A DNA stretch of 64,000 nt, taken from NCBI GenBank assembly GCA_903907995.1, contig CAIVQH010000023.1:62001-126000 (forward strand). The letters are read 5' to 3'. The notes below the pieces were generated by a model. That model saw nothing but the letters and a program-made list of their open reading frames with translations. It was not told the DNA's origin and made no database searches. Numbering within the stretch: the stretch's first letter is position 1; each line of letters begins with the position of its first letter. Shown here in pieces: positions 1 through 64,000 of the stretch. Made by a program: the position numbers and the translations under genes. This stretch comes from an uncultured Verrucomicrobiota bacterium. Lineage in GTDB: Bacteria; Verrucomicrobiota; Verrucomicrobiia; Limisphaerales; UBA9464.

Positions 1-692
1 GTCTCCACGCGCAAGACTAGGGGACCTAGTGTCATGGATTTCGCGCCGGCGGCCTTGAAGGCGGCGTATTCCGCCGGGGTGAAATCGCCTTCGGGACCTA
101 CGATCACTCCCACAGAACGCGGCAGCCGCCCCTGTTCCGCTAAGAACCGCTCGAAATGGGCGCGGGGATGCTGTGGGGCATCCAACAGCGAGCCGATGAG
201 CAGCAGGTCAAAGCGTTCCTGGCGCTTCAGCCAAGCCGCAGAGGTCTGAGGCGTCTCCACCTTGGTGAGCCAGACTGCGCCACACTGCTTCGCGGCTTCA
301 GTCACGATGGTCTGCCATTTGTCGCGCTTGTCGTCGGCGTCGTCCGGCTGGCTGATGCTGCGCTCGGCCACCAGTGGCACAACGCGGGCGGCTCCGAGTT
401 CGACGGATTTCTGCAGTAGCCCATCCATCGCCTTCGTCTTGGCGATGGCCTGGATGAGGGTGATTTCACCGGCGCGTGGCGGATGCTGGAGCCGCTCCCG
501 CACCTGCACCGTCACGGCATTGCGGCTCACGGACTCGATCTGGCCGCGCAGCTCGCCCCCGGCACCATCCAACACGACGACCGGCTCTCCCGGCTGCACC
601 CGCAGCACGCGCGCGGCATGATGCGCGTCGGAGTCCGACAGGATGACCACGTCGGTCTTCGTCCGCTCCGGGGGCAGGAAGAAACGGTGCAT
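1..692 (-). CDS. rsmE: 16S rRNA (uracil1498-N3)-methyltransferase, 3'-truncated by window edge
   Basis: This frame has no stop inside the window, so the gene continues past base 1; 230 codons are visible. The translation begins MHRFFLPPERTKTD and contains the HHAARVLR motif of the N-terminal PUA-like domain, the IQAIAKTKAMDGLLQKSVEL segment of the SPOUT fold, a Glu-Ala-Lys-Gln motif, and IVGPEGDFTPAE, which in RsmE is part of the SAM-binding knot. The family methylates N3 of U1498 in 16S rRNA. The ATG lies 15 bases after the dnaJ stop, so it is probably co-transcribed with the grpE-dnaJ operon, an arrangement found in many bacteria. Confidence 0.93.
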   Translation of the reverse strand, partial: MHRFFLPPERTKTDVVILSDSDAHHAARVLRVQPGEPVVVLDGAGGELRGQIESVSRNAVTVQVRERLQHPPRAGEITLIQAIAKTKAMDGLLQKSVELGAARVVPLVAERSISQPDDADDKRDKWQTIVTEAAKQCGAVWLTKVETPQTSAAWLKRQERFDLLLIGSLLDAPQHPRAHFERFLAEQGRLPRSVGVIVGPEGDFTPAEYAAFKAAGAKSMTLGPLVLRVE

Positions 693-707
693 GTTGCCGT
701 CACGTGC

Positions 708-1874
708 TCAGCTGAAGAAATCCTTTGCGCGATCCAGGAAACCCTTGCTGCGGGGATTCACGCTGGGATCGCATAGCCGGGCAAATTCCTCGAGCTTCGC
801 GCGCTGCGCAGAGTCCAGCTTGTGCGGCACCTCGACGACCACTTTCGCGAGCAGGTCGCCGGTGCCGTAGCCCTGGATGTTCTTCACCCCGCGCCCCTTC
901 AGGCGAAAGGTCGTGCCGCTCTGCGTGCCGGCGGGAATGCGGATGTGGGCCTTGCCGTTGAGGGTCGGCACATCCACTTCTGCCCCGAGCGCCGCCTGGG
1001 TGAAGGCGATAGGCACTTCGCACAGCAGATCGTCGCCGTCGCGCTTGAAGAGGTCGTGCTCCTTCACGTGCAGCACGACGTAGAGGTCACCGGCTGTGCC
1101 GCCGCGCTGGCCCGCCTCGCCGTTGCCGGTGGACCGCAGCCGCGTGCCGTTGTCCACACCTCCTGGAATCCGAAGCGTGATCGTGGACGGCTTGTTCACG
1201 CGTCCGTCGCCGCCGCATACCTTGCAGGGCTTCTCAACGATCTCGCCGGCCCCCTCGCAGCGCGGGCACGTCTGCTGGATGCTGAAGATGCCCCGGGACA
1301 TCACCACGCGGCCGCGACCGGCGCACTGGATGCATTTGATGCGCTTGGAGCCCTTTTCCGCGCCGCTGCCGCTGCAATGGTCGCAGGTGGCCGGCTTGTT
1401 CACGGTGATCTGTTTCTCGGTGCCGGCCACGGCTTCCTCGAGCGTGATCTCCATGTCGTAGCGCAGGTCCGCGCCCCGCGTGTGGCCACCGGGCTCGGAA
1501 TCTTCGCCCCCCCCGGCACCGCCAAAAAACTGCTCGAAGATTGAGCCGAGATCCCCCTGCCCGCCGAAGGCCGAGCGGAAGATGTCGTTGGGATCATGGA
1601 AACCGCCACCGCCGCGCCCGCCACCGGCACGGGCGCGCGGGTCAAAGGCAGCATGGCCGTATTGGTCGTAGGCGGCGCGCTTCTGCGGGTCGCTGAGGGC
1701 CTCGTAGGCCTCGCCCAGCTCCTTGAACTTCTCCTCGGCCGCCTTGTCGCCGGGGTTCTTGTCGGGGTGATACTTCACCGCGAGCTTGCGGTAGGCCTTC
1801 TTGAGCTCGTCGGCAGACACGCTGCGCTCGACTCCGAGGACTTCGTAGTAGTCGCGTTTGGTGGAAGTGGCCAT
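708..1874 (-). CDS. dnaJ: Chaperone protein DnaJ
   Basis: A 388-residue type I J-protein, normal in length. The J-domain is at residues 8-75 with the DnaK-activating HPD at 36-38. It is followed by a Gly/Phe-rich linker at about 80-125 and then by four CxxCxGxG zinc-binding repeats starting near C164, C181, C203 and C217. The C-terminal substrate-binding domains contain [14 protein letters not shown]. It works with DnaK and GrpE in protein folding. grpE lies upstream in the same direction, separated by a small membrane-protein gene; dnaK is not in view. Confidence 0.97.
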
Positions 1875-1902
1875 GTAGGATGGTCAGGGGTAAAAAGCAA
1901 AC

Positions 1903-2154
1903 TTACGGTTTCTGAAACTGATTTGCCGGCGTGCCCCGCTCCATGTCGGTCACTTTCTGCCGCAGCTCCTCCAGCTCCTTCCGCATCTGCATCGTGTTGG
2001 CGGCGACAAAGAAGAAGCACATTGGCAGAAAGCAGAAGAACGCCGGCTGCCAGGCCGACGAACCGGCACCCAGAAAAGCGGATCCGACAAACCAAATCCC
2101 CGAAAGGAATGCGCAAAAAGCAAATGGAGCGAAGTGGGCCAGGGTCTTCTTCAT
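1903..2154 (-). CDS. Small two-helix membrane protein between grpE and dnaJ
   Basis: An 83-residue protein with two hydrophobic segments (about residues 8-28 and 34-54), rich in Phe, Cys and Ala. A charged, probably helical tail (MRKELEELRQKVTDMERG) follows. It sits 36 bases after grpE and 28 bases before dnaJ on the same strand, so it is likely co-transcribed. I do not recognise the family. The tail could form a short coiled coil on the cytoplasmic side. A non-coding origin is unlikely given the clean segment pattern and tight spacing. Confidence 0.7.
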   Translation of the reverse strand: MKKTLAHFAPFAFCAFLSGIWFVGSAFLGAGSSAWQPAFFCFLPMCFFFVAANTMQMRKELEELRQKVTDMERGTPANQFQKP

Positions 2155-2190
2155 AAGGCGATGGGACAGGGGGCGTCTGCGCTGAAAACT

Positions 2191-2748
2191 TCAGTTTTCA
2201 GGGGTTTTCGAAGGCTTCTTCGCCACAACCACGCTGGCCGGGCGCAAGAGCCGGTCCCGCAGCTTGTAGCCCTTGCGGAGCTGCTGCACGACCTGGCCCT
2301 CGGGAGCTTCCGTGGTCTCGAGCTGCGAGACCGCCTCGTGCAGCGACGGGTCAAACGGCTGGCCGACGGCGCTGACCTCCTCCAGCCCGGCGTCGGTGAA
2401 CGCGCTGCGCAACTGGCTGTGGATCATGTTCACGCCCACCTTGAGCGTTTCCACCGAGGCGTTGGGCTGGTTGGTGGCGGCCATCGCCATGTCGAAGTTG
2501 TCGAGCACCGGCAGCAGCTTGGTGAGCGTCACCTCGGTGCCCGTCCGCCGCGCCTCGTCCCGTTCCCGGGCGGCGCGCTTCTTGAAATTGTCAAAGTCCG
2601 CCGTCGTGCGCAACAGGCGCTCATAATACTCCGTGGCCTGCGCGGCCTTGGCCTTCAGATCGGCAATATGGTCGGCGGTCAATGGCTCGGAGGACGATTC
2701 CTCACCGGGCTGATCGGTGTCCGCTTTGCTGGATTTTTCTTCACTCAT
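2191..2748 (-). CDS. grpE: Nucleotide exchange factor GrpE
   Basis: A 185-residue protein starting at MSEEKSSKAD. An in-frame upstream start would add 15 poorly conserved residues, so I prefer the ATG at 2748. It has an acidic, disordered N-terminus, then a long helix carrying DFDNFKKRAARERDE (the GrpE dimer helix), and the conserved C-terminal VVQQLRKGYKLRDRLLRPASVVVAKK beta domain. GrpE releases ADP from DnaK. An 8-bp hairpin at 2182-2201 overlaps the stop codon but has no T-tract on the coding strand. Confidence 0.95.
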   Translation of the reverse strand: MSEEKSSKADTDQPGEESSSEPLTADHIADLKAKAAQATEYYERLLRTTADFDNFKKRAARERDEARRTGTEVTLTKLLPVLDNFDMAMAATNQPNASVETLKVGVNMIHSQLRSAFTDAGLEEVSAVGQPFDPSLHEAVSQLETTEAPEGQVVQQLRKGYKLRDRLLRPASVVVAKKPSKTPEN

Positions 2749-2854
2749 GATGCAATCGACTTCCCAAAAGAGGGCGCAAAGTAGTGGGCACAATCGCGCC
2801 CGGCAATAGCGACGGTTTGAAGGGTGCTGGGGCGCAGGGAGAATCGGCCACTGC

Positions 2855-2910
2855 CGCTCCCCCGCTCCCTTTCACCCTTGCTCCCCTGCTCCCCTACCCT
2901 CCTGTTCACC
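2855..2910 (+). repeat. Octad-period C-rich tandem repeat
   Basis: The top strand repeats units such as TTGCTCCC and CTGCTCCC with a period of about 8. The array overlaps the end of the PlsC reading frame and supplies its last dozen codons (the EQEGRGAGEQG tail). It belongs to the same dispersed family as the 7-bp arrays elsewhere in the window. Confidence 0.6.
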
Positions 2911-3573
2911 GGCCGGCTCCAGCCGGGCAATCGCCGCCATGATCTGGTCAGCCGCCTCCTGATAAATGGCCTTGAGCCGGGGTTTGGCACAGGTCGCCGC
3001 CTCAGCCCGCAATTCGGTGAACGGCATCGCCTCCCCGAACCGGATCGCCACCCGGTAGGGACGCGGCAGCCAGTGATGCCGGCCGTAGGCCTCAAAACTG
3101 CCACACACCCGCACCGGCACCACGAGCGCGTCGGACTTGATCACCGTCAGGCCGATGCCCGATTTCGCCGATTGAAGCCGGCCATCCCGCGTGCGGGTGC
3201 CCTCGGGAAAAAGCAGGATGCAGCCGCCCGCATGGAGCCGGTCGAGGATGGCCTTGAGCCCCGCGCCACCACCCGCACGATCCACGGGTACGGCATTGTA
3301 CTGCCGGATGAGCCAGCCGAAGACCGGCGTGTGAAACAGCGTGTCCCGGGCGAGAAAATTTACCGGCCGCTCCACCGCGCTGCCGATCAACGGCGGATCG
3401 GCAAACGACGCATGGTTGGCCGCCAAGACCACGGGACCGACGGCCGGCACCCGTTCGGGATTGAACACCCGCCACCGGAACCACACGGAAAACAGCAGCC
3501 TGGTGACGTTCCAGGAAGCCCGGTAAATCGCCGTCATGCGCGGCGTTTCGATGGACTTTGCTTCAGTTGTCAT
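2872..3573 (-). CDS. PlsC-type 1-acylglycerol-3-phosphate acyltransferase
   Basis: A 233-residue protein from the ATG at 3573; a GTG at 3621 would add 16 residues. It has the acyltransferase NHxxxxD motif (H54, D59) and FPEGTR at 122-127, which binds the phosphate of the acceptor. It also has an N-terminal hydrophobic stretch at 22-36. The family transfers an acyl chain to lysophosphatidate at the inner membrane during phospholipid synthesis. The C-terminal EQEGRGAGEQG is encoded by a tandem repeat and is unlikely to be ancestral. A general acyltransferase role cannot be excluded. Confidence 0.88.
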   Translation of the reverse strand: MTTEAKSIETPRMTAIYRASWNVTRLLFSVWFRWRVFNPERVPAVGPVVLAANHASFADPPLIGSAVERPVNFLARDTLFHTPVFGWLIRQYNAVPVDRAGGGAGLKAILDRLHAGGCILLFPEGTRTRDGRLQSAKSGIGLTVIKSDALVVPVRVCGSFEAYGRHHWLPRPYRVAIRFGEAMPFTELRAEAATCAKPRLKAIYQEAADQIMAAIARLEPAGEQEGRGAGEQG

Positions 3574-3636
3574 GCGCAGGTGGATTGAACGATGAAGGCG
3601 CGAAGAGCGGAAAGGGGGCACATTTTCTCGGCCCGT

Positions 3637-4419
3637 TCATTCCACATCCACCTTAAGCCCATCATAGGCAAACCACACGCCTTCGGGCAGTTCCGCCTGG
3701 TCACGGTCGTGGTCGTAGTCATGGGTCAGGTGTGTGAAATAGGTGCGACCGGCCCCGATTCGCCGTGCGGTGGTCAACGCTTCGTCGAGGCACATGTGCG
3801 TCGGGTGCGGGTTCGGGCGCAGCGCATCCAGCACCACCACGTCCACACCCCGGACCGCCGCGATCACCTCGTCCGGCACCTCCTTGCAATCGGTAAGATA
3901 AGCCATCCGTGGCCCGTCGCGTTGCGCGAAGAGGAATCCGGTGGTCGTCATGCGCCCGTGCGGCAGCGCAAAGGGCGTGATGGTCAGGTCTCCCAGCTCA
4001 AATGGCCCTTGGATCACTTGTGGGGCGGGATTGAAGTAGCTCCGGGGAATCGGCCGCCCATCGAAGGCGTAGGAAAAAACACGTGCCAGGGAGGCCATGG
4101 TCTCCTCGCTGGCATAGATCGGCAGCGGGCTGTCCCGCAGGTCACAGACCCGTCGGCAGTCGTCCATACCCATGATGTGATCGGCATGCGCGTGGGTGAC
4201 CAGCACCGCGTCGAGGTACCCCAGCCCCGCCCGCAGCATCTGCGTGCGGAAATCGGGGGTCGTGTCCACGACCAGCCTCACCGCCGGGGTTTCGACATAG
4301 ATCGAGGATCTCAGGCGGTGGTTTCGCGGGTTCGCCAAGTACTCCGGCGGATACTCCCGGCCGATGATCGGAACCCCTTGCGAGGTGCCCGAGCCCAGGA
4401 AGCAGAACGAAAACGACAT
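3637..4419 (-). CDS. MBL-fold metal-dependent hydrolase (PhnP/LipB-associated type)
   Basis: A 260-residue protein starting [17 protein letters not shown]; an in-frame TTG start upstream is less likely. The metallo-beta-lactamase metal site is visible as HAHADH at 76-81, followed by later His/Asp ligands (PHGRMTT, LTDCKE and [13 protein letters not shown]). The opening [11 protein letters not shown] and the [12 protein letters not shown] segment match the PhnP-like phosphoribosyl cyclic phosphodiesterase branch. No phn genes are nearby, so the substrate is open. It is divergent from recN, with about 70 bases between starts. Confidence 0.85.
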
Positions 4420-4490
4420 CGTCAGCCAACGATGAACGGCGCAGTTTGCGATTGGCAACCGGCAATCGAAGCTTGGAAATCAGGCCCGCC

Positions 4491-6164
4491 GTGCTGACGA
4501 CCCTCCGCATCAAGAATCTCGCCCTGGTGGCCGACCTCACGCTTGAGCTGCGCCCCGGACTCAACGTCATCACCGGCGAGACCGGCGCCGGCAAGTCCGT
4601 CATCCTCGGCGCCCTGAACCTCGTGCTCGGCCAGCGGGCGGATCGCGGGGCCATCCGCGGCGGAGCCGATGGCTGCACGGTCGAGGCCGTGCTGGATGTC
4701 AGCGGCCTGCGCGCCCCTCTGGCTGGCTTCCTGGAGGAGAACGGCCTGGAACCCTGCGACGGGGGACAGCTCGTGCTCAAGCGCACTTTCACCGCCGCCG
4801 GTACGAACCGCCAGTTCGTCAACGGTTCGCCCACCACGCTGGCAACGCTCGCCACGCTGGGCGAATGGCTTGTGGACCTCCATGGCCCGCATGAGCACCA
4901 GTCGCTGCTGCAGCCCGCGAAACAGCTCGCCATCCTCGATGCCTTCGGCGGACTTGCCCCGAAGCGAGACGCCTTCGCCGAACTGGTCCGCCGCCGTGGT
5001 GCCGTCGAGGCCGAAAAGGCGACTCTGATCGTGGACGAACGGACCTATGCGCAGCAACTGGACCTGCTGCGCTTCCAGGTGCGCGAAATCACGGAGGCCA
5101 AACTCCGGCCCGAGGAGGCGGAGGAGGTCGAGGCGGAGTTCAACCGCGCGAGCAATTCCGCCCGATTGCTCGAGCTCTCGCAGTCCGCCCAGGGCGCGCT
5201 CGGCGAGAATGACGACGCAATCCTTACCCAGCTCGGGGCGCTGGGCCGGGTGCTGCATGACCTCCAGCGCGTGGATGCCACGGCCACGCCGTTGGTGGAG
5301 GGCCACGAGCAAGCCGTTTCTCTCTTGCGCGACCTGCAGGGCGACCTTTCCCGCTACGCCGACCGCATCGAGCTGGATCCGGCCCGGCTCGGTGAGGTCG
5401 AAGCCCGGCTCAATCTCATCCATTCCCTGAAGCGAAAGTACGGTGGCTCCCTCGCCGAGGTGATCGCCTACGGCGAAGAATCCCAGACTAAGCTGGCGAT
5501 CCTGGAAGGCCGGGACGCCGAGCTCGCCCGCCTCAACACCGAACTGGCCCGGCTCGATACCGAACTGGCGACCGCCGGCAAGGCGCTGACCGCCGAACGC
5601 AAAAAGCTGATCCCGAAACTGGCCAAGGCGGTCGCCAAGGAGCTGTCCGCTCTCGGCTTCAAGCAAAGCAGCTTCGACGCGGCGCTGTCTTCCAATTCCC
5701 AGCTCCCAGCTCCTCTTTGTCTGACCGGCTTCGATGAACTCGATTTCCTGTTCGCCCCCAACCCCGGCGAACCGGCGCGTCCCCTGCGCGCCATCGCCTC
5801 CAGCGGCGAGCTCGCCCGCGTGATGCTCGCGCTCAAGACCGTGCTCGCCGCCGAGGACGAGGTCCCCGTGCTCGTGTTCGACGAGGTGGATGCAAACGTC
5901 GGCGGCGAAACCGCCACCGCTGTCGGCGAGAAGATGCGGCAAATTGCCCGGCAGCATCAGGTGCTCTGCATCACCCACCTGGCCCCGGTCGCCGCCCACG
6001 GCGATGCCCACTACGTCGTGAGCAAGGAGCTCGTCGCCGGTCGCACCGAGTCGCATATCGCGCTGCTGGACCGCGCCCACCGCATCGACGAGCTGGCCCG
6101 GATGCTCGGTGGCCTTACCACCGCCTCCCGGAGGCACGCGGAGGAGCTGCTGAAGGGGCACTGA
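4491..6164 (+). CDS. recN: DNA repair protein RecN
   Basis: A 557-residue SMC-like ATPase starting at GTG 4491 (LTTLRIKNLALVADL follows). The Walker A GETGAGKS is at 29-36. A long coiled-coil middle runs from about 150 to 380. The signature SSGELARVMLALK is near 437 and the Walker B VLVFDEVD at 460-467. The C-terminus has THLAPVAAHGDAHYVVSK, typical of RecN. It acts in double-strand-break repair. A 7-bp tandem repeat at 5689-5723 encodes SNSQLPAPLCL, inserted just before the conserved DELDFLFAPNPGEP segment without breaking the frame. Confidence 0.95.
   Translation: MLTTLRIKNLALVADLTLELRPGLNVITGETGAGKSVILGALNLVLGQRADRGAIRGGADGCTVEAVLDVSGLRAPLAGFLEENGLEPCDGGQLVLKRTFTAAGTNRQFVNGSPTTLATLATLGEWLVDLHGPHEHQSLLQPAKQLAILDAFGGLAPKRDAFAELVRRRGAVEAEKATLIVDERTYAQQLDLLRFQVREITEAKLRPEEAEEVEAEFNRASNSARLLELSQSAQGALGENDDAILTQLGALGRVLHDLQRVDATATPLVEGHEQAVSLLRDLQGDLSRYADRIELDPARLGEVEARLNLIHSLKRKYGGSLAEVIAYGEESQTKLAILEGRDAELARLNTELARLDTELATAGKALTAERKKLIPKLAKAVAKELSALGFKQSSFDAALSSNSQLPAPLCLTGFDELDFLFAPNPGEPARPLRAIASSGELARVMLALKTVLAAEDEVPVLVFDEVDANVGGETATAVGEKMRQIARQHQVLCITHLAPVAAHGDAHYVVSKELVAGRTESHIALLDRAHRIDELARMLGGLTTASRRHAEELLKGH
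5689..5723 (+). repeat. Heptad tandem repeat inside recN
   Basis: About five 7-bp units (for example TTCCCAG then CTCCCAG) lie in a variable loop of the RecN reading frame. Period, position and base bias match the intergenic arrays of this window. Confidence 0.6.
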
Positions 6165-6180
6165 CCCTGGGGAATTGCGG

Positions 6181-6200
6181 GTTTCGAATTTCGAATTGCC
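6181..6200 (+). repeat. Short heptad repeat after recN
   Basis: A short run with 7-bp period (ATTTCGA-type units) starts 16 bases after the recN stop. Confidence 0.5.
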
Positions 6201-6263
6201 GCATATTCGGCGCCTCTCGCGCACTCCCCTATTCACTGGTGCACTCGTTCACTGGCATCCTCG

Positions 6264-6298
6264 CTACTCCCAACTCATAACTCACAAATCGTAACTAA
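6264..6298 (+). repeat. Heptad tandem repeat after slyX-like gene
   Basis: Units of the AACTCAT/AACTCAC type with period 7 sit directly beyond the stop of the slyX-like gene. On that gene's coding strand they read as the purine-rich GAGTTAT form. Confidence 0.65.
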
Positions 6299-6303
6299 CC
6301 TTC

Positions 6304-6534
6304 CTACGGCGCGTAATGCGGGGGCTTTTGCTGGTTTCCGGCCATCCGCTCCAGTTCCTGCGTCTGCATGGTCGTGTCGATCTGTTCCAGCCGCTTTTGC
6401 AACCGGGTCAGCAGCTTGCCCTGTGCGATGACAGCCCCGTTCAGCTCATCGTACTGGCGTTCCAGATGGGCGTGGCTGGCCTCCAGCTTTTCCAGCCGGG
6501 CGCTGAGTTGATGTTCACGGTCGCTCGGATTCAT
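6304..6534 (-). CDS. slyX: SlyX-like protein
   Basis: A 76-residue protein that is almost entirely predicted coiled coil (ARLEKLEASHAHLERQYD, then LQKRLEQIDTTMQ) and ends in the PPHY motif characteristic of SlyX. Length and tail match the family, whose function is not settled. The ATG is embedded in a 7-bp tandem array (6531-6570), so the repeat supplies the start codon. A second array touches the stop codon side. Confidence 0.82.
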   Translation of the reverse strand: MNPSDREHQLSARLEKLEASHAHLERQYDELNGAVIAQGKLLTRLQKRLEQIDTTMQTQELERMAGNQQKPPHYAP

Positions 6535-6570
6535 AACTCAAAACTCATAACTCATCATTCACAGCTCATC
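6531..6570 (+). repeat. Heptad tandem repeat between DUF2007 and slyX-like genes
   Basis: Units such as ATAACTC and AAAACTC repeat with period 7. The array spans the gap between two minus-strand genes, overlapping the start codon of the slyX-like gene and the last codons of the DUF2007-like gene. Confidence 0.68.
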
Positions 6571-6768
6571 CTGCCGGTCGGCGAAAAAGAGCTGCCAGGC
6601 ACGGTCGTAATCGGCTTCGGGCACCAGCACGCGGGCTTCACGGTCCAGATCCTCGTTATCCGGCGCGGTCAGATCGGTGAACTCTTGGATCGCCGCGATG
6701 CCATGCTTCTCCAGCCACACGACCAGCAGTTCGGTCTTGATGACCGGACCGGTGAAGAATTCGCGCAT
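6559..6768 (-). CDS. DUF2007-like small signalling-type protein
   Basis: A 69-residue protein (MREFFTGPVIKTELLVVWL...) with the pattern of DUF2007: a short alpha/beta domain with a TELLVVWLEKHGI core and a late VLVPEADYDRAWQLF segment. The family is annotated only as putative prokaryotic signal transducing. It lies 24 bases upstream of the slyX-like gene on the same strand. Function unknown. Confidence 0.7.
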   Translation of the reverse strand: MREFFTGPVIKTELLVVWLEKHGIAAIQEFTDLTAPDNEDLDREARVLVPEADYDRAWQLFFADRQDEL

Positions 6769-6796
6769 GACCGAGGCTGGGGCCGGTTTTCAATTT

Positions 6797-6820
6797 GGAA
6801 AACAGGAAAACAGGAACAGC
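6797..6820 (+). repeat. Octad tandem repeat
   Basis: Three 8-bp units of the GGAAAACA type lie between the DUF2007-like gene start and the stop of the membrane-protein gene. A near-identical array recurs at 10533-10556. Confidence 0.6.
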
Positions 6821-6833
6821 CAAGCGACCGGTT

Positions 6834-7337
6834 CTACTTCCGCAGCGGCATGAGCGCGAAATGGAGCACCAGCCAGATCGGCACCGCGAACACGGCGATG
6901 GCCGTCACTCGTGGCCAGGACCATTCGACATAGCCGGACTGGATCGGGAAGATTGCGATCATGAAGTAGGCGCTGAAACGTGTGTGCCCGAGAAATTTCA
7001 TACCTTTCGGATAGCGCCGGCGCAAACCGCTCCAGAGCGCGAGCGCTCCCAGGAAGATCACCAGCAGCGTGACCGCCGAGTTTACGGCGAACAGGCCGTG
7101 CGTGTTCAGGCCGACCACCTTGGCCGGATCATTCCGGAACGCCTGCCAGGCCCAGTGCGCGCCCGACCAGAGCAGGGCAAAGCCGGTCTGGATGGCGGTG
7201 TTGAAAGTCGCCTTGGCCGAGGTCAGCTCGTTCATCGCCCAGCCGAAATAGAGCGGCACAATGCCCCACACGAGCTGCTCGTGGTGAAACGGCAGGCGGA
7301 TCAACTCGGCAAACGTGAACCAAAGGTCGGGCGACAC
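6834..7337 (-). CDS. Four-helix integral membrane protein
   Basis: A 167-residue protein with about four hydrophobic segments (near residues 22-42, 45-65, 78-100 and 120-160), a C-terminal basic end and conserved-looking aromatic residues. No catalytic motif is visible. It lies between ruvX and the DUF2007-like gene on the minus strand, with tandem repeats on both sides. I do not recognise the family. Confidence 0.75.
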   Translation of the reverse strand: MSPDLWFTFAELIRLPFHHEQLVWGIVPLYFGWAMNELTSAKATFNTAIQTGFALLWSGAHWAWQAFRNDPAKVVGLNTHGLFAVNSAVTLLVIFLGALALWSGLRRRYPKGMKFLGHTRFSAYFMIAIFPIQSGYVEWSWPRVTAIAVFAVPIWLVLHFALMPLRK

Positions 7338-7342
7338 AGGGG

Positions 7343-7377
7343 AAGTTATGAGTTACAAGTTGCGAGTTGCGAGTGAT
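7343..7377 (+). repeat. Heptad tandem repeat upstream of membrane-protein gene
   Basis: Units GAGTTAC, AAGTTGC and GAGTTGC in tandem start six bases before the minus-strand start codon. Confidence 0.7.
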
Positions 7378-7410
7378 TAAGCCGGCGCTGCGCCGCTGCT
7401 CGTTCTCTCC

Positions 7411-7452
7411 TGCCTCCCACCTCGCGTCTTCTGTCTCCTGTCTCCTCCGTCC
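7411..7452 (+). repeat. Heptad tandem repeat downstream of ruvX
   Basis: Six units with period 7 (for example TGTCTCC twice) end two bases before the ruvX stop codon. On the ruvX coding strand the array is purine-rich. Confidence 0.66.
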
Positions 7453-7453
7453 G

Positions 7454-7867
7454 TCACATCGACAGCGAGTCCAGGTAGCTCTGCAGGAGGATCGCCGCGG
7501 CCATCTTGTCCACCTTCTCCTTGCGGTCCATGCGGCGGACATTGCCCTCGATCAGCACGCGGTTCGCCTGGGCCGAGGTCAGCCGTTCGTCCCAGAGCTG
7601 CAGGGGGACGGCGACGGTTTCCTTCAGTACGGTCACAAACTCACGGACCTTGCCCGCCGCTTCGCCGTAGCTGCCGTCCATGTTGCGCGGCATGCCGACG
7701 AGGATCAGCTCGACCTCCTTGGTCCTGATCAGTTCCTTGAGCCGGGCCAGAAAATCTCCAAACGGTTCCGCCGGGATGAACTCCAGCGGCTGGGCGATCA
7801 TCTTCAGCTGGTCGCTGAGGGCGACACCGATCCGCTTGGTGCCATGGTCGAGGGCAAGGATACGCAT
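7454..7867 (-). CDS. ruvX: Putative pre-16S rRNA nuclease / Holliday-junction resolvase-like YqgF
   Basis: A 137-residue protein of normal length with an RNase-H-like fold. The acidic active site is visible: D7 in ILALDHGTKRIG, E94 in WDERLTS, and D120 in KEKVDKMAA. In E. coli the homologue processes the 5' end of 16S rRNA; recombination roles have also been proposed. nagB is upstream with a 57-base gap on the same strand. Confidence 0.94.
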   Translation of the reverse strand: MRILALDHGTKRIGVALSDQLKMIAQPLEFIPAEPFGDFLARLKELIRTKEVELILVGMPRNMDGSYGEAAGKVREFVTVLKETVAVPLQLWDERLTSAQANRVLIEGNVRRMDRKEKVDKMAAAILLQSYLDSLSM

Positions 7868-7924
7868 GGGCGAGAATTCGGGCGGCGAAAGGCGGAGCGC
7901 GAGTGGAAAACAGGGCTGAAATTG

Positions 7925-8704
7925 TCAGAGCAGCGACGCCGAATCCTGATCCAGCAGCATGTCGCACTGCGCCTGCGTGCGCAGGAATGAGGCCGGACAG
8001 GCGGTCGAAACCGGCCCCTGCAGGGTGTTCTTCACCGGCACGGCCTTCCGCAGCTCGGGGGCAAGGCACAGCATCTTCTTTGCGGAACAGAGCGCGGGGA
8101 TCGTGAGCGTGAAGGCGTAGGGCGGCACCGCCTCCAGCGAGGGGAAGTGGCCTTCCTTGACCTGCTGCATCTTGCAGGCGTCATCGAGCTTCACCAGCTT
8201 CACCCAGTGCGCGTCGTCGAAGCGGGCGACCGGCGGATCGTTAAAGGCCAGGTGCCCGTTTTCGCCGATGCCGAGGCAGCACAGGTCGATTGGCTGGACC
8301 TTGAGCAGCGCAGTGTAGCGGGCACACTCGTCGAGCGGCAGTTCGGCATCGCCGCCGAGGTAGTGGAAGGCGCGCGGGTTCACGAGGCTCGCGACGCGCT
8401 CTTTCATGTACCGGCGGAAGCAGGCGGAATGATCCGCCGGCACCCCGAGGTACTCGTCCATGTGGAAGAGCGTCACCCGCGACCAGTCCACCCCGCCGAG
8501 CGCGACCAGCTCCTTGAGGAAGCGGATCTGGGAATTGCCCGTGGCCAGGATGGCGGCGGCGGAACCCTGCCGGGCGATGGTGCCGGCCAGCAGCTCCTGC
8601 ACGCGCCGGGCCACGGCGGTGGACAGGTCGGCGTAGGTGGCAAACACCTCAACCTTCAACGCATCGGCGTTGAAGCTGCGGATCGGCAAAGGGGCGGACG
8701 GCAT
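7925..8704 (-). CDS. nagB: Glucosamine-6-phosphate deaminase-like isomerase
   Basis: A 259-residue sugar-phosphate isomerase/deaminase. The HMDEYLGVPADHSACFRRYM segment and GIGENGHLAFNDPP match the phosphate loop and catalytic Asp/His region of NagB. The family converts glucosamine-6-phosphate to fructose-6-phosphate plus ammonia. No nagA is adjacent. A 6-phosphogluconolactonase-like role is less likely given the intact IGENGH motif. Confidence 0.87.
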   Translation of the reverse strand: MPSAPLPIRSFNADALKVEVFATYADLSTAVARRVQELLAGTIARQGSAAAILATGNSQIRFLKELVALGGVDWSRVTLFHMDEYLGVPADHSACFRRYMKERVASLVNPRAFHYLGGDAELPLDECARYTALLKVQPIDLCCLGIGENGHLAFNDPPVARFDDAHWVKLVKLDDACKMQQVKEGHFPSLEAVPPYAFTLTIPALCSAKKMLCLAPELRKAVPVKNTLQGPVSTACPASFLRTQAQCDMLLDQDSASLL

Positions 8705-8820
8705 GCGTCAGAAAACGCTAGCGTCACCCCGCGCCGCGGTGAAACGAAAATCGACCCCGCATTCGGGGTATCCACCAGTGCCGGGGAATGCAGGGGGCAA
8801 CTTTCCCGCGAAGTTTTTCT

Positions 8821-8848
8821 TTGCACGGGCGGATCGCTCGACTATTTA
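8821..8848 (+). promoter_or_regulatory. Sigma-70-type promoter of tRNA-Val(CAC)
   Basis: A TTGCAC -35 box and a TATTTA -10 box are separated by 16 bases, 14 bases before the tRNA 5' end. Position and boxes support a dedicated tRNA promoter. Confidence 0.6.
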
Positions 8849-8862
8849 CGCCGTCCCGGTGC

Positions 8863-8937
8863 GCGAGATTAGCTCAGTGGTAGAGCATTCGCTTCACACG
8901 CGAGGGGTCGCAGGTTCAAACCCTGCATCTCGCACCA
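8863..8937 (+). tRNA. tRNA-Val(CAC)
   Basis: A complete cloverleaf. The 7-bp acceptor GCGAGAT pairs with ATCTCGC, the D arm contains AGCTCAGTGG, the anticodon loop TTCACAC gives anticodon CAC (codon GUG), and the T arm is GCAGG-TTCAAAC-CCTGC. The discriminator A and CCA are encoded. There is no intron. Confidence 0.97.
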
Positions 8938-9050
8938 TCCCGCCCCTGCCCCGCCGCCTCCCGGCTTGATCTTGTCCCAGTCCTTGCGCTTCCTCTTTGC
9001 TTTTCCGATCCGGGCCGGCAGGCACGGACACTGACATCGATATTCCGCCC

Positions 9051-9866
9051 ATGATCCGATCCGCCGTCACCATCTCGCTCGTTCCGGAATCCCGGGGCGG
9101 CCCTTTTGTCTTCTGGGATGACCTGGAGGCCGGTTGTGCGCAGGCCGCCGCGCTGGGGTTTGACGCTGTCGAAATCTTTCCCACCCACGCCGATGATCTC
9201 GACGGGCTCGCCCTGCGTGAGCTGCTGCGGAAGCACAACCTGCAACTCGCGGCGGTAGGCACCGGGGCCGGCTGGGTGCGCCGCAAGCTGCGCCTCACCG
9301 ATCCCGACCCGCACGTCCGCATGTGCGCCCGCGACTTCGTGGCGGCGGTGATTGATTTTGCCGGCGGCTTCGGCGTGCCGGCCATCCTCGGGTCCATGCA
9401 GGGCCGCTGGGGCGACGGGGTTTCCCGGGAACAGGCACTGGCGTGGCTGGCGGAGGAACTAGGCCAGCTGGCCCCGCGCGCCCACGCGCTCGACACCTGC
9501 CTCCTCTACGAGCCGCTGAACCGCTACGAGACCAACCTCTTCAACACCGTCGCCGATGCGCTGGAGTTCCTGCGGCCGCTCCGCACGCAGAACGTGAAGC
9601 TCCTCTGCGACCTCTTCCACATGGCCATCGAGGAGACCGACATCGCCGCCGCCCTGCGCCTCGCCGGACCGAAGCTCGGCCACGTCCATTTCGCCGATTC
9701 CAACCGGCGCGCCATCGGCTGGGGCCACACAGACATCGCTCCCATCGCCGCGACGCTCAAGGACATGGGCTACGACGGCTATGTGAGCGCCGAATGCTTC
9801 GCTCTCCCTGACAGCGATGCCGCCGCGCGCCAGACGATCGCAAGCTTCCGACGCTGGTTCAGGTGA
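9051..9866 (+). CDS. Sugar phosphate isomerase/epimerase (xylose-isomerase-like TIM barrel)
   Basis: A 271-residue protein from ATG 9051; an in-frame TTG 54 bases earlier is unlikely. It has the AP-endonuclease-2/hydroxypyruvate-isomerase barrel pattern: YEPLNRYETN (metal-binding Glu region), LCDLFHMAIEE, VHFADSNRRAIGWGHTD and a final YVSAECF with a ligand Glu. Members epimerise or isomerise ketoses. The next gene is an RbsD/FucU mutarotase, which suggests a small sugar-handling pair. Confidence 0.87.
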   Translation: MIRSAVTISLVPESRGGPFVFWDDLEAGCAQAAALGFDAVEIFPTHADDLDGLALRELLRKHNLQLAAVGTGAGWVRRKLRLTDPDPHVRMCARDFVAAVIDFAGGFGVPAILGSMQGRWGDGVSREQALAWLAEELGQLAPRAHALDTCLLYEPLNRYETNLFNTVADALEFLRPLRTQNVKLLCDLFHMAIEETDIAAALRLAGPKLGHVHFADSNRRAIGWGHTDIAPIAATLKDMGYDGYVSAECFALPDSDAAARQTIASFRRWFR

Positions 9867-9868
9867 AG

Positions 9869-9897
9869 GGAAGTTACGAGTTACGAGTTGCGAGTGG
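9869..9897 (+). repeat. Heptad tandem repeat after sugar isomerase gene
   Basis: Units of the AGTTACG type repeat with period 7, starting three bases after the stop codon. Confidence 0.68.
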
Positions 9898-9999
9898 ATG
9901 CAGCTCCGGGAGAGAGCGGTTCCACCCGCGCAGCATATTTTTCTCTGCCGAGCACCTTGAAAATCCGCAATGTGAGGCGTGCCGGTGGGTTAATCCTTG

Positions 10000-10034
10000 T
10001 TCCACCCTCCTCCTGTCTCCTCGCTGGCCACCTG
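10000..10034 (+). repeat. Pyrimidine-rich heptad repeat upstream of RbsD-like gene
   Basis: Degenerate 7-bp units (CTCCTCC, TGTCTCC) lie about 27 bases before the ATG of the mutarotase gene. Confidence 0.5.
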
Positions 10035-10060
10035 CACCGCTTTGGCTTTCACTCCCTCCC

Positions 10061-10507
10061 ATGCTGAACCACGCGCTCATCCATCCGGAGATCAACGCCA
10101 TTCTCGGACGCGCCGGCCATCATGCCAAGATCCTGATCGCCGACGGCAATTACCCGGTCTCAACCAAGAAGGGGCCGAACGCGCAGATCGTCCACCTGAA
10201 CCTCGCGCCCGGCTGCGTGACCGTCGCGCAGGTGCTGCGGGCGATCCTGAGCGCGGTGCCCATCGACTTTGTGAACACGATGGGCATCCCGGCGGATGAT
10301 TCATATGCGAAGTTCGGCGAGCCGCCCGTGTGGAGCGAGTTCCGCGAGATCGTGGCCGCGAGCAATCCGGCGCTGAAGCTGCAGCCGATCCTCAAGTGGG
10401 ATTTTTACAAGGCGGTGGAATCCGCCGACCACGTGCTGACCGTGCAGACCGGCGACCAGGCGCTGTGGGCGAATGTGCTGCTCACCCTCGGCTGCCGAAC
10501 GGCATAG
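10061..10507 (+). CDS. RbsD/FucU family sugar mutarotase-like protein
   Basis: A 148-residue protein starting MLNHALIHPEINAILGRAG. The pattern LxxAGHHAKILIADGNYP contains the conserved His20 and Asp of RbsD/FucU, and the C-terminus keeps VQTGDQALWANVLL. These enzymes interconvert sugar anomers (ribose pyranase, fucose mutarotase). The start was chosen because the upstream frame runs through repeat-derived sequence. Confidence 0.86.
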   Translation: MLNHALIHPEINAILGRAGHHAKILIADGNYPVSTKKGPNAQIVHLNLAPGCVTVAQVLRAILSAVPIDFVNTMGIPADDSYAKFGEPPVWSEFREIVAASNPALKLQPILKWDFYKAVESADHVLTVQTGDQALWANVLLTLGCRTA

Positions 10508-10530
10508 AAGGGGAAAAGGCGGGATTTAAT

Positions 10531-10594
10531 TTGGAAAACAGGAAAGCAGGAAAAGACAGAATGGAAGTGCTTCTTCCTGTGTTCCTGTTTTCCA
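10531..10594 (+). repeat. Inverted pair of octad repeats
   Basis: Three GGAAAACA-type 8-bp units are followed, after about 14 bases, by the reverse-complement array (TTCCTGTT-type units). Together they can form a long imperfect hairpin in the gap between the mutarotase gene and cstA. Confidence 0.62.
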
Positions 10595-10667
10595 GATTCA
10601 TCCTTCCCTCTGGCTATCGAATGCCTGCGCTTCCCTGCCGTGCGGCCCCTCAGTAGGCTCCCCGCCC

Positions 10668-13214
10668 ATGAAGCCGCTTTTGCGCACACTCGTCTGGCTG
10701 GCGGTGGCCGGCCTCGGTGCCTTCGCCTATTTCGTCCTCGCCACGCGCCGGGGAGAGCCGATCTCGTCCGCTTATCTCGTCGTCGCTGCTGTCTGCACCT
10801 ACGCGATCGGCTACCGGTTTTACTCGGCATGGCTCGCGGCGAAGGTGCTCACGCTGAATGACCGGCGCGCCACACCGTGCGAGGTGCATGAGGACGGCAA
10901 GGACTTCGTGAAGACGAATCCATGGATCGTCTTCGGCCATCACTTCGCCGCGATCTCGGGACCTGGGCCGCTTGTGGGACCGGTGTTGGCGGCGCAGTTT
11001 GGCTATCTGCCCAGCGCGCTGTGGCTGCTCATCGGCGTGGTGCTCGGCGGCGCGGTGCAGGACTTCGTGATCCTCGTGGCCTCGATGCGGCGGAACGGCA
11101 AGTCGCTCGGTCAGATGGTGCGCGAGGAGCTGAACTCCTTCGCCGGCGGCCTCGCACTGTTGGCGATCCTTGCCATCATGATCATCCTGCTGGCGGTGCT
11201 CGCCGTGATCGTGGTCAACGCGCTCGCGGAGAGCCCCTGGGGCGTCTTCACCGTGGGCGCGACCATTCCCATCGCGATGCTGATGGGCGGCTACCTGCGG
11301 TGGTTCCGCGTGGGCAAGACGCTGGAGGCCTCGGTGCTCGGCGTGCTGCTGCTGCTTGGGGCGGTCTGGGGCGGGCAATATGTCCACAGCCATGACACGA
11401 CGGCGAAACTCTTCACCTTCGCTGCCGAACCGCTGGCGTGGGGGATCATTGTGTACGGCATTGCGGCCAGCGTGCTGCCGGTGTGGCTGCTGCTGGCGCC
11501 GCGCGATTACCTGAGCACGTTCATGAAGCTCGGGACGATCATTGCCCTCGCCCTCGGGGTGCTGCTGGTGCTGCCGCTGCTGCACATGCCGGCGGTGACG
11601 AAGTTCGCCGACGGTTCCGGGCCGGTGGTGCCGGGCAAGCTGTTCCCGTTCTGCTTTATCACCATCGCGTGCGGCGCGATCAGCGGGTTTCACGCGCTGA
11701 TCGGCAGCGGCATCACGCCCAAGATCATCACCCGGGAACGTTACGCGCGACCGATCGGCTATGGCGCGATGTGCCTCGAATCACTCGTGGCAATCATGGC
11801 CCTCGTGGCGGCCTGCACGCTGGAACCGGGCGTCTATCTCGCGATGAACATCAAGGGCAGCCCCGAGGATGTGGCCAAGGTGGTTCAAAGCAGCGGCATG
11901 AAGTGGGCCGGCGAAGCCGAGATCCATTGGTCGGATCCGAAAGGTTCTTCTGAGCAGGTCACAGTAGTCGCCAGCAGCAGCATCGATGAAGCCGTGAGCC
12001 GAATCAAAGCGGCCGGCAACGAGCCATTCGCTATCAACTACCGTGAGATCCCAGCAAGTGTTTCAGCCGAACAGATGACCTCGCTCGCCGCGGCCGTCGG
12101 CGAGAAGTCGCTCTATGGCCGTACCGGCGGCGCGGCGACACTGGCGGTGGGCATGGCGAACATCTTTTCGAAGCTGACCCACGGGCGCTGGCTCGATCTC
12201 TGGTACCACTTCGCCATTATGTTCGAGGCGCTGTTCATCCTCACCACGTTGGATGCCGGCACACGCGTCGGACGCTATCTGCTCCAGGATTTTCTCGGGC
12301 ATCTTTGGAAGCCACTCGGCGACACCCGCTCGATGGTTTCCGGCGTCCTGGCCAGCGTGCTGATCGTGGCCGGCTGGGGCTTTGTGCTCATCAGCGCCGT
12401 GCGGAATCCCGATGGTGGCACCAAGGCGCTCTGGCCGATCTTCGGCATCGCCAACCAGCTGCTTGCCGCCATCGCGCTCTGCCTCGCGACGACCATCCTG
12501 CTGAAGAAAGGATTGGGGGGAACTTCGAATGGCGAACTTCGAACAGCGAGCGACGGTCGGCGGTCGGCGAAACTTGCGTTGGTGACTTTGATTCCGTTGC
12601 TGTGGCTGCTCACGGTCACCTTCACGGCGGGCTGGCAGAAGATGTTCCACGAATCGCCGCGCATTGGTTTTCGGGCAGGTTTGAAGGCCGCCGAAGACAA
12701 GCGGCCGGCCGTGGAAGCGGCGTTCGCCGAAGCGCAGGCGAAGGGAGATCCAGCCGTGCTCAAGAAGGCGCAAACTGCGCTCAAAGCCAACGAGCTCGCC
12801 CGGTTCAACAACCGTTTCGACTTCGCCATCACCGGGCTCTTTCTCGCCTTCGCGAGTGCGATGGTCCTGGTGTCGGTCTGGGAGTGGCTGCGGCTGCTGC
12901 TCGGCTCCAAGCTGGCCGAACTGAGGGAGTCCGAGGCGGTCTGGCTGCCGGACCATGCCGTGCGGGAAGGCCGTTCCGGAGCGGCACTGGGCGTTGCCGC
13001 CATTGCTTTTGCCCTGCTCAAGGAATGGTCTGGCGAATCCGCCGTGGACCGGGCCCAGGCCGCCGCTGCGGCCTGCGCCTGCGTGACGCCGGCCGCGCCC
13101 CGGCTGCTGATTGATGTGCCCGAGGTCCGCACCGCTGTCGAACGCACCGAACGGAAGCAGGCCTACGTGACCGCCGCCGAGCAGCGTTTCGAGGGCATCA
13201 ACCGATGCTGCTGA
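10668..13214 (+). CDS. cstA: Carbon starvation protein CstA (peptide/pyruvate transporter family)
   Basis: An 848-residue polytopic membrane protein of the CstA family; E. coli CstA is about 700. The hallmark NPWIVFGHHFAAISGPGPL lies near residue 85 and FHALIGSGITPKII near 345. Many transmembrane helices are visible. Extra length comes from a soluble insert near residues 395-470 (SGMKWAGEAEIHW and following), a linker at about 617-635 encoded by a 7-bp tandem repeat (12520-12568), a charged loop near 665-710, and a hydrophilic tail rich in Ala and Cys. CstA homologues import peptides or pyruvate under carbon limitation. Confidence 0.92.
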   Translation: MKPLLRTLVWLAVAGLGAFAYFVLATRRGEPISSAYLVVAAVCTYAIGYRFYSAWLAAKVLTLNDRRATPCEVHEDGKDFVKTNPWIVFGHHFAAISGPGPLVGPVLAAQFGYLPSALWLLIGVVLGGAVQDFVILVASMRRNGKSLGQMVREELNSFAGGLALLAILAIMIILLAVLAVIVVNALAESPWGVFTVGATIPIAMLMGGYLRWFRVGKTLEASVLGVLLLLGAVWGGQYVHSHDTTAKLFTFAAEPLAWGIIVYGIAASVLPVWLLLAPRDYLSTFMKLGTIIALALGVLLVLPLLHMPAVTKFADGSGPVVPGKLFPFCFITIACGAISGFHALIGSGITPKIITRERYARPIGYGAMCLESLVAIMALVAACTLEPGVYLAMNIKGSPEDVAKVVQSSGMKWAGEAEIHWSDPKGSSEQVTVVASSSIDEAVSRIKAAGNEPFAINYREIPASVSAEQMTSLAAAVGEKSLYGRTGGAATLAVGMANIFSKLTHGRWLDLWYHFAIMFEALFILTTLDAGTRVGRYLLQDFLGHLWKPLGDTRSMVSGVLASVLIVAGWGFVLISAVRNPDGGTKALWPIFGIANQLLAAIALCLATTILLKKGLGGTSNGELRTASDGRRSAKLALVTLIPLLWLLTVTFTAGWQKMFHESPRIGFRAGLKAAEDKRPAVEAAFAEAQAKGDPAVLKKAQTALKANELARFNNRFDFAITGLFLAFASAMVLVSVWEWLRLLLGSKLAELRESEAVWLPDHAVREGRSGAALGVAAIAFALLKEWSGESAVDRAQAAAAACACVTPAAPRLLIDVPEVRTAVERTERKQAYVTAAEQRFEGINRCC
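12520..12568 (+). repeat. Heptad tandem repeat inside cstA
   Basis: Seven consecutive 7-bp units (GAACTTC twice, GAATGGC, GGTCGGC twice and relatives) are translated in frame as a loop between two membrane helices. Confidence 0.72.
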
Positions 13215-13895
13215 TTCAGTGGGTGCCGGGATGCGTGAAGTCGGCGGGCAGCTCCCGTCCTTCCTCCGGTTTCTTTTTTCGCCAGTGACCGGATGGAAAT
13301 TAGAAGGAGGACGGGTGGAACACGCCGTCCAACTCTGAGGGCCGGGGCCTCGCGCCGGAGATCCCATGCCCTTTTTCTTCGCGAGCCGCCCGATCCTACT
13401 TCGGCCTTGGAGGGATTGCGCTCCTGCGCTTCGTCAGGGGGCAACCCGCGGAGAAATCGGACCGCTCAGGGCCGGCCAAAATCGGGTCAGTTTTTCCCAA
13501 GCGATGTGGAGCCTGAACGCGTACCCAGGCGCGATGCTCTAATTGCTGGAGCAACTCGGCTCTAGCGGGGCGTGGATCAGCATGTGGAACTGACCTTTGC
13601 CCCGGCGGCCCGGTTCCACCTTCGCATACCAATCAGACTTCATGCACTGACCCGATGGTATCCGTTTGGGGAAACCAAACATCTGCAACACCACTTCGCC
13701 AAGTTCTTCGGCCTGATACCGGCACGGGCAGCAAACGGCAGGGAGGAAAATGACGGATGGGCGAGGAAAGCGCCGGCCTCAAGGAAGGGGTGGGGGGTGC
13801 AGCCGTCAGAGGTGAGAGGCAGTTCGCCGCACGTTGGCAAAGTGAGCAGACGGGGAGCATTCCCGTCCGGCTCACCTCAAAAGAAGGATTATCCG
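13215..13895 (+). other. 681-bp gap without a supported gene
   Basis: Short open frames exist on both strands, but none has a recognisable domain or plausible start. Part of the segment (13640-13790) reads like degraded coding sequence, though I cannot name it. A purine-rich tract near 13880 gives the ribosome-binding site of the next gene. Confidence 0.4.
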
Positions 13896-14327
13896 ATGAA
13901 AACAATGACACCAAAATGGGTCTGGCTCGCAGTGGTCGTCGGGTCAGTCGTAGTCGGGGCGTTCATAGAAGCGGCCGAGCCGGATCAGCGGCGGCTTGCG
14001 AACCAGGCGTTCATGCGACAGAAGCTGGCCCTTTCCCAGGGCATTCTGGAAGGGCTGACGCTGGAGAAATTCAACCTGGTGACCGGCAACGCGCTCCGCC
14101 TGCGGAACCTGAGCATCAGCAACGTTTGGACCACAGCCGGTTCACCGGACTACCGCCGGAACCTCACCAATTTCCAGGCAAGCATCGACGGCCTGTACAC
14201 GGCCGCCATCGACCAGAATCTCGACCGCGCCACCGAAGCCTATGCGAAAGTTGCGAGGAGCTCTGTGGAGTGCCACCGCCAGGTCCGCCTTGACCGGCAC
14301 CTGCGCACCGTCGTCCCGCCGAAATGA
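13896..14327 (+). CDS. Secreted cytochrome-c-like protein with a damaged haem motif
   Basis: A 143-residue protein with an N-terminal membrane/signal segment (WVWLAVVVGSVVVGAFIEA). The body resembles a planctomycete/verrucomicrobial cytochrome family with the order KLALSQGILEGLTLEKF, then LxNLSxSxxW, then a C-terminal haem site. Here the site reads SVECH (S123, C126, H127) where the family expects CxxCH, so the first haem-binding Cys is a Ser; one base change would restore it. A good AAGG ribosome-binding site precedes ATG 13896. It may bind haem by one thioether, be non-functional, or contain a base error. Confidence 0.68.
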   Translation: MKTMTPKWVWLAVVVGSVVVGAFIEAAEPDQRRLANQAFMRQKLALSQGILEGLTLEKFNLVTGNALRLRNLSISNVWTTAGSPDYRRNLTNFQASIDGLYTAAIDQNLDRATEAYAKVARSSVECHRQVRLDRHLRTVVPPK

Positions 14328-14393
14328 CCCACGGTGGACCGGCGGTGCCGGTCTGCCCGCACCTCTTGGATCGGATTATCGAATCGAATTGCC

Positions 14394-14990
14394 ATGAAAA
14401 CAGCCCTCCCCCCAGCTGCCCCTCCCTCGGCACCGCTGCCGACAACCTACCAAGGGGCCTTTCCCGGCCCGGTTCTCCGTAACACCATCAAGCCGGTCAT
14501 CGTTTACGATGACCTCGAAGCCGGCCAGTGTGCAATGCAGACGGCCGCCCGGCTGCTCAACAAGGCGGTGGTGGAAGCCGATACCAAGACGGTCTTCTGG
14601 CATTTCAACCTGCTGGAGTATCCGAACTGGCGGATCTGGGCCACCGCCGACGTGCTCAATGCGGATCTGCTGATCATCGCCACGCACACCGAGTCCGGCC
14701 TGCCCGGCAACGTGGCCCGTTGGCTGCAGGACTGCTTCACCCAGCAGCCGGACTTGAACTGTGCGGTCGTCGCCCTGTTCGGCCGTCCCGGCAACTATGA
14801 CGGTGCCCAATCGCCTCGCCTCCAGCTGGTGCGGCAGATTGTCGAGGGGGCGGGCCTCAATTTTTTCGCGCCCGGAATCCAGCAGGGAGACTCGTGTGAT
14901 TTCATGACTGAGAACCTCCACGAACGGGAGGAGACCATCACACCGACCCTGTCGGGGATTCTCCGGCGGGCGGATTGCCGGACACCCTGA
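14394..14990 (+). CDS. Hypothetical protein, alpha/beta fold
   Basis: A 198-residue protein from ATG 14394. After a proline-rich N-terminus it shows alternating strands and helices (IKPVIVYDDLEAGQCAM, VFWHFNLLEYPNW, ADLLIIATHTESGLPGNV, CAVVALFG), which suggests a flavodoxin-like or Rossmann-like sandwich. No nucleotide-binding motif is clear. It follows the cytochrome-like gene by 66 bases and overlaps the next frame by 16 bases. I do not recognise the family. Confidence 0.7.
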   Translation: MKTALPPAAPPSAPLPTTYQGAFPGPVLRNTIKPVIVYDDLEAGQCAMQTAARLLNKAVVEADTKTVFWHFNLLEYPNWRIWATADVLNADLLIIATHTESGLPGNVARWLQDCFTQQPDLNCAVVALFGRPGNYDGAQSPRLQLVRQIVEGAGLNFFAPGIQQGDSCDFMTENLHEREETITPTLSGILRRADCRTP

Positions 14991-15328
14991 TTTCAGCCCG
15001 TTTCGTCCGCACTCACATCCCTCACACTCATTCCTGTCCTGCCAGGCTCTCCCGTTACACCGTTGAATTCGCCCTGCCCACCCACCAGCACCCGCCGAAC
15101 AGCCAGCACCGCACGGACGACCCGGTCGCGCTGAAGGAGTTCCTGAGCGAGCTGCTGGAACGCGGGCTGAAGATCGCCGCCATCCATCACGACGGCGTGG
15201 ACCTGCCGTCCGCCCAGTTTGACCTGCTGGTGAAGGATGCCGCCCGGATGCTGGCAGCCCGGCGGATCTGCCATTCGCTCGGGATCAACACCGACGAGGA
15301 GCGCTATCGCTTCGGCTTCAGCGCGTAG
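14975..15328 (+). CDS. Small hypothetical protein, start uncertain
   Basis: The open frame begins at a TTG overlapping the previous gene; the convincing coding part begins near 15050 (SRYTVEFALPTHQ). The rest is amphipathic helix (ALKEFLSELLERGLKIAAIH, then FDLLVKDAARMLAARRICHS). No Met or Val codon gives a better start in the conserved part, so the N-terminus is open. Position suggests co-transcription with the preceding gene. Function unknown. Confidence 0.5.
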   Translation: MPDTLISARFVRTHIPHTHSCPARLSRYTVEFALPTHQHPPNSQHRTDDPVALKEFLSELLERGLKIAAIHHDGVDLPSAQFDLLVKDAARMLAARRICHSLGINTDEERYRFGFSA

Positions 15329-15420
15329 GCGGGTGCACCTGAAGACCCAGGCGTCATAGTTCTGGAGCAGTCAGGGTGACCTTTTGCTGTGAGCGATGCA
15401 GCAACGCTGCTGGCCCCGCC

Positions 15421-16683
15421 CTACTTCTCCGCCTTGAAGGGGTTGCGTTCGGGTGGTTCGTCGTGGGGCACCAGGCCGAGGAAGCGGCGCAGGACCAGGT
15501 TCACGGCCGGGTTTTTATGGCGCGCCCAGAAATGCATCGGCACCGGCTTGGCGCCGATGCGAGCCTTGGGCTCCAGCGCGGTTCGGCCGAGCGAAAGCCG
15601 CCGGCAGCCTAGCTCAAGGGCATGCGGTACAGTGGTCTGCAGCAGGCCGAGATAGAGCGGGATGCCCGTTTCGGCGACGGCCCGGTCGAAACCGATGTGG
15701 TAACCCACCGCCAAGTCGCCATCGCGCACGGTGGTGATGAATCCCAGGATTTCCCCTTCGCGCCGCGCCACGGTGCAACGGAACCCACCCCCCGCGCACT
15801 GTGCGAGGGCCGGCAGGTAGGACGCAGGGGCCGTCACCGGGCGCAGCGAGGCATTGGCCTGAACCGCCAGATACAGCTCGTGCAGCCGCCCGGCATGAGG
15901 GGCGAGATCGGTCAGGGGTTCCAGGGTGACACCGGCTTCCGCGAGCTTCTTGAAGACCTGTTTGAAAGCGTTGCGATATTTCGCATCCAGCCGCGCGAGG
16001 TAATCGTCGAGGGAACGCCAGGCGGGAGCCAGTTCCAGCACCATGTCGGGATCGGTCTCCGCCGGGCGATAGCTGAAGCCGCGCAATGACTCCACCCCGG
16101 GCTGGTCGGTGGGGCCCATGTCCTTCACCACCACCAGGCTGGTGTCGCCCAGCAGTTTTTCAGCCCGCCGCATACGGTAGAGCGCCTCGGCCACCGCCGG
16201 CCACAAGATGGCCGGATCTTCGCCGGGCGCAAAGGCCACCCCATGCCGTCCCCAGGTAAGCAGGTTGCCGCAGACGAGCACGCGTTCGCGGACATTCTCG
16301 CCCAGCCGCCGGGCGGAGGCCTTCACCGCGCGTTCCAAAAGGCGCCGTTTGGCCACCACCTCCGGCCGGGCCGGCGGACGCATCATCCGGCCCCCCTCAA
16401 CGGTAACGATCTGGGCGGCGAGCGCCGCCACCGGAAAGTCCTCGCGGAAGATCAGGGCGTAGCGGTGGGTCAGATTGGAGGGCGCGTGGTGCTCGGCGAG
16501 CTGCAGGTATTCGCGCGAAAGGAAGAGGCTGCTGGCGGTGGTTGCGGCGGCCCAGGCGGCGGCATCGAGGTAGCCGATGCGCTCGGCAAAGGCAAAGCCC
16601 AGCCCGGTGGACCGGTGCCGCTCGAAATGGCGGTCCCGCGCGGCGGAAACCCGGGTCACCAGCCTCGGTACGGGAAATTTCAT
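15421..16683 (-). CDS. GNAT-fold acyltransferase of the peptidogalycan/FemAB-like type
   Basis: A 420-residue protein. The C-terminal half has the FemAB/DUF482-like arrangement: SLDDYLARLDAKYRNAFKQV, then LHELYLAVQANASLR, GEILGFITTVRDGDLAVGYH, and ELGCRRLSLGRTALEPKARI, which together resemble a double GNAT domain. Such proteins attach aminoacyl or acyl groups to cell-wall or lipid acceptors. It is convergent with the preceding gene. The substrate cannot be read from sequence. Confidence 0.75.
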   Translation of the reverse strand: MKFPVPRLVTRVSAARDRHFERHRSTGLGFAFAERIGYLDAAAWAAATTASSLFLSREYLQLAEHHAPSNLTHRYALIFREDFPVAALAAQIVTVEGGRMMRPPARPEVVAKRRLLERAVKASARRLGENVRERVLVCGNLLTWGRHGVAFAPGEDPAILWPAVAEALYRMRRAEKLLGDTSLVVVKDMGPTDQPGVESLRGFSYRPAETDPDMVLELAPAWRSLDDYLARLDAKYRNAFKQVFKKLAEAGVTLEPLTDLAPHAGRLHELYLAVQANASLRPVTAPASYLPALAQCAGGGFRCTVARREGEILGFITTVRDGDLAVGYHIGFDRAVAETGIPLYLGLLQTTVPHALELGCRRLSLGRTALEPKARIGAKPVPMHFWARHKNPAVNLVLRRFLGLVPHDEPPERNPFKAEK

Positions 16684-17063
16684 GGCGTGGTGGACAGCGA
16701 ACCTTTCGGTTCCGTTCAGCGTAGAATGAGGGAAGTGAAATTTTTTGTTACGAAGTGCCGGATGATGGGGATTGGATGATGAGAGGCGTGGTGGCGGGGC
16801 AGATCAGTTAGAGCCCAGTCACCTCCTCGCCTGCGAGCGCGGTGGAAGTGGTTGTTACCTCGGAGCCGGAAAACGGTGCGGTTTTATGAGGGCTGACTGG
16901 CCCCAGAAAGATGACCAGCCTTGAACATCTGCCGGCGGTCGGCGTCAAAAGCCGGTCCAAAACGAAAAAATTGTGAAACACCGGGCCGGTGACTGTGTCC
17001 TTGACCTGTGGCGCCGCCGGACGGCTGATAGGCCGTGAAGCACCGAACGGAGCCCTTTGATTT
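16684..17063 (+). other. 380-bp intergenic region upstream of pseudopilin gene
   Basis: No gene is supported. It contains the divergent control region for the GNAT-type gene (minus) and the pseudopilin (plus). I see no convincing -35/-10 pair. Confidence 0.4.
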
Positions 17064-17813
17064 ATGAATTCGCCCGCGTCCCGCACCGACGGTACCAGCC
17101 GCCCCGCAGCCCTTCGCGCCTTCACGCTCATCGAGATGCTGGTGGTCATCGCGATCATCGCCATCCTCGCCGCGCTCCTGCTGTCCTCCCTGGCCAACGC
17201 CAAGGCCAAGGCCAGCAGTATCAAGTGCTTGAACAACAACAAGCAGCTCGGCCTGTCATTGACCATGTATGCCAGCGATCACAACGATTCGTTTCCCGCC
17301 CGTCGCGAATCGCCCGAGGCCTGGATGACGATGCTGCTGCCCTACTACAAGGTTCCGGACATCCTGAAGTGCCCGGCCGACACCTATCCGTGGATTCCCG
17401 GCCTGGACCTGACCAACAAGCTGCTGGTCCAGCGCAGCTACATCATCAACGGGTTCAACGACTGGTTTCAGGTGCACCTGTCCACGAACGACTACAACAA
17501 GTTCCAGCAATGGACCTGGCCCGTGGGCATGAAGGAGAGCGACATCCCGCTGCCGTCGGAAACCATCGTCTTCGGCGAGAAGAAAAAAGGGTCACCGCAC
17601 GTCCATATGGATTTCAGCCAGGGTGCCGGCAATGATGTCGAGGAGGTGGACCAGAACAAGCACCGCTACAGCGGCGGGATACGGTCGGGGGGCTCCAACT
17701 TCGCCTTCGCCGATGGCAGCTCGCGGTTCCTGAAGTACGGCCAGTCCCTGAACCCGGTGAACCTCTGGGCCGTGGTGGATGTCTGGCGTAATGCCCCGAC
17801 GAAGCTGCCCTGA
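17064..17813 (+). CDS. Type II secretion-like pseudopilin (prepilin-type N-terminus, H-X9-DG type)
   Basis: A 249-residue protein with a classic prepilin methylation/cleavage site: a short basic leader, then [20 protein letters not shown] at about residues 19-38, followed by a globular domain. Cys residues occur in [12 protein letters not shown] and [10 protein letters not shown]. The C-terminal [16 protein letters not shown] is typical of the very large verrucomicrobial/planctomycete pseudopilin family. It would be cleaved by PilD at the inner membrane. The CotH gene starts 28 bases downstream and is probably co-transcribed. Confidence 0.9.
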
Positions 17814-17841
17814 ACTGCTCCCGCCCGTCTTTCTGCGGTCC

Positions 17842-19938
17842 ATGAATCTGCGCCTCTGCCTCCGAGCGGCCTTGCTCGCCCTGACCGCCGGCCCGGCCCT
17901 GGCCCAGGTTGTCCTGAACGAAGTGATGTATCACCCGCCGGAAGAGCGGGATGAGCTCCAGTACATCGAGCTGCACAATGCCGGGCCGGCCCCCGTAAGC
18001 CTGGCCGGCTGGACCTTGCGGAAAGGGGTCAAGTTCACCTTCCCCGCCGAGGCGACGCTACCGGCCGGAGGTTACGGCGTGCTCTGCCGGGATCGGGCGG
18101 CCTTCGCGCAGCAGTACGGGGCCGACGTGCCGGTGCTGGGGGAGTTTTCCGGGCACCTGAAGCACGGTGGAGAACGGCTCGAACTCGACGACGCCGGCGG
18201 CACGCTGGTGGACGCGCTGAAGTTCAGCGACCACGCCCCCTGGCCGCTTGCGGCGGATGGCGAATCGGCCTCGCTCGAACGCATCTGCCCCGCCGCACCG
18301 GGCACGCTGCCCGAAAATTGGACCTCCTCCCGTCTGCCGGCCACCGTGAGCCCCGCCGGCACACCCGGACGCCGCAACGACGCTTTTGCCAAGAACCTGC
18401 CCCCGATCGTGCGGGAGGTGGTCTTCACGAATGCCCTGCCGGAAAAACCGACGCCCGTGACCGCGACGGTCGAAGATGCCGACGGCGTGGAATCGGTGGC
18501 GCTGGTTTACCGCGTGATCGACAACAGCGCCAAGGCGGCTGAACAGTCGGTGGCGATGACCCGCACCGGTGGCGACGGCAAGTCGGGCACTTACGCCGCC
18601 GCGCTGCCACCGCAGCCGGCCGGCCGGCTGATCCGGTTCCAGATCGAGGCCCGCGACGCAACGGGCAGCACGCGGCGCTTCCCGGCAAACCATGAGCTGC
18701 GGCCGACGCTGTCCACCTTCGTCGCGGTAAACACCAACACGGCGCAGATCGGATTCTTCCAGCTGAAGCAGCTGGGACAGCGCGAACACGCGGGTTCCTC
18801 CTTCTTCCACTCCCGGGGGAGCCCCAGTCCCGCCGAGCCGACCGCGCCCAATGCCGCCCTGCTTTACCTGCCCGCCGGCGGCGGCGCGCCGATGACGTTT
18901 GACCACATCCACCTGGTCCCGCGCCAGGGCGGCTGGAAGGTGCATTTCAACAAGTTTCAGCCATTTGACGGGATGACCACGGTGAACGTGATCTTCGAGG
19001 AGGGCCGGCGGTGGGCGTTGTCGGAGGCGCTATCCTACGAGGTTTATCGCGCGTGTGATGTGCCGGCCCCGCAGTCGGGCCATTTGCGTGTGTGGGTGGA
19101 TGGCCGGCTGATCGGCTATCACCTGATGGTGGAGCAGCCGAACAAGACCTTTCTCCGCGAGCACGGCTTCGACCCGGGCGGCAACCTCTACAAACTGCTC
19201 TGGTATGGCCAGGGCCTGGCCGGGCAGCACGAGAAGAAGACGAACCTGCGCACCGGCCACGCCGATCTGGAGCAGCTCGTGGCGGGGCTGAAGGCCACCG
19301 CCAAAGATCCCGAGGCGCAGTGGCAGCTCATCCAGCAGAACTTCGCGGTGGATGAGTTCATCAATTACTACGCCGTCAACATGTGCATCCAGAACTGGGA
19401 CGGCTTCTTCAACAATTATTTCGCCTACCATGATCCGAAGGCGGAGGGTAAGTGGTATATCTTCCCCTGGGACGAGGACAAGACGTGGGGCGATTACAGC
19501 CAGGGCAACCAGCCGCCCGATGACTATCCCTGGGTCTCGATGCCGCTGACCTTCGGGATGAAAGGGGATCACGAACCGAAGGGGCCCAACCTGCCGCGTG
19601 AGTCAACCCCTTGGGGTTCAGTGGCGTGGTGGCGGCCGCCCGGCTGGTTTTCCGGACCGCTGCTGGCCAATCCGCAGTTCCGGCAGCGCTTTCTGGCGCG
19701 GCTCAAGGTGGTTGCCGAGACCATCTTCACCGAGGAAAAGTTCCTGCCCGTCATCAACGGCATGGAGCGCCGCCTGCAGTCCGAGGTCAGGCTGCGTGCC
19801 ACCGCCGAAGGCGAAGACGCGCAGGCGCGCGTGGTCGAATTCCGCAACCACATGGACTCATTGCGCTACCAGCTCAAGGGACGCCGGGAATTCATCCTGC
19901 AGGAACTGGCCAAAACCGGTCCCAAGCCCTCGCCTTGA
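17842..19938 (+). CDS. Secreted lamin-tail-domain / CotH-kinase-like protein
   Basis: A 698-residue protein from ATG 17842 with a signal peptide ending near ALAQ (residue 22). An N-terminal lamin-tail domain (LNEVMYHPP, then YIELHNAGPAPVSLAGW) is followed by an Ig-like region and a CotH domain. The CotH domain has VNVIFEEGRRWALSEALSYE, then NLYKL, NWDGFFNNYFAYHD and WYIFPWDEDKTWG; this last motif matches the atypical-kinase DxD region of spore-coat CotH. Verrucomicrobial members are exported, and their substrates are unknown. Confidence 0.88.
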   Translation: MNLRLCLRAALLALTAGPALAQVVLNEVMYHPPEERDELQYIELHNAGPAPVSLAGWTLRKGVKFTFPAEATLPAGGYGVLCRDRAAFAQQYGADVPVLGEFSGHLKHGGERLELDDAGGTLVDALKFSDHAPWPLAADGESASLERICPAAPGTLPENWTSSRLPATVSPAGTPGRRNDAFAKNLPPIVREVVFTNALPEKPTPVTATVEDADGVESVALVYRVIDNSAKAAEQSVAMTRTGGDGKSGTYAAALPPQPAGRLIRFQIEARDATGSTRRFPANHELRPTLSTFVAVNTNTAQIGFFQLKQLGQREHAGSSFFHSRGSPSPAEPTAPNAALLYLPAGGGAPMTFDHIHLVPRQGGWKVHFNKFQPFDGMTTVNVIFEEGRRWALSEALSYEVYRACDVPAPQSGHLRVWVDGRLIGYHLMVEQPNKTFLREHGFDPGGNLYKLLWYGQGLAGQHEKKTNLRTGHADLEQLVAGLKATAKDPEAQWQLIQQNFAVDEFINYYAVNMCIQNWDGFFNNYFAYHDPKAEGKWYIFPWDEDKTWGDYSQGNQPPDDYPWVSMPLTFGMKGDHEPKGPNLPRESTPWGSVAWWRPPGWFSGPLLANPQFRQRFLARLKVVAETIFTEEKFLPVINGMERRLQSEVRLRATAEGEDAQARVVEFRNHMDSLRYQLKGRREFILQELAKTGPKPSP

Positions 19939-20000
19939 CCGCGCCGCCGCCCCCCGAAGAGCCCAGCTTTCCAGCGGCCCAACAGGCCGCCTGAGCCCTC

Positions 20001-20034
20001 ATTCGAAATTCGAACCTCGCGATTCGTAATTCCC
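20001..20034 (+). repeat. Heptad tandem repeat downstream of TIR-WD40 remnant
   Basis: Units of the ATTCGAA/GTAATTC type with period 7 end two bases before the WD40 stop codon. On that gene's strand the array reads in the GAATTAC form. Confidence 0.66.
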
Positions 20035-20035
20035 C

Positions 20036-20789
20036 TCACTTTTCCCACTTCAGCCAATAGATCCCAGCGGTGCCCACCGCGATCAGTCGCTCCCCGTCTG
20101 GAAACCACGCGCAGTCAAGCAGAGGCGCATCCACCGGCAGCGTGGCCAGACAGTGGCCACTCGCGGTTTCCCAAACCTTGAGGGATTTGTCAGATGAAGC
20201 CGAGGCGATGAACCGCCCGTCGGCACTGATCGCGCAGGCTGTGATCGCGTCGAAATGTCCATTGAGTGTGCGAATCAGACCGCCCGTCCACACATCCCAC
20301 ACTTTCAACGTTTTGCCCTGCGACGCCGAGACGATGAAGTGTCCTTCGGCGCTGAACGCGCAGCCGGTGACCACACCCGAATGCCCTTTGAGCGTGCGGA
20401 TCAACCCATTCCCAACCCAGACCGTCAGAATCTTGTCAAACGAAGCCGAAATGATGCGCTGCCCTGGCGATTTCCAGACCGGGCACAGCAATGACTGGAA
20501 ATACCGAAACACCCTTCTGCCGGGCGAGCCGCCATTCCTTGCGTACGACCGGCGACTTCATCGCGGCGGGGGTCATGACCAGGAGCATGAACGTGACCTG
20601 GTCGAGGGCTTCGACGATCTGCTGCCACCAGTCCCGGCCGCCTTCCATGCTCACACAGTCCTGCCAGAGGGGAATGTTCTCCTGCTCCAGGCGCAAACGG
20701 AGTTCGCCGGCCGCCTTCTCCCCATCATCCCGCGCATAGGAGATGAACAGGAGCGCCGGCGGCGAGAGAGGATTCGTGCTGGGCGCCAT
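20036..20789 (-). pseudogene. Collapsed TIR-WD40 gene (deletion plus frameshift)
   Basis: Two overlapping minus-strand frames make one broken gene. The frame from 20789 encodes the first ~105 residues of a TIR domain (ALLFISYARDDGEKAAGELR, then SPVVRKEWRLARQKGVSVFP) and then runs into unrelated sequence. The overlapping frame ending at 20036 encodes three to four WD40 blades (GQRIISASFDKILTVW, GHSGVVTGCAFSAEGHFIVS, GHFDAITACAISADGRFIAS). Intact relatives are TIR-NTPase-WD40 proteins of roughly 1000 residues. The switch occurs near 20465, so the rest of the TIR, the whole NTPase and most blades are gone and the remaining parts are out of frame. Heptad repeats flank the remnant. Confidence 0.82.
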
Positions 20790-21111
20790 ATTCTTCGGCG
20801 CACAGGCTGTCCCCGTCGCCCCAAAAACGCCAGCGAGGTTGAGGGGATTTACGATTTATGATTTACGATTTGTGGGCACCACATCGCCCGGGTCGAGGTG
20901 ACCAGCAGGACGGAAGATAGAGCCTCTTCACATCGTCTCCTACGAGCGCGCCGGCCAATGCGTGGGCTACAAACGGTGATCAATCCATGGGTCGTTGGGA
21001 GTGGTTCAGCATTGGGTGTTGAAAGCACATTGTCGGAACCTGAGTTCGCCATAGCCGCGGACCGCTCCTTGGGGCACTTTCGCCCGACGAATTTTTAACG
21101 GCCCGGAAGCC
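20790..21111 (+). other. 322-bp gap with a heptad repeat
   Basis: It holds the array at 20846-20873 and no supported gene. It separates the divergent TIR-WD40 remnant and the methyltransferase gene. Confidence 0.45.
20846..20873 (+). repeat. Heptad tandem repeat upstream of TIR-WD40 remnant
   Basis: Four nearly perfect units: GATTTAC, GATTTAT, GATTTAC, GATTTGT. Confidence 0.75.
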
Positions 21112-22704
21112 GTGACCGAAACCGCGCCCGTGTCCCCCATGAACAGTAAGAGTAAGGAAAAGAAGCCCGGCAAAGAGCTGTACAGGCAGTTGCGTGCCCT
21201 GTCGTGCGACCAGCTTTGGACGGTGGAGGTGCCGCGCTTCAACCGCGCCTCGCCACCGGAGCGGATGGAACGGGTCGCGGTCATCCGGGCGGTCAGCGTG
21301 GTTTTTTCCGAATCGGGCACCGTGCAGCAGAAGGCCGCCGCCCGGCTCTGGGTCCGCCCACTGTTGCAGGACCCGAATGAAAAGGTCCGCCGGTATGCCA
21401 CAGCCGCGATGACCAAACTGGGCGTCGGCCCCGGCGAGGAGGCCGAGCTGCTCGCCCTGCTGCAAAATGCGTCCGGTGATCGGGAGAAAAAATCCGTCGG
21501 CCAGGCGCTCGCCAAGATCGGCGGGGCCGCGACGCTGCAAGCCATGGGTGACCACCCCGACGGCCTTTTGCTCGCCACGGAACAGAAGGTCAAAGCCCGG
21601 ATCGCCCGCAGCGAAAGCCCCAGCACGGTGCGGCTGGATCGCGTGCTCACCGGCTTCGCGGGATTGCGGATTCACTTGCGGGGCCGTCGCGGGTTGGAAC
21701 AGCTCGTCTTGCGCGAGGTGGAGGAATACATCCGGCTGCATGGGAAATTCCGGGTCTTCGGGGTCCGCACCGGGTTGGTGGCGCTCACTCCGGTAGCACC
21801 GTTTTCCCTCGCCGATATCTATTCCCTCCGCTGTTTCGGCACGGTGGGTTTCGTGCTCGGTACCGTGGATCAGGCGAACGAGGAGGATCCGGTCGGGGCG
21901 CTGGCTTCCATCATCACCTCCCCACCGTCGCGACAGCTGTTCCGAGCGCTTACCGACGGGGCGATCCGCTACCGGTTGGAATTCGTGGACAAGGGCCACC
22001 AACGGGGTGGCGTCCGGCTGGTCACCCAGCGGGCCTACGAGTTTTGCCCGGAAATCCTCAACGACCCGAGCAGCGCCCCATGGAGCGTCTCCGTCTTCCC
22101 TGCCGGCCGGGAGGATTCGGTGGAGCTGATGCCGAACCTGACGCCCGACCCGCGCCTGTATTTCCGGTTGGAGGACGTGCCGGCCGCCTCCCATCCCCCC
22201 TTGGCCGCATGCATGGCCCGGCTGGCCGGCCCGATGGAAAATGAAGTTGTCTGGGACCCGTTCTGCGGTTCCGGCCTGGAACTGATCGAGAGCGCCCTGC
22301 TCGGTGGCGTGCGGAGCGTTTTCGGAACCGACCTCAGCGCCGAGGCGATTGGCATCAGCCAGCGCAACTTTGCCGCCGCGAAGGTGAAATCCACCGTGGC
22401 CCAGTTCTCCCAGGCAGATTTTCACGATTTCGCCCAGGTGCGCGGCCTGGGTCCCAACACGGCCACGCTTATCATCACCAATCCGCCGATGGGCCGGCGG
22501 ATTCAGCTCAACGACCTGCGGGGGCTGATCACGGATCTGTTTTCCATTGCCGCCACGGTGCTGCGGCCCGGTGGGCGGCTGGCCTTCGCGAATCCGCTGC
22601 GCATGGAGAACATCCCGCGCTCGCTCCGCCTGGAGTATTCGCAGGTGGTGGACATGAACGGCTTCGACTGCCGTCTGGAGCTGTACCGCAAGGCAGCCGT
22701 GTGA
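21112..22704 (+). CDS. THUMP/Rossmann RNA methyltransferase-like protein with HEAT-like N-terminus
   Basis: A 530-residue protein from GTG 21112, preceded by GGAAG. Residues 1-150 look like short helical (HEAT-type) repeats (KVRRYATAAMTKLGVGPGEE). The middle contains a THUMP-like region followed by a class I methyltransferase: DPFCGSGLELIESALLGG (SAM loop, near 383) and TNPPMGRR near 465, the N-P-P-[FYM] catalytic motif of base N-methyltransferases. The layout is like RlmL/Trm14 enzymes that make m2G in rRNA or tRNA. The target is not predictable. Confidence 0.8.
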   Translation: MTETAPVSPMNSKSKEKKPGKELYRQLRALSCDQLWTVEVPRFNRASPPERMERVAVIRAVSVVFSESGTVQQKAAARLWVRPLLQDPNEKVRRYATAAMTKLGVGPGEEAELLALLQNASGDREKKSVGQALAKIGGAATLQAMGDHPDGLLLATEQKVKARIARSESPSTVRLDRVLTGFAGLRIHLRGRRGLEQLVLREVEEYIRLHGKFRVFGVRTGLVALTPVAPFSLADIYSLRCFGTVGFVLGTVDQANEEDPVGALASIITSPPSRQLFRALTDGAIRYRLEFVDKGHQRGGVRLVTQRAYEFCPEILNDPSSAPWSVSVFPAGREDSVELMPNLTPDPRLYFRLEDVPAASHPPLAACMARLAGPMENEVVWDPFCGSGLELIESALLGGVRSVFGTDLSAEAIGISQRNFAAAKVKSTVAQFSQADFHDFAQVRGLGPNTATLIITNPPMGRRIQLNDLRGLITDLFSIAATVLRPGGRLAFANPLRMENIPRSLRLEYSQVVDMNGFDCRLELYRKAAV

Positions 22705-22737
22705 TCGTCGGCCCGGCTGTGCGGCCAGGCGACGGTT

Positions 22738-23526
22738 TCAATCGGCCGGCAGGGCCTCGTTCACCCGCACGATGCTGCGGGCCCGGCCCGTGTCCTCGTC
22801 AATGTCCACCACGCAGCCGCACAGCTTCACGTCGGTCTCACACACGCCGAACCGCTGCGGGGTCTGCTTGCGGTAGCGTTCCACGACCGGCACCCATTCG
22901 CGGCCCAGCACGCCGCCATGGCCGCCGGTGAAGCCCGCATCGGTCAGGCACGCCGTGCCTCCGGGCAGGATGCGTTCGTCCGCCGTCTGCACATGCGTGT
23001 GCGTGCCCACGATCGCGCTCACCTTGCCGTCGAGGAACCAGCCCAGCGCGATCTTCTCGGAGGTCGCTTCGGCGTGGATATCCACGAAAATGATCGGCGT
23101 CTGGGCCCTGAGCTTTTCCACCTCGGACTCGGCGACGGTGAAGGGGTTTTCCAGCGGGGCCATGAAGGTCCGGCCCTGGAGATCCAGCACCCCCACCGGC
23201 GGCAGCCCGGGCTTGCGGATCACGATGCTGCCCTGCCCCACCACGCCGGCGGGATAATTGGCCGGTCGCAGCAGGCGTGGTTCGTGTTCGAGCAGCTGTG
23301 TGATCTCGCGCTGGTCCCAGAGGTGATCCCCTGAAGTCATGACATCCACTCCCGACTCGAAAATGTCCTTGGCGGTGCCGATCGTGATGCCGGCCCCGCC
23401 GGCGGAATTTTCCCCGTTCGCGATGACGAACTGGAGGCCGTGACGTTCCCGGAGCAGCGGCAGGAGCCGCTTGACGGCCCTTCGCCCCGGCTCGCCCACA
23501 ATGTCACCGATAAACAGCAGCTTCAT
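22738..23526 (-). CDS. YmdB-type metallophosphoesterase (TIGR00282 family)
   Basis: A 262-residue protein starting MKLLFIGDIVGEPGRRAV; an upstream in-frame extension looks non-conserved. Dinuclear-metal ligands are visible in GDIVGEPG, NGENSAGGAGIT, SGDHLWDQ and IIFVDIHAEATSEK, followed by VGTHTHVQTADE. The family hydrolyses 2',3'-cyclic nucleotides or cAMP and affects RNA turnover in Bacillus (YmdB). Length is normal. Confidence 0.93.
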   Translation of the reverse strand: MKLLFIGDIVGEPGRRAVKRLLPLLRERHGLQFVIANGENSAGGAGITIGTAKDIFESGVDVMTSGDHLWDQREITQLLEHEPRLLRPANYPAGVVGQGSIVIRKPGLPPVGVLDLQGRTFMAPLENPFTVAESEVEKLRAQTPIIFVDIHAEATSEKIALGWFLDGKVSAIVGTHTHVQTADERILPGGTACLTDAGFTGGHGGVLGREWVPVVERYRKQTPQRFGVCETDVKLCGCVVDIDEDTGRARSIVRVNEALPAD

Positions 23527-23963
23527 CCACGGCAGCCTGCGGAGTTGCCGTGTCCGAGGCAAGCGGGCGGCAGATCGGAAACCGGAAGTTCGTCCGCCCG
23601 GTTTTGCCCCGAAAAAAAGGCGCCACCGTTGACGGTCCATATCTTCCCCGGCATTTTCTCAGCACCTGAGCGCCGTACCAAACGAGCCATTCAAACACCT
23701 TGCTTTGCGGTCTCTGCCTGGGCCCAAAACACCGACAAACCGTTCATCCTGCAACATTTCAAAAAATTACTTAAGCCATGAACCAGCCCGCCGATACACC
23801 GGCGGCCTGATACAACTGCCGGATGACGCATCCGGATAACGTTCTCTGATTACCTGACCCGCAAGCCTCGTCCAACCGAAAAACCAGATGGCATCTCAGA
23901 ACGCTGCCTGGCTAGCGGTGAATGAGGCACAACCCTTGCCCCCTTGAACCGGGGCGCTGAACC
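23527..23963 (+). other. 437-bp divergent intergenic region with two hairpins
   Basis: No gene is supported. The region separates the YmdB-type gene (minus) from the histidine kinase (plus) and holds the two inverted repeats listed separately. Confidence 0.45.
23788..23835 (+). promoter_or_regulatory. Two adjacent hairpins in the kinase leader region
   Basis: CCGCCG at 23788-23793 pairs with CGGCGG at 23800-23805, and CCGGATG at 23819-23825 pairs perfectly with CATCCGG at 23829-23835. They lie 129-176 bases before the kinase ATG. They could be operators or leader structures; the function is unproven. Confidence 0.35.
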
Positions 23964-26366
23964 ATGTTTGGATTTTTCCACCGCCTCAAGGTGTCCCAGA
24001 AGCTGGCGCTCATCAGCGTCCTCTTCATGATTCCTGACACGGTGCTGCTCTGCCTGTTTCTGCTCAGCATCAATGAGAACATCCACTTCGCCCGCTGGGA
24101 GCGGTACGGCAACGAATACCAGCGTCCGCTCGAAGAACTGCTGCAATACCTGCCCGACCACCTCCTGATCGCCCGCCGCCCGCCGGCCGAACGCACCCGT
24201 AGGAACGCCGAACTGACCCGGATCAGCGCCCGCATTGACGCGGCGCTGTCGGCCCTGGAACGGACCGACGCCGAGATCGGCGACAAGCTGCAGTTCACCG
24301 ATGAGGGCCTCGCCAAGCGCAAACGCGAACACTACCGCGTGCGGAACCTCAAGGCCGAGTGGCAGGACCTGAAGCAGCATCAGGCGGAACTGCGCCCCGA
24401 GGAAACGGAGCGCCGGCACCTGCACCTGATTGCCGATGTGCGCATGATGATCACCCACGCCGGCGACTCCTCCAACCTGATCCTCGACCCCGACCTCGAC
24501 AGCTATTACCTGATGGATGCCACCCTGCTGGCGCTGCCGCAGATGCAGGACCGCCTGGCGACCGTGATGGCCTACGGCGAGACCGCCCTGGAAAACCGTT
24601 CCCTGACGCGCGCCCAGCAGAGCCAGCTCGCCGTGTTTGCCGCCCTGCTCAAGGAATCCGACCTGGATCGCGCCGTGAGCAGCACCCGGACAGCCCTGAC
24701 GGAGGATGTCAATTTTTACGGGATCAGCCCGAGCCTCCAACGCCGCGTGCCGCCGGTGTTGCAGGAGTTTTCCGCCGCCTCCGAGAATTTCATCGGCCTG
24801 GTTTCCCAGCTGAGCGAGACCGGCCACCCGACCATCAGTGCAGCCGATTTCGTGAGTGCCGGCGCCCGGGCCCGGCAGGCCAGTTTTACGCTGTGGAAGG
24901 TCGCCGCGCAGGAAGGCGACGTGCTGCTGGAGAACCGGATCGCCTATTACCGCAGCCGCCGGGCGCGGAGCCTGATTCTCACCGCCCTGGCGCTCACGGC
25001 CGCCGTCTCCTTCGTCACCTTCATCACCCGCAGCATCAGCCGGCCCCTGCAACGGCAGGCCGCCGAATTGCGCGACTCAAACGGTGCCCTGCTGGCCGAG
25101 GTCCGCGAACGGCAACGGGCGGAAACGGCCCTGCGCACGGCCGAGGAGAAGTACCGGAGCATCTTTGAGAATGCGAGTGAGGGCATTTACCAGACGACCG
25201 TGACCGGCACCTACCTGGTGGCCAATCACACGCTGGCCCGCATCTACCGCTACGAATCGGTCGCGGAAATGCAGACGGCCCTGACCGACATTTCCGGCCG
25301 CCTCTATGTCGATCCCCAGCGGCGGATGGAGTTCCAGCGGCTGATCGACCAGCTGGGCCAGATACACGAGTTCGAGTCGCAGGTCTATTGCAAGGACGGG
25401 AGCATCATCTGGATTTCCGAACATGCGCGGGCCGTGCGGGATGACAACGGGGCGGTCCTCTATTACGAGGGCACAGTGGCCGACATCTCGGAGCGCAAGA
25501 ACCGGGAGGCGGAGCTGGCCAAACTTCAGCAGGAACTGATCGACACCTCCCGCCTCGCCGGCATGGCCGAGGTCGCCACCGGCGTGCTGCACAACGTCGG
25601 TAACGTGCTGAACAGTGTGAATGTCGCGACCAGCGAGGTGCGCAGCCGCATCGAGCAGTCCCGGCTCAGCCACCTGCGCAAGATCGTGGATCTGCTGGCC
25701 GAACACCGGGATGACCTGCCCCGGTTTCTGGGCACCGATCCCAAGGGCATGGCGGTGCCGAGCTTCCTGGAGCGCCTCACGGCGGTGCTGGAAGAGGAAC
25801 ACCGGTCGATGGGCATCGAGATGGAGTCGGTGGCCAAGCACGTCGATCACATCAAGCAGATCGTCACCATGCAGCAGCACAACGCGCGGGTCTTCGGCTC
25901 CCTGGAGCAGTTGCAGCCCCGCACGCTCGTGGAGGAGGCGCTGCAGCTGACCGGCGAAAGTTTCGACCGGCACGCGATCGTCGTGGAGCGGGATTTTTCT
26001 TCGCCCCGCAGCATCCTGGCGGACCGGCACAAGGTCCTGCAGATCATGGTGAACCTCCTCGGCAACGCCAAACAGTCGATCAAGGAGGCCAACCCCGCCG
26101 ACCGGCGCATCCGCATCGCCCTCCATGAGCGGCAGCCCGGACGCCTCTGCATCAGCGTGAAGGACACGGGCGTCGGCATCAGCCCCGAAAACATGGGCCG
26201 CCTCTTCCAGCACGGCTTCACCACCCGCGAAAACGGCCACGGCTTTGGCCTGCACAGCAGCATCCTCGCCGCCCGGGAAATGAAGGGCGATCTCACCGTG
26301 AAGAGTGACGGAATCGGCCAGGGGGCCACCTTCACCCTGGAACTTCCCTCCGTTCTTACCGCATGA
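23964..26366 (+). CDS. Membrane sensor histidine kinase with PAS domain
   Basis: An 800-residue protein with a first transmembrane helix at about 14-36, a long helical extracytoplasmic sensor domain (40-330), a second helix near 333-352 and a PAS domain from about 390 (SIFENASEGIYQTT) to 510. The kinase core has phospho-acceptor His in GVLHNVGNVLNSV (near 543), an N box in MVNLLGNAKQSI (near 692) and a G box in DTGVGISPENMGRLFQHGFT followed by GHGFGLHSS. The H-box is the HNVGN variant. The next gene overlaps by four bases (ATGA), so the two are translationally coupled and probably one signalling unit. Confidence 0.92.
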   Translation: MFGFFHRLKVSQKLALISVLFMIPDTVLLCLFLLSINENIHFARWERYGNEYQRPLEELLQYLPDHLLIARRPPAERTRRNAELTRISARIDAALSALERTDAEIGDKLQFTDEGLAKRKREHYRVRNLKAEWQDLKQHQAELRPEETERRHLHLIADVRMMITHAGDSSNLILDPDLDSYYLMDATLLALPQMQDRLATVMAYGETALENRSLTRAQQSQLAVFAALLKESDLDRAVSSTRTALTEDVNFYGISPSLQRRVPPVLQEFSAASENFIGLVSQLSETGHPTISAADFVSAGARARQASFTLWKVAAQEGDVLLENRIAYYRSRRARSLILTALALTAAVSFVTFITRSISRPLQRQAAELRDSNGALLAEVRERQRAETALRTAEEKYRSIFENASEGIYQTTVTGTYLVANHTLARIYRYESVAEMQTALTDISGRLYVDPQRRMEFQRLIDQLGQIHEFESQVYCKDGSIIWISEHARAVRDDNGAVLYYEGTVADISERKNREAELAKLQQELIDTSRLAGMAEVATGVLHNVGNVLNSVNVATSEVRSRIEQSRLSHLRKIVDLLAEHRDDLPRFLGTDPKGMAVPSFLERLTAVLEEEHRSMGIEMESVAKHVDHIKQIVTMQQHNARVFGSLEQLQPRTLVEEALQLTGESFDRHAIVVERDFSSPRSILADRHKVLQIMVNLLGNAKQSIKEANPADRRIRIALHERQPGRLCISVKDTGVGISPENMGRLFQHGFTTRENGHGFGLHSSILAAREMKGDLTVKSDGIGQGATFTLELPSVLTA

Positions 26367-27685
26367 CACCTCCGCTCTCCCCCGACACGCCGGTGAACCG
26401 GCGCGTGCTCGTCGTTGATGACAATCCGGCCATCCACGGGGATTTCCGCAAGATCCTGGTCCGGTCCAAGCCGGCCAGCCAGGACTTGGACGCGGAAGCC
26501 GCCGCCCTGTTTGGCAACCTCGCGCCGTCCAAAAAGGACGACGGCTTCACGGTGGACGTGGCCCAACAGGGGCAGGAAGCGCTCGAAATGATCCGCCAAG
26601 CCCGCGCCGAACAGCGGCCCTATGCGCTGGCCTTTGTGGACATGCGGATGCCCCCGGGCTGGGACGGGCTGACCACCATCACCCACGTTTGGGAGGCGGA
26701 CCCCGAGATTCAGACGGTCATCTGCACCGCCTATTCCGACCGCAGCTGGGATGAGATTCAGACCACCCTCAGCACCCGTGACCGGTGGCTGGTGGTGAAG
26801 AAGCCTTTCGACACGATCGAAGTGCTCCAGCTGGCCCATGCCCTCACGGAGAAATGGACCCTCGCCCGGCTGGCCTCGCTGAAGCTCGAATCGCTCGAAC
26901 AGCTCGTGCAGGCCCGGACCCGGGAACTGCAAAAGGCCCATCGCGTCCAAAGCGAATTTCTCGCCAATGCCAGCCACGAGCTGCTGACCCCGCTGAACGC
27001 CGTCTCCGGCTTTCTGGACCTGCTGAGCACCACCCCGCTGGATGACGAGCAACATGACTATCTGCGGGAGGCGAAGGCGGGCGGCAAACGGCTGCACAGC
27101 CTCTTGCTCAAGATCCTCGACTTCAACCGGGCCAGCGCCGGCACGCTGACGGTGACGCAGGGAGAATTTATCCCCCGTGACCTGCTCCTGGCCTCGGCCA
27201 GCGACAGCGAATCCGCCGCCGTCAAAAAGGGGCTGGAGCTCAGGACGGCCGCCTCGCCCGTCGCGAGCGTGCCATGGCTGGGACCCAAGGAAATCATCCG
27301 CAGTGTCCTGGGCCTGCTGCTCGACAACGCCATCAAGTTCACCCCGAAAGGCAGTGTCACGTTGCGGGCCGACACCTGTCCCCTCGGTCTCCAGTTTTCG
27401 GTGCAGGATACGGGGATGGGCCTCACCCCCCAGCAGCTGGAATGGATTCAGATTCCGTTTGCCCAGGTGGATGGCAGCACCAACCGCCGCTCCACCGGCC
27501 TCGGCCTGGGCCTACCTCTGGCGCAACGGCTGGTACGGGCCATTGGCGGCGAGCTGCGGTTGGAGGCGGCGCCGGATCACGGTTTGCTCGCCACGTTTAC
27601 GGTGAAGGCTTCGGCCTCGAAGTCGCCGTCCATGGTCAGTTCCACTCCCGGGCGAGTTCCCTCCGCCGCCTTGTCCCGGGGTTGA
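26363..27685 (+). CDS. Response regulator-histidine kinase fusion
   Basis: A 440-residue protein. The N-terminal receiver domain has acidic D19-D20, phospho-acceptor D93 in ALAFVDMRMPPGWDG and the K146-K147 region in VVKKPFD. It is followed by a coiled linker and a HisKA domain with H205 in ANASHELLTPLNAV, then HATPase motifs DNAIKFTPKG and RSTGLGLGLPLAQRLV. There is no membrane segment, so it is cytosolic. It likely takes phosphate from the upstream kinase and passes it on; no output regulator is in view. Confidence 0.9.
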   Translation: MTPPLSPDTPVNRRVLVVDDNPAIHGDFRKILVRSKPASQDLDAEAAALFGNLAPSKKDDGFTVDVAQQGQEALEMIRQARAEQRPYALAFVDMRMPPGWDGLTTITHVWEADPEIQTVICTAYSDRSWDEIQTTLSTRDRWLVVKKPFDTIEVLQLAHALTEKWTLARLASLKLESLEQLVQARTRELQKAHRVQSEFLANASHELLTPLNAVSGFLDLLSTTPLDDEQHDYLREAKAGGKRLHSLLLKILDFNRASAGTLTVTQGEFIPRDLLLASASDSESAAVKKGLELRTAASPVASVPWLGPKEIIRSVLGLLLDNAIKFTPKGSVTLRADTCPLGLQFSVQDTGMGLTPQQLEWIQIPFAQVDGSTNRRSTGLGLGLPLAQRLVRAIGGELRLEAAPDHGLLATFTVKASASKSPSMVSSTPGRVPSAALSRG

Positions 27686-27719
27686 GCGGGCTCAACGCAA
27701 CATGACCGGTCCGACGGGT

Positions 27720-28328
27720 TCAGCTTTCTGAACTTTCCTCAGCGAGGGCGCGTTCAATCACCGCGAGCAATTCCGTCCGGCCCGTGCGTTCCACCGCCGA
27801 GGTGGTGTACACTTCGGGCAGGGTGGCAAAGGTGCCGGAAAGGCTTTCCAGGAACGCCTTGATGTTGGCCTGGACGCGGGTTTCCGAAGCCTTGTCGGTC
27901 TTGGTGAAAACCAGCGCGAAAGGGGCCGAGCAACTGCCCAGCCAGTGGATAAATTCCAGGTCCAGCTTCTGCGGCGGATGCCGGGAGTCGATCAGCAGGA
28001 AAATGCCCCCCAGATTCGGCCTTTGGGACAGATACTCGCCCACGGATTCGCTGAATTTTTCCCGGTTCGCCCGCGCCACCTCCGCAAAGCCGTAGCCCGG
28101 CAGATCCACCAGCCGCCAAGTCCGGTTCACCGTGTAGAAATTGATCATTTTGGTGTGGCCCGGCGTGGCGGACACCTTCGCCAGTTCCCGTCGGCCCAGC
28201 AGCAGGTTGATCAGGGACGACTTGCCGACATTGGACCGTCCAATGAAGGCGAACTCCGGCAGCGACTCATCCGGGCACGAGTCCAGATCCGGGGCGCTGC
28301 GGTCAAATTCGGCGGAAGAAATTTGCAT
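27720..28328 (-). CDS. engB: Ribosome biogenesis GTP-binding protein EngB/YsxC
   Basis: A 202-residue TRAFAC GTPase. The G1 loop is GRSNVGKSS (30-38). Switch I is near SATPGHTKMINFY, G3 is DLPGYGFAEV, G4 is TKTD and G5 is TSAVERTG. EngB is needed for late 50S subunit assembly. Length is normal and the gene is convergent with the kinase pair. Confidence 0.95.
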   Translation of the reverse strand: MQISSAEFDRSAPDLDSCPDESLPEFAFIGRSNVGKSSLINLLLGRRELAKVSATPGHTKMINFYTVNRTWRLVDLPGYGFAEVARANREKFSESVGEYLSQRPNLGGIFLLIDSRHPPQKLDLEFIHWLGSCSAPFALVFTKTDKASETRVQANIKAFLESLSGTFATLPEVYTTSAVERTGRTELLAVIERALAEESSES

Positions 28329-28462
28329 CGGTCGCCGGCATCATGGCGGGAAAGGTCTTGGGGGAGCACGCCTAACTTTGGCCAAACCCGCCGGTTCAAA
28401 TCGCCATGGGCAGCCGGTCAGGCCATGCTCCGCCCCGCAGCCGGCACCCTCCGGCCCCGCCG

Positions 28463-29152
28463 ATGGATATTCACGTCACCAAACATGGCCTGCGACTCAG
28501 CCAGCACGGGGTCGTCATCAGTGAGCTGCGCACCACTCCGGGGCCGACCCACAGCGTGTTCGACGTCCTGGCGGTGCTGGTCGCCGTGCTGGCCCCCGAG
28601 GGCCGTCTGGGCGTCCTGGGATTTGCCGGTGGCGGGATGATGGCGCCGCTGCGCCATTTGGGCGTGGCCACCACGATCCACACGGTGGATCTGGACCGAC
28701 CCGCTTACGAACTCTTCTGTCAACACTGCCCGGAATGGCACAGCCAGGTGTCGTGGCAGCAGGCCGACGCCGTGGAGTGGCTGCGGGCGCGGCCGGCGAA
28801 GTTCGACCTGCTGATGGATGATCTGTCGGTGCCCCACGCCGGCGATGTCATCAAGCCCGCCATCTGCTGGAGCATCCTGCCCGGGTTGATCCGCCGCCGG
28901 CTCAGACCGCAGGGCATCGCCGTCTTCAACCTGCTGCGGCCGGATAGCGGCCAATGGAATTTGGAACTGGCGCGCCTCGCTGGCGAACTGGGCACGGCCA
29001 TTGTGATCCATCTGGAGGAATTCGAAAACCGCATCCTGGTCGCCGGCAGGAAACTTCCCTCCGCCCGGGTACTGGGCACTGAAGTGCGCCGTGGACTCCG
29101 CCGCCTGCGCTCCCGGCAGGCCCGCCGGATTCGCCTGCGGCGGGTTGGCTAG
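28463..29152 (+). CDS. Spermidine-synthase-like Rossmann protein
   Basis: A 229-residue protein from ATG 28463. The GVLGFAGGGMMAPLRHLG loop, the HTVDLDRPAYELF strand-acid pair and DAVEWLRARPAKFDLLMDDL resemble the SAM-binding part of polyamine synthase and related methyltransferases. Catalytic Asp residues of true spermidine synthases are not clearly conserved. The C-terminus is strongly basic (RRGLRRLRSRQARRIRLRR), which suggests nucleic-acid or membrane contact. Substrate unknown. Confidence 0.66.
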   Translation: MDIHVTKHGLRLSQHGVVISELRTTPGPTHSVFDVLAVLVAVLAPEGRLGVLGFAGGGMMAPLRHLGVATTIHTVDLDRPAYELFCQHCPEWHSQVSWQQADAVEWLRARPAKFDLLMDDLSVPHAGDVIKPAICWSILPGLIRRRLRPQGIAVFNLLRPDSGQWNLELARLAGELGTAIVIHLEEFENRILVAGRKLPSARVLGTEVRRGLRRLRSRQARRIRLRRVG

Positions 29153-29230
29153 CAAAAGCAAAAGACTGGCAGGAGAAGAGCATGGACGCCTCCCTCGCCT
29201 CGGCAAACCAGGACCTCCAGCGGTCGGCTC

Positions 29231-30250
29231 TTACGGCTGGCTTTGGGCGCGGTAAAAACGCGCCTGATTGGACTTTGCCGTCGTGTCTTGCAGGTCCACG
29301 TAGCCGCTGGGACTCTGCCCTAGGCCGGTTGCGACCTGGTCCCAGTGCGTGAAGTCGCTCGTGGCCTCCAGCGTGTAGGTCACACCCGGTTCCCCCAGCA
29401 CCCGCACCACAAAGGCACCCGTGGTCGCCAGGGGCCCGATGGCGACCAGCTCCGGCGGGATGTCCACCAGGTCCGTGGCCACGATCTTGTAGTCGTCGAA
29501 GATCATGTAGTTGTCACCGGCCTTGCCCGGCGTCCGGATGGCCCACACGGCATCGACGTCCCCGAGCGTCTGCTTGGCCCCGCTGGTCGTGATCGGCTGG
29601 GCGTTGACCACCACGACGTCGTTGATCTTGGCCGACCAGAGGTTGCGCGCGAAATCCATCGTCAGCGCCAGGTCGTAGGGCTCACCTGCATGGAAGGCGA
29701 AGCCGGTGGACCGGATCGGCGGCGGCGCGTTCCCGCTGGCATCGTCGAGGATGAAGTTGACCGTCTGCGACTCGTTGTCGAAATCGAGGGTGAAGAACCG
29801 GTGGTCTTCGGAATTGTAGGCGCTCCAGCGGAAGTCATCGAAGTACGGCGCCGCCGTGGTTGAATCATTGATCTGCAAGGACACGGTGAACTGGATCAGT
29901 GGCAAGGAGGCTCCCACCGGCTTCAGGTTGACCGGTCGCCAGACGTTGAAAGGATCGGTCTGATTGGCCGGCGGTGCCAGATAGCCGATGTAGGCACTCT
30001 GTCCCTGAAACCCGGCCACCCCGGCGGCCAGGATGCCGTTGCCACCCTGCCCGAAGCTGATCCAGCCATTCTGGCCCACCAGATCCGCATCCGGCTGGTA
30101 ACCTTCGAACTGCTCGAATCCCGTCTCGAAGATCACCCGGGGAGCCGCCCACAGCGTAGCGCCCAAGCTGATCTGGACCGCCAAACCAAGCCCCCAGGGC
30201 ACCCATCGCCACCCGCAGGACCTGGCCCCGCCAAAACAGTGAGTCTTCAT
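29231..30250 (-). CDS. Secreted protein with laminin-G/jelly-roll-like fold
   Basis: A 339-residue protein from ATG 30250 with a signal peptide (LGLAVQISLGATLWA, cleaved near residue 36). It then begins VIFETGFEQFEGY, an opening common in verrucomicrobial secreted beta-sandwich proteins. The C-terminus (VTYTLEATSDFTHWDQVATG and FYRAQSQP) is the short module found at the end of many such proteins, probably a sorting or structural tail. Function unknown. It follows the lipoprotein gene by about 30 bases. Confidence 0.72.
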   Translation of the reverse strand: MKTHCFGGARSCGWRWVPWGLGLAVQISLGATLWAAPRVIFETGFEQFEGYQPDADLVGQNGWISFGQGGNGILAAGVAGFQGQSAYIGYLAPPANQTDPFNVWRPVNLKPVGASLPLIQFTVSLQINDSTTAAPYFDDFRWSAYNSEDHRFFTLDFDNESQTVNFILDDASGNAPPPIRSTGFAFHAGEPYDLALTMDFARNLWSAKINDVVVVNAQPITTSGAKQTLGDVDAVWAIRTPGKAGDNYMIFDDYKIVATDLVDIPPELVAIGPLATTGAFVVRVLGEPGVTYTLEATSDFTHWDQVATGLGQSPSGYVDLQDTTAKSNQARFYRAQSQP

Positions 30251-30279
30251 GGGGTTGCCAATCACCGCTTCCGCTCAGA

Positions 30280-32157
30280 TCAGGGACGCTTGTTGTTGTT
30301 CTGTTGCTGCTGATGGCCGTTGTTCCCCCCATTTCCAGTGTTTCCATTGTAGGCCGGGCCTTGGATGGACGAGGGCCGGGAGGGAACGTTGTAGGTCGGC
30401 ATCGGGGCCGACGGTTGCACGCGAGCCGGCTCGTTGCGATACACGGGCGTCGGCTGGCTGATTGCGGGGCGGTAAACCGGCGCTGGAGGCACGTTGTAGG
30501 TCGGATTGGGCCGGTAGGTCGCAGCCGCCCCCGGGCTGACTTGCGTTCGCGTGCCGACATAGGCGGGCGCAGGTTGCACGTTCTGTACCGGAGCATGCGC
30601 CGCGAAGCCCCCGCCAGATGTCGTGACGGGTGCCTCGGACCGGGTCACCGGCAGGGGCCTTGGCACCGTGGAGGCCGTGGTCGGGAACCCTTCCACCAGC
30701 GGCGGCCGGGACTGTCCCCGCGTCGAGCCGACCACCGTGGCCCGAACCGAGGGCAGCGGGCTCACACTGGGCGCGGTCGGGCGAAAGACCGTCGCATTGC
30801 CGCCACCCGGTTCCTCGCGGCGAGGCACCGGAGCGGAGGGCACCGGCCGCGTGCTGCGAACGGCGCTGGCCGCCGTGGCGGTGAGATTGGGACGATATAC
30901 CGGCAATACCGTTGGTGTGGCCCCGCCGGGCTGCCCCGGCGAACGAACAGGCAGGGTATGCACGACATCGGGCGAATCCACGATCCGCACCTTGGGAATC
31001 TCCGTCCGGGTGTGCGCCTGGACCGGCTTCAGTCCGGGCCCGTTGTTGATGATGACAGTGTTATGATTGCCCACGATGTTAATGTTGCCGCCGCCATGGA
31101 TGTCATTGATCGGACGTGAGCCATGATAAATAGCAGCCACTTCGGAACGGGGCTCGCAATAGCGCCAGGGGCGCGGATCAGTGAAGCGGTTCCAGCCGAG
31201 ATACACGAAATGGTTGAAGCCGAGCCCGAAGTCGCAGTCCGGACCTGCCCGCCGACCGCCCCAGGTCAGTCCCACGCCGACCGACCAGCCGCTGCCCGGC
31301 GGCAACGGCGCCCAGCCGCAATGCTCCCCTCCGGAACGCCAGGTCACCCACGCCGGTCCCCAGCGATGGTCCGGGACCCAGCACCAGCCACGGCCCGAGG
31401 CAAGCTGCCAGCGACCATAATGGAACGGGGCCCAGCCCCAGGAATAGTGCGAGCGCCAGTACCAGCCGCAATCGCTCCAAACCCAGTAGCCATCATCGCA
31501 ATAGGGCCGCCAACCGGGATTGATGAGCGCCACCGTGGGCTGCCAGCACCGGCCAAAGCCCGCCACTTCGACCCAGACGCCATAAGGCGTCAGCGAATCA
31601 TAGAACATGGCGTCGTTCACCTCGATGATGGGCTGCTCGACGATCACCTGGGTGGCGCCGTCGGCCGGAGGCGGGGCGGCCAGATCAACCGGCATCGCGG
31701 CCGCCACGGTGTTCTGCGTGGGCGGGGGGGCGACAAACGGGGTGATCGGCTGACGATTGGTCGGCTGCGTCGCCAGCATCGGTCCTTGCGCCGTGTCCGG
31801 GAAAGTCTGCTCCTGCTTGATCAGCGCCTGGATGGCCGATTCGGGAATGCCCAGGTCATGCAGATAGATGATCTGTTCGGCGTTGAGCTTGAACGGCTGC
31901 CGGATGGTGGCGATGTAATTCACCAGCACGGTTTCCCCCAGGGAAGTCTGGGCCAGCCGCACGACCTCCTGCGCGGGCGCCGGGAGTTCCGGCGGCGGTG
32001 TTGGCGCAATGACCGGCGCCGCGACGGCGACGGCATTGGTATCGGTGTTCGGGTCGGCGCTGGCCTTGTCCACGGCCACGGCCACGAGCGAGCGGTCCGC
32101 CGGGTCACAACCGGCCAGCAGCACCGCGCACAATGAGAGCAGGAGGGAACGTTTCAT
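30280..32157 (-). CDS. Lipoprotein, Trp/Pro-rich (DUF6600-like)
   Basis: A 625-residue protein with signal and lipobox LLAGC (Cys16), so it should be lipid-anchored. A central domain of about 150 residues (near 190-340) is extremely rich in Trp, Gly and Tyr (WVWSDCGWYWRSHYSWGWAP) and matches the FecR-linked DUF6600 style. It is followed by a conserved Asn-rich turn (NINIVGNHNTVIINN) and a 230-residue low-complexity Pro/Thr/Val tail with repeated YRP and YNVP words. Probably envelope-associated. The domain name is by pattern only. Confidence 0.7.
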   Translation of the reverse strand: MKRSLLLSLCAVLLAGCDPADRSLVAVAVDKASADPNTDTNAVAVAAPVIAPTPPPELPAPAQEVVRLAQTSLGETVLVNYIATIRQPFKLNAEQIIYLHDLGIPESAIQALIKQEQTFPDTAQGPMLATQPTNRQPITPFVAPPPTQNTVAAAMPVDLAAPPPADGATQVIVEQPIIEVNDAMFYDSLTPYGVWVEVAGFGRCWQPTVALINPGWRPYCDDGYWVWSDCGWYWRSHYSWGWAPFHYGRWQLASGRGWCWVPDHRWGPAWVTWRSGGEHCGWAPLPPGSGWSVGVGLTWGGRRAGPDCDFGLGFNHFVYLGWNRFTDPRPWRYCEPRSEVAAIYHGSRPINDIHGGGNINIVGNHNTVIINNGPGLKPVQAHTRTEIPKVRIVDSPDVVHTLPVRSPGQPGGATPTVLPVYRPNLTATAASAVRSTRPVPSAPVPRREEPGGGNATVFRPTAPSVSPLPSVRATVVGSTRGQSRPPLVEGFPTTASTVPRPLPVTRSEAPVTTSGGGFAAHAPVQNVQPAPAYVGTRTQVSPGAAATYRPNPTYNVPPAPVYRPAISQPTPVYRNEPARVQPSAPMPTYNVPSRPSSIQGPAYNGNTGNGGNNGHQQQQNNNKRP

Positions 32158-32354
32158 GGGAAACGATGGGGTATTTGAGCTTTTAAACCGGACCGGCGCC
32201 CCTTTCAGGATTCTGAGAACATCTTATCCTGGATAATCCGGGACACAAGTCCGGCTCATTTTCACAACGGGAACATTGACGGCTGTAAATGTATTCTATT
32301 CATCCGCCGCTGCAAGCCCTTTGGGGCAGCGCGGTTCCCGATGCGAAAAAAACC

Positions 32355-32382
32355 TTGTCTCAGCGGCGACTGCCCCTAGTCT
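32355..32382 (+). promoter_or_regulatory. Possible sigma-70 promoter of tRNA-Val(GAC)
   Basis: TTGTCT and TAGTCT are separated by 16 bases, 22 bases before the tRNA 5' end. Confidence 0.45.
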
Positions 32383-32404
32383 CCGCCTCCGCTTTCTTCT
32401 CGGT

Positions 32405-32479
32405 GCGCGGTTAGCTCAGTGGTAGAGCATTACCTTGACACGGTAGGGGTCGCAGGTTCGAACCCTGCATCGCGCACCA
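32405..32479 (+). tRNA. tRNA-Val(GAC)
   Basis: A complete cloverleaf. Acceptor GCGCGGT pairs with ATCGCGC (one G-U), the anticodon loop TTGACAC gives GAC (codon GUC), the T arm is GCAGG-TTCGAAC-CCTGC, and CCA is encoded. It differs from tRNA-Val(CAC) at 8863 mainly in acceptor and anticodon stems. Confidence 0.97.
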
Positions 32480-32931
32480 TTTCCCCAGATCCAAGTTTGC
32501 CAGTCTCCGGCCGGCCCCCGGCCTTTCCGCTTCTGCCGCTTCGCAAGCTGCTTCAATCCAATGCTTTCCGCAGCCGGAGGCACCTGATTGGCCCATTTGA
32601 ATTGATCTAACGTAAATTGCTGATCGGAAATCAGTTACACACATTTTTTAAAAAACACCAACACGCGAGGAACAACGGGAAAACCGTAGCGATTTACGCC
32701 CGTAACTTTTTTCTGAATCCAAATGCCTTCGGCGCGGTCATTGATGGGATAGTCGGTTTGAGATTTGTTCCCTTGGCAGCTTGCAACTTCGGTCGGCGGT
32801 GAATGCCCGCGTCCCACACGCATTCGTCGTCATCATTCTAAAATCTCCAGTGCCGCTGTGCGGTGCGGCACTGGCTTTTCCCCGGTCTGCGCGATGGCGA
32901 TACGTTCCGGCCGCGTTACCCTGCGACCTCG
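32480..32931 (+). other. 452-bp gap with AT-rich stretch and terminator hairpin
   Basis: No gene is supported. An AT-rich stretch with a T6A6 palindrome lies at about 32640-32660, and a strong hairpin at 32847-32874 is listed separately. Confidence 0.45.
32847..32880. terminator. Strong hairpin terminator, possibly bidirectional
   Basis: A 10-bp perfect stem (CCAGTGCCGC with GCGGCACTGG) and 8-base loop are followed by CTTTTC on the plus strand and by a T-rich GATTTTAG on the minus strand. It lies 57 bases beyond the MFS stop, so the minus-strand use is likely. Confidence 0.65.
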
Positions 32932-34380
32932 TCAGACTGGCATCGACTCATCCGAATGCCGGGATACAACATCGCCATCCCCCTTCCTCAGCTGATGGAA
33001 AACGGCGGAGGACACAATCGTGAGCCCGCCCATCACCAGAAACGCCTGATGGATGCCGTGGATCATCTCGGGCGCGTTGGAGTGAAACCGGTCCGGGATG
33101 AAAAACGCCGTGGCCAGCGAGGCCGAAGCCACCCCGAAGCTGATCGACATCTGCTGCCCGGTGCTGGCAATCGTGCTCGCGCTGCTGGTCTGACCCGCCG
33201 TCACGTCGGCATACACCAGGCTGTTCATGCTCGTGTACTGCATCGAGGCGAAGAAGCCGAAGCTGAACGCCTGCAGGACAATGAGCCAGACGGGCGTCCG
33301 CAGGCCGATGGACGCAAACAGCAGGATGAGCAGCCCCAGCATCACGGTGTTGAAAATCAGCACCTGCCGATAGCCAAAGCGGGCCAGAATGCGCGGCATG
33401 AACACCTTGAGGCTCATGGCCGCAAGCGCCTGGGGCATCATGAGCAGGCCGGATTGCACCGGAGTAAATCCCAGCCCCACCTGGTACAGCAGCGGAAACA
33501 GGAACGGTATCCCGCCGATGCCAATGCGAGTCACAAAGCCGCCCACTACCGCCGCCCGGAACGTGCGGATGCGCAACAGCCCCAGGCGCAACAGTGGAAA
33601 CACGGCGTTCGAGGCATGCACGCCATAGCCCGCGAGCAACGCCAGGGATAATCCCAGCAGCCCCAACATTTCCCGCCCGCTCAGGGTGTGTTCGCCAAAC
33701 ACCTCCAACACATACGACAGCAGGGCGATGCCCGTGCCGAACAGGATGAAGCCGACGACGTCGAGCGGCCGGGTCTTGGTTTCCTGGTAGTCGGGCAGAT
33801 GCCAATAGACCAGGTAGAGCCCCCACAGGCCGATGGGGAGGTTGATGAAAAAGAGGGTCCGCCAGTGGAAGTAGGCGACGATCAGGCCGCCGACGAACGG
33901 GCCGATCATCGGTCCCACCAGGCCGGGAATCGCCACAAAGGTCATTGTCCGGATGAGTTCCGACTTGGCGAAGGTCCGTACCAGCGTCAAGCGGCCCACC
34001 GGCACCATCATGGCCCCGCCACAGCCCTGAAGGATACGGCAAGCCACCAGCACATGGATGTTGGTGGAGATGCCACAGAGCAGTGAGCCGAGCGTGAACA
34101 GGCCGATGGCCGAGGCAAACACGCGCCGGGTGCCAAACCGGTCGGCCATCCAGCCGCTGATCGGGATGAACACCGCCAGGCTCAACGTGTAGCTCGACAG
34201 CACCGATTTCATGCTGAGCGGCACCACGCCGAGCGCCTGGGCGATCGTGGGCACGGCGGTGTTCAGGATCGTCGTGTCGAGCGACTCCATGAAAAACGCC
34301 ATCGCGACCAGCCACGGCAACAGCCGCCGGTCAGCGGCGGATACCGCGAAGGATGAGGATGGGCTGAAAGTGGCGGACAC
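32932..34380 (-). CDS. DHA2-family MFS multidrug exporter
   Basis: A 482-residue protein from GTG 34380 with GGAG 10 bases upstream. A longer frame runs into a tandem repeat and is not trusted. It has about 14 transmembrane helices. DHA2 motifs include LDTTILNTAVPTIAQALG in helix 1, GWMADRFGTRRVF (motif A) after helix 2, and RILQGCGGAMMVPVGR (motif B). The family exports drugs or lipophilic compounds with proton antiport. No MFP or TolC partner is adjacent. Confidence 0.92.
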   Translation of the reverse strand: MSATFSPSSSFAVSAADRRLLPWLVAMAFFMESLDTTILNTAVPTIAQALGVVPLSMKSVLSSYTLSLAVFIPISGWMADRFGTRRVFASAIGLFTLGSLLCGISTNIHVLVACRILQGCGGAMMVPVGRLTLVRTFAKSELIRTMTFVAIPGLVGPMIGPFVGGLIVAYFHWRTLFFINLPIGLWGLYLVYWHLPDYQETKTRPLDVVGFILFGTGIALLSYVLEVFGEHTLSGREMLGLLGLSLALLAGYGVHASNAVFPLLRLGLLRIRTFRAAVVGGFVTRIGIGGIPFLFPLLYQVGLGFTPVQSGLLMMPQALAAMSLKVFMPRILARFGYRQVLIFNTVMLGLLILLFASIGLRTPVWLIVLQAFSFGFFASMQYTSMNSLVYADVTAGQTSSASTIASTGQQMSISFGVASASLATAFFIPDRFHSNAPEMIHGIHQAFLVMGGLTIVSSAVFHQLRKGDGDVVSRHSDESMPV

Positions 34381-34438
34381 GGTACTGCGACTCCAAAATG
34401 GCAGCGGAGCGGCCCTTCGCAACCCCCTTCTTAGGGTG

Positions 34439-34478
34439 GAGCAAGTGAGCAAGTAAGAATGTGAGCAGGAGGCAAGGA
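34439..34478 (+). repeat. Octad tandem repeat upstream of MFS gene
   Basis: Five 8-bp units (GAGCAAGT twice, then AAGAATGT and relatives). Read on the MFS coding strand it is pyrimidine-rich. Confidence 0.65.
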
Positions 34479-34661
34479 GGACGCGCACACCTCACGCCAG
34501 ATCCCTTTCACGCACCGCTTTCGACCACACCCAGGCCAATCATCCCAAATCGAATAATGCGCCCATTCCTGCAATCGCCCAATCTCACAGATGGACATTG
34601 GGGCGCTCCTGCAATAACATCATTGCAGATGTCTTCCTTCCCCCAAGCGGTCATTAAACCC

Positions 34662-37600
34662 ATGTCCATCCCCCGAATCTGGCTGGCAACCGCATGGCTG
34701 CTGCTTTGCGGAAGCCTTTCCGCCGCCGTGGCCACCCTGACCTTCGACTCCGGACAAAGTGCAAAGGCCGCGATCACATCATTGTCTTGGGATACCGAAG
34801 CGGCCGCCCTGCCGGGACGGACGGCCAACAATCTCTTGGGAAGAGGGTCAGCGGCGGGTTATGCCTACATCGACGCGACGTTCGGAACAACCACGCTACG
34901 CGGGCGCGACATAGCCGCTTACAGCCACAGCGCTTCGAGCACCACGTTCAGTGCCAATGGACTCAATTTCACCCTGACCGGAACTACTCAGTCGGGGGCC
35001 ATCTCACTCGCGGTAAGCGTGTCCGGTAGTGCCGGATACAGCAGCCTGACGGCCATGGATCTGACTTTCGAGTTCAATCCCTTGATTACGCCAACCACGG
35101 TCATTCCATCGGTCTGGAACGATTCGTCCGGTATCGAAACTTATTTCAGTCTGCCGGCAATCATCAGCGCGCCCGACTACGGGCAGATGCTTTTTACTTC
35201 GACGACCACGAACGCCCTGAAGGGCTATCTACGCGGCATTCATCCCATCGCCGGTGGTGACGGATCGGTAGTGATAACCATTCAAATCCCTCCGCCCATT
35301 GGTCCTACAACGTTCAATTTTTCCCTGAATCCCAGCTATCTAACCGCCCCACAAGACGTGGATGGGGCGAGTTGGCTCAAGGCGCGGCGGGGCTGGTACG
35401 GGACCTGGCAACCCAACGCCAACTGGATTGGGGATCAGAGCTATTTTCTCCAACCACGGGCCGGCATTCTGGCAGCGCCACCTGATGCTGGAAATCAAAC
35501 GCAGGCCGCTTTCACGAATTACAATGTGGTCGGAATGCTCGGCAACAATGTGGTCAGCGACATCGGCAGCGGTTCACTCTGGTTTTATGCGGATCAGGCC
35601 TACTTCACTCCCCAGCTGGCCCCGGGAATCTCCATCGCCAGCACCGTGAAAAGGTCCCTCGAATGGTGGCTCGACAACCGGACTTTCAAGACCGCCTCCT
35701 TTGATCTTGGGCCCCATTTTCCAGTGTTAAGCAAGCAAAATTACCCCAATGATGTTACCCGTGACATTCCCTCCATTGATGGGGCGGGGCAGGTTCTTTA
35801 TTATTGGTACTACAGTGATTTTCTTGATCCTGAGGCAGCTTTGATCATCGCCGCCTGGGACTACGTAGATTCGACCGGTGACGTCGCGTGGCTCAATGCT
35901 CCCGGCGGTGCCTACTGGGGAGCCACCACGCGACTCGAACAGCTCGAAATCGTGGCCGGCTATCTGGCGGGGCGGATCAACGCCTCGAAGCTGGTGGCGG
36001 CGAAACAAGACGGCCTCGGCACTCGGAAAAAATATGATAGAGGATGTTCCTGGTGGGATGCTTTCGGCAACGGCAATGAGGACGCCTTCCTCAATGCGCT
36101 ATCCTACCGGGCGTTTCGTTGCCTGGCCGACCTGGAATTCAAGAAGGGAAACCGCAATGCCAAGATCCTTGAGTTCACCACCTATGCGGACCGGCTGAAG
36201 GACAACTACGAGGCCAGGCTGCTGGACACCAACCCCAACACTCCCACCATTCCTAAAAGTCCCACCATTGATTGGTGGCGGGATACGTCCGGCACCCGGC
36301 ATGGTTTCCATTCCCCCCCCATCAACGGCCTCGCCATCGAGTACGGCCTCACCTCCGACGCCAACGCACGCAGCATCCTCAATGGCGTCAGTGGTCCCAA
36401 CACTGGCCTGTGGTATCAGATCAGCCAGGTAAATTTTCCTCCTTCTCCTAGTCCGTTTCCAAGTCCGTTGGGTTTACCATCCAATATCTATGACTGGACC
36501 GCAGCCGAGTACCCCATCTTCGGGGCAGGAACTTTTCAAACCTATCAAAATGGCACGGTTTTCGCCGGTCACAGTCTCCACCCCATTGTGGCCGACCAGC
36601 TGGTCAATGGCGGTTCCGGCAACGGCAATGCCATCTTTCAGGCCATGCTCACGGCCGAAGCAACCAGCACAACCCCGGCTTTTCAAAACGGCACGCAGTA
36701 TCATACTGGTTCTGGTGCCGATTTCAAAAAATGGAATGGCGATCCCACCGGTTACGAAGGATTTCTGGCCGAAGATTTCTCCTTCCTCCAGGCCCTGCCC
36801 CTCAGCACCCCCTACTGGCGCACGCGCTTTTACCGTCCGCTGCACCCGATGAAGACCCAGAACGACTTCAATTACAACCTGTGCGGTGACATCGTCTGGC
36901 GCAACCCGTCCACCGGGGACAACACGGTCTGGCTCATGAATGGCCCAACGGTCACCTCCTCGCTGACGCTGCCCAATGTTCCCGGGGGCAACACCTGGGT
37001 GATCGAGGGCAACGGCGACTTCAACCGCGACCGGTTGAGCGACCTGCTGTGGCGGGACACTTCCGGCAATACCGTGATCTGGTACATTGACCCGACCATC
37101 CCGACCGGCAAAGTCAACTCCGAATGGATCGCCCAGCAGATCGACCCGAGCTTCCTGATCCGTGGAATCACTGATTTCGGCAACGATGACAAAGCCGACA
37201 TCCTGCAGCACAATCCCACCAGCGGAGCCGTCCGCATCTGGCACATGGATGGCGCCATCCGGATCCAGGAGCAGCTGCTGCCTCTCACCCGCACCAGCCC
37301 CTGGACCCTGGCTGGTACCGGCGACTTGGACGGCGACGGACGCCCGGACCTAGTATGGCATAACGGTTCAACGGGTGCCAACGAGGTGTGGTTCCAGTCC
37401 TACGGTGCCTACCCCACCGCCCAGTCCCTGACCGCCAACACATCGGCCTGGGTGGTCGCCGGAATCAATGACTTTGACGGCGACGGCAAAGCCGACCTGC
37501 TCTGGCGAAACACCGCAACCGGTGACAATCAGCTATGGCTGATGAATGGCAGCATGGTAACCAGCTACATCAACCTGCCGTCGGTGCCCGCCAATGATTG

Positions 37601-37769
37601 GAACATCGTCGGCGTGAGTGACTTTGACGGTGACCGGCGGGCGGACATCCTGTGGCGCGACACCAGCGGCAACAACGTCATCTGGTTCATGAACGGCGGC
37701 ACACTGCTGTACTACCAATGGATCCAGGCTCTGGCCAGCACGTGGGTGGCCAAACTGCCGCAGAACTGA
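34662..37769 (+). CDS. Very large secreted (alpha/alpha)6-glycosidase-like protein with FG-GAP-type repeats
   Basis: A 1035-residue protein from ATG 34662 with signal peptide (LATAWLLLCGSLSAAVA). Residues ~30-240 form a beta-rich region; ~240-720 are helical with a six-hairpin glycosidase look (SLEWWLDNRTFKTASFDLG, DPEAALIIAAWDYVDSTGD, FLNALSYRAFRCLADLEF, and a conserved W/D-rich GCSWWDAFGNGNEDAF). The last ~300 residues are five repeats of the FG-GAP/VCBS type (for example GDFNRDRLSDLLWRDTSGN, GDLDGDGRPDLVWH, DFDGDGKADLLWRN), calcium-binding beta-propeller blades. Probably an exported polysaccharide-acting enzyme; the GH family is not identified. Confidence 0.7.
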   Translation: MSIPRIWLATAWLLLCGSLSAAVATLTFDSGQSAKAAITSLSWDTEAAALPGRTANNLLGRGSAAGYAYIDATFGTTTLRGRDIAAYSHSASSTTFSANGLNFTLTGTTQSGAISLAVSVSGSAGYSSLTAMDLTFEFNPLITPTTVIPSVWNDSSGIETYFSLPAIISAPDYGQMLFTSTTTNALKGYLRGIHPIAGGDGSVVITIQIPPPIGPTTFNFSLNPSYLTAPQDVDGASWLKARRGWYGTWQPNANWIGDQSYFLQPRAGILAAPPDAGNQTQAAFTNYNVVGMLGNNVVSDIGSGSLWFYADQAYFTPQLAPGISIASTVKRSLEWWLDNRTFKTASFDLGPHFPVLSKQNYPNDVTRDIPSIDGAGQVLYYWYYSDFLDPEAALIIAAWDYVDSTGDVAWLNAPGGAYWGATTRLEQLEIVAGYLAGRINASKLVAAKQDGLGTRKKYDRGCSWWDAFGNGNEDAFLNALSYRAFRCLADLEFKKGNRNAKILEFTTYADRLKDNYEARLLDTNPNTPTIPKSPTIDWWRDTSGTRHGFHSPPINGLAIEYGLTSDANARSILNGVSGPNTGLWYQISQVNFPPSPSPFPSPLGLPSNIYDWTAAEYPIFGAGTFQTYQNGTVFAGHSLHPIVADQLVNGGSGNGNAIFQAMLTAEATSTTPAFQNGTQYHTGSGADFKKWNGDPTGYEGFLAEDFSFLQALPLSTPYWRTRFYRPLHPMKTQNDFNYNLCGDIVWRNPSTGDNTVWLMNGPTVTSSLTLPNVPGGNTWVIEGNGDFNRDRLSDLLWRDTSGNTVIWYIDPTIPTGKVNSEWIAQQIDPSFLIRGITDFGNDDKADILQHNPTSGAVRIWHMDGAIRIQEQLLPLTRTSPWTLAGTGDLDGDGRPDLVWHNGSTGANEVWFQSYGAYPTAQSLTANTSAWVVAGINDFDGDGKADLLWRNTATGDNQLWLMNGSMVTSYINLPSVPANDWNIVGVSDFDGDRRADILWRDTSGNNVIWFMNGGTLLYYQWIQALASTWVAKLPQN

Positions 37770-37955
37770 ATTTCAGCCCAGGCAGCAACGCGAAACCCCG
37801 TTGTGATTGGGGAGCGCGGAGGGAAAGAGTGAGTGGGCCGCTCCTCTGATCCTGATTTTCACTGCCGATGGTGGCTTGCACATTGGCTGGCCCGCCCCCT
37901 AGCCTATCCTCCCGTGTTCGGGCTTCCGCCTCCCGGACACGACCCAGACAAACCC

Positions 37956-40900
37956 ATGTCCACCATGCTGTCCGCGAACGCAGAAATTCGGCATCTGAAC
38001 CTCAAGCTCGCCGAACTCGGCCTGCCGCTCTACGCCGCCGGCGTCAACCCCGAGGCCGCCGCCCTCGTCGCCTCCCTCATCGCCCGCAGCCGCGAAAAGG
38101 ACCGGCTGCTCGCCTCCCACCTGTGCGCGGTGGATGCGCGCATCCAGGCCTTCCTCTACGACTACCTGGGCGACTCCGTCGTGCCCCCGAAGCTGCCGAG
38201 CAAGACGCTCCTGCTCGACCGCCCCGGTCTCGCGCGCGTCGCCTCACTGCCGCCGGACCGCGATGAGTTCGTGAGCGACATCATCCGCAGCTACCGCGTC
38301 GCCAACGGCGTGCTGCACAATCCCAGGTCCGACCGCCGGACGACCGAGGGCATTTTCCACGTCACCGAAGGCGGCCTGCCCATTCCCGACGACAAAAAGG
38401 CGGTGCCCAAGGAGGTGTTCTCGAACCTGTTGCGCAAGGCGCTCCAGCCGCCGCCCGAGCTGATGCGGCTGCCCTTCACGGCGTCGCAGGCCGAGCAGGC
38501 GGAGTGTTTCGTGACCCTGTATTTGCGCCCCGTGGTGTGCCCCGAGGTGCCCGGCTTCATCGCCCAGAAGGCGATGGAAACGCGTTTCTTCGTGCCGGGA
38601 AACCTCGTCAGCAACCTCGATTTCGTGGAGAGCATCTTCGGCAACGCAGGCGATCCGAATCTGCCGGAGAATGACGCCGCGCTCGATCCCGAGCACTGGT
38701 CCGGCCACACCGGCTGCGTCGTGCTCGCCCCCCACATCGTCGGCAAGCTCACCAAGAAGGAGCTGGGCCTGCCCACCTGGGAAGCCGCCACCGAACGCCA
38801 GCGCCGGGACGGCATGTGCTGGAAGTCGGAAGGCGAGATCTACAACGATGGCGGTGCGTTCAAGATCACCGCGCGCGACGCCTCAGGCGTCATCGTCACC
38901 GTCATCGGCGACAACTACTACGGCTACTGCAAAAAGGAGGTGAAGACCCAGATCTCCTTCGCCACGAATCTCTTCGGCCTCGCCGAGGAGGAGCACGCCG
39001 GCGGTGCGCTGGTCTTCCCCTGCTATGACCTGGCCGGTGACTACGACGCAAACCTGCACCGCCGCGAGTTCCCGCACACGCTGGCGGAAGTCATCCGTCT
39101 CAATGGCGATTCGGTTGAGGTGAAGCCCGAGGGCTACGCGACCGACAAGGCCTACCCCACCATCTTCTATGTGCCGGAGACGACGAAGTTCGAGCTGGAA
39201 AAGCAGCGCGTCTCCTGGCCGCAGGGCGACGGCACCCAGACCCTCAAGCTGCTGCTCGGCCACACCTATGTGCTGCCCAGCGGTTTCAAGATCCACCTGG
39301 AGAAGCCGGTCGGAAACCGCGCCTGGCGGCTCATCGGCACCAAGCCCGAAGGCACGCTCTGCCACAAGCCCTGCACCGTCAGCGGCGGCGGCAAGTCGGA
39401 AATCTCGAAGCCCATCACCGATGCCATCATTCACGGCCCGGTTTTCGTCGCCGATTTTCAGAAGGACTTCGACCTCGTGGACGAGCTGCTGAAGCGCGAT
39501 TACTCCAACCGCTTCCGCGACGCGTCCAGGAACGGGAAAGACACCCGCGAGCTGCTCGCGCCCGCGCGCTCGCTCGGCAGCGTCATCAAGCTGCTCACGC
39601 CCGGGGATGAGTACACCGAGGAGTACAACCGCGCGGTGGGCGCCATCCCACAGCACATCAAGGAGCTGGTGTTCGTGGTGAAGCGTTTCTGGAAACCGTC
39701 CTGGGGTGCCGACTGGCGCGACCAGTTCAGCGTGGACATTATCAACGGCGAGTCGTCGAACGAGCTGCGCATCGGGCGCAAGAAGCTGGCGACACAGTTC
39801 CTGCGGGTGGGTTACGACTCCGAGGGCCAGTGGCGCACCTTCGGCCTGCGGAAGGATTTCCATCCGGCGAAGAAGATCCAGGCCGAGGACGACATCACCG
39901 CGAGCGTGACCGTGCCGCGCTCCCTGCTGTCGGGACTCGACGTGAGCGCGACGCAGCACTCGCTCAAGTTCGTCCACAACACCGAGACGCGCCTCTTCCA
40001 GCGTCCCGACGACGCCTTTGTGCGCGGCTACGACCACATGGCCGAGCACGACTTCGCGCAGCCGGGGAACTTCTTCTCGAACTACGAGCCCATGCCGCGC
40101 TCCTTTGCGTACGAGCTAACGGATGACGCCATCGGCTTCTACCAGTTCACCGAGCCGATGCAGGGGCTCATCGAGGGAGTCGTGAAGGATCCTTCCAAGG
40201 CCTATTTCGTCTCCAGCGCCCACCCGCGCATCGTGGACGGCAAGCCCTCCAAGAACCCGCGCTACCTTCAGCTCCGTCCCGATCTGCAGGACCCGCGCTC
40301 GAAGCATCTTGCCGAAATGGGGACGCGCCTGGCCCGTCGGCTCGCCCCGACCCAGCCGCTGTACCAGCCGGTCACCGCGATCCTGGCCGGGCGGCGCAAC
40401 AATCCCGCCGAGCCGAAGATCCAGTCGCTCGCCTGCTATGGACCGATCCATTACATGGAGCTGCCGGAGCTGTTCATGGAGTTCATCTCCTCCATGACCG
40501 GCAAGTCGCCGAGCACCACCGGCGCGGGCAGCGAGGGTGCCCTGACCAAAGGCCCCTTCAACGCGCTGCCGCCCGTCTATGACCTCAATGCGGCCCTCGT
40601 CGGCTACATCGTCAGCGGCTACGACGCCTTCCTCACCAGCGCCGGCTGCCTCGGACCCAAGGTTCGCGTGGACCACGACGTGTCCCTGCTCGTCCCCGAG
40701 CTGTGGTGCCGCCTCGGGACCAAGGAGCGTGATCCGCGCTGGCTGATCGCCAATGGGATGCTGGAAAAGCTGAACGACTTCGAGACCGGGGGCCGCGAGA
40801 TCCTCGCCAGCCGCCTCGGCTACCGCATCACCCGCAAGTTCGTGAACGCGTTCTTCGGCCGCATCTTCAACCACCCGCACTCCGTCCTCACCGACGCGAT

Positions 40901-41363
40901 GCTGCGGCCCGAGCTGCAGGACGCGCACGAGTTTGCCGACGCGCTCGACAACATCGTGGCCACCCATCGCCGGGTCGCGAAGAACTACTTCAATGACGGC
41001 TCGATCGCCTGGGCCTGCCCGCCGCTGCGCGCCCTGCTGCACATCATGCGCGACGGCTTCTTCGAGGGGAAAACCCTCGACGACCCGGAAATTCGGGAAC
41101 TGTTCACCCGCGAGCACCTGCTCACCAGCGACTGGTATGAGGCCCGCCTCAAGGCCAAGCAGGCCCAGGACGTGGCCCGCTGGCTGAAGCACGTCTCCTA
41201 CGTGGAGAAGTTCGTGAACCGCCCGAGCTATGCCGACGAGGTCCTGCGCCTCGGCCTGCGCGACCGCCTGAGCGCCGCGCGCGTGCGCCTCGAACAGGTG
41301 AAGCACCGCGACTACCTCGAAACCCTGCGCGGCACGACCGGCGCGGAACCGGCGGTGAAGTAA
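37956..41363 (+). CDS. Large cytosolic enzyme, candidate PPi-dependent PEP carboxykinase
   Basis: A 1135-residue protein from ATG 37956 with no signal peptide and no membrane segment. It has a Gly/Ser/Thr-rich kinase-like loop SSMTGKSPSTTGAGSEG (near 845-861) followed by ALTKGPFNALPPVYDLN, and many conserved charged segments. Length, cytosolic character and this loop fit the diphosphate-type PEP carboxykinase known from Entamoeba and propionibacteria, which is about 1100-1150 residues and unlike ATP/GTP PEPCK. I recall the family only by overall features, so this is a hypothesis; otherwise it is an uncharacterised conserved protein. It is certainly expressed-looking: long, uniform codon use. 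Confidence 0.6.
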   Translation: MSTMLSANAEIRHLNLKLAELGLPLYAAGVNPEAAALVASLIARSREKDRLLASHLCAVDARIQAFLYDYLGDSVVPPKLPSKTLLLDRPGLARVASLPPDRDEFVSDIIRSYRVANGVLHNPRSDRRTTEGIFHVTEGGLPIPDDKKAVPKEVFSNLLRKALQPPPELMRLPFTASQAEQAECFVTLYLRPVVCPEVPGFIAQKAMETRFFVPGNLVSNLDFVESIFGNAGDPNLPENDAALDPEHWSGHTGCVVLAPHIVGKLTKKELGLPTWEAATERQRRDGMCWKSEGEIYNDGGAFKITARDASGVIVTVIGDNYYGYCKKEVKTQISFATNLFGLAEEEHAGGALVFPCYDLAGDYDANLHRREFPHTLAEVIRLNGDSVEVKPEGYATDKAYPTIFYVPETTKFELEKQRVSWPQGDGTQTLKLLLGHTYVLPSGFKIHLEKPVGNRAWRLIGTKPEGTLCHKPCTVSGGGKSEISKPITDAIIHGPVFVADFQKDFDLVDELLKRDYSNRFRDASRNGKDTRELLAPARSLGSVIKLLTPGDEYTEEYNRAVGAIPQHIKELVFVVKRFWKPSWGADWRDQFSVDIINGESSNELRIGRKKLATQFLRVGYDSEGQWRTFGLRKDFHPAKKIQAEDDITASVTVPRSLLSGLDVSATQHSLKFVHNTETRLFQRPDDAFVRGYDHMAEHDFAQPGNFFSNYEPMPRSFAYELTDDAIGFYQFTEPMQGLIEGVVKDPSKAYFVSSAHPRIVDGKPSKNPRYLQLRPDLQDPRSKHLAEMGTRLARRLAPTQPLYQPVTAILAGRRNNPAEPKIQSLACYGPIHYMELPELFMEFISSMTGKSPSTTGAGSEGALTKGPFNALPPVYDLNAALVGYIVSGYDAFLTSAGCLGPKVRVDHDVSLLVPELWCRLGTKERDPRWLIANGMLEKLNDFETGGREILASRLGYRITRKFVNAFFGRIFNHPHSVLTDAMLRPELQDAHEFADALDNIVATHRRVAKNYFNDGSIAWACPPLRALLHIMRDGFFEGKTLDDPEIRELFTREHLLTSDWYEARLKAKQAQDVARWLKHVSYVEKFVNRPSYADEVLRLGLRDRLSAARVRLEQVKHRDYLETLRGTTGAEPAVK

Positions 41364-41364
41364 C

Positions 41365-41381
41365 AAAGGATGAATTATGAA
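41365..41381 (+). repeat. S23-unit repeat word next to SDR gene
   Basis: AAAGGATGAATTATGAA lies between the stop codons of two convergent genes. It is the same word as in the arms around the S23 gene at 43951-44508. Confidence 0.6.
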
Positions 41382-42187
41382 CCGGCGGCCTTCGTGAAAA
41401 GGGCGGCCGTTCCGGGAGCTTGCGCCCGGATGACCTGCCCCGTGATCGAGGCGGCGTCATCGCCCGCAAGCAGTCGGACTAGGCGTGCGATCGCTTCGGG
41501 CGATGAAATCCCGTCCGGCGATTCTTGGAGCAGCCTTGACCTCAGCTCGTCAGAGATCCACCCGGTATCCGTAGGACCGGGATCGACTGCATTGACGGTG
41601 ATGCCGCCCCCGGCCAGTTCGGCGCTGAGGGTGAGCGTCAGAGCATCCAACGCCGCCTTCGTGACCACGTAGGCGATCTGTCCTGGCATGGGAGTTTGGT
41701 TCTGTCCCGACGTGATGTTGATGATACGGCCGGGCGTGTTCCCCTGCTTGTGTCGGGCGAACTCCGCACAAAGCAGCACCGAGGCGCGGACGTTTACCGC
41801 ATAGTGGCGGTCTAACTGGTCGGCGTGAACCTCGTCGATTCCGCCCTTTTCCCAGTGCGCCGCGTTGTTCACGAGGATGTCGACACACCCAAAGCGCTGC
41901 CGGGCCTGACGGAACAGCTCCGCCGGCGACTCGGACTGACTGAGATCCATCTCGGTTGCGTCGACCTCAGGGGCGAGGGAGCGAAGTTCGCGGAGCAGCG
42001 ATTCCGGTTCGTCCGGTTCGACGCCCCAGACCTGCTGGCGGTCGTAGGGGCGGAAGTAGCTCACGAAGAGCCGGGCACCGGCCCGGCCCAGTTCGCGGGC
42101 AATCGCCGCCCCGATCCCGGCGCGTCGGGTCACACCCGTGATGAGCGCGGTCCGTCCCGTGAGTTCCCGGCTGTTCATGACCCGCAT
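41375..42187 (-). CDS. SDR-family oxidoreductase
   Basis: A 270-residue short-chain dehydrogenase. The nucleotide-binding loop is the long variant TGVTRRAGIG at about residues 18-27, NNAA is at about 107, and catalytic Ser and YxxxK appear in NITSGQNQTPMPGQIAYVVTK. It ends PGPTDTGW... This TGVxRxxGIG form groups with FabG-like enzymes that carry an insert after beta-2 (here YFRPYDRQQVWGVE). NAD(P)-dependent; substrate unknown. The ATG at 42187 has GGAGA upstream. Repeat words lie on both sides of the gene. Confidence 0.86.
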   Translation of the reverse strand: MRVMNSRELTGRTALITGVTRRAGIGAAIARELGRAGARLFVSYFRPYDRQQVWGVEPDEPESLLRELRSLAPEVDATEMDLSQSESPAELFRQARQRFGCVDILVNNAAHWEKGGIDEVHADQLDRHYAVNVRASVLLCAEFARHKQGNTPGRIINITSGQNQTPMPGQIAYVVTKAALDALTLTLSAELAGGGITVNAVDPGPTDTGWISDELRSRLLQESPDGISSPEAIARLVRLLAGDDAASITGQVIRAQAPGTAALFTKAAGS

Positions 42188-42273
42188 GGCTCTCCGACTG
42201 GCGGATGGGTTGTCAAGCCCCGCCAGCTTTCCCTGAGGTTTTTGTCGCGGAGCGGGAGCACCCCTTTGACCGT

Positions 42274-42312
42274 TTCATCATTCATCCTTCCCACTTCATC
42301 CTTCTCCCACCC
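42274..42312 (+). repeat. Heptad repeat between SDR and SIS genes
   Basis: Units of the CATCCTT type with period 7, pyrimidine-rich on the SIS coding strand. The start contains an inverted relative of the 41365 word. Confidence 0.6.
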
Positions 42313-42336
42313 TCGTCCGCCCGGTAGCAACACGGC

Positions 42337-43110
42337 GTGACATCCGCTTACTTGCAGCAGTGCCGCGGCCTGATTGACGCGGTGGAGCGCCAGACCGCCA
42401 CCATCGAGGCTGCCGCCGACCTTTTTGCCGGGACTATTCTGGCGGGCCGCATGGTGCATTTGTTCGGCTCCGGCCACAGCCGCATCCTCGTCGAGGAGAT
42501 GTGGCCACGTTACGGCTCGTTCCCCGGCTTCAATCCGATTGTCGAGCTGTCGCTGAGCTTCCACAACCTGGTCGTCGGCGCGAACGGCCAGCGGCAGGCG
42601 ATGTTCCTTGAAAACGTGTCGGGCCTCGCCGAACGCATCCTCCGCAACTACGACCTGTCGCCGCTGGACAGCGCGCTGGTGGTCTCCTCCAGCGGTTGCA
42701 ATGTGGTGCCCGTCGAGATGGCGCAGGAGTTCAAACGGCGCGGCGTGAAGGTGGTCGCCATCATTTCCCGCGCCCACAGCGACGCCAGCACCAGCCGGCA
42801 CAAGGACGGCAAAAAGCTGCAGGACTTCGCGGACCTCGTGCTCGATACCGGTGCCCCGGTGGGCGACGCCATGGTCGAAGTGCCCGGACTCGATACCCCG
42901 GTCTCCCCCGGCTCGACGGTCGGCGGCTGCCTCCTAGTAAACTCGATCAAGGCGGAGGTGGCCGCCCGGCTCACCGCCGCCGGCCAGCCGCCGAAAGTAT
43001 TGACCGCCGCCGCCCGCGTCGGAGCCAAGCGCGCGACCGAGCTCTTCGAGGGCGCCTATGACGAGCATGCGCGCAGGCTCGCGAAGCTCTACGAGAGGAT
43101 CGGCCTGTGA
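42337..43110 (+). CDS. SIS-domain phosphosugar-binding protein (UPF0309-like)
   Basis: A 257-residue protein from GTG 42337 with a single SIS domain: GRMVHLFGSGHSRILVEEM early and SALVVSSSGCNVVPVEMAQE mid-protein, followed by VVAIISRAHSDASTSRH. It has the spacing of the UPF0309 group found beside amino-sugar genes. It overlaps purU by four bases (GTGA), so the pair is translationally coupled. Confidence 0.85.
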   Translation: MTSAYLQQCRGLIDAVERQTATIEAAADLFAGTILAGRMVHLFGSGHSRILVEEMWPRYGSFPGFNPIVELSLSFHNLVVGANGQRQAMFLENVSGLAERILRNYDLSPLDSALVVSSSGCNVVPVEMAQEFKRRGVKVVAIISRAHSDASTSRHKDGKKLQDFADLVLDTGAPVGDAMVEVPGLDTPVSPGSTVGGCLLVNSIKAEVAARLTAAGQPPKVLTAAARVGAKRATELFEGAYDEHARRLAKLYERIGL

Positions 43111-43952
43111 CTTCCGCCAAGCCTTCCATCCTCCTCGTCGAATGCGCCGACCGCGCCGGCCTCGTGCATGGCATCACGGGCGTGCTCTTCCGCCTCGGCG
43201 TCAATGTCGTGGGCAACCACGAGTTTGTGGACCGGACTTCGCAGCGCTTCTACATGCGCACGGAGTTTGATGGCGCTGTGAATGCACACACGCTGCTGGG
43301 GGAGCTGCGTGGGGTGCTGCCGGCCGGTGCCGATGTGCGTCTGTCCAAGCAGGAACCCAAGCGCGTTGTGGTGCTCGCCTCCAAGGAGCACCATTGCCTC
43401 GCCGACATATTGGTTCGCCACGCCTTCCACGAACTGAACGCAAAGTTGGAAGCGGTCATCAGCAACCACGAGGTATTGGAACCGCTGGTGCGGAAATTCG
43501 AACTGCCGTTCCACTACCTGCCACACGGCACGCTGTCCCGCGAGGTCCACGAAGCTGAGGTGCTGACATTGGTGCAGAAATACCGTCCGGACTATCTGGT
43601 GCTCGCCAAGTATATGCGCGTGCTCAGCCCGTGGCTGGTGCGGCACTTCCCGGCGCGCATCGTGAACATCCACCACTCGTTCCTGCCGGCGTTTGCTGGT
43701 GCCCGGCCCTATCACCAGGCCTTCGAGCGCGGCGTAAAGGTGATCGGTGCAACCGCGCACTTCGTGACGGACGAACTGGATGCCGGCCCCATCATCCTCC
43801 AACAGGTCATCGGCGTGGATCACACCCATACGGCCGAGGATCTCGTCCATTCAGGCCGCGACGTCGAACAGGCCGTGCTGGCGCGCGCGTTGAAGCTGGT
43901 CTTCGAAGATCGGGTGTTTCTCTGCGGAAACCGGACCGTGATCTTTGACTGA
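43107..43952 (+). CDS. purU: Formyltetrahydrofolate deformylase PurU
   Basis: A 281-residue protein. The N-terminal ACT domain starts ILLVECADRAGLVHGITGVL. The formyltransferase-like domain contains SNHEVLEPLVRKFELPFHYL, VLAKYMRVLSPWLV and INIHHSFLPAFAGARPYHQA, with the His and Asp (ATAHFVTDELDAGPII) used for hydrolysis. It releases formate and THF from 10-formyl-THF. Length is normal. Confidence 0.95.
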   Translation: MTSAKPSILLVECADRAGLVHGITGVLFRLGVNVVGNHEFVDRTSQRFYMRTEFDGAVNAHTLLGELRGVLPAGADVRLSKQEPKRVVVLASKEHHCLADILVRHAFHELNAKLEAVISNHEVLEPLVRKFELPFHYLPHGTLSREVHEAEVLTLVQKYRPDYLVLAKYMRVLSPWLVRHFPARIVNIHHSFLPAFAGARPYHQAFERGVKVIGATAHFVTDELDAGPIILQQVIGVDHTHTAEDLVHSGRDVEQAVLARALKLVFEDRVFLCGNRTVIFD

Positions 43953-43982
43953 AAGGATGAATTAGGAATTATGAATGATGAA
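43951..43982 (+). repeat. Left outer arm of S23 unit
   Basis: A 32-bp word with internal 7-bp period (GAATTAG, GAATTAT). Its reverse complement recurs at 44477-44508 with one mismatch. The arm begins inside the purU stop codon. Confidence 0.85.
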
Positions 43983-44026
43983 TTGGGACCGGGCGAGGGT
44001 ACACGAAGGTGTGCAGGGCCGAATTT

Positions 44027-44059
44027 GAAAGGATGAGGCGAGGAATCATGAATGATGAA
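44027..44059 (+). repeat. Left inner copy of S23 repeat, contains the start codon
   Basis: A degenerate copy of the 43951 arm. Its ATGAATGATGAA end forms codons 1-4 (Met-Asn-Asp-Glu) of the S23 gene. Confidence 0.75.
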
Positions 44060-44413
44060 ACACAGCCTCCTGATCTTCGGGTGCGTACGAAGGCGTTCGC
44101 GTTACGCATCATCAAAATGTTCGGCCAACTGCCAAAATCCGAAGTGGCCAGGGTGGTAGGGAAGCAGGTGCTTCGTTCTGGCACCTCGGTGGGGGCGAAC
44201 TACCGCGAGGCCTACCGGGCACGATCCAAAGCGGAATTCGTAGCCAAGATGGGCGATTGCTTGCGTGAGTTGGAGGAAACCTCCTATTGGCTGGAACTCC
44301 TGGTTGAGAGCGGCAGTGTAACGGCGAAAAAGCTGGCCTCATTGCTTCAGGAGACCGACGAACTGACAGCCATCTTCACAACCATCGTGAAACGCACCAA
44401 GGCATCCGCCTGA
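44048..44413 (+). CDS. Four-helix-bundle protein (23S rRNA-intervening-sequence/S23 family)
   Basis: A 121-residue protein starting MNDETQPPDLRVRTKAFALR. It has the S23 signature: helix 1, then QVLRSGTSVGANYREAYRARSKAEFVAKMGDCLRE, then EETSYWLELL and a C-terminal ETDELTAIFTTIVKRTK helix. The family was first seen inside 23S rRNA intervening sequences and also occurs as free genes; it forms pentameric barrels, and Avd of diversity-generating retroelements is a relative. Here the gene lies between purU and the MetE-like gene inside two nested inverted repeats, with start and stop codons in the inner copies. Confidence 0.9.
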   Translation: MNDETQPPDLRVRTKAFALRIIKMFGQLPKSEVARVVGKQVLRSGTSVGANYREAYRARSKAEFVAKMGDCLRELEETSYWLELLVESGSVTAKKLASLLQETDELTAIFTTIVKRTKASA

Positions 44414-44429
44414 TAATTCATCCTTTCCC
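44411..44429 (+). repeat. Right inner copy of S23 repeat, overlaps the stop codon
   Basis: It contains TAATTCATCCTTTC, the reverse complement of the start of the left arms. It begins at the TGA stop. Confidence 0.65.
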
Positions 44430-44476
44430 AGGCCGCCGGTCACTTCCACCGCTACCGTGAAACGAAGGTTTCTGTT

Positions 44477-44508
44477 TTCATAATTCATAATTCCTAATTC
44501 ATCCTTTC
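44477..44508 (+). repeat. Right outer arm of S23 unit
   Basis: The inverted copy of 43951-43982 (31 of 32 bases). It ends exactly one base before the ATG of the MetE-like gene. Confidence 0.85.
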
Positions 44509-45558
44509 ATGCAGTCCTCCCCTCTCAGAACTTCCGTCATTGGCAGCTACCCCTTTCCCGGTTGGCTCGAGTTGGCTTCGGTTCAATTGGAGCGCTTTGG
44601 GAAGGATGATTTCGCCGAATTGCAGGACGACGCCGTGATCTGCGCGCTGCACGATCAACTGGCCGCCGGCTTGGATGTGGTGACCGATGGCGAGCAGACG
44701 CGGCTCGATTTCAACCTGTCGTTCTACGGTTACATCCAAGGCATCGAATTGGAATCCGCATCGCCCCGGCGCTTCGGGCCACCCGCGCACGATCAGCGCG
44801 GCAAGCACCAGGTGGTCGCCCCGCTCGCCGCCCCGCGCGGCTTGGGTGCCGTCGAGGAATTCAAACGCCTCCAACGCCTCACCGCCTCACTGAATACTGG
44901 TTCACTGATTACTCTTAAAGCCAGCGTGCCGGGCCCCTACACCCTCAGCGGCCGGCTGCTGCCGAATGGCGCCCTCGGCTACCCTGACCGCTGGGCACTG
45001 ACGGAGGCGCTGCTGCCGCTGGTGCGCGCCGAGCTGGAGGCCTTGGTTGCCGCCGGCTGCACGGAGATCAGCGTCGATGAGCCGAGCATGAGCTGCTACG
45101 CCTACCGGGAGGACACCCGGCGCTTCGTGGACATCTTCAACCGCACGGTTGAGACCGTTGCCGGCCGCACGCGCGTCTGCACGCACCTGTGCTTTGGCAA
45201 CTACAAGGCCCGCGCGGTCGGCCCGCGCCAGATCGCGCCGATGTTCCCGGCCTTCCTCGACTTCAAGTGCGACGAGATGCATGTGGAGATGGCCAGCCGC
45301 GAATTCGCCGAACTGGAACTGATCGGCGATATCGCCAAGCGCATGGATGCCGCCGTCGGCATCGTGGACGTGAAGAGCTACTATCTGGAAACGCCGGAAG
45401 ACATCGCCCGCCGCGTGCAGCGTTGCCTGGAATTCGCCCCGGCCGACCGCCTGGTGTTCGCCCCCGACTGCGGCCTGAGCCAAACCGCGCGCTGGGCCGC
45501 GAAGCGCAAACTCGCCAGCCTGGTCGGCGGCGTGAAGCAGGTGCGAGGTACGATATAG
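44509..45558 (+). CDS. Cobalamin-independent methionine synthase (MetE C-terminal-like)
   Basis: A 349-residue single-domain protein of the MetE C-terminal/UROD-like fold. It opens SVIGSYPFPGWLELA. Zinc ligands are visible as H and C in THLCFGNYK, E in HVEMASRE, and C in FAPDCGLSQTARWAAK. DEPSM contains the Asp-Glu pair of the homocysteine site. Such short proteins transfer methyl groups in methionine synthesis from donors other than folate polyglutamate. A 7-bp-type repeat at 44884-44912 lies in frame before ASVPGPYTLSG. Confidence 0.85.
   Translation: MQSSPLRTSVIGSYPFPGWLELASVQLERFGKDDFAELQDDAVICALHDQLAAGLDVVTDGEQTRLDFNLSFYGYIQGIELESASPRRFGPPAHDQRGKHQVVAPLAAPRGLGAVEEFKRLQRLTASLNTGSLITLKASVPGPYTLSGRLLPNGALGYPDRWALTEALLPLVRAELEALVAAGCTEISVDEPSMSCYAYREDTRRFVDIFNRTVETVAGRTRVCTHLCFGNYKARAVGPRQIAPMFPAFLDFKCDEMHVEMASREFAELELIGDIAKRMDAAVGIVDVKSYYLETPEDIARRVQRCLEFAPADRLVFAPDCGLSQTARWAAKRKLASLVGGVKQVRGTI
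44884..44912 (+). repeat. Heptad-type repeat inside MetE-like gene
   Basis: Units TGAATAC, TGGTTCAC and TGATTAC in tandem encode the SLNTGSLIT stretch. Confidence 0.5.
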
Positions 45559-45938
45559 CCAGTTCGACCTTCCGCACTTTCCTCAGCCTGCCCTACCACA
45601 GGCATACGCCAGGCCAAGCCGCGCTTCGCTGCCAAACGGGAAGATCAGTGCAGGAGAAAACTCATTCCCGGGCGATAAATCATGGCACGGGACATGCGAT
45701 GCTTTCACGCCAGCCTGATTCCTTCTGTTTACAGGCTTCTTCCGGCGGCTGAGCCCGCAACCGAAATGCATCGGCAGTCATAACCGGACAGAATATCAAC
45801 AGGGCAGGTCTCCATGTCCGCTTCGCAGTTGACACGTCACAGGGCCGCCCCGTCAGATTGAATGCCTCAAGATGCCAAAGGGCCATGGATCTTTGGCGCT
45901 GCTGCTCCCATCAATCCTGCACACCAATACCATCCCTC
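45559..45938 (+). other. 380-bp gap upstream of the frameshifted propeller gene
   Basis: No gene is supported. A TTGACA word at 45829 may be the -35 box of a promoter, but the -10 is weak. Confidence 0.35.
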
Positions 45939-47968
45939 ATGCCCCTCCGCTTTGGCCGAGTTCAACATTCCCTTTCCGCGCCGCTGCTGGTTCTCCTGCT
46001 CCTGGCGGAGGCGCTCTTCAGCCTGCGCCTGTCGGCCAGCATGCCGACCAACTGGATTTCTGCTTTTCCCAGCGGGCCGGGTGAGCCGGTGCACGAACCA
46101 TATGCCTTTCAGGACCAGGTACTCGTAGGCCGGGGCCGGCTGGCGCTGTTGAGTTCCCTGGATGGTGAGTTTTGGAGCCGCAGCCTGCAACCGGTGACTA
46201 ACAAGGTCATTTTCCTCACGGCGAATGGCACGCTGTACGGGCTGGACGGCAGCGACGGTCATACCTTCACTTCCAGCGATGGCCGGTCGTGGACTGGACA
46301 CTTCAACAATTTAAACTTCGGCTTGACCGCCGCCGCCTACGGCAACGGACGGTTCCTCGCGATGATCGGCGGGAGCGACCTGATCATTTCCAAGGATGCC
46401 CAGTTCTGGAGTTCCCTCCCTCCCCCCGCGTCGCCCTTGGACGCCGGCATGGTGTTCGCCCAAGATCATTTCGTGCTGCTCAGCCCCGAGAAAGGCGCCT
46501 GGCTTTCGCCGGACGGCACCAACTGGCAGTCCTATCCGGTGGACCCCAAACCGGCGGGGCCCGGTGAAGCCACCCACTGGGGGAATCTGCGCTACCTGAA
46601 CGGGCTGTGCTTCGCCCTTGGCAATTCTCCGCTCAACACGACCAATGCGGCTTTTGCCATTTCACGGGACGGGGGGCCAGCTGGGCCGTCCAAAAACCCG
46701 CCGGCGTGTTCACCCTGATGGACGTGACCTATGGCGAAAACCGCTATGTGATGGTCGGCAACGGTGTGATCGGCCATTCCGATGACGGGCTAAGCTGGAC
46801 ATTTGACACCACGGTGACTTCAGCCTCCCTCATCGGAGTCGTCCATGTCCGGGACCGCTTCATCACCCTGGACTCCAAGGGAACTGCCTACTACTCGGCC
46901 GATGGCATCCACTGGGATTCCCCGAATTTCGGCGGCAAGGAACTGAATGCCGTGATCGCCACCGCCTCCGGCTTTCTCGCCGTGGGCCAGCGGGGTATGA
47001 TCCTGAGCTCCACCAACGGAGCGGATTGGAAGCGGGAGGAGAGCGGCACCCAGGAAGACCTGGGAGGGGTCGACAATGCGGGAGGCCTGATCTTCGCCAC
47101 TGGCACCAATGGCATCATCCTGAGCAGTCCCGACGGCCGCACTTGGACGCAACGCTATTCCAACACCAACGTGGCAAACTTCAACCTTCGGGGCGTGACC
47201 TACGCGCGGGGCCGATACGTGGCCACCGGGGCCTTTCTCACTTCCACCGACGGGCTGACCTGGCGCGCCGCGTCTGAATCACCTCTCAATCAGGGAACTC
47301 AGCTCATCGACGATGGCAGCCAGTTTCTGTTTACCCCTCATCCCAAGTACTCCACCTGGCGTGTCTTGGTGGACCTCAGCCGCGACGGCTTGACTTGGAC
47401 CACGAAAGATACGGGCCTTGCCTACGGGAGAGGTGATGACTATCCTGATTATGCACCCAGCCTGGCCTTCGGCCGTGGTCTTCACGTCATGGTCGGCGAC
47501 CATTTCATCGCGACCTCCGTCAACGGGGCAAACTGGACCGGGTACCCGTCCGAGTACCCGTTCTCCCGCGTGATCTATGCCGACGGCGGATTTGTGGCCG
47601 TCGGCCAGATCGGCTGGCAGGGCTATTCCAGCGATGGCGCCCATTGGGTCTTCAACCAGATAGATGCGACCAGCAACCTGCACAGCATTGCTTACAATAA
47701 TGGCGTCTATGTCGCCGTGGGAGCGAACTGCCAGATCTTTTATTGCCGCAAGGACAGCCTGCTCCGGCTCACGCCCAAGGCCCTGCTACCCGGTCTGGGC
47801 TTTCATCTGACCATGAGGCATGGCCGGGCGGACCGGAGCTATGCGCTCCAAACTTCAGACAATTATGGGGTCTGGCACGATGTCAGCATTTTCAAGTGCT
47901 ACGAGACTGTGTTGGACCAAACTGCCAGCACGAACACTTTCCGGCTGTATCGGGCGGTCGAGCGGTAA
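45939..47968 (+). pseudogene. Secreted beta-propeller protein, frameshifted in a G6 run
   Basis: Two overlapping frames form one gene. The first (ATG 45939) has a signal segment (LSAPLLVLLLLAEALFSLRL) and propeller blades with repeating motifs such as HTFTSSDGRSWTGHFN and GAWLSPDGTNWQSY. It breaks after FAISRDGG. The second continues the same protein as ASWAVQKPAGVFTLMDVTYG and further blades (GHSDDGLSWTFDT, LSSTNGADWKREE, LSSPDGRTWTQRY). The switch is in GGGGGG at 46671-46676; a seventh G restores one frame. The whole protein would be about 676 residues and sialidase/BNR-like. The cause may be mutation, slippage or sequencing error. Confidence 0.85.
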
Positions 47969-48096
47969 GCATATTAGCGTGACGAACGGCGTTCTGGGCG
48001 GTCTATGTCGCAATACCCGGTCTGAACGCCGTTATGGTGGCAGGCTGGTATCTGGGTTTGCGCTGTGATCAAACCTTTCGCAATTTCCGCCACGAA

Positions 48097-49059
48097 ATGA
48101 GGAAGATTCACCTGCTGTTCGGCCTTGGTTTGCTGCTGCCGTTGACCGCGCTCGCGTGGTGGCAGGGCTGGTTCGCAAGTGAGCCGGTCTATCACGGCCG
48201 CACCGTGACCCAGTGGCTGGATGCGATGGCGGTCTATGACGACGTGCGTAACTGGGATCTGACCCCCCTTAGCTCATTGCTCGCTTTGGGGCCCCGGGCG
48301 GTGCCGACCTTGCGGGCGCACCTGAATGAGCCGCCCTCGGCTCCCTCCCGGTCGCGGCAGATTGTCTATTGGGTCCAGGTGAACTGGGACCGGCTCTGGG
48401 ATTCCAGCGTCTTCCCCTACTCGCCCCTGACTCCGCGCCACACCAGCCGGGACGAGGCACGAAGCCTGTCGGCCGGTTTGGTGTTGCTCGCTTTGGGTAC
48501 CAATCAGGGCGGCGGCCTGCCCATCCTCATCGAGGAACACGCGAAAGCCGGCCTTTCAACCAATCTGGGCAGCCCGCAGTTCTCGTTCTACAGTGTCATC
48601 GACACTGCGGTGACCGGGCTGCCGGAGAGGCGGTCTGAAATGCGTGAGGCCATCGACCGGGCATTGACCCATACCAATTTGCTCTATCGGCAATTTGCCG
48701 CCAAGAACGCCTTGGCGCGGCGATTTCCCGAAGCCTTCCCTGATTGGCGCCCCCTGCTAATCCGGTTGGCCGGTTCGGATCAGGAAGACCCGAAAGTCCG
48801 CGATGGGGCCATGTTCGCCCTCCTGGTCAGAACCCCGGTCGAGGACCAGGAGTTCGTCGTCCTATGCACCCAGGTTTTCACCAACCGGGCCAACGCCAGC
48901 CTCCTGCGGGCCCGCGCGACTGGGGGGCTCCGATTTGGCGGTTCATCGAACCTGGTCTTTCTCTCGCTGATGCGAGGAGCCACCAACGATGCCGATGGTT
49001 ACGTCAAGCAGTCGGCGCGCATTGCCCTGCGTGATTTTGAAAAGCATCCGCCGCAGTAG
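48097..49059 (+). CDS. Membrane-anchored HEAT-repeat protein
   Basis: A 320-residue protein from ATG 48097 with an N-terminal anchor (LLFGLGLLLPLTALAWW). It then has the GRTVTQWLDAM motif common in verrucomicrobial/planctomycete HEAT proteins and helical repeats (LLALGPRAVPTLRAHL, LLIRLAGSDQEDPKVRDGAM, LLRARATGGLRFG). Probably a scaffold; function unknown. Confidence 0.75.
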   Translation: MRKIHLLFGLGLLLPLTALAWWQGWFASEPVYHGRTVTQWLDAMAVYDDVRNWDLTPLSSLLALGPRAVPTLRAHLNEPPSAPSRSRQIVYWVQVNWDRLWDSSVFPYSPLTPRHTSRDEARSLSAGLVLLALGTNQGGGLPILIEEHAKAGLSTNLGSPQFSFYSVIDTAVTGLPERRSEMREAIDRALTHTNLLYRQFAAKNALARRFPEAFPDWRPLLIRLAGSDQEDPKVRDGAMFALLVRTPVEDQEFVVLCTQVFTNRANASLLRARATGGLRFGGSSNLVFLSLMRGATNDADGYVKQSARIALRDFEKHPPQ

Positions 49060-49181
49060 AGGTCTGAGGCGGGTAACGTCCGACGCCATAAGCCGGAAGT
49101 TGCCAGGTACCGGCTCATTCGAGGGCCTGAGATCCAGGTCCTTTCGTCCCTGACGGGACTTGTCCTCCTGTAATCGCCTGT
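49060..49181 (+). ncRNA. Possible structured RNA or 3'-UTR before a strong terminator
   Basis: Small hairpins precede the terminator: GCCGG (49092-49096) with CCGGC (49110-49114), CCTG/CAGG near 49126-49138, and GTCCC with GGGAC (49146-49159). No riboswitch class is recognised. It could be the 3' end of the HEAT mRNA. Confidence 0.3.
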
Positions 49182-49208
49182 CCCAGCCATGAATGGCTGG
49201 GCTTTTTT
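49182..49208 (+). terminator. Rho-independent terminator
   Basis: The stem CCCAGCCA/TGGCTGGG with a TGAA loop is followed by CTTTTTT. Confidence 0.85.
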
Positions 49209-49537
49209 CATGGGAAAATGTGGGGTATTCATCGGACCAGATGACGCTTGGGCGGGGGATAGAACCGGATTTCGGGACACGTCAGTTCTGAGGCAGGCAC
49301 TCGGAGAATAACTGCGGTGGCTTCGGAGAACTCCAGGCCGCTGCAATTTTTGCCGCCACCCGCTTGTCGCCGGCCCAATCCGGCAGAATCTATCCAGCGC
49401 ACCCGGCAAATCCTTTCCCGCCGGGCGTCGGGCACGCCCCAAAGGCCCGTAAATACAGGATATTTTCATCCCGGCACGCCCGTTGCTGAAGGGAGATAGG
49501 CAGCAATGTCCAACCCTTATCGAAAAGTAACGTGAGC
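49209..49537 (+). other. 329-bp leader/promoter region of the actin-like operon
   Basis: No supported gene. It should contain the promoter of the operon at 49538; I see no clear -35/-10 pair and no Shine-Dalgarno before either gene. Confidence 0.4.
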
Positions 49538-50029
49538 ATGCATCTTCAAGACTCTTACTGGGAAAAAGTCGTCAGCGACTTTCGCCGGCTGTGCATCCTC
49601 CGCCGCCAACGCCGGCGCGAGGAGTCCGAGGCCATGCTGCGCAACGAGCTTCCCCGCAGCATCGCGGAGTGGTCCCGCCAGCAGCCGGGCGACGCATCCG
49701 CCAAGAAGGCCCAGCTCGACTCCATGTTCCACGCCGAGCAGCGCCGCATCGAGGACGCCTGGCTGATGCAGGACGTCCTCAGCACGCGGCTCACCGAAGA
49801 TTTTCTGCCCGCGCTCTGCTCGCGGGTCAGCGAGGAAGTGCGCAAGGCCATGGCCGTGGCCGACCTGCTGGGCGCGGAAACGCGGGCCGAAAATCGGGCC
49901 GTCACAACGCCCGCCCCGGAACCGGAGCCCGAGCCGAGGATCTCGTTCGACGACATCCCCTCGATCCTCGACCTGCTGATGGTTGAGGAACCGGCCAAAG
50001 GCAAACGCCGTCCCCTTTCGCCCGCCTGA
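49538..50029 (+). CDS. Uncharacterised partner gene of the MamK-like actin
   Basis: A 163-residue protein from ATG 49538 (a GTG six bases earlier is possible). The N-terminal two-thirds are charged helix (YWEKVVSDFRRLCILRRQR, then KKAQLDSMFHAEQRRIEDAW, then ALCSRVSEEVRKAMAVADLL). A Pro/Glu linker (PAPEPEPEP) follows, with a short acidic tail IPSILDLLM. Fifty-one bases separate it from the actin-like gene, and a terminator follows that gene, so the two form an operon. A role as filament regulator or adaptor is an inference from position. Confidence 0.72.
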   Translation: MHLQDSYWEKVVSDFRRLCILRRQRRREESEAMLRNELPRSIAEWSRQQPGDASAKKAQLDSMFHAEQRRIEDAWLMQDVLSTRLTEDFLPALCSRVSEEVRKAMAVADLLGAETRAENRAVTTPAPEPEPEPRISFDDIPSILDLLMVEEPAKGKRRPLSPA

Positions 50030-50080
50030 TTTCGCATACCATTCACCAACACTCACAATAATCCCCAATACCGCATCCCT

Positions 50081-51262
50081 ATGAGTTCCGTTCTGAGCGT
50101 CCGCAACCACCGGTTCACCAAGCTCGAGAGCATCCCCGCCGCCAACGGCCGGGCGCGCTTCGACACTGCCACCCTGCCGCCCGCCGAGAAGGCCACCGAG
50201 AAGTCGGTGCTGTTCCTGGGCTTCGACTGGGGCACCAACAAGTCCTGCCTCAAGGCCGCCTATGCCGGCAAGCCGGAGACCGCCATTGACCAGATCGTGC
50301 CCACGGTCGTCGGCTACGCCAAAGACGGCATCGTGGACGGCCTGCTGCCCGACAACGCCACCGTGCTCTTCGGCAAGCAGGCCCTGCAGCACCGCCTGCA
50401 CCTGAACCTCGTCCAGCCCATGGTCGATGGCGTGGTGAAGGACGTCGCCTCCGCCCGCGATTTCGCCAAGCACCTCCGCTCGCTGATCGACGTGCCCGCC
50501 GGCACCGAAATCCGTGCCGTGATCGGCGTGCCCGCCAATGCCGACAGCACCGCCCGCGAGAACGTCCGCCAGGGCGTGTCCGGCCTCTTTGACCGCGTGC
50601 TGCTCGTGCCGGAGCCGTTCCTTGCCGCGCTCGGGTTCCGCGATGAGACCCGCCTGTCTGGTAGCGACTACGTGGACCCCGTCCGCAATTCCCTCTTCGT
50701 GGACATTGGCGGCGGCACGACCGACGTCTGCCTCGTCCAGGGTTATTACCCGACGGCCGACGACCAGATCTCGCTCGCCTTCGCCGGCGACAAGGTCGAT
50801 GCACTGTTCTACGACGCCGTCCGCAAGACCTATCCCGACTGCGAGCTTTCGCCCATCAAGGTGCGCGAGCTGAAGGAGCAGCACTCCTTCGTCGGGAAGG
50901 CAGACGCGCCGGTCATCGTCTCCGTGATGGTCAACGGCAAGGTCCGCAAGCTCGATATCACCGAACAGCTCGGCAACGCCTGCGCCGAACTGCTCAATGT
51001 CATCTTCGGCACGGTGAAGGATCTGATCGCCCGCACCTCGTCCGACAGCGTCGGCGAGCTGCTCCAGAACATCATCATCACCGGTGGCGGCAGCCGCATC
51101 CGCGGCCTCGACACCGAGCTTCAGCGCCTGCTGGCCGAGGAAGGCTATGAGCAGCCTTGTGTCCGGCTCGCTGGCGAGCGCTACAAGGAATTCGTGGCCC
51201 TCGGCGCGCTCAAGGCGGCCCGTGGCGCCCGCGACAACCAGTGGCAGCAGGTCATCAAGTAA
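50081..51262 (+). CDS. MamK-like actin-family ATPase
   Basis: A 393-residue protein with all actin-fold signatures: phosphate-1 FLGFDWGTNKS (45-55), phosphate-2 FVDIGGGTTDVC (near 206-217) and adenosine motif IITGGGSRIRGLD (near 332-344). Beyond those, RAVIGVPANADS, LLVPEPFLAALG, KEQHSFVGKADAP and LQNIIITGGGSRIRG match MamK, the magnetosome filament protein, more closely than MreB, ParM or FtsA. It carries an extra N-terminal stretch of about 40 residues. No other magnetosome gene is in view. Likely forms cytoplasmic filaments; cargo unknown. Confidence 0.88.
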   Translation: MSSVLSVRNHRFTKLESIPAANGRARFDTATLPPAEKATEKSVLFLGFDWGTNKSCLKAAYAGKPETAIDQIVPTVVGYAKDGIVDGLLPDNATVLFGKQALQHRLHLNLVQPMVDGVVKDVASARDFAKHLRSLIDVPAGTEIRAVIGVPANADSTARENVRQGVSGLFDRVLLVPEPFLAALGFRDETRLSGSDYVDPVRNSLFVDIGGGTTDVCLVQGYYPTADDQISLAFAGDKVDALFYDAVRKTYPDCELSPIKVRELKEQHSFVGKADAPVIVSVMVNGKVRKLDITEQLGNACAELLNVIFGTVKDLIARTSSDSVGELLQNIIITGGGSRIRGLDTELQRLLAEEGYEQPCVRLAGERYKEFVALGALKAARGARDNQWQQVIK

Positions 51263-51290
51263 CTTTTTGTCAGTTCCTACAGGTGTGCAA

Positions 51291-51320
51291 AAGGCCGGGG
51301 CTTTCGCCCCGGCCTTTTTT
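51291..51320 (+). terminator. Rho-independent terminator of actin-like operon
   Basis: An 11-bp stem AAGGCCGGGGC/GCCCCGGCCTT with TTTC loop, followed by a T-run, 28 bases after the stop. Confidence 0.9.
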
Positions 51321-51407
51321 GTGGGTGGCCCTCGCCGGACCTTCCCCGGCAGGCAGCCGATGATTCGTTCCCTTTCCCCAGGAGAGGGGCGGAGGACATC
51401 CATTCTT

Positions 51408-51640
51408 AGGGCTGAAAGCCCGTCCGAATAATGCCTGGTGTGAAGCGAGCGTCGCGCGTACAGCCCCAGGTTGAGTTCCCCAAAGCACCCAAGCGCTGTA
51501 AGCGCGTCCCAAGGTGGAGGTGGCCCTGAATCAGGCCTTCAGCCCTCAGACCTCAGACCTAACCGAAGGAGTTTGTCCCTGGGGCTTCGTTCACCGTGTT
51601 CGCTTCACCCCAGGCATTCCTCAGTCGCGCTTTCAGCCCT
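51408..51640. repeat. REPIN-like inverted pair
   Basis: Arm 1 at 51408-51470 starts AGGGCTGAAAGC, contains ATGCCTGG and GTGAAGCGA, and ends AGCCCCAGG. Arm 2 at 51578-51640 is its imperfect reverse complement. The ~107-bp centre includes a heptad array. This structure resembles REPIN elements mobilised by RAYT transposases; no RAYT gene is in the window. Confidence 0.75.
51538..51565 (+). repeat. Heptad repeat inside REPIN-like element
   Basis: Units CTCAGAC (twice) and relatives with period 7. Confidence 0.6.
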
Positions 51641-51644
51641 GCAT

Positions 51645-52751
51645 TCAGGCAAAGAATGCCCGGATCTGCGCGATCACATGGTCGGCCTGCTCGTCCGTGA
51701 GTTCGGGATACATCGGCAGCGGGAGAATTCGCCGGGAGACAGCTTCGGCCACCGGGAAGTCGCCCGCTTTCCAGCCTTGATCAGCATAGCACTGCTGGAG
51801 GTGCATGGGCTGCGGATAATAGATGATCGTGGGCACACCGTTCGCAGCCAGGTGCGCCTGCAACGCATCGCGGCGGTCGCTGAGCACCGCGTAGACGTGG
51901 TAGATGTGCGAATTGCCGACGCCAACGGTGGGCAGGTCCAGCGGCAGCCCGGCCAGCCCGGCATCATAGCGCGCCGCAAGCGCGGCGCGACGGGCGTTCC
52001 AGCCCGCCAGATGCGGCAGCTTCACGCGCAGGATGGCGGCCTGGAGCTCGTCGAGGCGGGAGTTGTAACCGTGGATGTCGTGGAAGTAGCGCCGTTCGAT
52101 GCCGTGAACCCGCAGCATCTTCAAGCGCTTGGCCAGCGCCTCATCGTTCGTCACCACCATGCCGCCGTCACCGCAGGCGCCGAGGTTCTTGGTCGGATAA
52201 AAGCTGAGACAGCCCAGCACGCCCTGCCCGGCCACCGGTCGCCCCTGGAACGTCGCGCCAATGGCTTGCGCGCAGTCCTCCACCAGCGGCACACCCAGCT
52301 TCGCCAGTTCATCCAGCGGCGCGGCCTGACCGAAGAGATGCACGGGAATGATCGCCTTGGTCCGGGGCGTCACGAGGCGCGCGACCTCGGCGGGGTCCAG
52401 CGTAAAGCGGCGCGGATCAATGTCGGCAAAGACGATCTGGGCGCCGAGCTGATGGATGCTCTCGGACGGCGCGATGTAGGTGAACGGCGTGGTGATGACC
52501 TCGTCACCGGGGCCGATGCCGAGCGCCTTCAGCGCCAGCGTGAGTGCATCCGAGCCGGAATTGACGCCGATGCCGAACTTCGCGCCGCAAAAGGCGGCGA
52601 CCTCTCGTTCGAACGCGGCGACGTTCGGGCCGAGGATGTAATGGCCTTTGGCCAAAACGCCCTCCACGGCGGCGAGGATGTCAGTGCGAAGTGCCGCGAA
52701 CTGCGCGGCGGGATTGAGAAATGGAACGTTCACGCGAGAAAACAGCCGCAT
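51645..52751 (-). CDS. DegT/DnrJ/EryC1/StrS-family sugar aminotransferase
   Basis: A 368-residue PLP enzyme; a GTG at 52733 is an alternative start. Typical motifs are VNSGSDALTLALKALG, VITTPFTYIAPSESI, VEDCAQAIGATFQG (Asp contacts PLP) and the Schiff-base Lys in LSFYPTKNLGACGDGGMVVT. The C-terminus keeps HIYHVYAVLSDRRD. The family aminates nucleotide-linked keto-sugars for envelope glycans. No other sugar-nucleotide gene is adjacent. Confidence 0.93.
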   Translation of the reverse strand: MRLFSRVNVPFLNPAAQFAALRTDILAAVEGVLAKGHYILGPNVAAFEREVAAFCGAKFGIGVNSGSDALTLALKALGIGPGDEVITTPFTYIAPSESIHQLGAQIVFADIDPRRFTLDPAEVARLVTPRTKAIIPVHLFGQAAPLDELAKLGVPLVEDCAQAIGATFQGRPVAGQGVLGCLSFYPTKNLGACGDGGMVVTNDEALAKRLKMLRVHGIERRYFHDIHGYNSRLDELQAAILRVKLPHLAGWNARRAALAARYDAGLAGLPLDLPTVGVGNSHIYHVYAVLSDRRDALQAHLAANGVPTIIYYPQPMHLQQCYADQGWKAGDFPVAEAVSRRILPLPMYPELTDEQADHVIAQIRAFFA

Positions 52752-52824
52752 GAGACGGGATGCCCGCCCAAGACGGCAAGCCTGCTTTCTGAAGTCACGG
52801 TCAGCCAGCGGTCCGGCGGCCGGT

Positions 52825-53325
52825 TCAGTGCCGTAGCGTTTTCACCGTCTCCGCGGACTGGATGAACCATTTGCCCTCGCGCTTCACGAGCTGGAACAGG
52901 AATTCCTGCGCGTTGAAGGCCTCCTGCTTGCCGCTCATGGCGGTCGCCGTGAGGTTCACGCGGGCAGTGCCCGGCTGGGTTCCAAACGTGACGTCCTGGT
53001 CGAAAATTTTCACTTCCAGTCCCTGGGCCAGGTTCTGGGAAAGCATGGCCACCCCGCGAATCTCATCCCGGCCGGTGACCTCCCGTTCGGAAACACCAAG
53101 GGTCTCAAAACGGATCGTCGCATCCGGGGTGAAGCGGTTGGCGATCGCCTGCACTTTTGCCAGACGCGAGAGGTTTCCCTCGGCCGGCCTGAAGGAGGCG
53201 TCCGCGGCGAGCTGCTCAAACATGCGGTTGATGCGCCGGGTCTCGGTCGGCCACCACAGCGCCGCCGCGCCGCCCAGGGCGGCCAGCAGCAGCAGCACAA
53301 CGATCCGGAAGAAACCACGGCTCAT
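52825..53325 (-). CDS. Membrane-anchored NTF2-like protein
   Basis: A 166-residue protein with N-terminal anchor IVVLLLLAALGGAAALWW (about 8-25) and an NTF2/SnoaL-like domain (IANRFTPDATIRFETLG, then GRDEIRGVAM, then LVKREGKWFIQSAETVKTL). The start codon overlaps the lepB stop by four bases (ATGA), so it is coupled to lepB. Function unknown. Confidence 0.78.
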   Translation of the reverse strand: MSRGFFRIVVLLLLAALGGAAALWWPTETRRINRMFEQLAADASFRPAEGNLSRLAKVQAIANRFTPDATIRFETLGVSEREVTGRDEIRGVAMLSQNLAQGLEVKIFDQDVTFGTQPGTARVNLTATAMSGKQEAFNAQEFLFQLVKREGKWFIQSAETVKTLRH

Positions 53326-53876
53326 CTGGCCCCACCCCCGAGCACGCGCCCGACCAGCTTGGACCGCTTGGCCGCACCGAATTCGTGCTCATCGACCCGC
53401 ATGGTTCGGTTGTCGCCGATCATCAGGAATTCGTCCGGTCCCATCACTTCTTCCGCCTTGTCCTTCGGCCAGTTCCACGGCGCCGGGTTGTGCAGGTAGG
53501 GTTCCTCCAGCGGCTCGCCGTCGATCAGCACCTGGCCGCGCACGATCCGCACGTGTTCGCCCGGCAGGGCGATGACCCTTTTGAGCAGCAGGTTGTGGAT
53601 GCCGGTAGTGCGGATCGCGAGGATGTCGCCCCGTTGCGGCGGATGCCTCCAGAGCGAGAGCTCGTTGATATACAGCTTCTTCCCGTTCGGATACGTCGGC
53701 TCCATGCTGATCCCGGTGACCCGGATGGGCAGGACCACGTAGCGAAACCCAAACACGACCAGCGCGACCAGCACCAGCAGGCGGATCGCCGTCACCTTGG
53801 GATTCCGTCCCACCGCGACGATCTGCCACCAAGGCGCCCGCCGGGGCGGTTCGAAGGGGGTGTCCGTGGTTTCCAT
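53322..53876 (-). CDS. lepB: Signal peptidase I
   Basis: A 184-residue protein starting METTDTPFEPP; an upstream GTG (53927) adds 17 residues. One transmembrane segment (VTAIRLLVLVALVVFGFRYV) precedes box B with Ser nucleophile in GISMEPTYPNG, box D with Lys in LLLKRVIALPGEHV and box E GDNRTMRVDEHEFG. Cleaves signal peptides at the inner membrane. Smaller than E. coli LepB, as in many bacteria. Confidence 0.93.
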   Translation of the reverse strand: METTDTPFEPPRRAPWWQIVAVGRNPKVTAIRLLVLVALVVFGFRYVVLPIRVTGISMEPTYPNGKKLYINELSLWRHPPQRGDILAIRTTGIHNLLLKRVIALPGEHVRIVRGQVLIDGEPLEEPYLHNPAPWNWPKDKAEEVMGPDEFLMIGDNRTMRVDEHEFGAAKRSKLVGRVLGGGAR

Positions 53877-53952
53877 GCGGCGGTGCTTACGGTGCGGGGA
53901 AACTAGCGGGGAGTCGGATTCTGTCACAGAATCTTTTGGAACCCTTTTCGAA

Positions 53953-53981
53953 TTGAACCGTCTGTTAAGCGGCTCTATTTA
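53953..53981 (+). promoter_or_regulatory. Sigma-70-type promoter of PEP-CTERM gene
   Basis: TTGAAC and TATTTA are separated by 17 bases; transcription would start near 53988, 46 bases before the ATG. AAGGA serves as ribosome-binding site. Confidence 0.55.
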
Positions 53982-54033
53982 GCAACCATTGCGGTTGCCG
54001 GACGAAGAGCCAAGCCAACCATCAAGGAATCCC

Positions 54034-54726
54034 ATGTCTTTCGCCAGTCGTACCATCCGACCCGTTGCGCTCGCGGCCCTCGCCTTCGCGGCCCAATCCA
54101 CCTACGCCTCCAATCTGCTCGACCTGCATTTCACGGCGACGCTGGCCGGTCTGGTCGGTGTGGATGGCTACGGGGCGCACCGAACCAACAATTTCTACTT
54201 TAATGCGATCTTTGATGCCGACCCTTCGGCGAACGAGCTGTCGGCGCCCGGAATGGGCCGCTATCCCGTCAGCTCCCTTATCTTCACGTTTCCGGGCATC
54301 GGCAACTTCACTGCCACCTTGAATGAGCCATTCTATGTGGTGTTGAGCGATCCCAGCGCCGGCCCGGCTTCCGGCTATTACGTAGGGTACGACACCTCCG
54401 CGAACTTCGGCCTCCGGTCCACATATACCACCAGTTCCTCCAGCTTCGACGCCACTGCCCCCAGCCCCACCTCGTTCAGCGGCTTTGTAGAGGATAATTC
54501 CAACACCTCCACTGTTTTCCAAATCAGGGACCCCCTGGGAAATCTCACCCAGATGAATCTTCCGGCAAACGCGCTTACGGGCCCCAGCTCGGCATTCATC
54601 ACGGCGGTGCCCGAGCCGAGTACGTACGCCATCCTTGCCGCCAGTGGATTGCTCGCCTTTGCCAGCTGGCGGGGCCGGAAAACACGGCCTATTCGTCAGG
54701 CGGCAGCGGAGGATCGGCTGACCTGA
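54034..54726 (+). CDS. PEP-CTERM exosortase-target protein
   Basis: A 230-residue protein with signal peptide (ALAALAFAAQSTYAS) and a beta-rich body. The sorting signal is VPEPSTYAILAASGLLAFAS followed by WRGRK. Such proteins are cut by exosortase and displayed or released at the surface. Eighteen residues follow the hydrophobic segment, longer than usual for the class. No exosortase gene is in the window. Confidence 0.88.
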   Translation: MSFASRTIRPVALAALAFAAQSTYASNLLDLHFTATLAGLVGVDGYGAHRTNNFYFNAIFDADPSANELSAPGMGRYPVSSLIFTFPGIGNFTATLNEPFYVVLSDPSAGPASGYYVGYDTSANFGLRSTYTTSSSSFDATAPSPTSFSGFVEDNSNTSTVFQIRDPLGNLTQMNLPANALTGPSSAFITAVPEPSTYAILAASGLLAFASWRGRKTRPIRQAAAEDRLT

Positions 54727-54820
54727 TCCCGGTTTTCGAACACAGACCGCCGCCACAGGCGATTTTTCCCTCGGCCAAAGAAATCAACCGAGCAGAGCAA
54801 CCTCAAGGAATGCAAAGCGT

Positions 54821-57800
54821 TCACCAGCCCAGTCCGAGTTTCGCCAGACCGGCTTTCAGCTCGTCCGGATCAATCACGTCGATCCGACCGTCACGCCACA
54901 GGACGGCGAAACGGCGGTGGTCCGGGAGGAAGCGGATGCCGGAAGCCAGGCCCGAGGCTGCCGGGCTTTCCACCGCGCCGAGCAATGAACCGTCCACAGT
55001 CGAGACCAGCTGGATCAGTTCATCACGGGCCACGATCGCATAGGAACTGTCCGGTGCGAGGCCGAGCGTGGTGACGTTACCGCCGAGCGAACCTTCCAGC
55101 GTGACTTTTGCCTTCCAGGTCTTGGCGTCCCAGAGGGTGCTTTGCTTCAGACTGTTCGAGGTCAGCACGATCCGGCCGTCGGCACTCCAGACGGCCTCGC
55201 CGGCGGGGTTCGCCGGCAGGTCCATGACGGTCGAGCCGTCCGCAAGGCGATAGAGCCGGAGGTGCTGCTGGGCGATGGTGGATTCCGAACCGTCGCCATT
55301 GACCAGTACCGTGGCGCCGGCCGGATCCAGGGCGGCTGAGTAGGGACTGGTCTGCCGCCAACGCTGACGGACTTCGACATGGTCCGCGAAGACGTCAACC
55401 ACCTTGACCTCGCTTTTTTCCGGGCGCACCAGGGCCAGGCGGCCGCCGCCGGGAGTGTGGTCGGTCATGATGCACCACGGTTCCGGGTCGAGCATCACCC
55501 CGGGACCGATCCGAACGCTGCCATCCGGACCCCGCACCAAGGGGTGGCGTTGGAGACCGCTGCGCGAGGAACAGCGCAGCACCGCCCGCCCCTCATCACA
55601 AAAGGCCACATTCGCATACTCGAGGATGTCCGGGTCCCCGCTATCCAGCTCGTCGAGCAGTCGTCCACCCGCCAGTTCCCGGAGCAGGGTGAAGCGACCA
55701 TGGCTGGACACGACCCAGCGCCCGTCCGGACTGAAATCGAGGCAGCAGTTGTTGAAGGCCATATCGTAGCCCGCCGGGTGCGGCGGGGATAGCACGCGGA
55801 AGCCTGTCGGCAGCACCACCTCATAGCGGGTCAGCACATCCTCGAGCGAGGCGATGACGAAAGTAGTGGCACCAGGCTGTCTGGCCATCTGCAGCGAGCC
55901 ATAACCATCCACGACCAGCTCCTCCCGGCTGAAATCGGGGCTGAACAGGCGCAAGGTGGTGCCCACGCCCCGCAACCCGAGCAGGCGGTCGTTACCGAGA
56001 AACACCACCTCGCTAGCGGACACGCCGGGGCAGAGCAGGCTGCGCAGCTGGCGACGGCCAGGCACGTCATACAGGACCACCCGTTTGTCCAGGGTGGTCA
56101 CTGCCAGCAGACGCGAATCGGCCGACCAGTCAACGCCTCCGGGCGAGTCCCCGAAGTCCAGGGCCTGTTCCTCGGCCAGTTCCGGCAGCTTGAGCACGAA
56201 CACCCGCCGCTCGCCCCGGGGGAGCACGCGGAAGGCGACCAGCCGGCGTCCATCGGGCGCGAACCGCACCACGTTCGCCAGACCGCCCCCGGTCCACCGC
56301 GCGATCTCCGCGCCATCGGCGACCCGGTGCACACTCACTCCCCCGCCAGCCAGCCCCAGGGCCAGCGTCGTGCCATCGGGGCTGAAGTCGTAGTCGTCAT
56401 TCAGGGGCTCGGTGAGCACCGTCCCGCTGGGAAGCGGACGGTTGGTCAGGACCAGGACTGGTTCGGAGCGGTCGGTCCGCCAGACCCGCAGGCATTCGTC
56501 CAGGTACCGCGCCATCACCAGTGAACCATCGGCGCTGAAACGCAATGGCCCGATGGCCCGGTTCGTCCCGGCAAAGGCCAGCCGCGAAATAATCTCCGGC
56601 TGCCCCCAACGCCGCAGTTGCGCTTCCCCCTTCTCGTAGCCCAGACCATTGACCGGCTCATAGGCGACCAGCCGGGCGGCCGGATCCAGCGTCAGGCGGC
56701 CGACCCCCGGGTGGGTGAGTTCCCAGTGATCCACCGGTCGGATATCCGGCAGCAGCAATGCCGCCAATGCCTCGTCGCGCAGATCGGGGCCGGGGCGGAT
56801 CTTCGCCGCCTCCGCCAGCGCCGCCAGCGCCTCCGCCCGTCGTCCCGGAACAGTGGTATGCCGCACGGCGCGGGCCTCGGCGAGTTTCGCACCACGGAGC
56901 CGTTCCCGTCCGGTCGCTTCGGCGGCCCGCACCTTCGTCAGGGCCCGCGCGATCCCGAGGGCGGAGACCGTCGAACCCACGGCCAGGGTCACCGCCAGCA
57001 GCCACGCCGCCGCCAACGCCGGCCGGCGCCGGCACCAGCGCGAGAACCGCCCGATCGCCGAGACCGGCTGCGCCATGATGGGTTCGTGCGCCAGGAAGCG
57101 TCCCAGATCCTCCGCCAGCGCCGCTGCCGTCGGATACCGACGGGCCGGATTGCGATCGAGACACTTCAGGCAGACCGTCTCGAGATCGCGCGGCACCTCC
57201 GGATTCAGCAGCCGGGGCGCAACCGGATCGTCGGCCAGCACCTGCCGGAGCATCTCCGACATCGACCCCGCCACGAACGGTGCGCGGGCGGTGAGCATGT
57301 AGTAGAGGATCGCGCCCAGCGAATACACATCCGCCGCCGGTGTGAGCGGTCCGAGCGTCGTGTCCGCCTGTTCCGGAGGCAGGTAGCCGGGCGTGCCCAG
57401 CACCTGGCCGGTCACGGTCAGGTCGGAATTGCCGGTAATCTCCTTGGCCAGGCCGAAGTCCGTAACGCGCGGTTCACCAAACGGGTCGATGAGCACGTTC
57501 GACGGCTTCAGGTCACGGTGCAGGATGCCCTGGTGGTGCGCATGGTGGATGGCCTCGGCAATGGTCTTGAGGTAGCCCGCCGCGCGTTCCGGCGGCAGCG
57601 TGCGCCCGGCCATCAGCTGTCCGAGGTTCGGCCCCTCGACAAAATCCATGGTGAAGAAGCGCACGCCGTCGTGCTCCCCCACCTCGTGGATCGCAACGAT
57701 GTTCGGATGCTGCAGCCGCGCCGCCGCCGTGGCCTCCGCCTGGAAGCGCCGCACGTATTCCGGGCTCGCGAACTCCCCGGACGACAGAACCTTCAACGCC

Positions 57801-58054
57801 ACAATGCGGCTGAGGCTCCGCTGACGAGCGCGGTAAACAACCCCCATGCCCCCTCGTGCCACCTCTTCCAGTAGGTCATAGTCGCCAAACGAGCGCTGGA
57901 AAAAGGGATTGCTGAAATTGCTTGAATCGGCGGCCGCCGGCGCCTCGGCCCCGGGTTCATCGGCAGCCAAGCCATCGGCGAACAGGCAGCGCGGGCACAG
58001 TCCGCCCAACCCGGCCGAGGCCAGCTTCATGCCGCATTTCTCACAGGTACCCAT
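54821..58054 (-). CDS. Ser/Thr protein kinase with zinc-ribbon N-terminus and propeller C-terminus
   Basis: A 1077-residue protein from ATG 58054. A zinc ribbon (C4, C7, C20, C23) is followed by a Hanks-type kinase: GGMGVVY loop, ATP Lys88, HRDLKPSNVL with catalytic Asp181, DFG at 199-201 and GTPGYLPPEQ activation/P+1 region. A transmembrane helix lies near 345-370. The outer ~650 residues are a WD40-like propeller (RFSADGSLVMARYLDE, DFSPDGTTLALGLAGG, VWSADGRIVLTSNS). It is downstream of an ECF sigma gene on the same strand, the layout of ECF-STPK modules in planctomycetes and verrucomicrobia. Confidence 0.93.
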   Translation of the reverse strand: MGTCEKCGMKLASAGLGGLCPRCLFADGLAADEPGAEAPAAADSSNFSNPFFQRSFGDYDLLEEVARGGMGVVYRARQRSLSRIVALKVLSSGEFASPEYVRRFQAEATAAARLQHPNIVAIHEVGEHDGVRFFTMDFVEGPNLGQLMAGRTLPPERAAGYLKTIAEAIHHAHHQGILHRDLKPSNVLIDPFGEPRVTDFGLAKEITGNSDLTVTGQVLGTPGYLPPEQADTTLGPLTPAADVYSLGAILYYMLTARAPFVAGSMSEMLRQVLADDPVAPRLLNPEVPRDLETVCLKCLDRNPARRYPTAAALAEDLGRFLAHEPIMAQPVSAIGRFSRWCRRRPALAAAWLLAVTLAVGSTVSALGIARALTKVRAAEATGRERLRGAKLAEARAVRHTTVPGRRAEALAALAEAAKIRPGPDLRDEALAALLLPDIRPVDHWELTHPGVGRLTLDPAARLVAYEPVNGLGYEKGEAQLRRWGQPEIISRLAFAGTNRAIGPLRFSADGSLVMARYLDECLRVWRTDRSEPVLVLTNRPLPSGTVLTEPLNDDYDFSPDGTTLALGLAGGGVSVHRVADGAEIARWTGGGLANVVRFAPDGRRLVAFRVLPRGERRVFVLKLPELAEEQALDFGDSPGGVDWSADSRLLAVTTLDKRVVLYDVPGRRQLRSLLCPGVSASEVVFLGNDRLLGLRGVGTTLRLFSPDFSREELVVDGYGSLQMARQPGATTFVIASLEDVLTRYEVVLPTGFRVLSPPHPAGYDMAFNNCCLDFSPDGRWVVSSHGRFTLLRELAGGRLLDELDSGDPDILEYANVAFCDEGRAVLRCSSRSGLQRHPLVRGPDGSVRIGPGVMLDPEPWCIMTDHTPGGGRLALVRPEKSEVKVVDVFADHVEVRQRWRQTSPYSAALDPAGATVLVNGDGSESTIAQQHLRLYRLADGSTVMDLPANPAGEAVWSADGRIVLTSNSLKQSTLWDAKTWKAKVTLEGSLGGNVTTLGLAPDSSYAIVARDELIQLVSTVDGSLLGAVESPAASGLASGIRFLPDHRRFAVLWRDGRIDVIDPDELKAGLAKLGLGW

Positions 58055-58216
58055 GGTATTCAGAAACGTCCCTACAACCATCACTATGCCGAAACCAGGT
58101 GGAAGTTACTCCACAACCATCAAGTCCCGAGCAGACATCCTTTGAGCTTTGAATTTGGATTTCGCCCCCGCTTCAACCACTCCCCTACCCACCGCCACTG
58201 CCGCAGCCTCGCTCTG

Positions 58217-58244
58217 GCTTTTTCCTTTTTCCTTTTTAATTCCC
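58217..58244 (+). repeat. Heptad repeat downstream of ECF sigma gene
   Basis: CCTTTTT-type units with period 7 end three bases before the sigma stop codon. Confidence 0.6.
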
Positions 58245-58247
58245 GCC

Positions 58248-59000
58248 TCACCCGCCAAAAGCCCCGAGCAGGTGGCGCAGTTCCTCTCCGATCTGCTCGG
58301 GCGTCTCGACCGTCTGGGCCACCTCTTCGCGCAGCAGATCCCGGAACCGCTGCCGCAACCGGTGGACGGCCACCTTGACCGCGCCCTCGTTCAGGCCCAA
58401 TTGATGGCCCATATCCACGTAGGAGACCTCCACCTGCCGGCCCCAGAGAAATTGCTGCAGCTGCGCATACACGGCGGCCCGGCCCGTCGATTCGTAATCC
58501 GTCCTCAGGCGCACCAGCACCCGCTCCAGCAGCGCCTCGGCCCACCGACGGTCGTACAGCAGGTCAGGCGAAAGCTCATCGCGCGGCTCGGCGGCGTAGC
58601 GGTTCTCCGCGTCCTCGGCCGCCAAGGGCACAAAGACCGCGCCACCGCCGCGCTTCTGCCGGTTCGCCCGCCGCCATTCCTCCTGCAAAAAGTGCTTCAG
58701 CGAGGTCAGCAGGTAGGTGCGGAAGCGCCCGCGCTCGCGGTCGGCCCGGGCAAAGGCGCCACGTTCGAGGAACCGGGCGAAGAATTCCTGCGTGAGATCC
58801 TGGGCGTCGTCCGGCGGATGGCCCTGTCGGCGCACATAGGCATACAGCGGAAACCAATAGGCCTGGCACAACTCCTCCAGCGCCTGCTGCGCGATGCTCT
58901 CGGAATCGTGACCGGCCGACAGCACGACGCTCCAGTGCGTCGTCTTAAAGGCTTCGGACTGGCCCAAACCGGGTGTCCGAAATTCCGTCGTTTCATCCAC
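58248..59000 (-). CDS. ECF-type RNA polymerase sigma factor (planctomycete/verrucomicrobial type)
   Basis: A 250-residue protein from GTG 59000; the frame continues upstream only through a tandem repeat. Region 2 contains LCQAYWFPLYAYVRRQGH and DDAQDLTQEFFARFLERG, typical of this sigma group. Region 4 is SYVDMGHQLGLNEGAVKVAV followed by HRLRQRFRDLLREEV, a helix-turn-helix. It probably acts with the adjacent kinase; no separate anti-sigma gene is visible. Confidence 0.9.
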   Translation of the reverse strand: MDETTEFRTPGLGQSEAFKTTHWSVVLSAGHDSESIAQQALEELCQAYWFPLYAYVRRQGHPPDDAQDLTQEFFARFLERGAFARADRERGRFRTYLLTSLKHFLQEEWRRANRQKRGGGAVFVPLAAEDAENRYAAEPRDELSPDLLYDRRWAEALLERVLVRLRTDYESTGRAAVYAQLQQFLWGRQVEVSYVDMGHQLGLNEGAVKVAVHRLRQRFRDLLREEVAQTVETPEQIGEELRHLLGAFGG

Positions 59001-59028
59001 AACCGACAGACTAGCCAAGCGGGCCGGA

Positions 59029-59060
59029 GAATTACGAATTTCGAATTGCGAATTACGAGC
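59029..59060 (+). repeat. Heptad repeat upstream of ECF sigma gene
   Basis: Four clean units GAATTAC, GAATTTC, GAATTGC, GAATTAC lie 29 bases before the minus-strand start. Confidence 0.78.
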
Positions 59061-59213
59061 GGTGATCCGCCTGACCGCTCTGCCTCTGGCCCCGTCAAAT
59101 CGACTTTGACAGCTCCACCAAGGCAATTTAACCCGATCCGGTTGCCGGACGACTCCGGCTATGCCCAACCCGATTGAATCCCACCCCGGCTCCCTTGCGG
59201 AGGAAAGGCCCCT

Positions 59214-59606
59214 GTGATCGATGGAATTGGTGGAGCGTTTCTGTTCTCGAATGATGCCAAAAGACTGGCCGCGTGGTACTGCGACTGCCTCGGAATCGTC
59301 CCCATGGGCGAGGACAGCGAGTGCAACTCCATCTACCGGACCTTCGAATACCGGGATGCTAAAAATCCGGAGATTACCCATAGCATCACCTGGGCGATCA
59401 TGCCGACGGAGGATGACCTCAACGGCAAGCCGCGAACCGGCCAGATCAATTATCGGGTGAAGAACCTGGCGGAAACCCTCGCGCTGCTCCAAAGCAAAGG
59501 CGTGCCGATCGAGAAAACCGCCGAGTACGAATTCGGGAAGTTTGCGTGGGTCACTGATCCCGACGGCAACAAGATCGAACTGTGGGAGCCTGCAGTAGGT
59601 TCGTAG
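59214..59606 (+). CDS. VOC-superfamily protein (glyoxalase/dioxygenase-like)
   Basis: A 130-residue protein from GTG 59214 with a strong GGAGGAAAGG ribosome-binding site. It has the VOC pattern: AFLFSNDAKRLAAWYCDCLG early, INYRVKNLAETLALLQSKGV mid, and FAWVTDPDGNKIELWEP, in which the Glu is the usual metal ligand. Substrate unknown. Confidence 0.88.
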   Translation: MIDGIGGAFLFSNDAKRLAAWYCDCLGIVPMGEDSECNSIYRTFEYRDAKNPEITHSITWAIMPTEDDLNGKPRTGQINYRVKNLAETLALLQSKGVPIEKTAEYEFGKFAWVTDPDGNKIELWEPAVGS

Positions 59607-59639
59607 GGCCCCGCCCCGCACACTGACGGCCACGGTCTG

Positions 59640-60467
59640 TCAGGGATCTTGAACTTGGAAGTAGCGCACGGATGATGAGGTGGGAATGTAGTAGGGGGAC
59701 ACTCCCACGACATTCGGGGTCCACGGGCCGGTCGGGGCCGCCGCTTCGAGGAGATTTCCGTGCCTCCATTTGACGACAGCATGCTGGTCGTCCGCCCGTT
59801 CGATTGTAAGGTTCGGGTTCTGCTGCAGTTGGAAACCATTGAAGGAGACGAAATTATTCCGGGGCGTGTTTTGCAGCCGGAACTTCAGAACCCCGCTCGC
59901 GTCAGGGATCGCATCCTCATTTTGAAGGTAGTTATTCCCGAGGACGAAGTGGCTGGCAGTGCTGGCTGTGGTTGTCCCGGTAACCCCGCCCGTTGCAATC
60001 GCGGCCTGTCCCGGCGAACCGCCCACGCAGTACACCACGAGATTGTAGGAAGACTGCGGGTCCAGGCCCGCGATCGTGAAAGTGATGGTGCCCGGGCCGA
60101 TATAGATGTAATCGCCCAACAGGCCATCGGTGGCGGCTGAGAGTGCCAAGCCGAAGTGCCCATTGGCGTTGAAGGAATCGCGGGCGGTGCAGGCGAAGCT
60201 GACGCCAGTGGGCTCCCCGCTGATGGCATCGACCAGGTTCGGCCAGTTCGTCACCGTGCCGCTCATCGGGTTAAGCTCGTTCCAAATCCCTCCACCCAGA
60301 ACGCCGACAGCCGCTTTGGCGTTGAAGCTGGCCGGGACGGCCTCCACATCGGCATTGATCTTCAGTCCGCCGGTGAACGTGGTGCCGCCTTCGCCCGCTG
60401 CGAGGCGTATTTCGAATGCGAGCAGGAGCAGCAACCCGGCGGCGACCATGAATCGGCGCAAGGACAT
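59640..60467 (-). CDS. Secreted hypothetical protein
   Basis: A 275-residue protein from ATG 60467 with signal peptide (FMVAAGLLLLLAFEIRLAA). The body is Gly/Ala/Thr-rich beta-type (GTITFTIAGLDPQSSYNLVV). The C-terminus (LEAAAPTGPWTPN and YFQVQDP) is the tail module seen on other exported proteins of this lineage. Function unknown. Confidence 0.7.
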   Translation of the reverse strand: MSLRRFMVAAGLLLLLAFEIRLAAGEGGTTFTGGLKINADVEAVPASFNAKAAVGVLGGGIWNELNPMSGTVTNWPNLVDAISGEPTGVSFACTARDSFNANGHFGLALSAATDGLLGDYIYIGPGTITFTIAGLDPQSSYNLVVYCVGGSPGQAAIATGGVTGTTTASTASHFVLGNNYLQNEDAIPDASGVLKFRLQNTPRNNFVSFNGFQLQQNPNLTIERADDQHAVVKWRHGNLLEAAAPTGPWTPNVVGVSPYYIPTSSSVRYFQVQDP

Positions 60468-60754
60468 CAAACCAACGCAACTGGGTGACCTGAACGAAGT
60501 GGGACTTTGCCTGATGCCGTTTGCCATATGAGGCTCTTCTAATTGGCTTCCCGATGGCAGCCAACCTTGGACTCGGGCGAGTTTCGCTGGTGACGCGGGT
60601 TAAAGAGAAAGGAAATTCGCTGGCTCTGCTGGAGGCCACCGACATTCTGCTGTCCCCCCACCTTTGGCCATTCGCGACACTTTTTGTGGCACGGCGGCTT
60701 TGATGCTTCGCCGCCGACGCCGTGCGGCCTAATCGGCCTGATCGGCCAGGGACA
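60468..60754 (+). other. 287-bp gap between two secreted-protein genes
   Basis: Open frames exist but none is convincing; the minus-strand translation (SRASEFPFSLTRVTSETRPS) is clean and may be a dispersed non-coding repeat. I cannot confirm this from one copy. Confidence 0.35.
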
Positions 60755-62362
60755 CTACTTCTGCACCGCCGAAGCGCCGCCCTCGTCGAAATAGACTGCG
60801 CCATCCACCTCGCCCGTTTGCAGGTATTGGCTCCACTGCATGAGGCCAATCGTACGCGTCGCCTCCTGCCGGCGTTCTTTCACTTCGGGGGACGGTCCCG
60901 TTTCGGCAGCCAGCGCCTCGCGCAGCACGCGCCCATCCATCGCCTGCTTCGGCTTGATGTCCAACAGATGCAGGATGGTCGGGGCCAGGTCGATGTTGCC
61001 GCTGGGGACCGTATCCACAAAGCCTCGCTTCAGGTCCGGTCCGGATCCGACCAGCGTATTGTGCATGTCAAACGGGCTGAGCGAGCCGTGGGTGCCGGTA
61101 CCGTTGGTCCCGCCCGGTGTCGCGATCAGTCCCGGCGCCCCAAAGCCGTTGCGTTCGGGGTACCAGCGCATGGAGATGACAATGTCCGGCCCGTGACCGG
61201 TCATCGGATAGTGAATGGCGGACATTGGGAAAGTCCCTTCGATGCCCAACCGGGTGAAGAGCGTGCCGCTGAAGTCGCACTGCTGCAGCACCTCGACCGT
61301 CCGCCGCACGACCGCTTCGTCACGGTCCACGACATAGATCATGGAAGATCCGCCGAGATTGACGACCAGCACGTCACCCGGTTCGGAGTTTTCCAGCTTC
61401 GTGAAGACGTTGAGCTTGGCCTTACGCAACGACTCCGTGATTTCCGCACCCCGCACGATGGAGGAAAAGCCGTGGTCGGAGACGACAAAGATGTCGGTGC
61501 TGTCGTACACGCCATATTCCTTGAGCGACTTGATGACCTCACCGAGGTGCTTGTCGCTGGACTCGATGGCGGCCAGCGCCTCCGGGGCACCCACGCTCTT
61601 GGCGTGCTGCGTGATGTCCGGGTCGCTCAGCCAGAGGAGCGAATACTTGGGCACGCCCTTTTTCCAGAGCCCCTTGGTCAGGGCTTTGGTCGTCCAAGCA
61701 TCGGAAGCCACGTTGGGCGTGGTGAACGTGTCGGGAAACGGCTTGTCATCGTTTACCTTGTTGAAGCCCTCGCCGGTTGCGCGGGGCAAGGTCAGGCCAC
61801 GCCCCAGGGTCACCGAGTTGCTGTGCGCCGCCGTGTCCGTCTTCCGCGGAGAGCGGTCATGGATCAGGGTGACCGACTTGGTGCCCGCGATGTAGGTGTG
61901 AAAACCGGCGTCCTGGATGAGCTCGGCGAGCGTGTCCACCGCGACATATTCACCCTTGGACACCATGTCTCCCCGACGAAGCGTGTCGAGCACCTCGGAG
62001 GCCACGGGTGATTGCGAGTTCAGTTCCTCCCGGTAGTCGGAGTTGGCGAGAATGCCGCTATGCCCAGGATGCGTGCCCGTGGCGAGCGCGGTGCCGTTGA
62101 CGATGGTGGTGCTGATGTAAGCCGGATGGTGATGCTTGAAGAAAACGCCATTGGTCGCCAACGCGTACAGGTTCGGCGCGAACTGCGGCGTGATGAAATC
62201 AGGCCGCATCCCGTCAAACACCACCACGACCACATGCTCCGCCTTGCCCGCCGCGCGGACCGGCAGCGAACCGGCGCAGGCTACGGCCAGCCCGCATTTC
62301 CAGACGGTTCGGAGAATCCGCAACGATTTGGGCCACAACGGCCGTGAGCAGATGCCATTCAT
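60755..62362 (-). CDS. Secreted alkaline-phosphatase-fold phosphodiesterase/pyrophosphatase
   Basis: A 535-residue protein with N-terminal export segment and the nucleotide pyrophosphatase/phosphodiesterase motifs: VVVVFDGMRPDFI (metal Asp), AYISTTIVNGTALATGTHPG (Thr nucleophile), DPDITQHAKSVG, VVSDHGFSS (Asp/His) and MTGHGPD. These hydrolyse phosphodiesters or phosphate esters outside the cytoplasm. Substrate unknown. Confidence 0.88.
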   Translation of the reverse strand: MNGICSRPLWPKSLRILRTVWKCGLAVACAGSLPVRAAGKAEHVVVVVFDGMRPDFITPQFAPNLYALATNGVFFKHHHPAYISTTIVNGTALATGTHPGHSGILANSDYREELNSQSPVASEVLDTLRRGDMVSKGEYVAVDTLAELIQDAGFHTYIAGTKSVTLIHDRSPRKTDTAAHSNSVTLGRGLTLPRATGEGFNKVNDDKPFPDTFTTPNVASDAWTTKALTKGLWKKGVPKYSLLWLSDPDITQHAKSVGAPEALAAIESSDKHLGEVIKSLKEYGVYDSTDIFVVSDHGFSSIVRGAEITESLRKAKLNVFTKLENSEPGDVLVVNLGGSSMIYVVDRDEAVVRRTVEVLQQCDFSGTLFTRLGIEGTFPMSAIHYPMTGHGPDIVISMRWYPERNGFGAPGLIATPGGTNGTGTHGSLSPFDMHNTLVGSGPDLKRGFVDTVPSGNIDLAPTILHLLDIKPKQAMDGRVLREALAAETGPSPEVKERRQEATRTIGLMQWSQYLQTGEVDGAVYFDEGGASAVQK

Positions 62363-62479
62363 ACGAAGGGGCAGAGTTTAACGGTAGGGGGAACGCGGTC
62401 GCGAGGTTTTTGCGGTGACGGATGGGTCAAAATTTCGTCTGCCATTGCCCCCGGCCCATCCGCTGCTTACTTGTTGTCC

Positions 62480-64000
62480 GTGCTGAACGACGCCGACTTC
62501 GCCACCTCCCTGCCCTTGCCCGCCGGGGTCATCGCCGTGCGTGGCGCGCGGGAGCACAACCTCAAGAACCTTTCGGTGGACATCCCGCGCGGGAAGTTTG
62601 TCGTCGTCACCGGGGTGAGCGGCAGCGGCAAGAGCACGCTCGCCTTCGATCTGCTGTTCGCCGAGGGGCAGCGGCGATTCCTTGACTCGATGAACGCCTA
62701 CGCCCGGCAGTTCGTGGAGCAGCTGGCGCGGCCGGATGTGGATCTCATCGCCGGCCTGCCCCCTACGGTGAGCATCGAGCAGAGCACCTCGCGCGGGGGC
62801 GGCAAGAGCACGGTCGCGACCGTCACGGAAATCTACCACTTCATCCGCCTGCTCTTCGCGCGCCTGGGCACCCAGTATTGCCCTGATTGCGGCGTGCCCG
62901 TGCAGGCCCAGACCCGTGACGCGCTCCGGCAGACCCTGCTCGAAGAGGCCGCCGCCCGTGGCGACCTGACCTTGCTCGCCCCAGTGGTGAAGAATCGGAA
63001 GGGTTTTCACTCCGAAATTGCCACCTGGGCGGCGAAGCACGGGTACGAAGAACTCCGAGCCGATGGAAAATGGTACGCCACTGACCAACCGTTCCGGCTG
63101 GACCGCTTCAAGGAGCACGATATCGAGGCCGTCATTGGCGTGTTGGAAAAGCCTTCCCGCAGTCAGGCGAATCGCGCCGAAACCGCCGGCGTCCAGCAAC
63201 GCCTGGTGGATGAGGCGCTCACCATCGGCAAGGGCGTATTGTATGCGCTGGACAAGCAGGGCACGCTCACCACGCATTCGACCGAGCGGGCCTGCCCCAG
63301 CTGTGCGCGCTCCTTTGCCCCGCTCGACCCGAAGGATTTCAGCTACAATTCCAGCCAGGGCTGGTGCCCTAAATGCCGTGGGTTCGGCGAGCTCTTCTAC
63401 CTGCCCGACGTGGATCGCGGGGCCAATGCGGATGCCATCGAGGAAAGCTGGTGGAGCTGGCAGGAGGGCAAGCGCGAGGTCTGCCCGGAATGTCACGGTG
63501 CGCGACTGAAGCCCGAGGCGAGGGCGGTACGGTTGGATATTGCAGCCAAGGTCCCGGGTCCCGTGTCCAAAGCCCCGAGTCAGAAGGTACGCGCCAGCAA
63601 GGCGGCTTCTGACCAGGCATCGCCTACGATCGATTTTATCGCGCAGTCCTCGGTGAACGATGCCTTCGCATGGTTTGACGCGGTGAAGGCCGAGGGCCGT
63701 GCCAGCGAGATCGCCCGTGATATCCTGCCGGAAATCCGTGAGCGGCTGCGCTTTCTCCGCGAAGTGGGGCTGGGCTATCTCCAAATGGGCCGCGCGGTCA
63801 CGACGCTTTCGGGCGGCGAAGCCCAGCGCATCCGGCTGGCCGCCCAGCTCGGCACGAACCTCAGCGGTGTGCTCTACGTGCTGGATGAGCCGACCATCGG
63901 CCTGCACTCGCGGGACAACGACCAGTTGCTCGCCGCCCTGACCAAGCTCCGCGAGCGTGGCAATTCGCTGGTCGTGGTGGAACACGACGAGGAGACGATG
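62480..64000 (+). CDS. uvrA: Excinuclease ABC subunit A, 3'-truncated by window edge
   Basis: 507 codons are visible from GTG 62480 (TTG 62474 is an alternative). It opens [19 protein letters not shown] and has Walker [29 protein letters not shown], zinc-site Cys pairs (CPSC and CPKC), the signature [17 protein letters not shown] and Walker [19 protein letters not shown]. UvrA recognises bulky DNA lesions. A non-conserved linker (about residues 355-385) is encoded by a 7-bp repeat at 63548-63589 just before the signature domain. Confidence 0.96.
63548..63589 (+). repeat. Heptad tandem repeat inside uvrA
   Basis: Six 7-bp units (AAGGTCC, CGGGTCC, CGTGTCC and relatives) are translated in frame in a linker. 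Confidence 0.68.

Follow-up and report, generated by a model that had tools for sequence, protein, structure and literature searches.

S23 four-helix-bundle genes between inverted heptamer arrays suggest an overlooked kind of mobile genetic unit

Results

The window analysed here, a 64,000-nucleotide stretch of an uncultured Verrucomicrobiota genome, carries an S23 gene in a protein operon and not in a 23S rRNA gene. The gene (44048–44413, plus strand) encodes 121 amino acids and lies between purU (43107–43952, plus strand; TIGR00655 above its cut-off) and a MetE-like gene (44509–45558, plus strand), which PF01717 matches above cut-off and the MetE equivalogs only below it. Two outer arms of 33 nt each, 97% complementary to one another, frame the gene. 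The left arm (43950–43982, plus strand), of the type AAGGATG AATTAGG AATTATG AATGATG AA, overlaps the stop codon of purU (43950–43952); the right arm (44477–44509, minus strand) is its inverted copy, and its last base is the A of the next gene's ATG. By eye, the arm is a tandem array of 7-mers and is not itself a small palindrome. An initial sequence-only reading had described a unit that fills the junction from the purU stop to the MetE-like ATG, with outer arms matching at 31 of 32 positions. Re-alignment bears out both points, and the arms reach both codons. In a local alignment of the flanks the outer arms have an inverted-match score of 31; the median at control positions in the genus is 12, and none of those 33 positions scores 22 or more.

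A second, degenerate pair of arms is nested within the first, as that reading had also proposed. The inner left arm (44027–44059, plus strand) contains the S23 start codon and gives the ATG and codons 2–4, and the inner right arm (44411–44427, minus strand) starts at the TGA stop codon (44411), with 14 nt (44414–44427) exactly complementary to the outer left arm. Between outer and inner arms lie a left spacer (43983–44025, assigned to neither strand) and a right spacer (44428–44476, plus strand). In the predicted RNA fold of 43930–44530 the outer arms are base-paired with each other (z −6.5, 20 shuffles), and an inverted-repeat stem, a feature shared with 23S rRNA intervening sequences, is present around the insert. 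PADLOC gave no defence-system match for the unit, and a match to a known RNA family, sR53, was due to chance (15.2 bits against a cut-off of 49).

The identification of the gene as S23 holds. PF05635, the 23S_rRNA_IVP family (E = 6.5e-20; 71.8 bits against a cut-off of 33.8), and TIGR02436 (E = 2.6e-27; 95.2 bits against a cut-off of 24) both match above cut-off; PF05635 is the sole Pfam match of the protein, which has no transposase domain. An AlphaFold monomer model predicts four helices (pLDDT 93.5). Its best PDB match by VIA-align is 2rld, the five-chain S23 structure of B. thetaiotaomicron (Z 18.4), and 2gsc (Xcc0516 of X. campestris) scores Z 15.6. A homopentamer has been reported for the X. 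campestris S23-fold protein (PMC4990558). The same ranking places Avd in reverse transcriptase particles of diversity-generating retroelements (DGRs) at Z 13.5, free Avd at 13.2 and unrelated helical bundles at Z 12–13. Because the unrelated bundles score close to Avd, the Avd link leans on the homology between Avd and PF05635 that has been suggested in print (PMC10053308). In nine of ten S23 pairs dN/dS was 0.03–0.21 (0.58 in the tenth), and these low ratios indicate that the S23 protein is kept under purifying selection.

The window's genome (hereafter G000; 5.1 Mb in 60 contigs) holds seven S23 genes; a search for S23 in 14 control genomes found none. By eye, all seven sit between inverted short-tandem arrays, with the units GAAAACC, GGAGTCA, GATGGGA, GATTAA, GAATTAT, AAAGGTA and CTCCAAG. 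The sequence-only reading had proposed a search for other S23 genes of the genome with the window's arms, and none has them: each has a different unit by eye, which rules out arms common to all S23 genes of the genome. Among these genes the architecture is shared and the arm sequence is not.

We compared the 250 nt upstream of each S23 gene with the reverse complement of the 250 nt downstream by local alignment, and counted a score of at least 18 as inverted arms. The genus set comprised 44 S23 genes in eight genomes, two of which genes were dropped for short flanks. Arms were present at 36 of 42 S23 genes, against 1 of 33 control positions at the same loci, so that the discrete, repeat-bounded unit first read from the window proves both right and general. 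Beyond the genus, a wider set of 80 relatives from genome contigs covered Verrucomicrobia, Chloroflexi, Acidobacteria, Planctomycetes, Bacteroidetes, Proteobacteria, a Nostoc, a Magasanikbacterium and others; five were dropped from the arm test for short flanks, and a further analysis of the set left out two. Here 50 of 75 S23 genes had arms against 2 of 68 controls. In the genus 6 of 42 genes, and in the wider set 25 of 75, had arms that failed to reach a score of 18. Other genera of the phylum, for which only matches with a returned locus were measured and three of 30 loci were dropped (our own locus and two sub-cut-off matches), had arms at 17 of 27 S23 genes (no control positions). Six plasmid records were examined out of 39 with a match, from Pseudanabaena, Chlorohelix, Gloeocapsa, Nostoc, Bernardetia and Treponema saccharophilum; all six had arm scores of 19–36 (no control positions), two of the alignments (L338, L342) being AT-rich and less regular. 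The presence of arms on complete, named plasmids argues against metagenome assembly as the source of the pattern.

The best period of the arms was 7 in 42 of 50 arms of the wider set and in 19 of 36 in the genus, where other arms had a best period of 6 (6 arms) or 8 (8 arms). Array lengths beside S23 were 30–32 nt in 40 of 104 arrays of the wider set, 13 of 32 in the phylum and 11 of 45 in the genus, where the distribution is broader. This length corresponds to four units plus two to four letters, or to five copies of a core. The peak is not set by the threshold, which admits 18 nt, and array ends set by score can lie a few letters too far out. No clear length peak was seen among the 25 strongest period-7 arrays of the window and a further 400 kb, of which almost none adjoins S23 (three units in 8, four in 6 and five in 8), and 8 of the 10 7-mer arrays found in the window lie away from S23. 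A strict period-7 scan (mismatch −2) was judged too strict and then loosened. Across 464 kb without another S23 gene, the sole period-7 inverted pair within 1.5 kb was the window S23 locus; two period-8 inverted pairs were found as well, and degenerate pairs would escape the thresholds.

Copies of the window arm are dispersed. The pattern AAGGATGAANTAGGAATNATGAATNATGAA, with up to 3 mismatches, has 12 copies in G000 and 20 in its sister species G004; it was not found in the six other congeners (three less than 90% complete, one of them 54%), and the backward pattern gave 0 in all genomes. By arms and protein, only G000 and G004 among the 44 genus genes carry the window S23 type. The two outer arms of the window locus are perfect matches to the pattern. 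In G000 as in G004 one pair flanks S23, and the remaining copies are gene-less pairs or solo arms. Gene-less pairs lie at C20:3096/3172 in G000 and at C52:23819/23966, C52:187562/187609 and C56:70260/70337 in G004, which has two more with a weaker partner. One solo copy, with 2 mismatches, lies in the window 1.6 kb upstream (42274–42303, minus strand; G000:C23:104274-104303). By eye, several copies are common to G000 and G004 with the same flanks and others are not. Arms without an S23 gene had been named in advance as evidence against the unit. Such copies do exist (10 of 12 in G000), yet they are found only in the two congeners that bear this S23, which points to a repeat family and not to chance.

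Three further units, counted with overlapping matches and including the arms at the S23 gene itself, follow the trend of the window arm, with exceptions. GTTGAA has 20 and 311 matches in G006 and G007, which carry the matching S23, and 0, 11, 38, 3, 0 and 0 elsewhere. The corresponding figures are 24 and 5 in G000 and G002 for GTTTTC (elsewhere 18, 1 and four zeros), and 58 and 41 in G000 and G004 for GGAGNC (elsewhere 2 and five zeros). Backward controls gave 1 match in all for GTTGAA, 19 for GGAGNC (17 in G003) and 75 for GTTTTC (35 in G003); the backward GTTTTC pattern resembles another S23 unit, AAAAGGC, and so is not a clean control. With the four units pooled, the 8 genome-unit pairs with a matching S23 have 5–311 matches, and the 24 without have 0–38, of which 18 are zero (p = 1.3e-5, with the genomes' kinship left in). 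The backward GTTTTC control stood outside this main test, and a second figure that includes it is p = 2.2e-6.

Arm sequence could be compared with the S23 protein at 86 of 124 loci (score of at least 18 and adequate flanks), after exclusion of 56 pairs with similar flanks. Mean 5-mer overlap between arms rose from 0.035 at protein identity below 30% to 0.151 at 70% or more, and the correlation of arm overlap with S23 identity (Spearman 0.29) was reached by none of 300 permutations. By this measure, arm sequence tracks S23 lineage at unrelated, non-orthologous sites and across phyla. Of 49 orthologous pairs, which are not mutually independent, 39 have arms that fit one another better inside a genome than between genomes, 8 show the reverse and 2 are tied; the window site is among the 8 with a better match across genomes.

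Codon usage puts S23 and its two neighbours on one strand in 34 of the 44 genus loci; both neighbours are opposite in 1, 9 were not fully called, and the count takes orthologous sites more than once. A longest-ORF method disagrees, placing both neighbours on the S23 strand in 14 of 44 and both opposite in 9. We trust codon usage over the longest ORF in this high-GC genus because long antisense ORFs abound. In the wider set the longest-ORF method placed both neighbours on the S23 strand in 45 of 80 loci and both opposite in 3, against 22 and 27 of 79 controls, and at the annotated plasmid loci both neighbours were on the S23 strand in 6 of 6.

By profile, the neighbours of S23 include metK, ahcY, fabZ, lpxA, cysN and genes of sdhA-/sdhB-, livG-/livF- and phosphoadenylyl-sulfate reductase type; several of these matches are fragments below cut-off, and cysD was named by eye. 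In our own grouping, the site is shared by at least two of the eight genomes, often only the closest pairs, for 36 of the 44 genus loci, and movement of the S23 gene itself is therefore rare. The contents of the shared sites differ from genome to genome. Before cysD, G006 and G007 carry S23 between GTTGAAG arms; G000 and G004 have there a pair of arms of another unit that encloses no gene; and G001 has a GxxExxY gene (L244) whose arms consist of units of about 10 nt. Between livG and livF, arms of AAAAGGC type occur in five genomes, the S23 gene of G007 has an internal stop, and G004 has another S23 with different arms. Between metK and ahcY, G000 and G002 have S23, G003 and G004 have gene-less pairs, G005 has neither and G007 has other sequence. 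The fabZ-lpxA junction has S23 in G004 and G005 and is empty in G000, G002, G003, G006 and G007. Between sdhA and sdhB, S23 is found in G004 and no insert in G002, G003, G005 and G007; G000 has there an ORF6N gene (PF10543) and an ORF without a Pfam match, with a similar right arm and a left arm that is not evident. At one further site G000 has GxxExxY where five congeners have S23. All 10 measured GxxExxY genes had inverted arms scoring at least 18 over 350-nt flanks (no control positions), with units of about 8–10 nt by eye; an eleventh row, a fragment, was dropped. In this comparison whole cassettes are swapped at operon junctions, whose content can be an S23 of one type or another, GxxExxY, ORF6N, a gene-less hairpin or nothing at all. 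By eye, comparison with empty S23 loci places the insert in the stop-to-start spacer, and at one clean site (fabZ-lpxA, G004 filled against G000 empty) no target-site duplication is evident. Copying of units from the target sequence is hinted at by GAACGG at fabZ-lpxA but is not apparent at the other sites read, and the idea was dropped.

The suggestion that the window unit was recently inserted between purU and the MetE-like gene does not stand: G004, the sister species, carries S23 at this junction too, between single arms, so that recency can apply at most to the nesting. The genus offered no clean purU-metE junction without the insert; metE was found in seven of the eight genomes, and in the five of these other than G000 and G004 purU is, by eye, not adjacent to metE. 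Synonymous divergence between the window S23 and its counterpart in G004 is 1.38, near saturation (dN/dS 0.06), against 0.47 for the adjacent MetE-like gene; at three further sites with S23 in both genomes, the S23 values are 2.03, 0.34 and 0.10. Because these values span 0.10–2.03, some S23 copies look vertical and some replaced. The right spacer (44428–44476) resembles the 3' end of the G004 S23 (score 15, 0 of 500 shuffles; 1 of 500 against the whole gene) and, less closely, that of the window's own S23 (score 11, 12 of 500 shuffles), and it is likely a remnant of an older S23 gene. The likeness of the left spacer to the 5' end of S23 is not significant (39 of 500 shuffles at best), and its candidacy as a remnant was rejected. 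On moderate evidence, the simplest reading is that a second S23 cassette was nested in, or replaced the middle of, an older cassette.

Discussion

Some thirty years after S23 genes became known from 23S rRNA inserts, there is to our knowledge neither a function for S23 nor an account of how the inserts move. Our comparison supports a common architecture present in many phyla, co-variation of arm and protein, S23-linked dispersal, cassette exchange, purifying selection and same-strand placement. The element would consist of an S23 gene between two inverted arms of about 31 nt, each of about four and a half tandem 7-mers. We consider it more probable than not that such units are those members of a REPIN-like family of dispersed hairpin repeats that carry a gene. 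The S23 protein, an Avd-like four-helix bundle, may recognise its own arms as RNA or single-stranded DNA and may promote the copying of such hairpins into further junctions. Pairing of the arms could allow the insert to be tolerated within a transcript, as the RNase III-processed stem of the S23-bearing 23S rRNA insert does in Coxiella, and the S23-bearing inserts of 23S rRNA may be an rRNA-borne special case of the same element. The unit encodes no enzyme able to transpose it, and we infer the movement of S23 from comparison.

It is possible, instead, that S23 is an immobile operon gene whose arms form an RNase III-type stem that sets S23 apart from the neighbouring genes in the mRNA, their complementarity being kept by selection for pairing. 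The placement of S23 on the strand of both neighbours (34 of 44 loci) agrees with this, as do the predicted pairing of the outer arms (z −6.5), the better fit of arms within genomes in 39 of 49 orthologous pairs and the excision of the Coxiella insert by RNase III (PMC4990558). An immobile gene leaves unexplained, however, both the gene-less pairs and solo arms confined to genomes with that S23 and the replacement of whole cassettes by other gene families, and we regard it as unlikely, if still worth weighing. Passive placement is another alternative. Heptamer arrays might arise by slippage at operon junctions, with S23, GxxExxY and ORF6N settling between them; the window has many 7-mer arrays without S23, and other bacteria are known to contain dispersed heptamer repeats (PMC4692102, PMC4679880). 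But arm sequence follows S23 lineage across phyla, and the sole period-7 inverted pair within 1.5 kb in 464 kb is the S23 locus, at our thresholds, which degenerate pairs would escape. We think passive placement quite improbable.

Mobility of a retro type would have an Avd-like S23 deliver hairpin RNA to a reverse transcriptase acting in trans, which would write copies into transcribed junctions. The fold matches Avd in DGR particles (Z 13.5) and S23 lies on the strand of its neighbours; against this, unrelated helical bundles reach Z 12–13 in the same ranking, and the immediate neighbours at the locus are purU and the MetE-like gene, with no reverse transcriptase among them. Such a route seems to us improbable, a little less so than passive placement and a little more so than an immobile gene. 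A classical DDE transposon or a MITE with terminal inverted repeats would account for the inverted termini and the gene-less derivatives. This was already disfavoured and is very improbable, as the unit has no transposase domain, target-site duplication is not evident at the cleanest empty site, and the termini differ from element to element.

Starting from the REPIN-like reading, it is tempting to speculate further, although we doubt that all of the following will hold. A five-subunit S23 ring might read five cores 7 nt apart in its own arm, and the S23-repeat pair might then spread gene-bearing and gene-less hairpins into the operon junctions of many phyla without a transposase of its own; the rRNA inserts would be copies that landed in rRNA, and GxxExxY, with its longer units of about 8–10 nt, and ORF6N would ride in or drive sister classes. 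The link between an S23 lineage and its own arms gives the protein a substrate that can be tested. It may also bring under a common frame the heptamer repeats reported separately in Coxiella and Xanthomonas, with the rRNA inserts as one case, and it presents operon junctions as places at which one small gene with its arms gives way to another.

No paper among the matches listed in PMC, outside which preprints and most subscription journals lie, joins S23 or four-helix proteins to dispersed or inverted heptamer arms. The nearest prior art appears to be the Coxiella heptamer: in the 23S insert of that organism the S23 ORF is preceded by three tandem copies of GACAGAT, or by two in some strains (PMC4990558). 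The ORF is on the sense strand and RNase III cuts within the inverted-repeat stem; its authors cite older proposals of insert mobility and report the ORF as decaying and probably unexpressed (PMC4990558). The sense-strand S23 ORF and the inverted-repeat stem of the 23S rRNA inserts of Coxiella and Leptospira, and the heptamers before the ORF in Coxiella (PMC4990558), are features that the window unit resembles. It differs from them in that it lies in a protein operon, its arms are dispersed and its gene is under purifying selection.

Dispersed heptamers are also described in Xanthomonas, where GGGAATC forms 186 and 183 arrays in two genomes (186 in X. campestris), mostly of four units, with 70 and 75 convergent pairs; the arrays are intergenic and stand close behind the upstream ORF (PMC4692102). 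X. campestris likewise encodes an S23-fold protein, Xcc0516 (PDB 2gsc). The authors, however, treat the arrays as G-quadruplex elements, and the terms 'S23' and 'four-helix' are absent from the main text (PMC4692102). Avd of the diversity-generating retroelements shares the four-helix bundle fold (Z 13.5), whereas no reverse transcriptase is among the immediate neighbours of the window S23.

REPINs are inverted doublets of REP sequences served by RAYT transposases, with more copies where a RAYT is present (PMC3116915, PMC8049555). As described there, they share with the S23 units short extragenic repeats, inverted doublets able to form hairpins and solo remnants, repeats that also flank the associated gene, and copies that are more numerous in genomes with that gene. 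Unlike RAYT, S23 is a four-helix bundle and not a transposase, the repeat is a tandem 7-mer array, and S23 units and their cargo are exchanged at the same sites. In summary, the S23 unit works like REPIN/RAYT and is built like the 23S insert, and it is a member of neither because it has no RAYT transposase and no 23S rRNA location. Its architecture suggests an overlooked kind of mobile genetic unit.

Tandem arrays within and beyond the window

Besides the S23 locus, we find that the window holds eight more tandem 7-mer arrays, at positions 6531-6561, 7344-7374, 7426-7446, 9872-9895, 20846-20871, 51535-51560, 58218-58237 and 59029-59058, none of which has a strong inverted partner. The arrays that begin at 6531 and 7344 match each other weakly in inverted orientation, with about 780 nt between them. 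The array at 9872-9895 is built of AGTTACG, whereas the sister species (G004) carries a AAGGATGAATTAGG-type arm at locus L289; the end of the same gene precedes both, and the two look like one and the same junction.

At locus L084 of the window's genome (contig C57, about 18993-19145), one S23 gene has a right arm of GGAGTCA-type repeats that has lengthened to about 150 nt, against about 39 nt in the sister species. In another congener, G007, the octamer family GTTGAANN yields 311 matches, overlapping ones included, and the matches listed contain at least seven inverted pairs with a spacing of about 190-290 nt.

In three genomes (loci L060, L059 and L069), GATCTCC arrays fall, by eye, within what appear to be the opening codons of cysN, and an arm may therefore have been absorbed into the start of this coding sequence.

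Other gene families with inverted arms or at an S23 site

Inverted arms flank all ten of the GxxExxY (PF13366) genes that we measured (L013, L014, L015 and L239-L245), a count for which no control was run. These are distinct arms of the GxxExxY genes' own, with units that by eye are about 8-10 nt long. At the sdhA-sdhB junction the occupant itself differs: the sister species has S23 there, whereas locus L208 (521-1626) has an ORF6N gene together with an ORF without a Pfam match.
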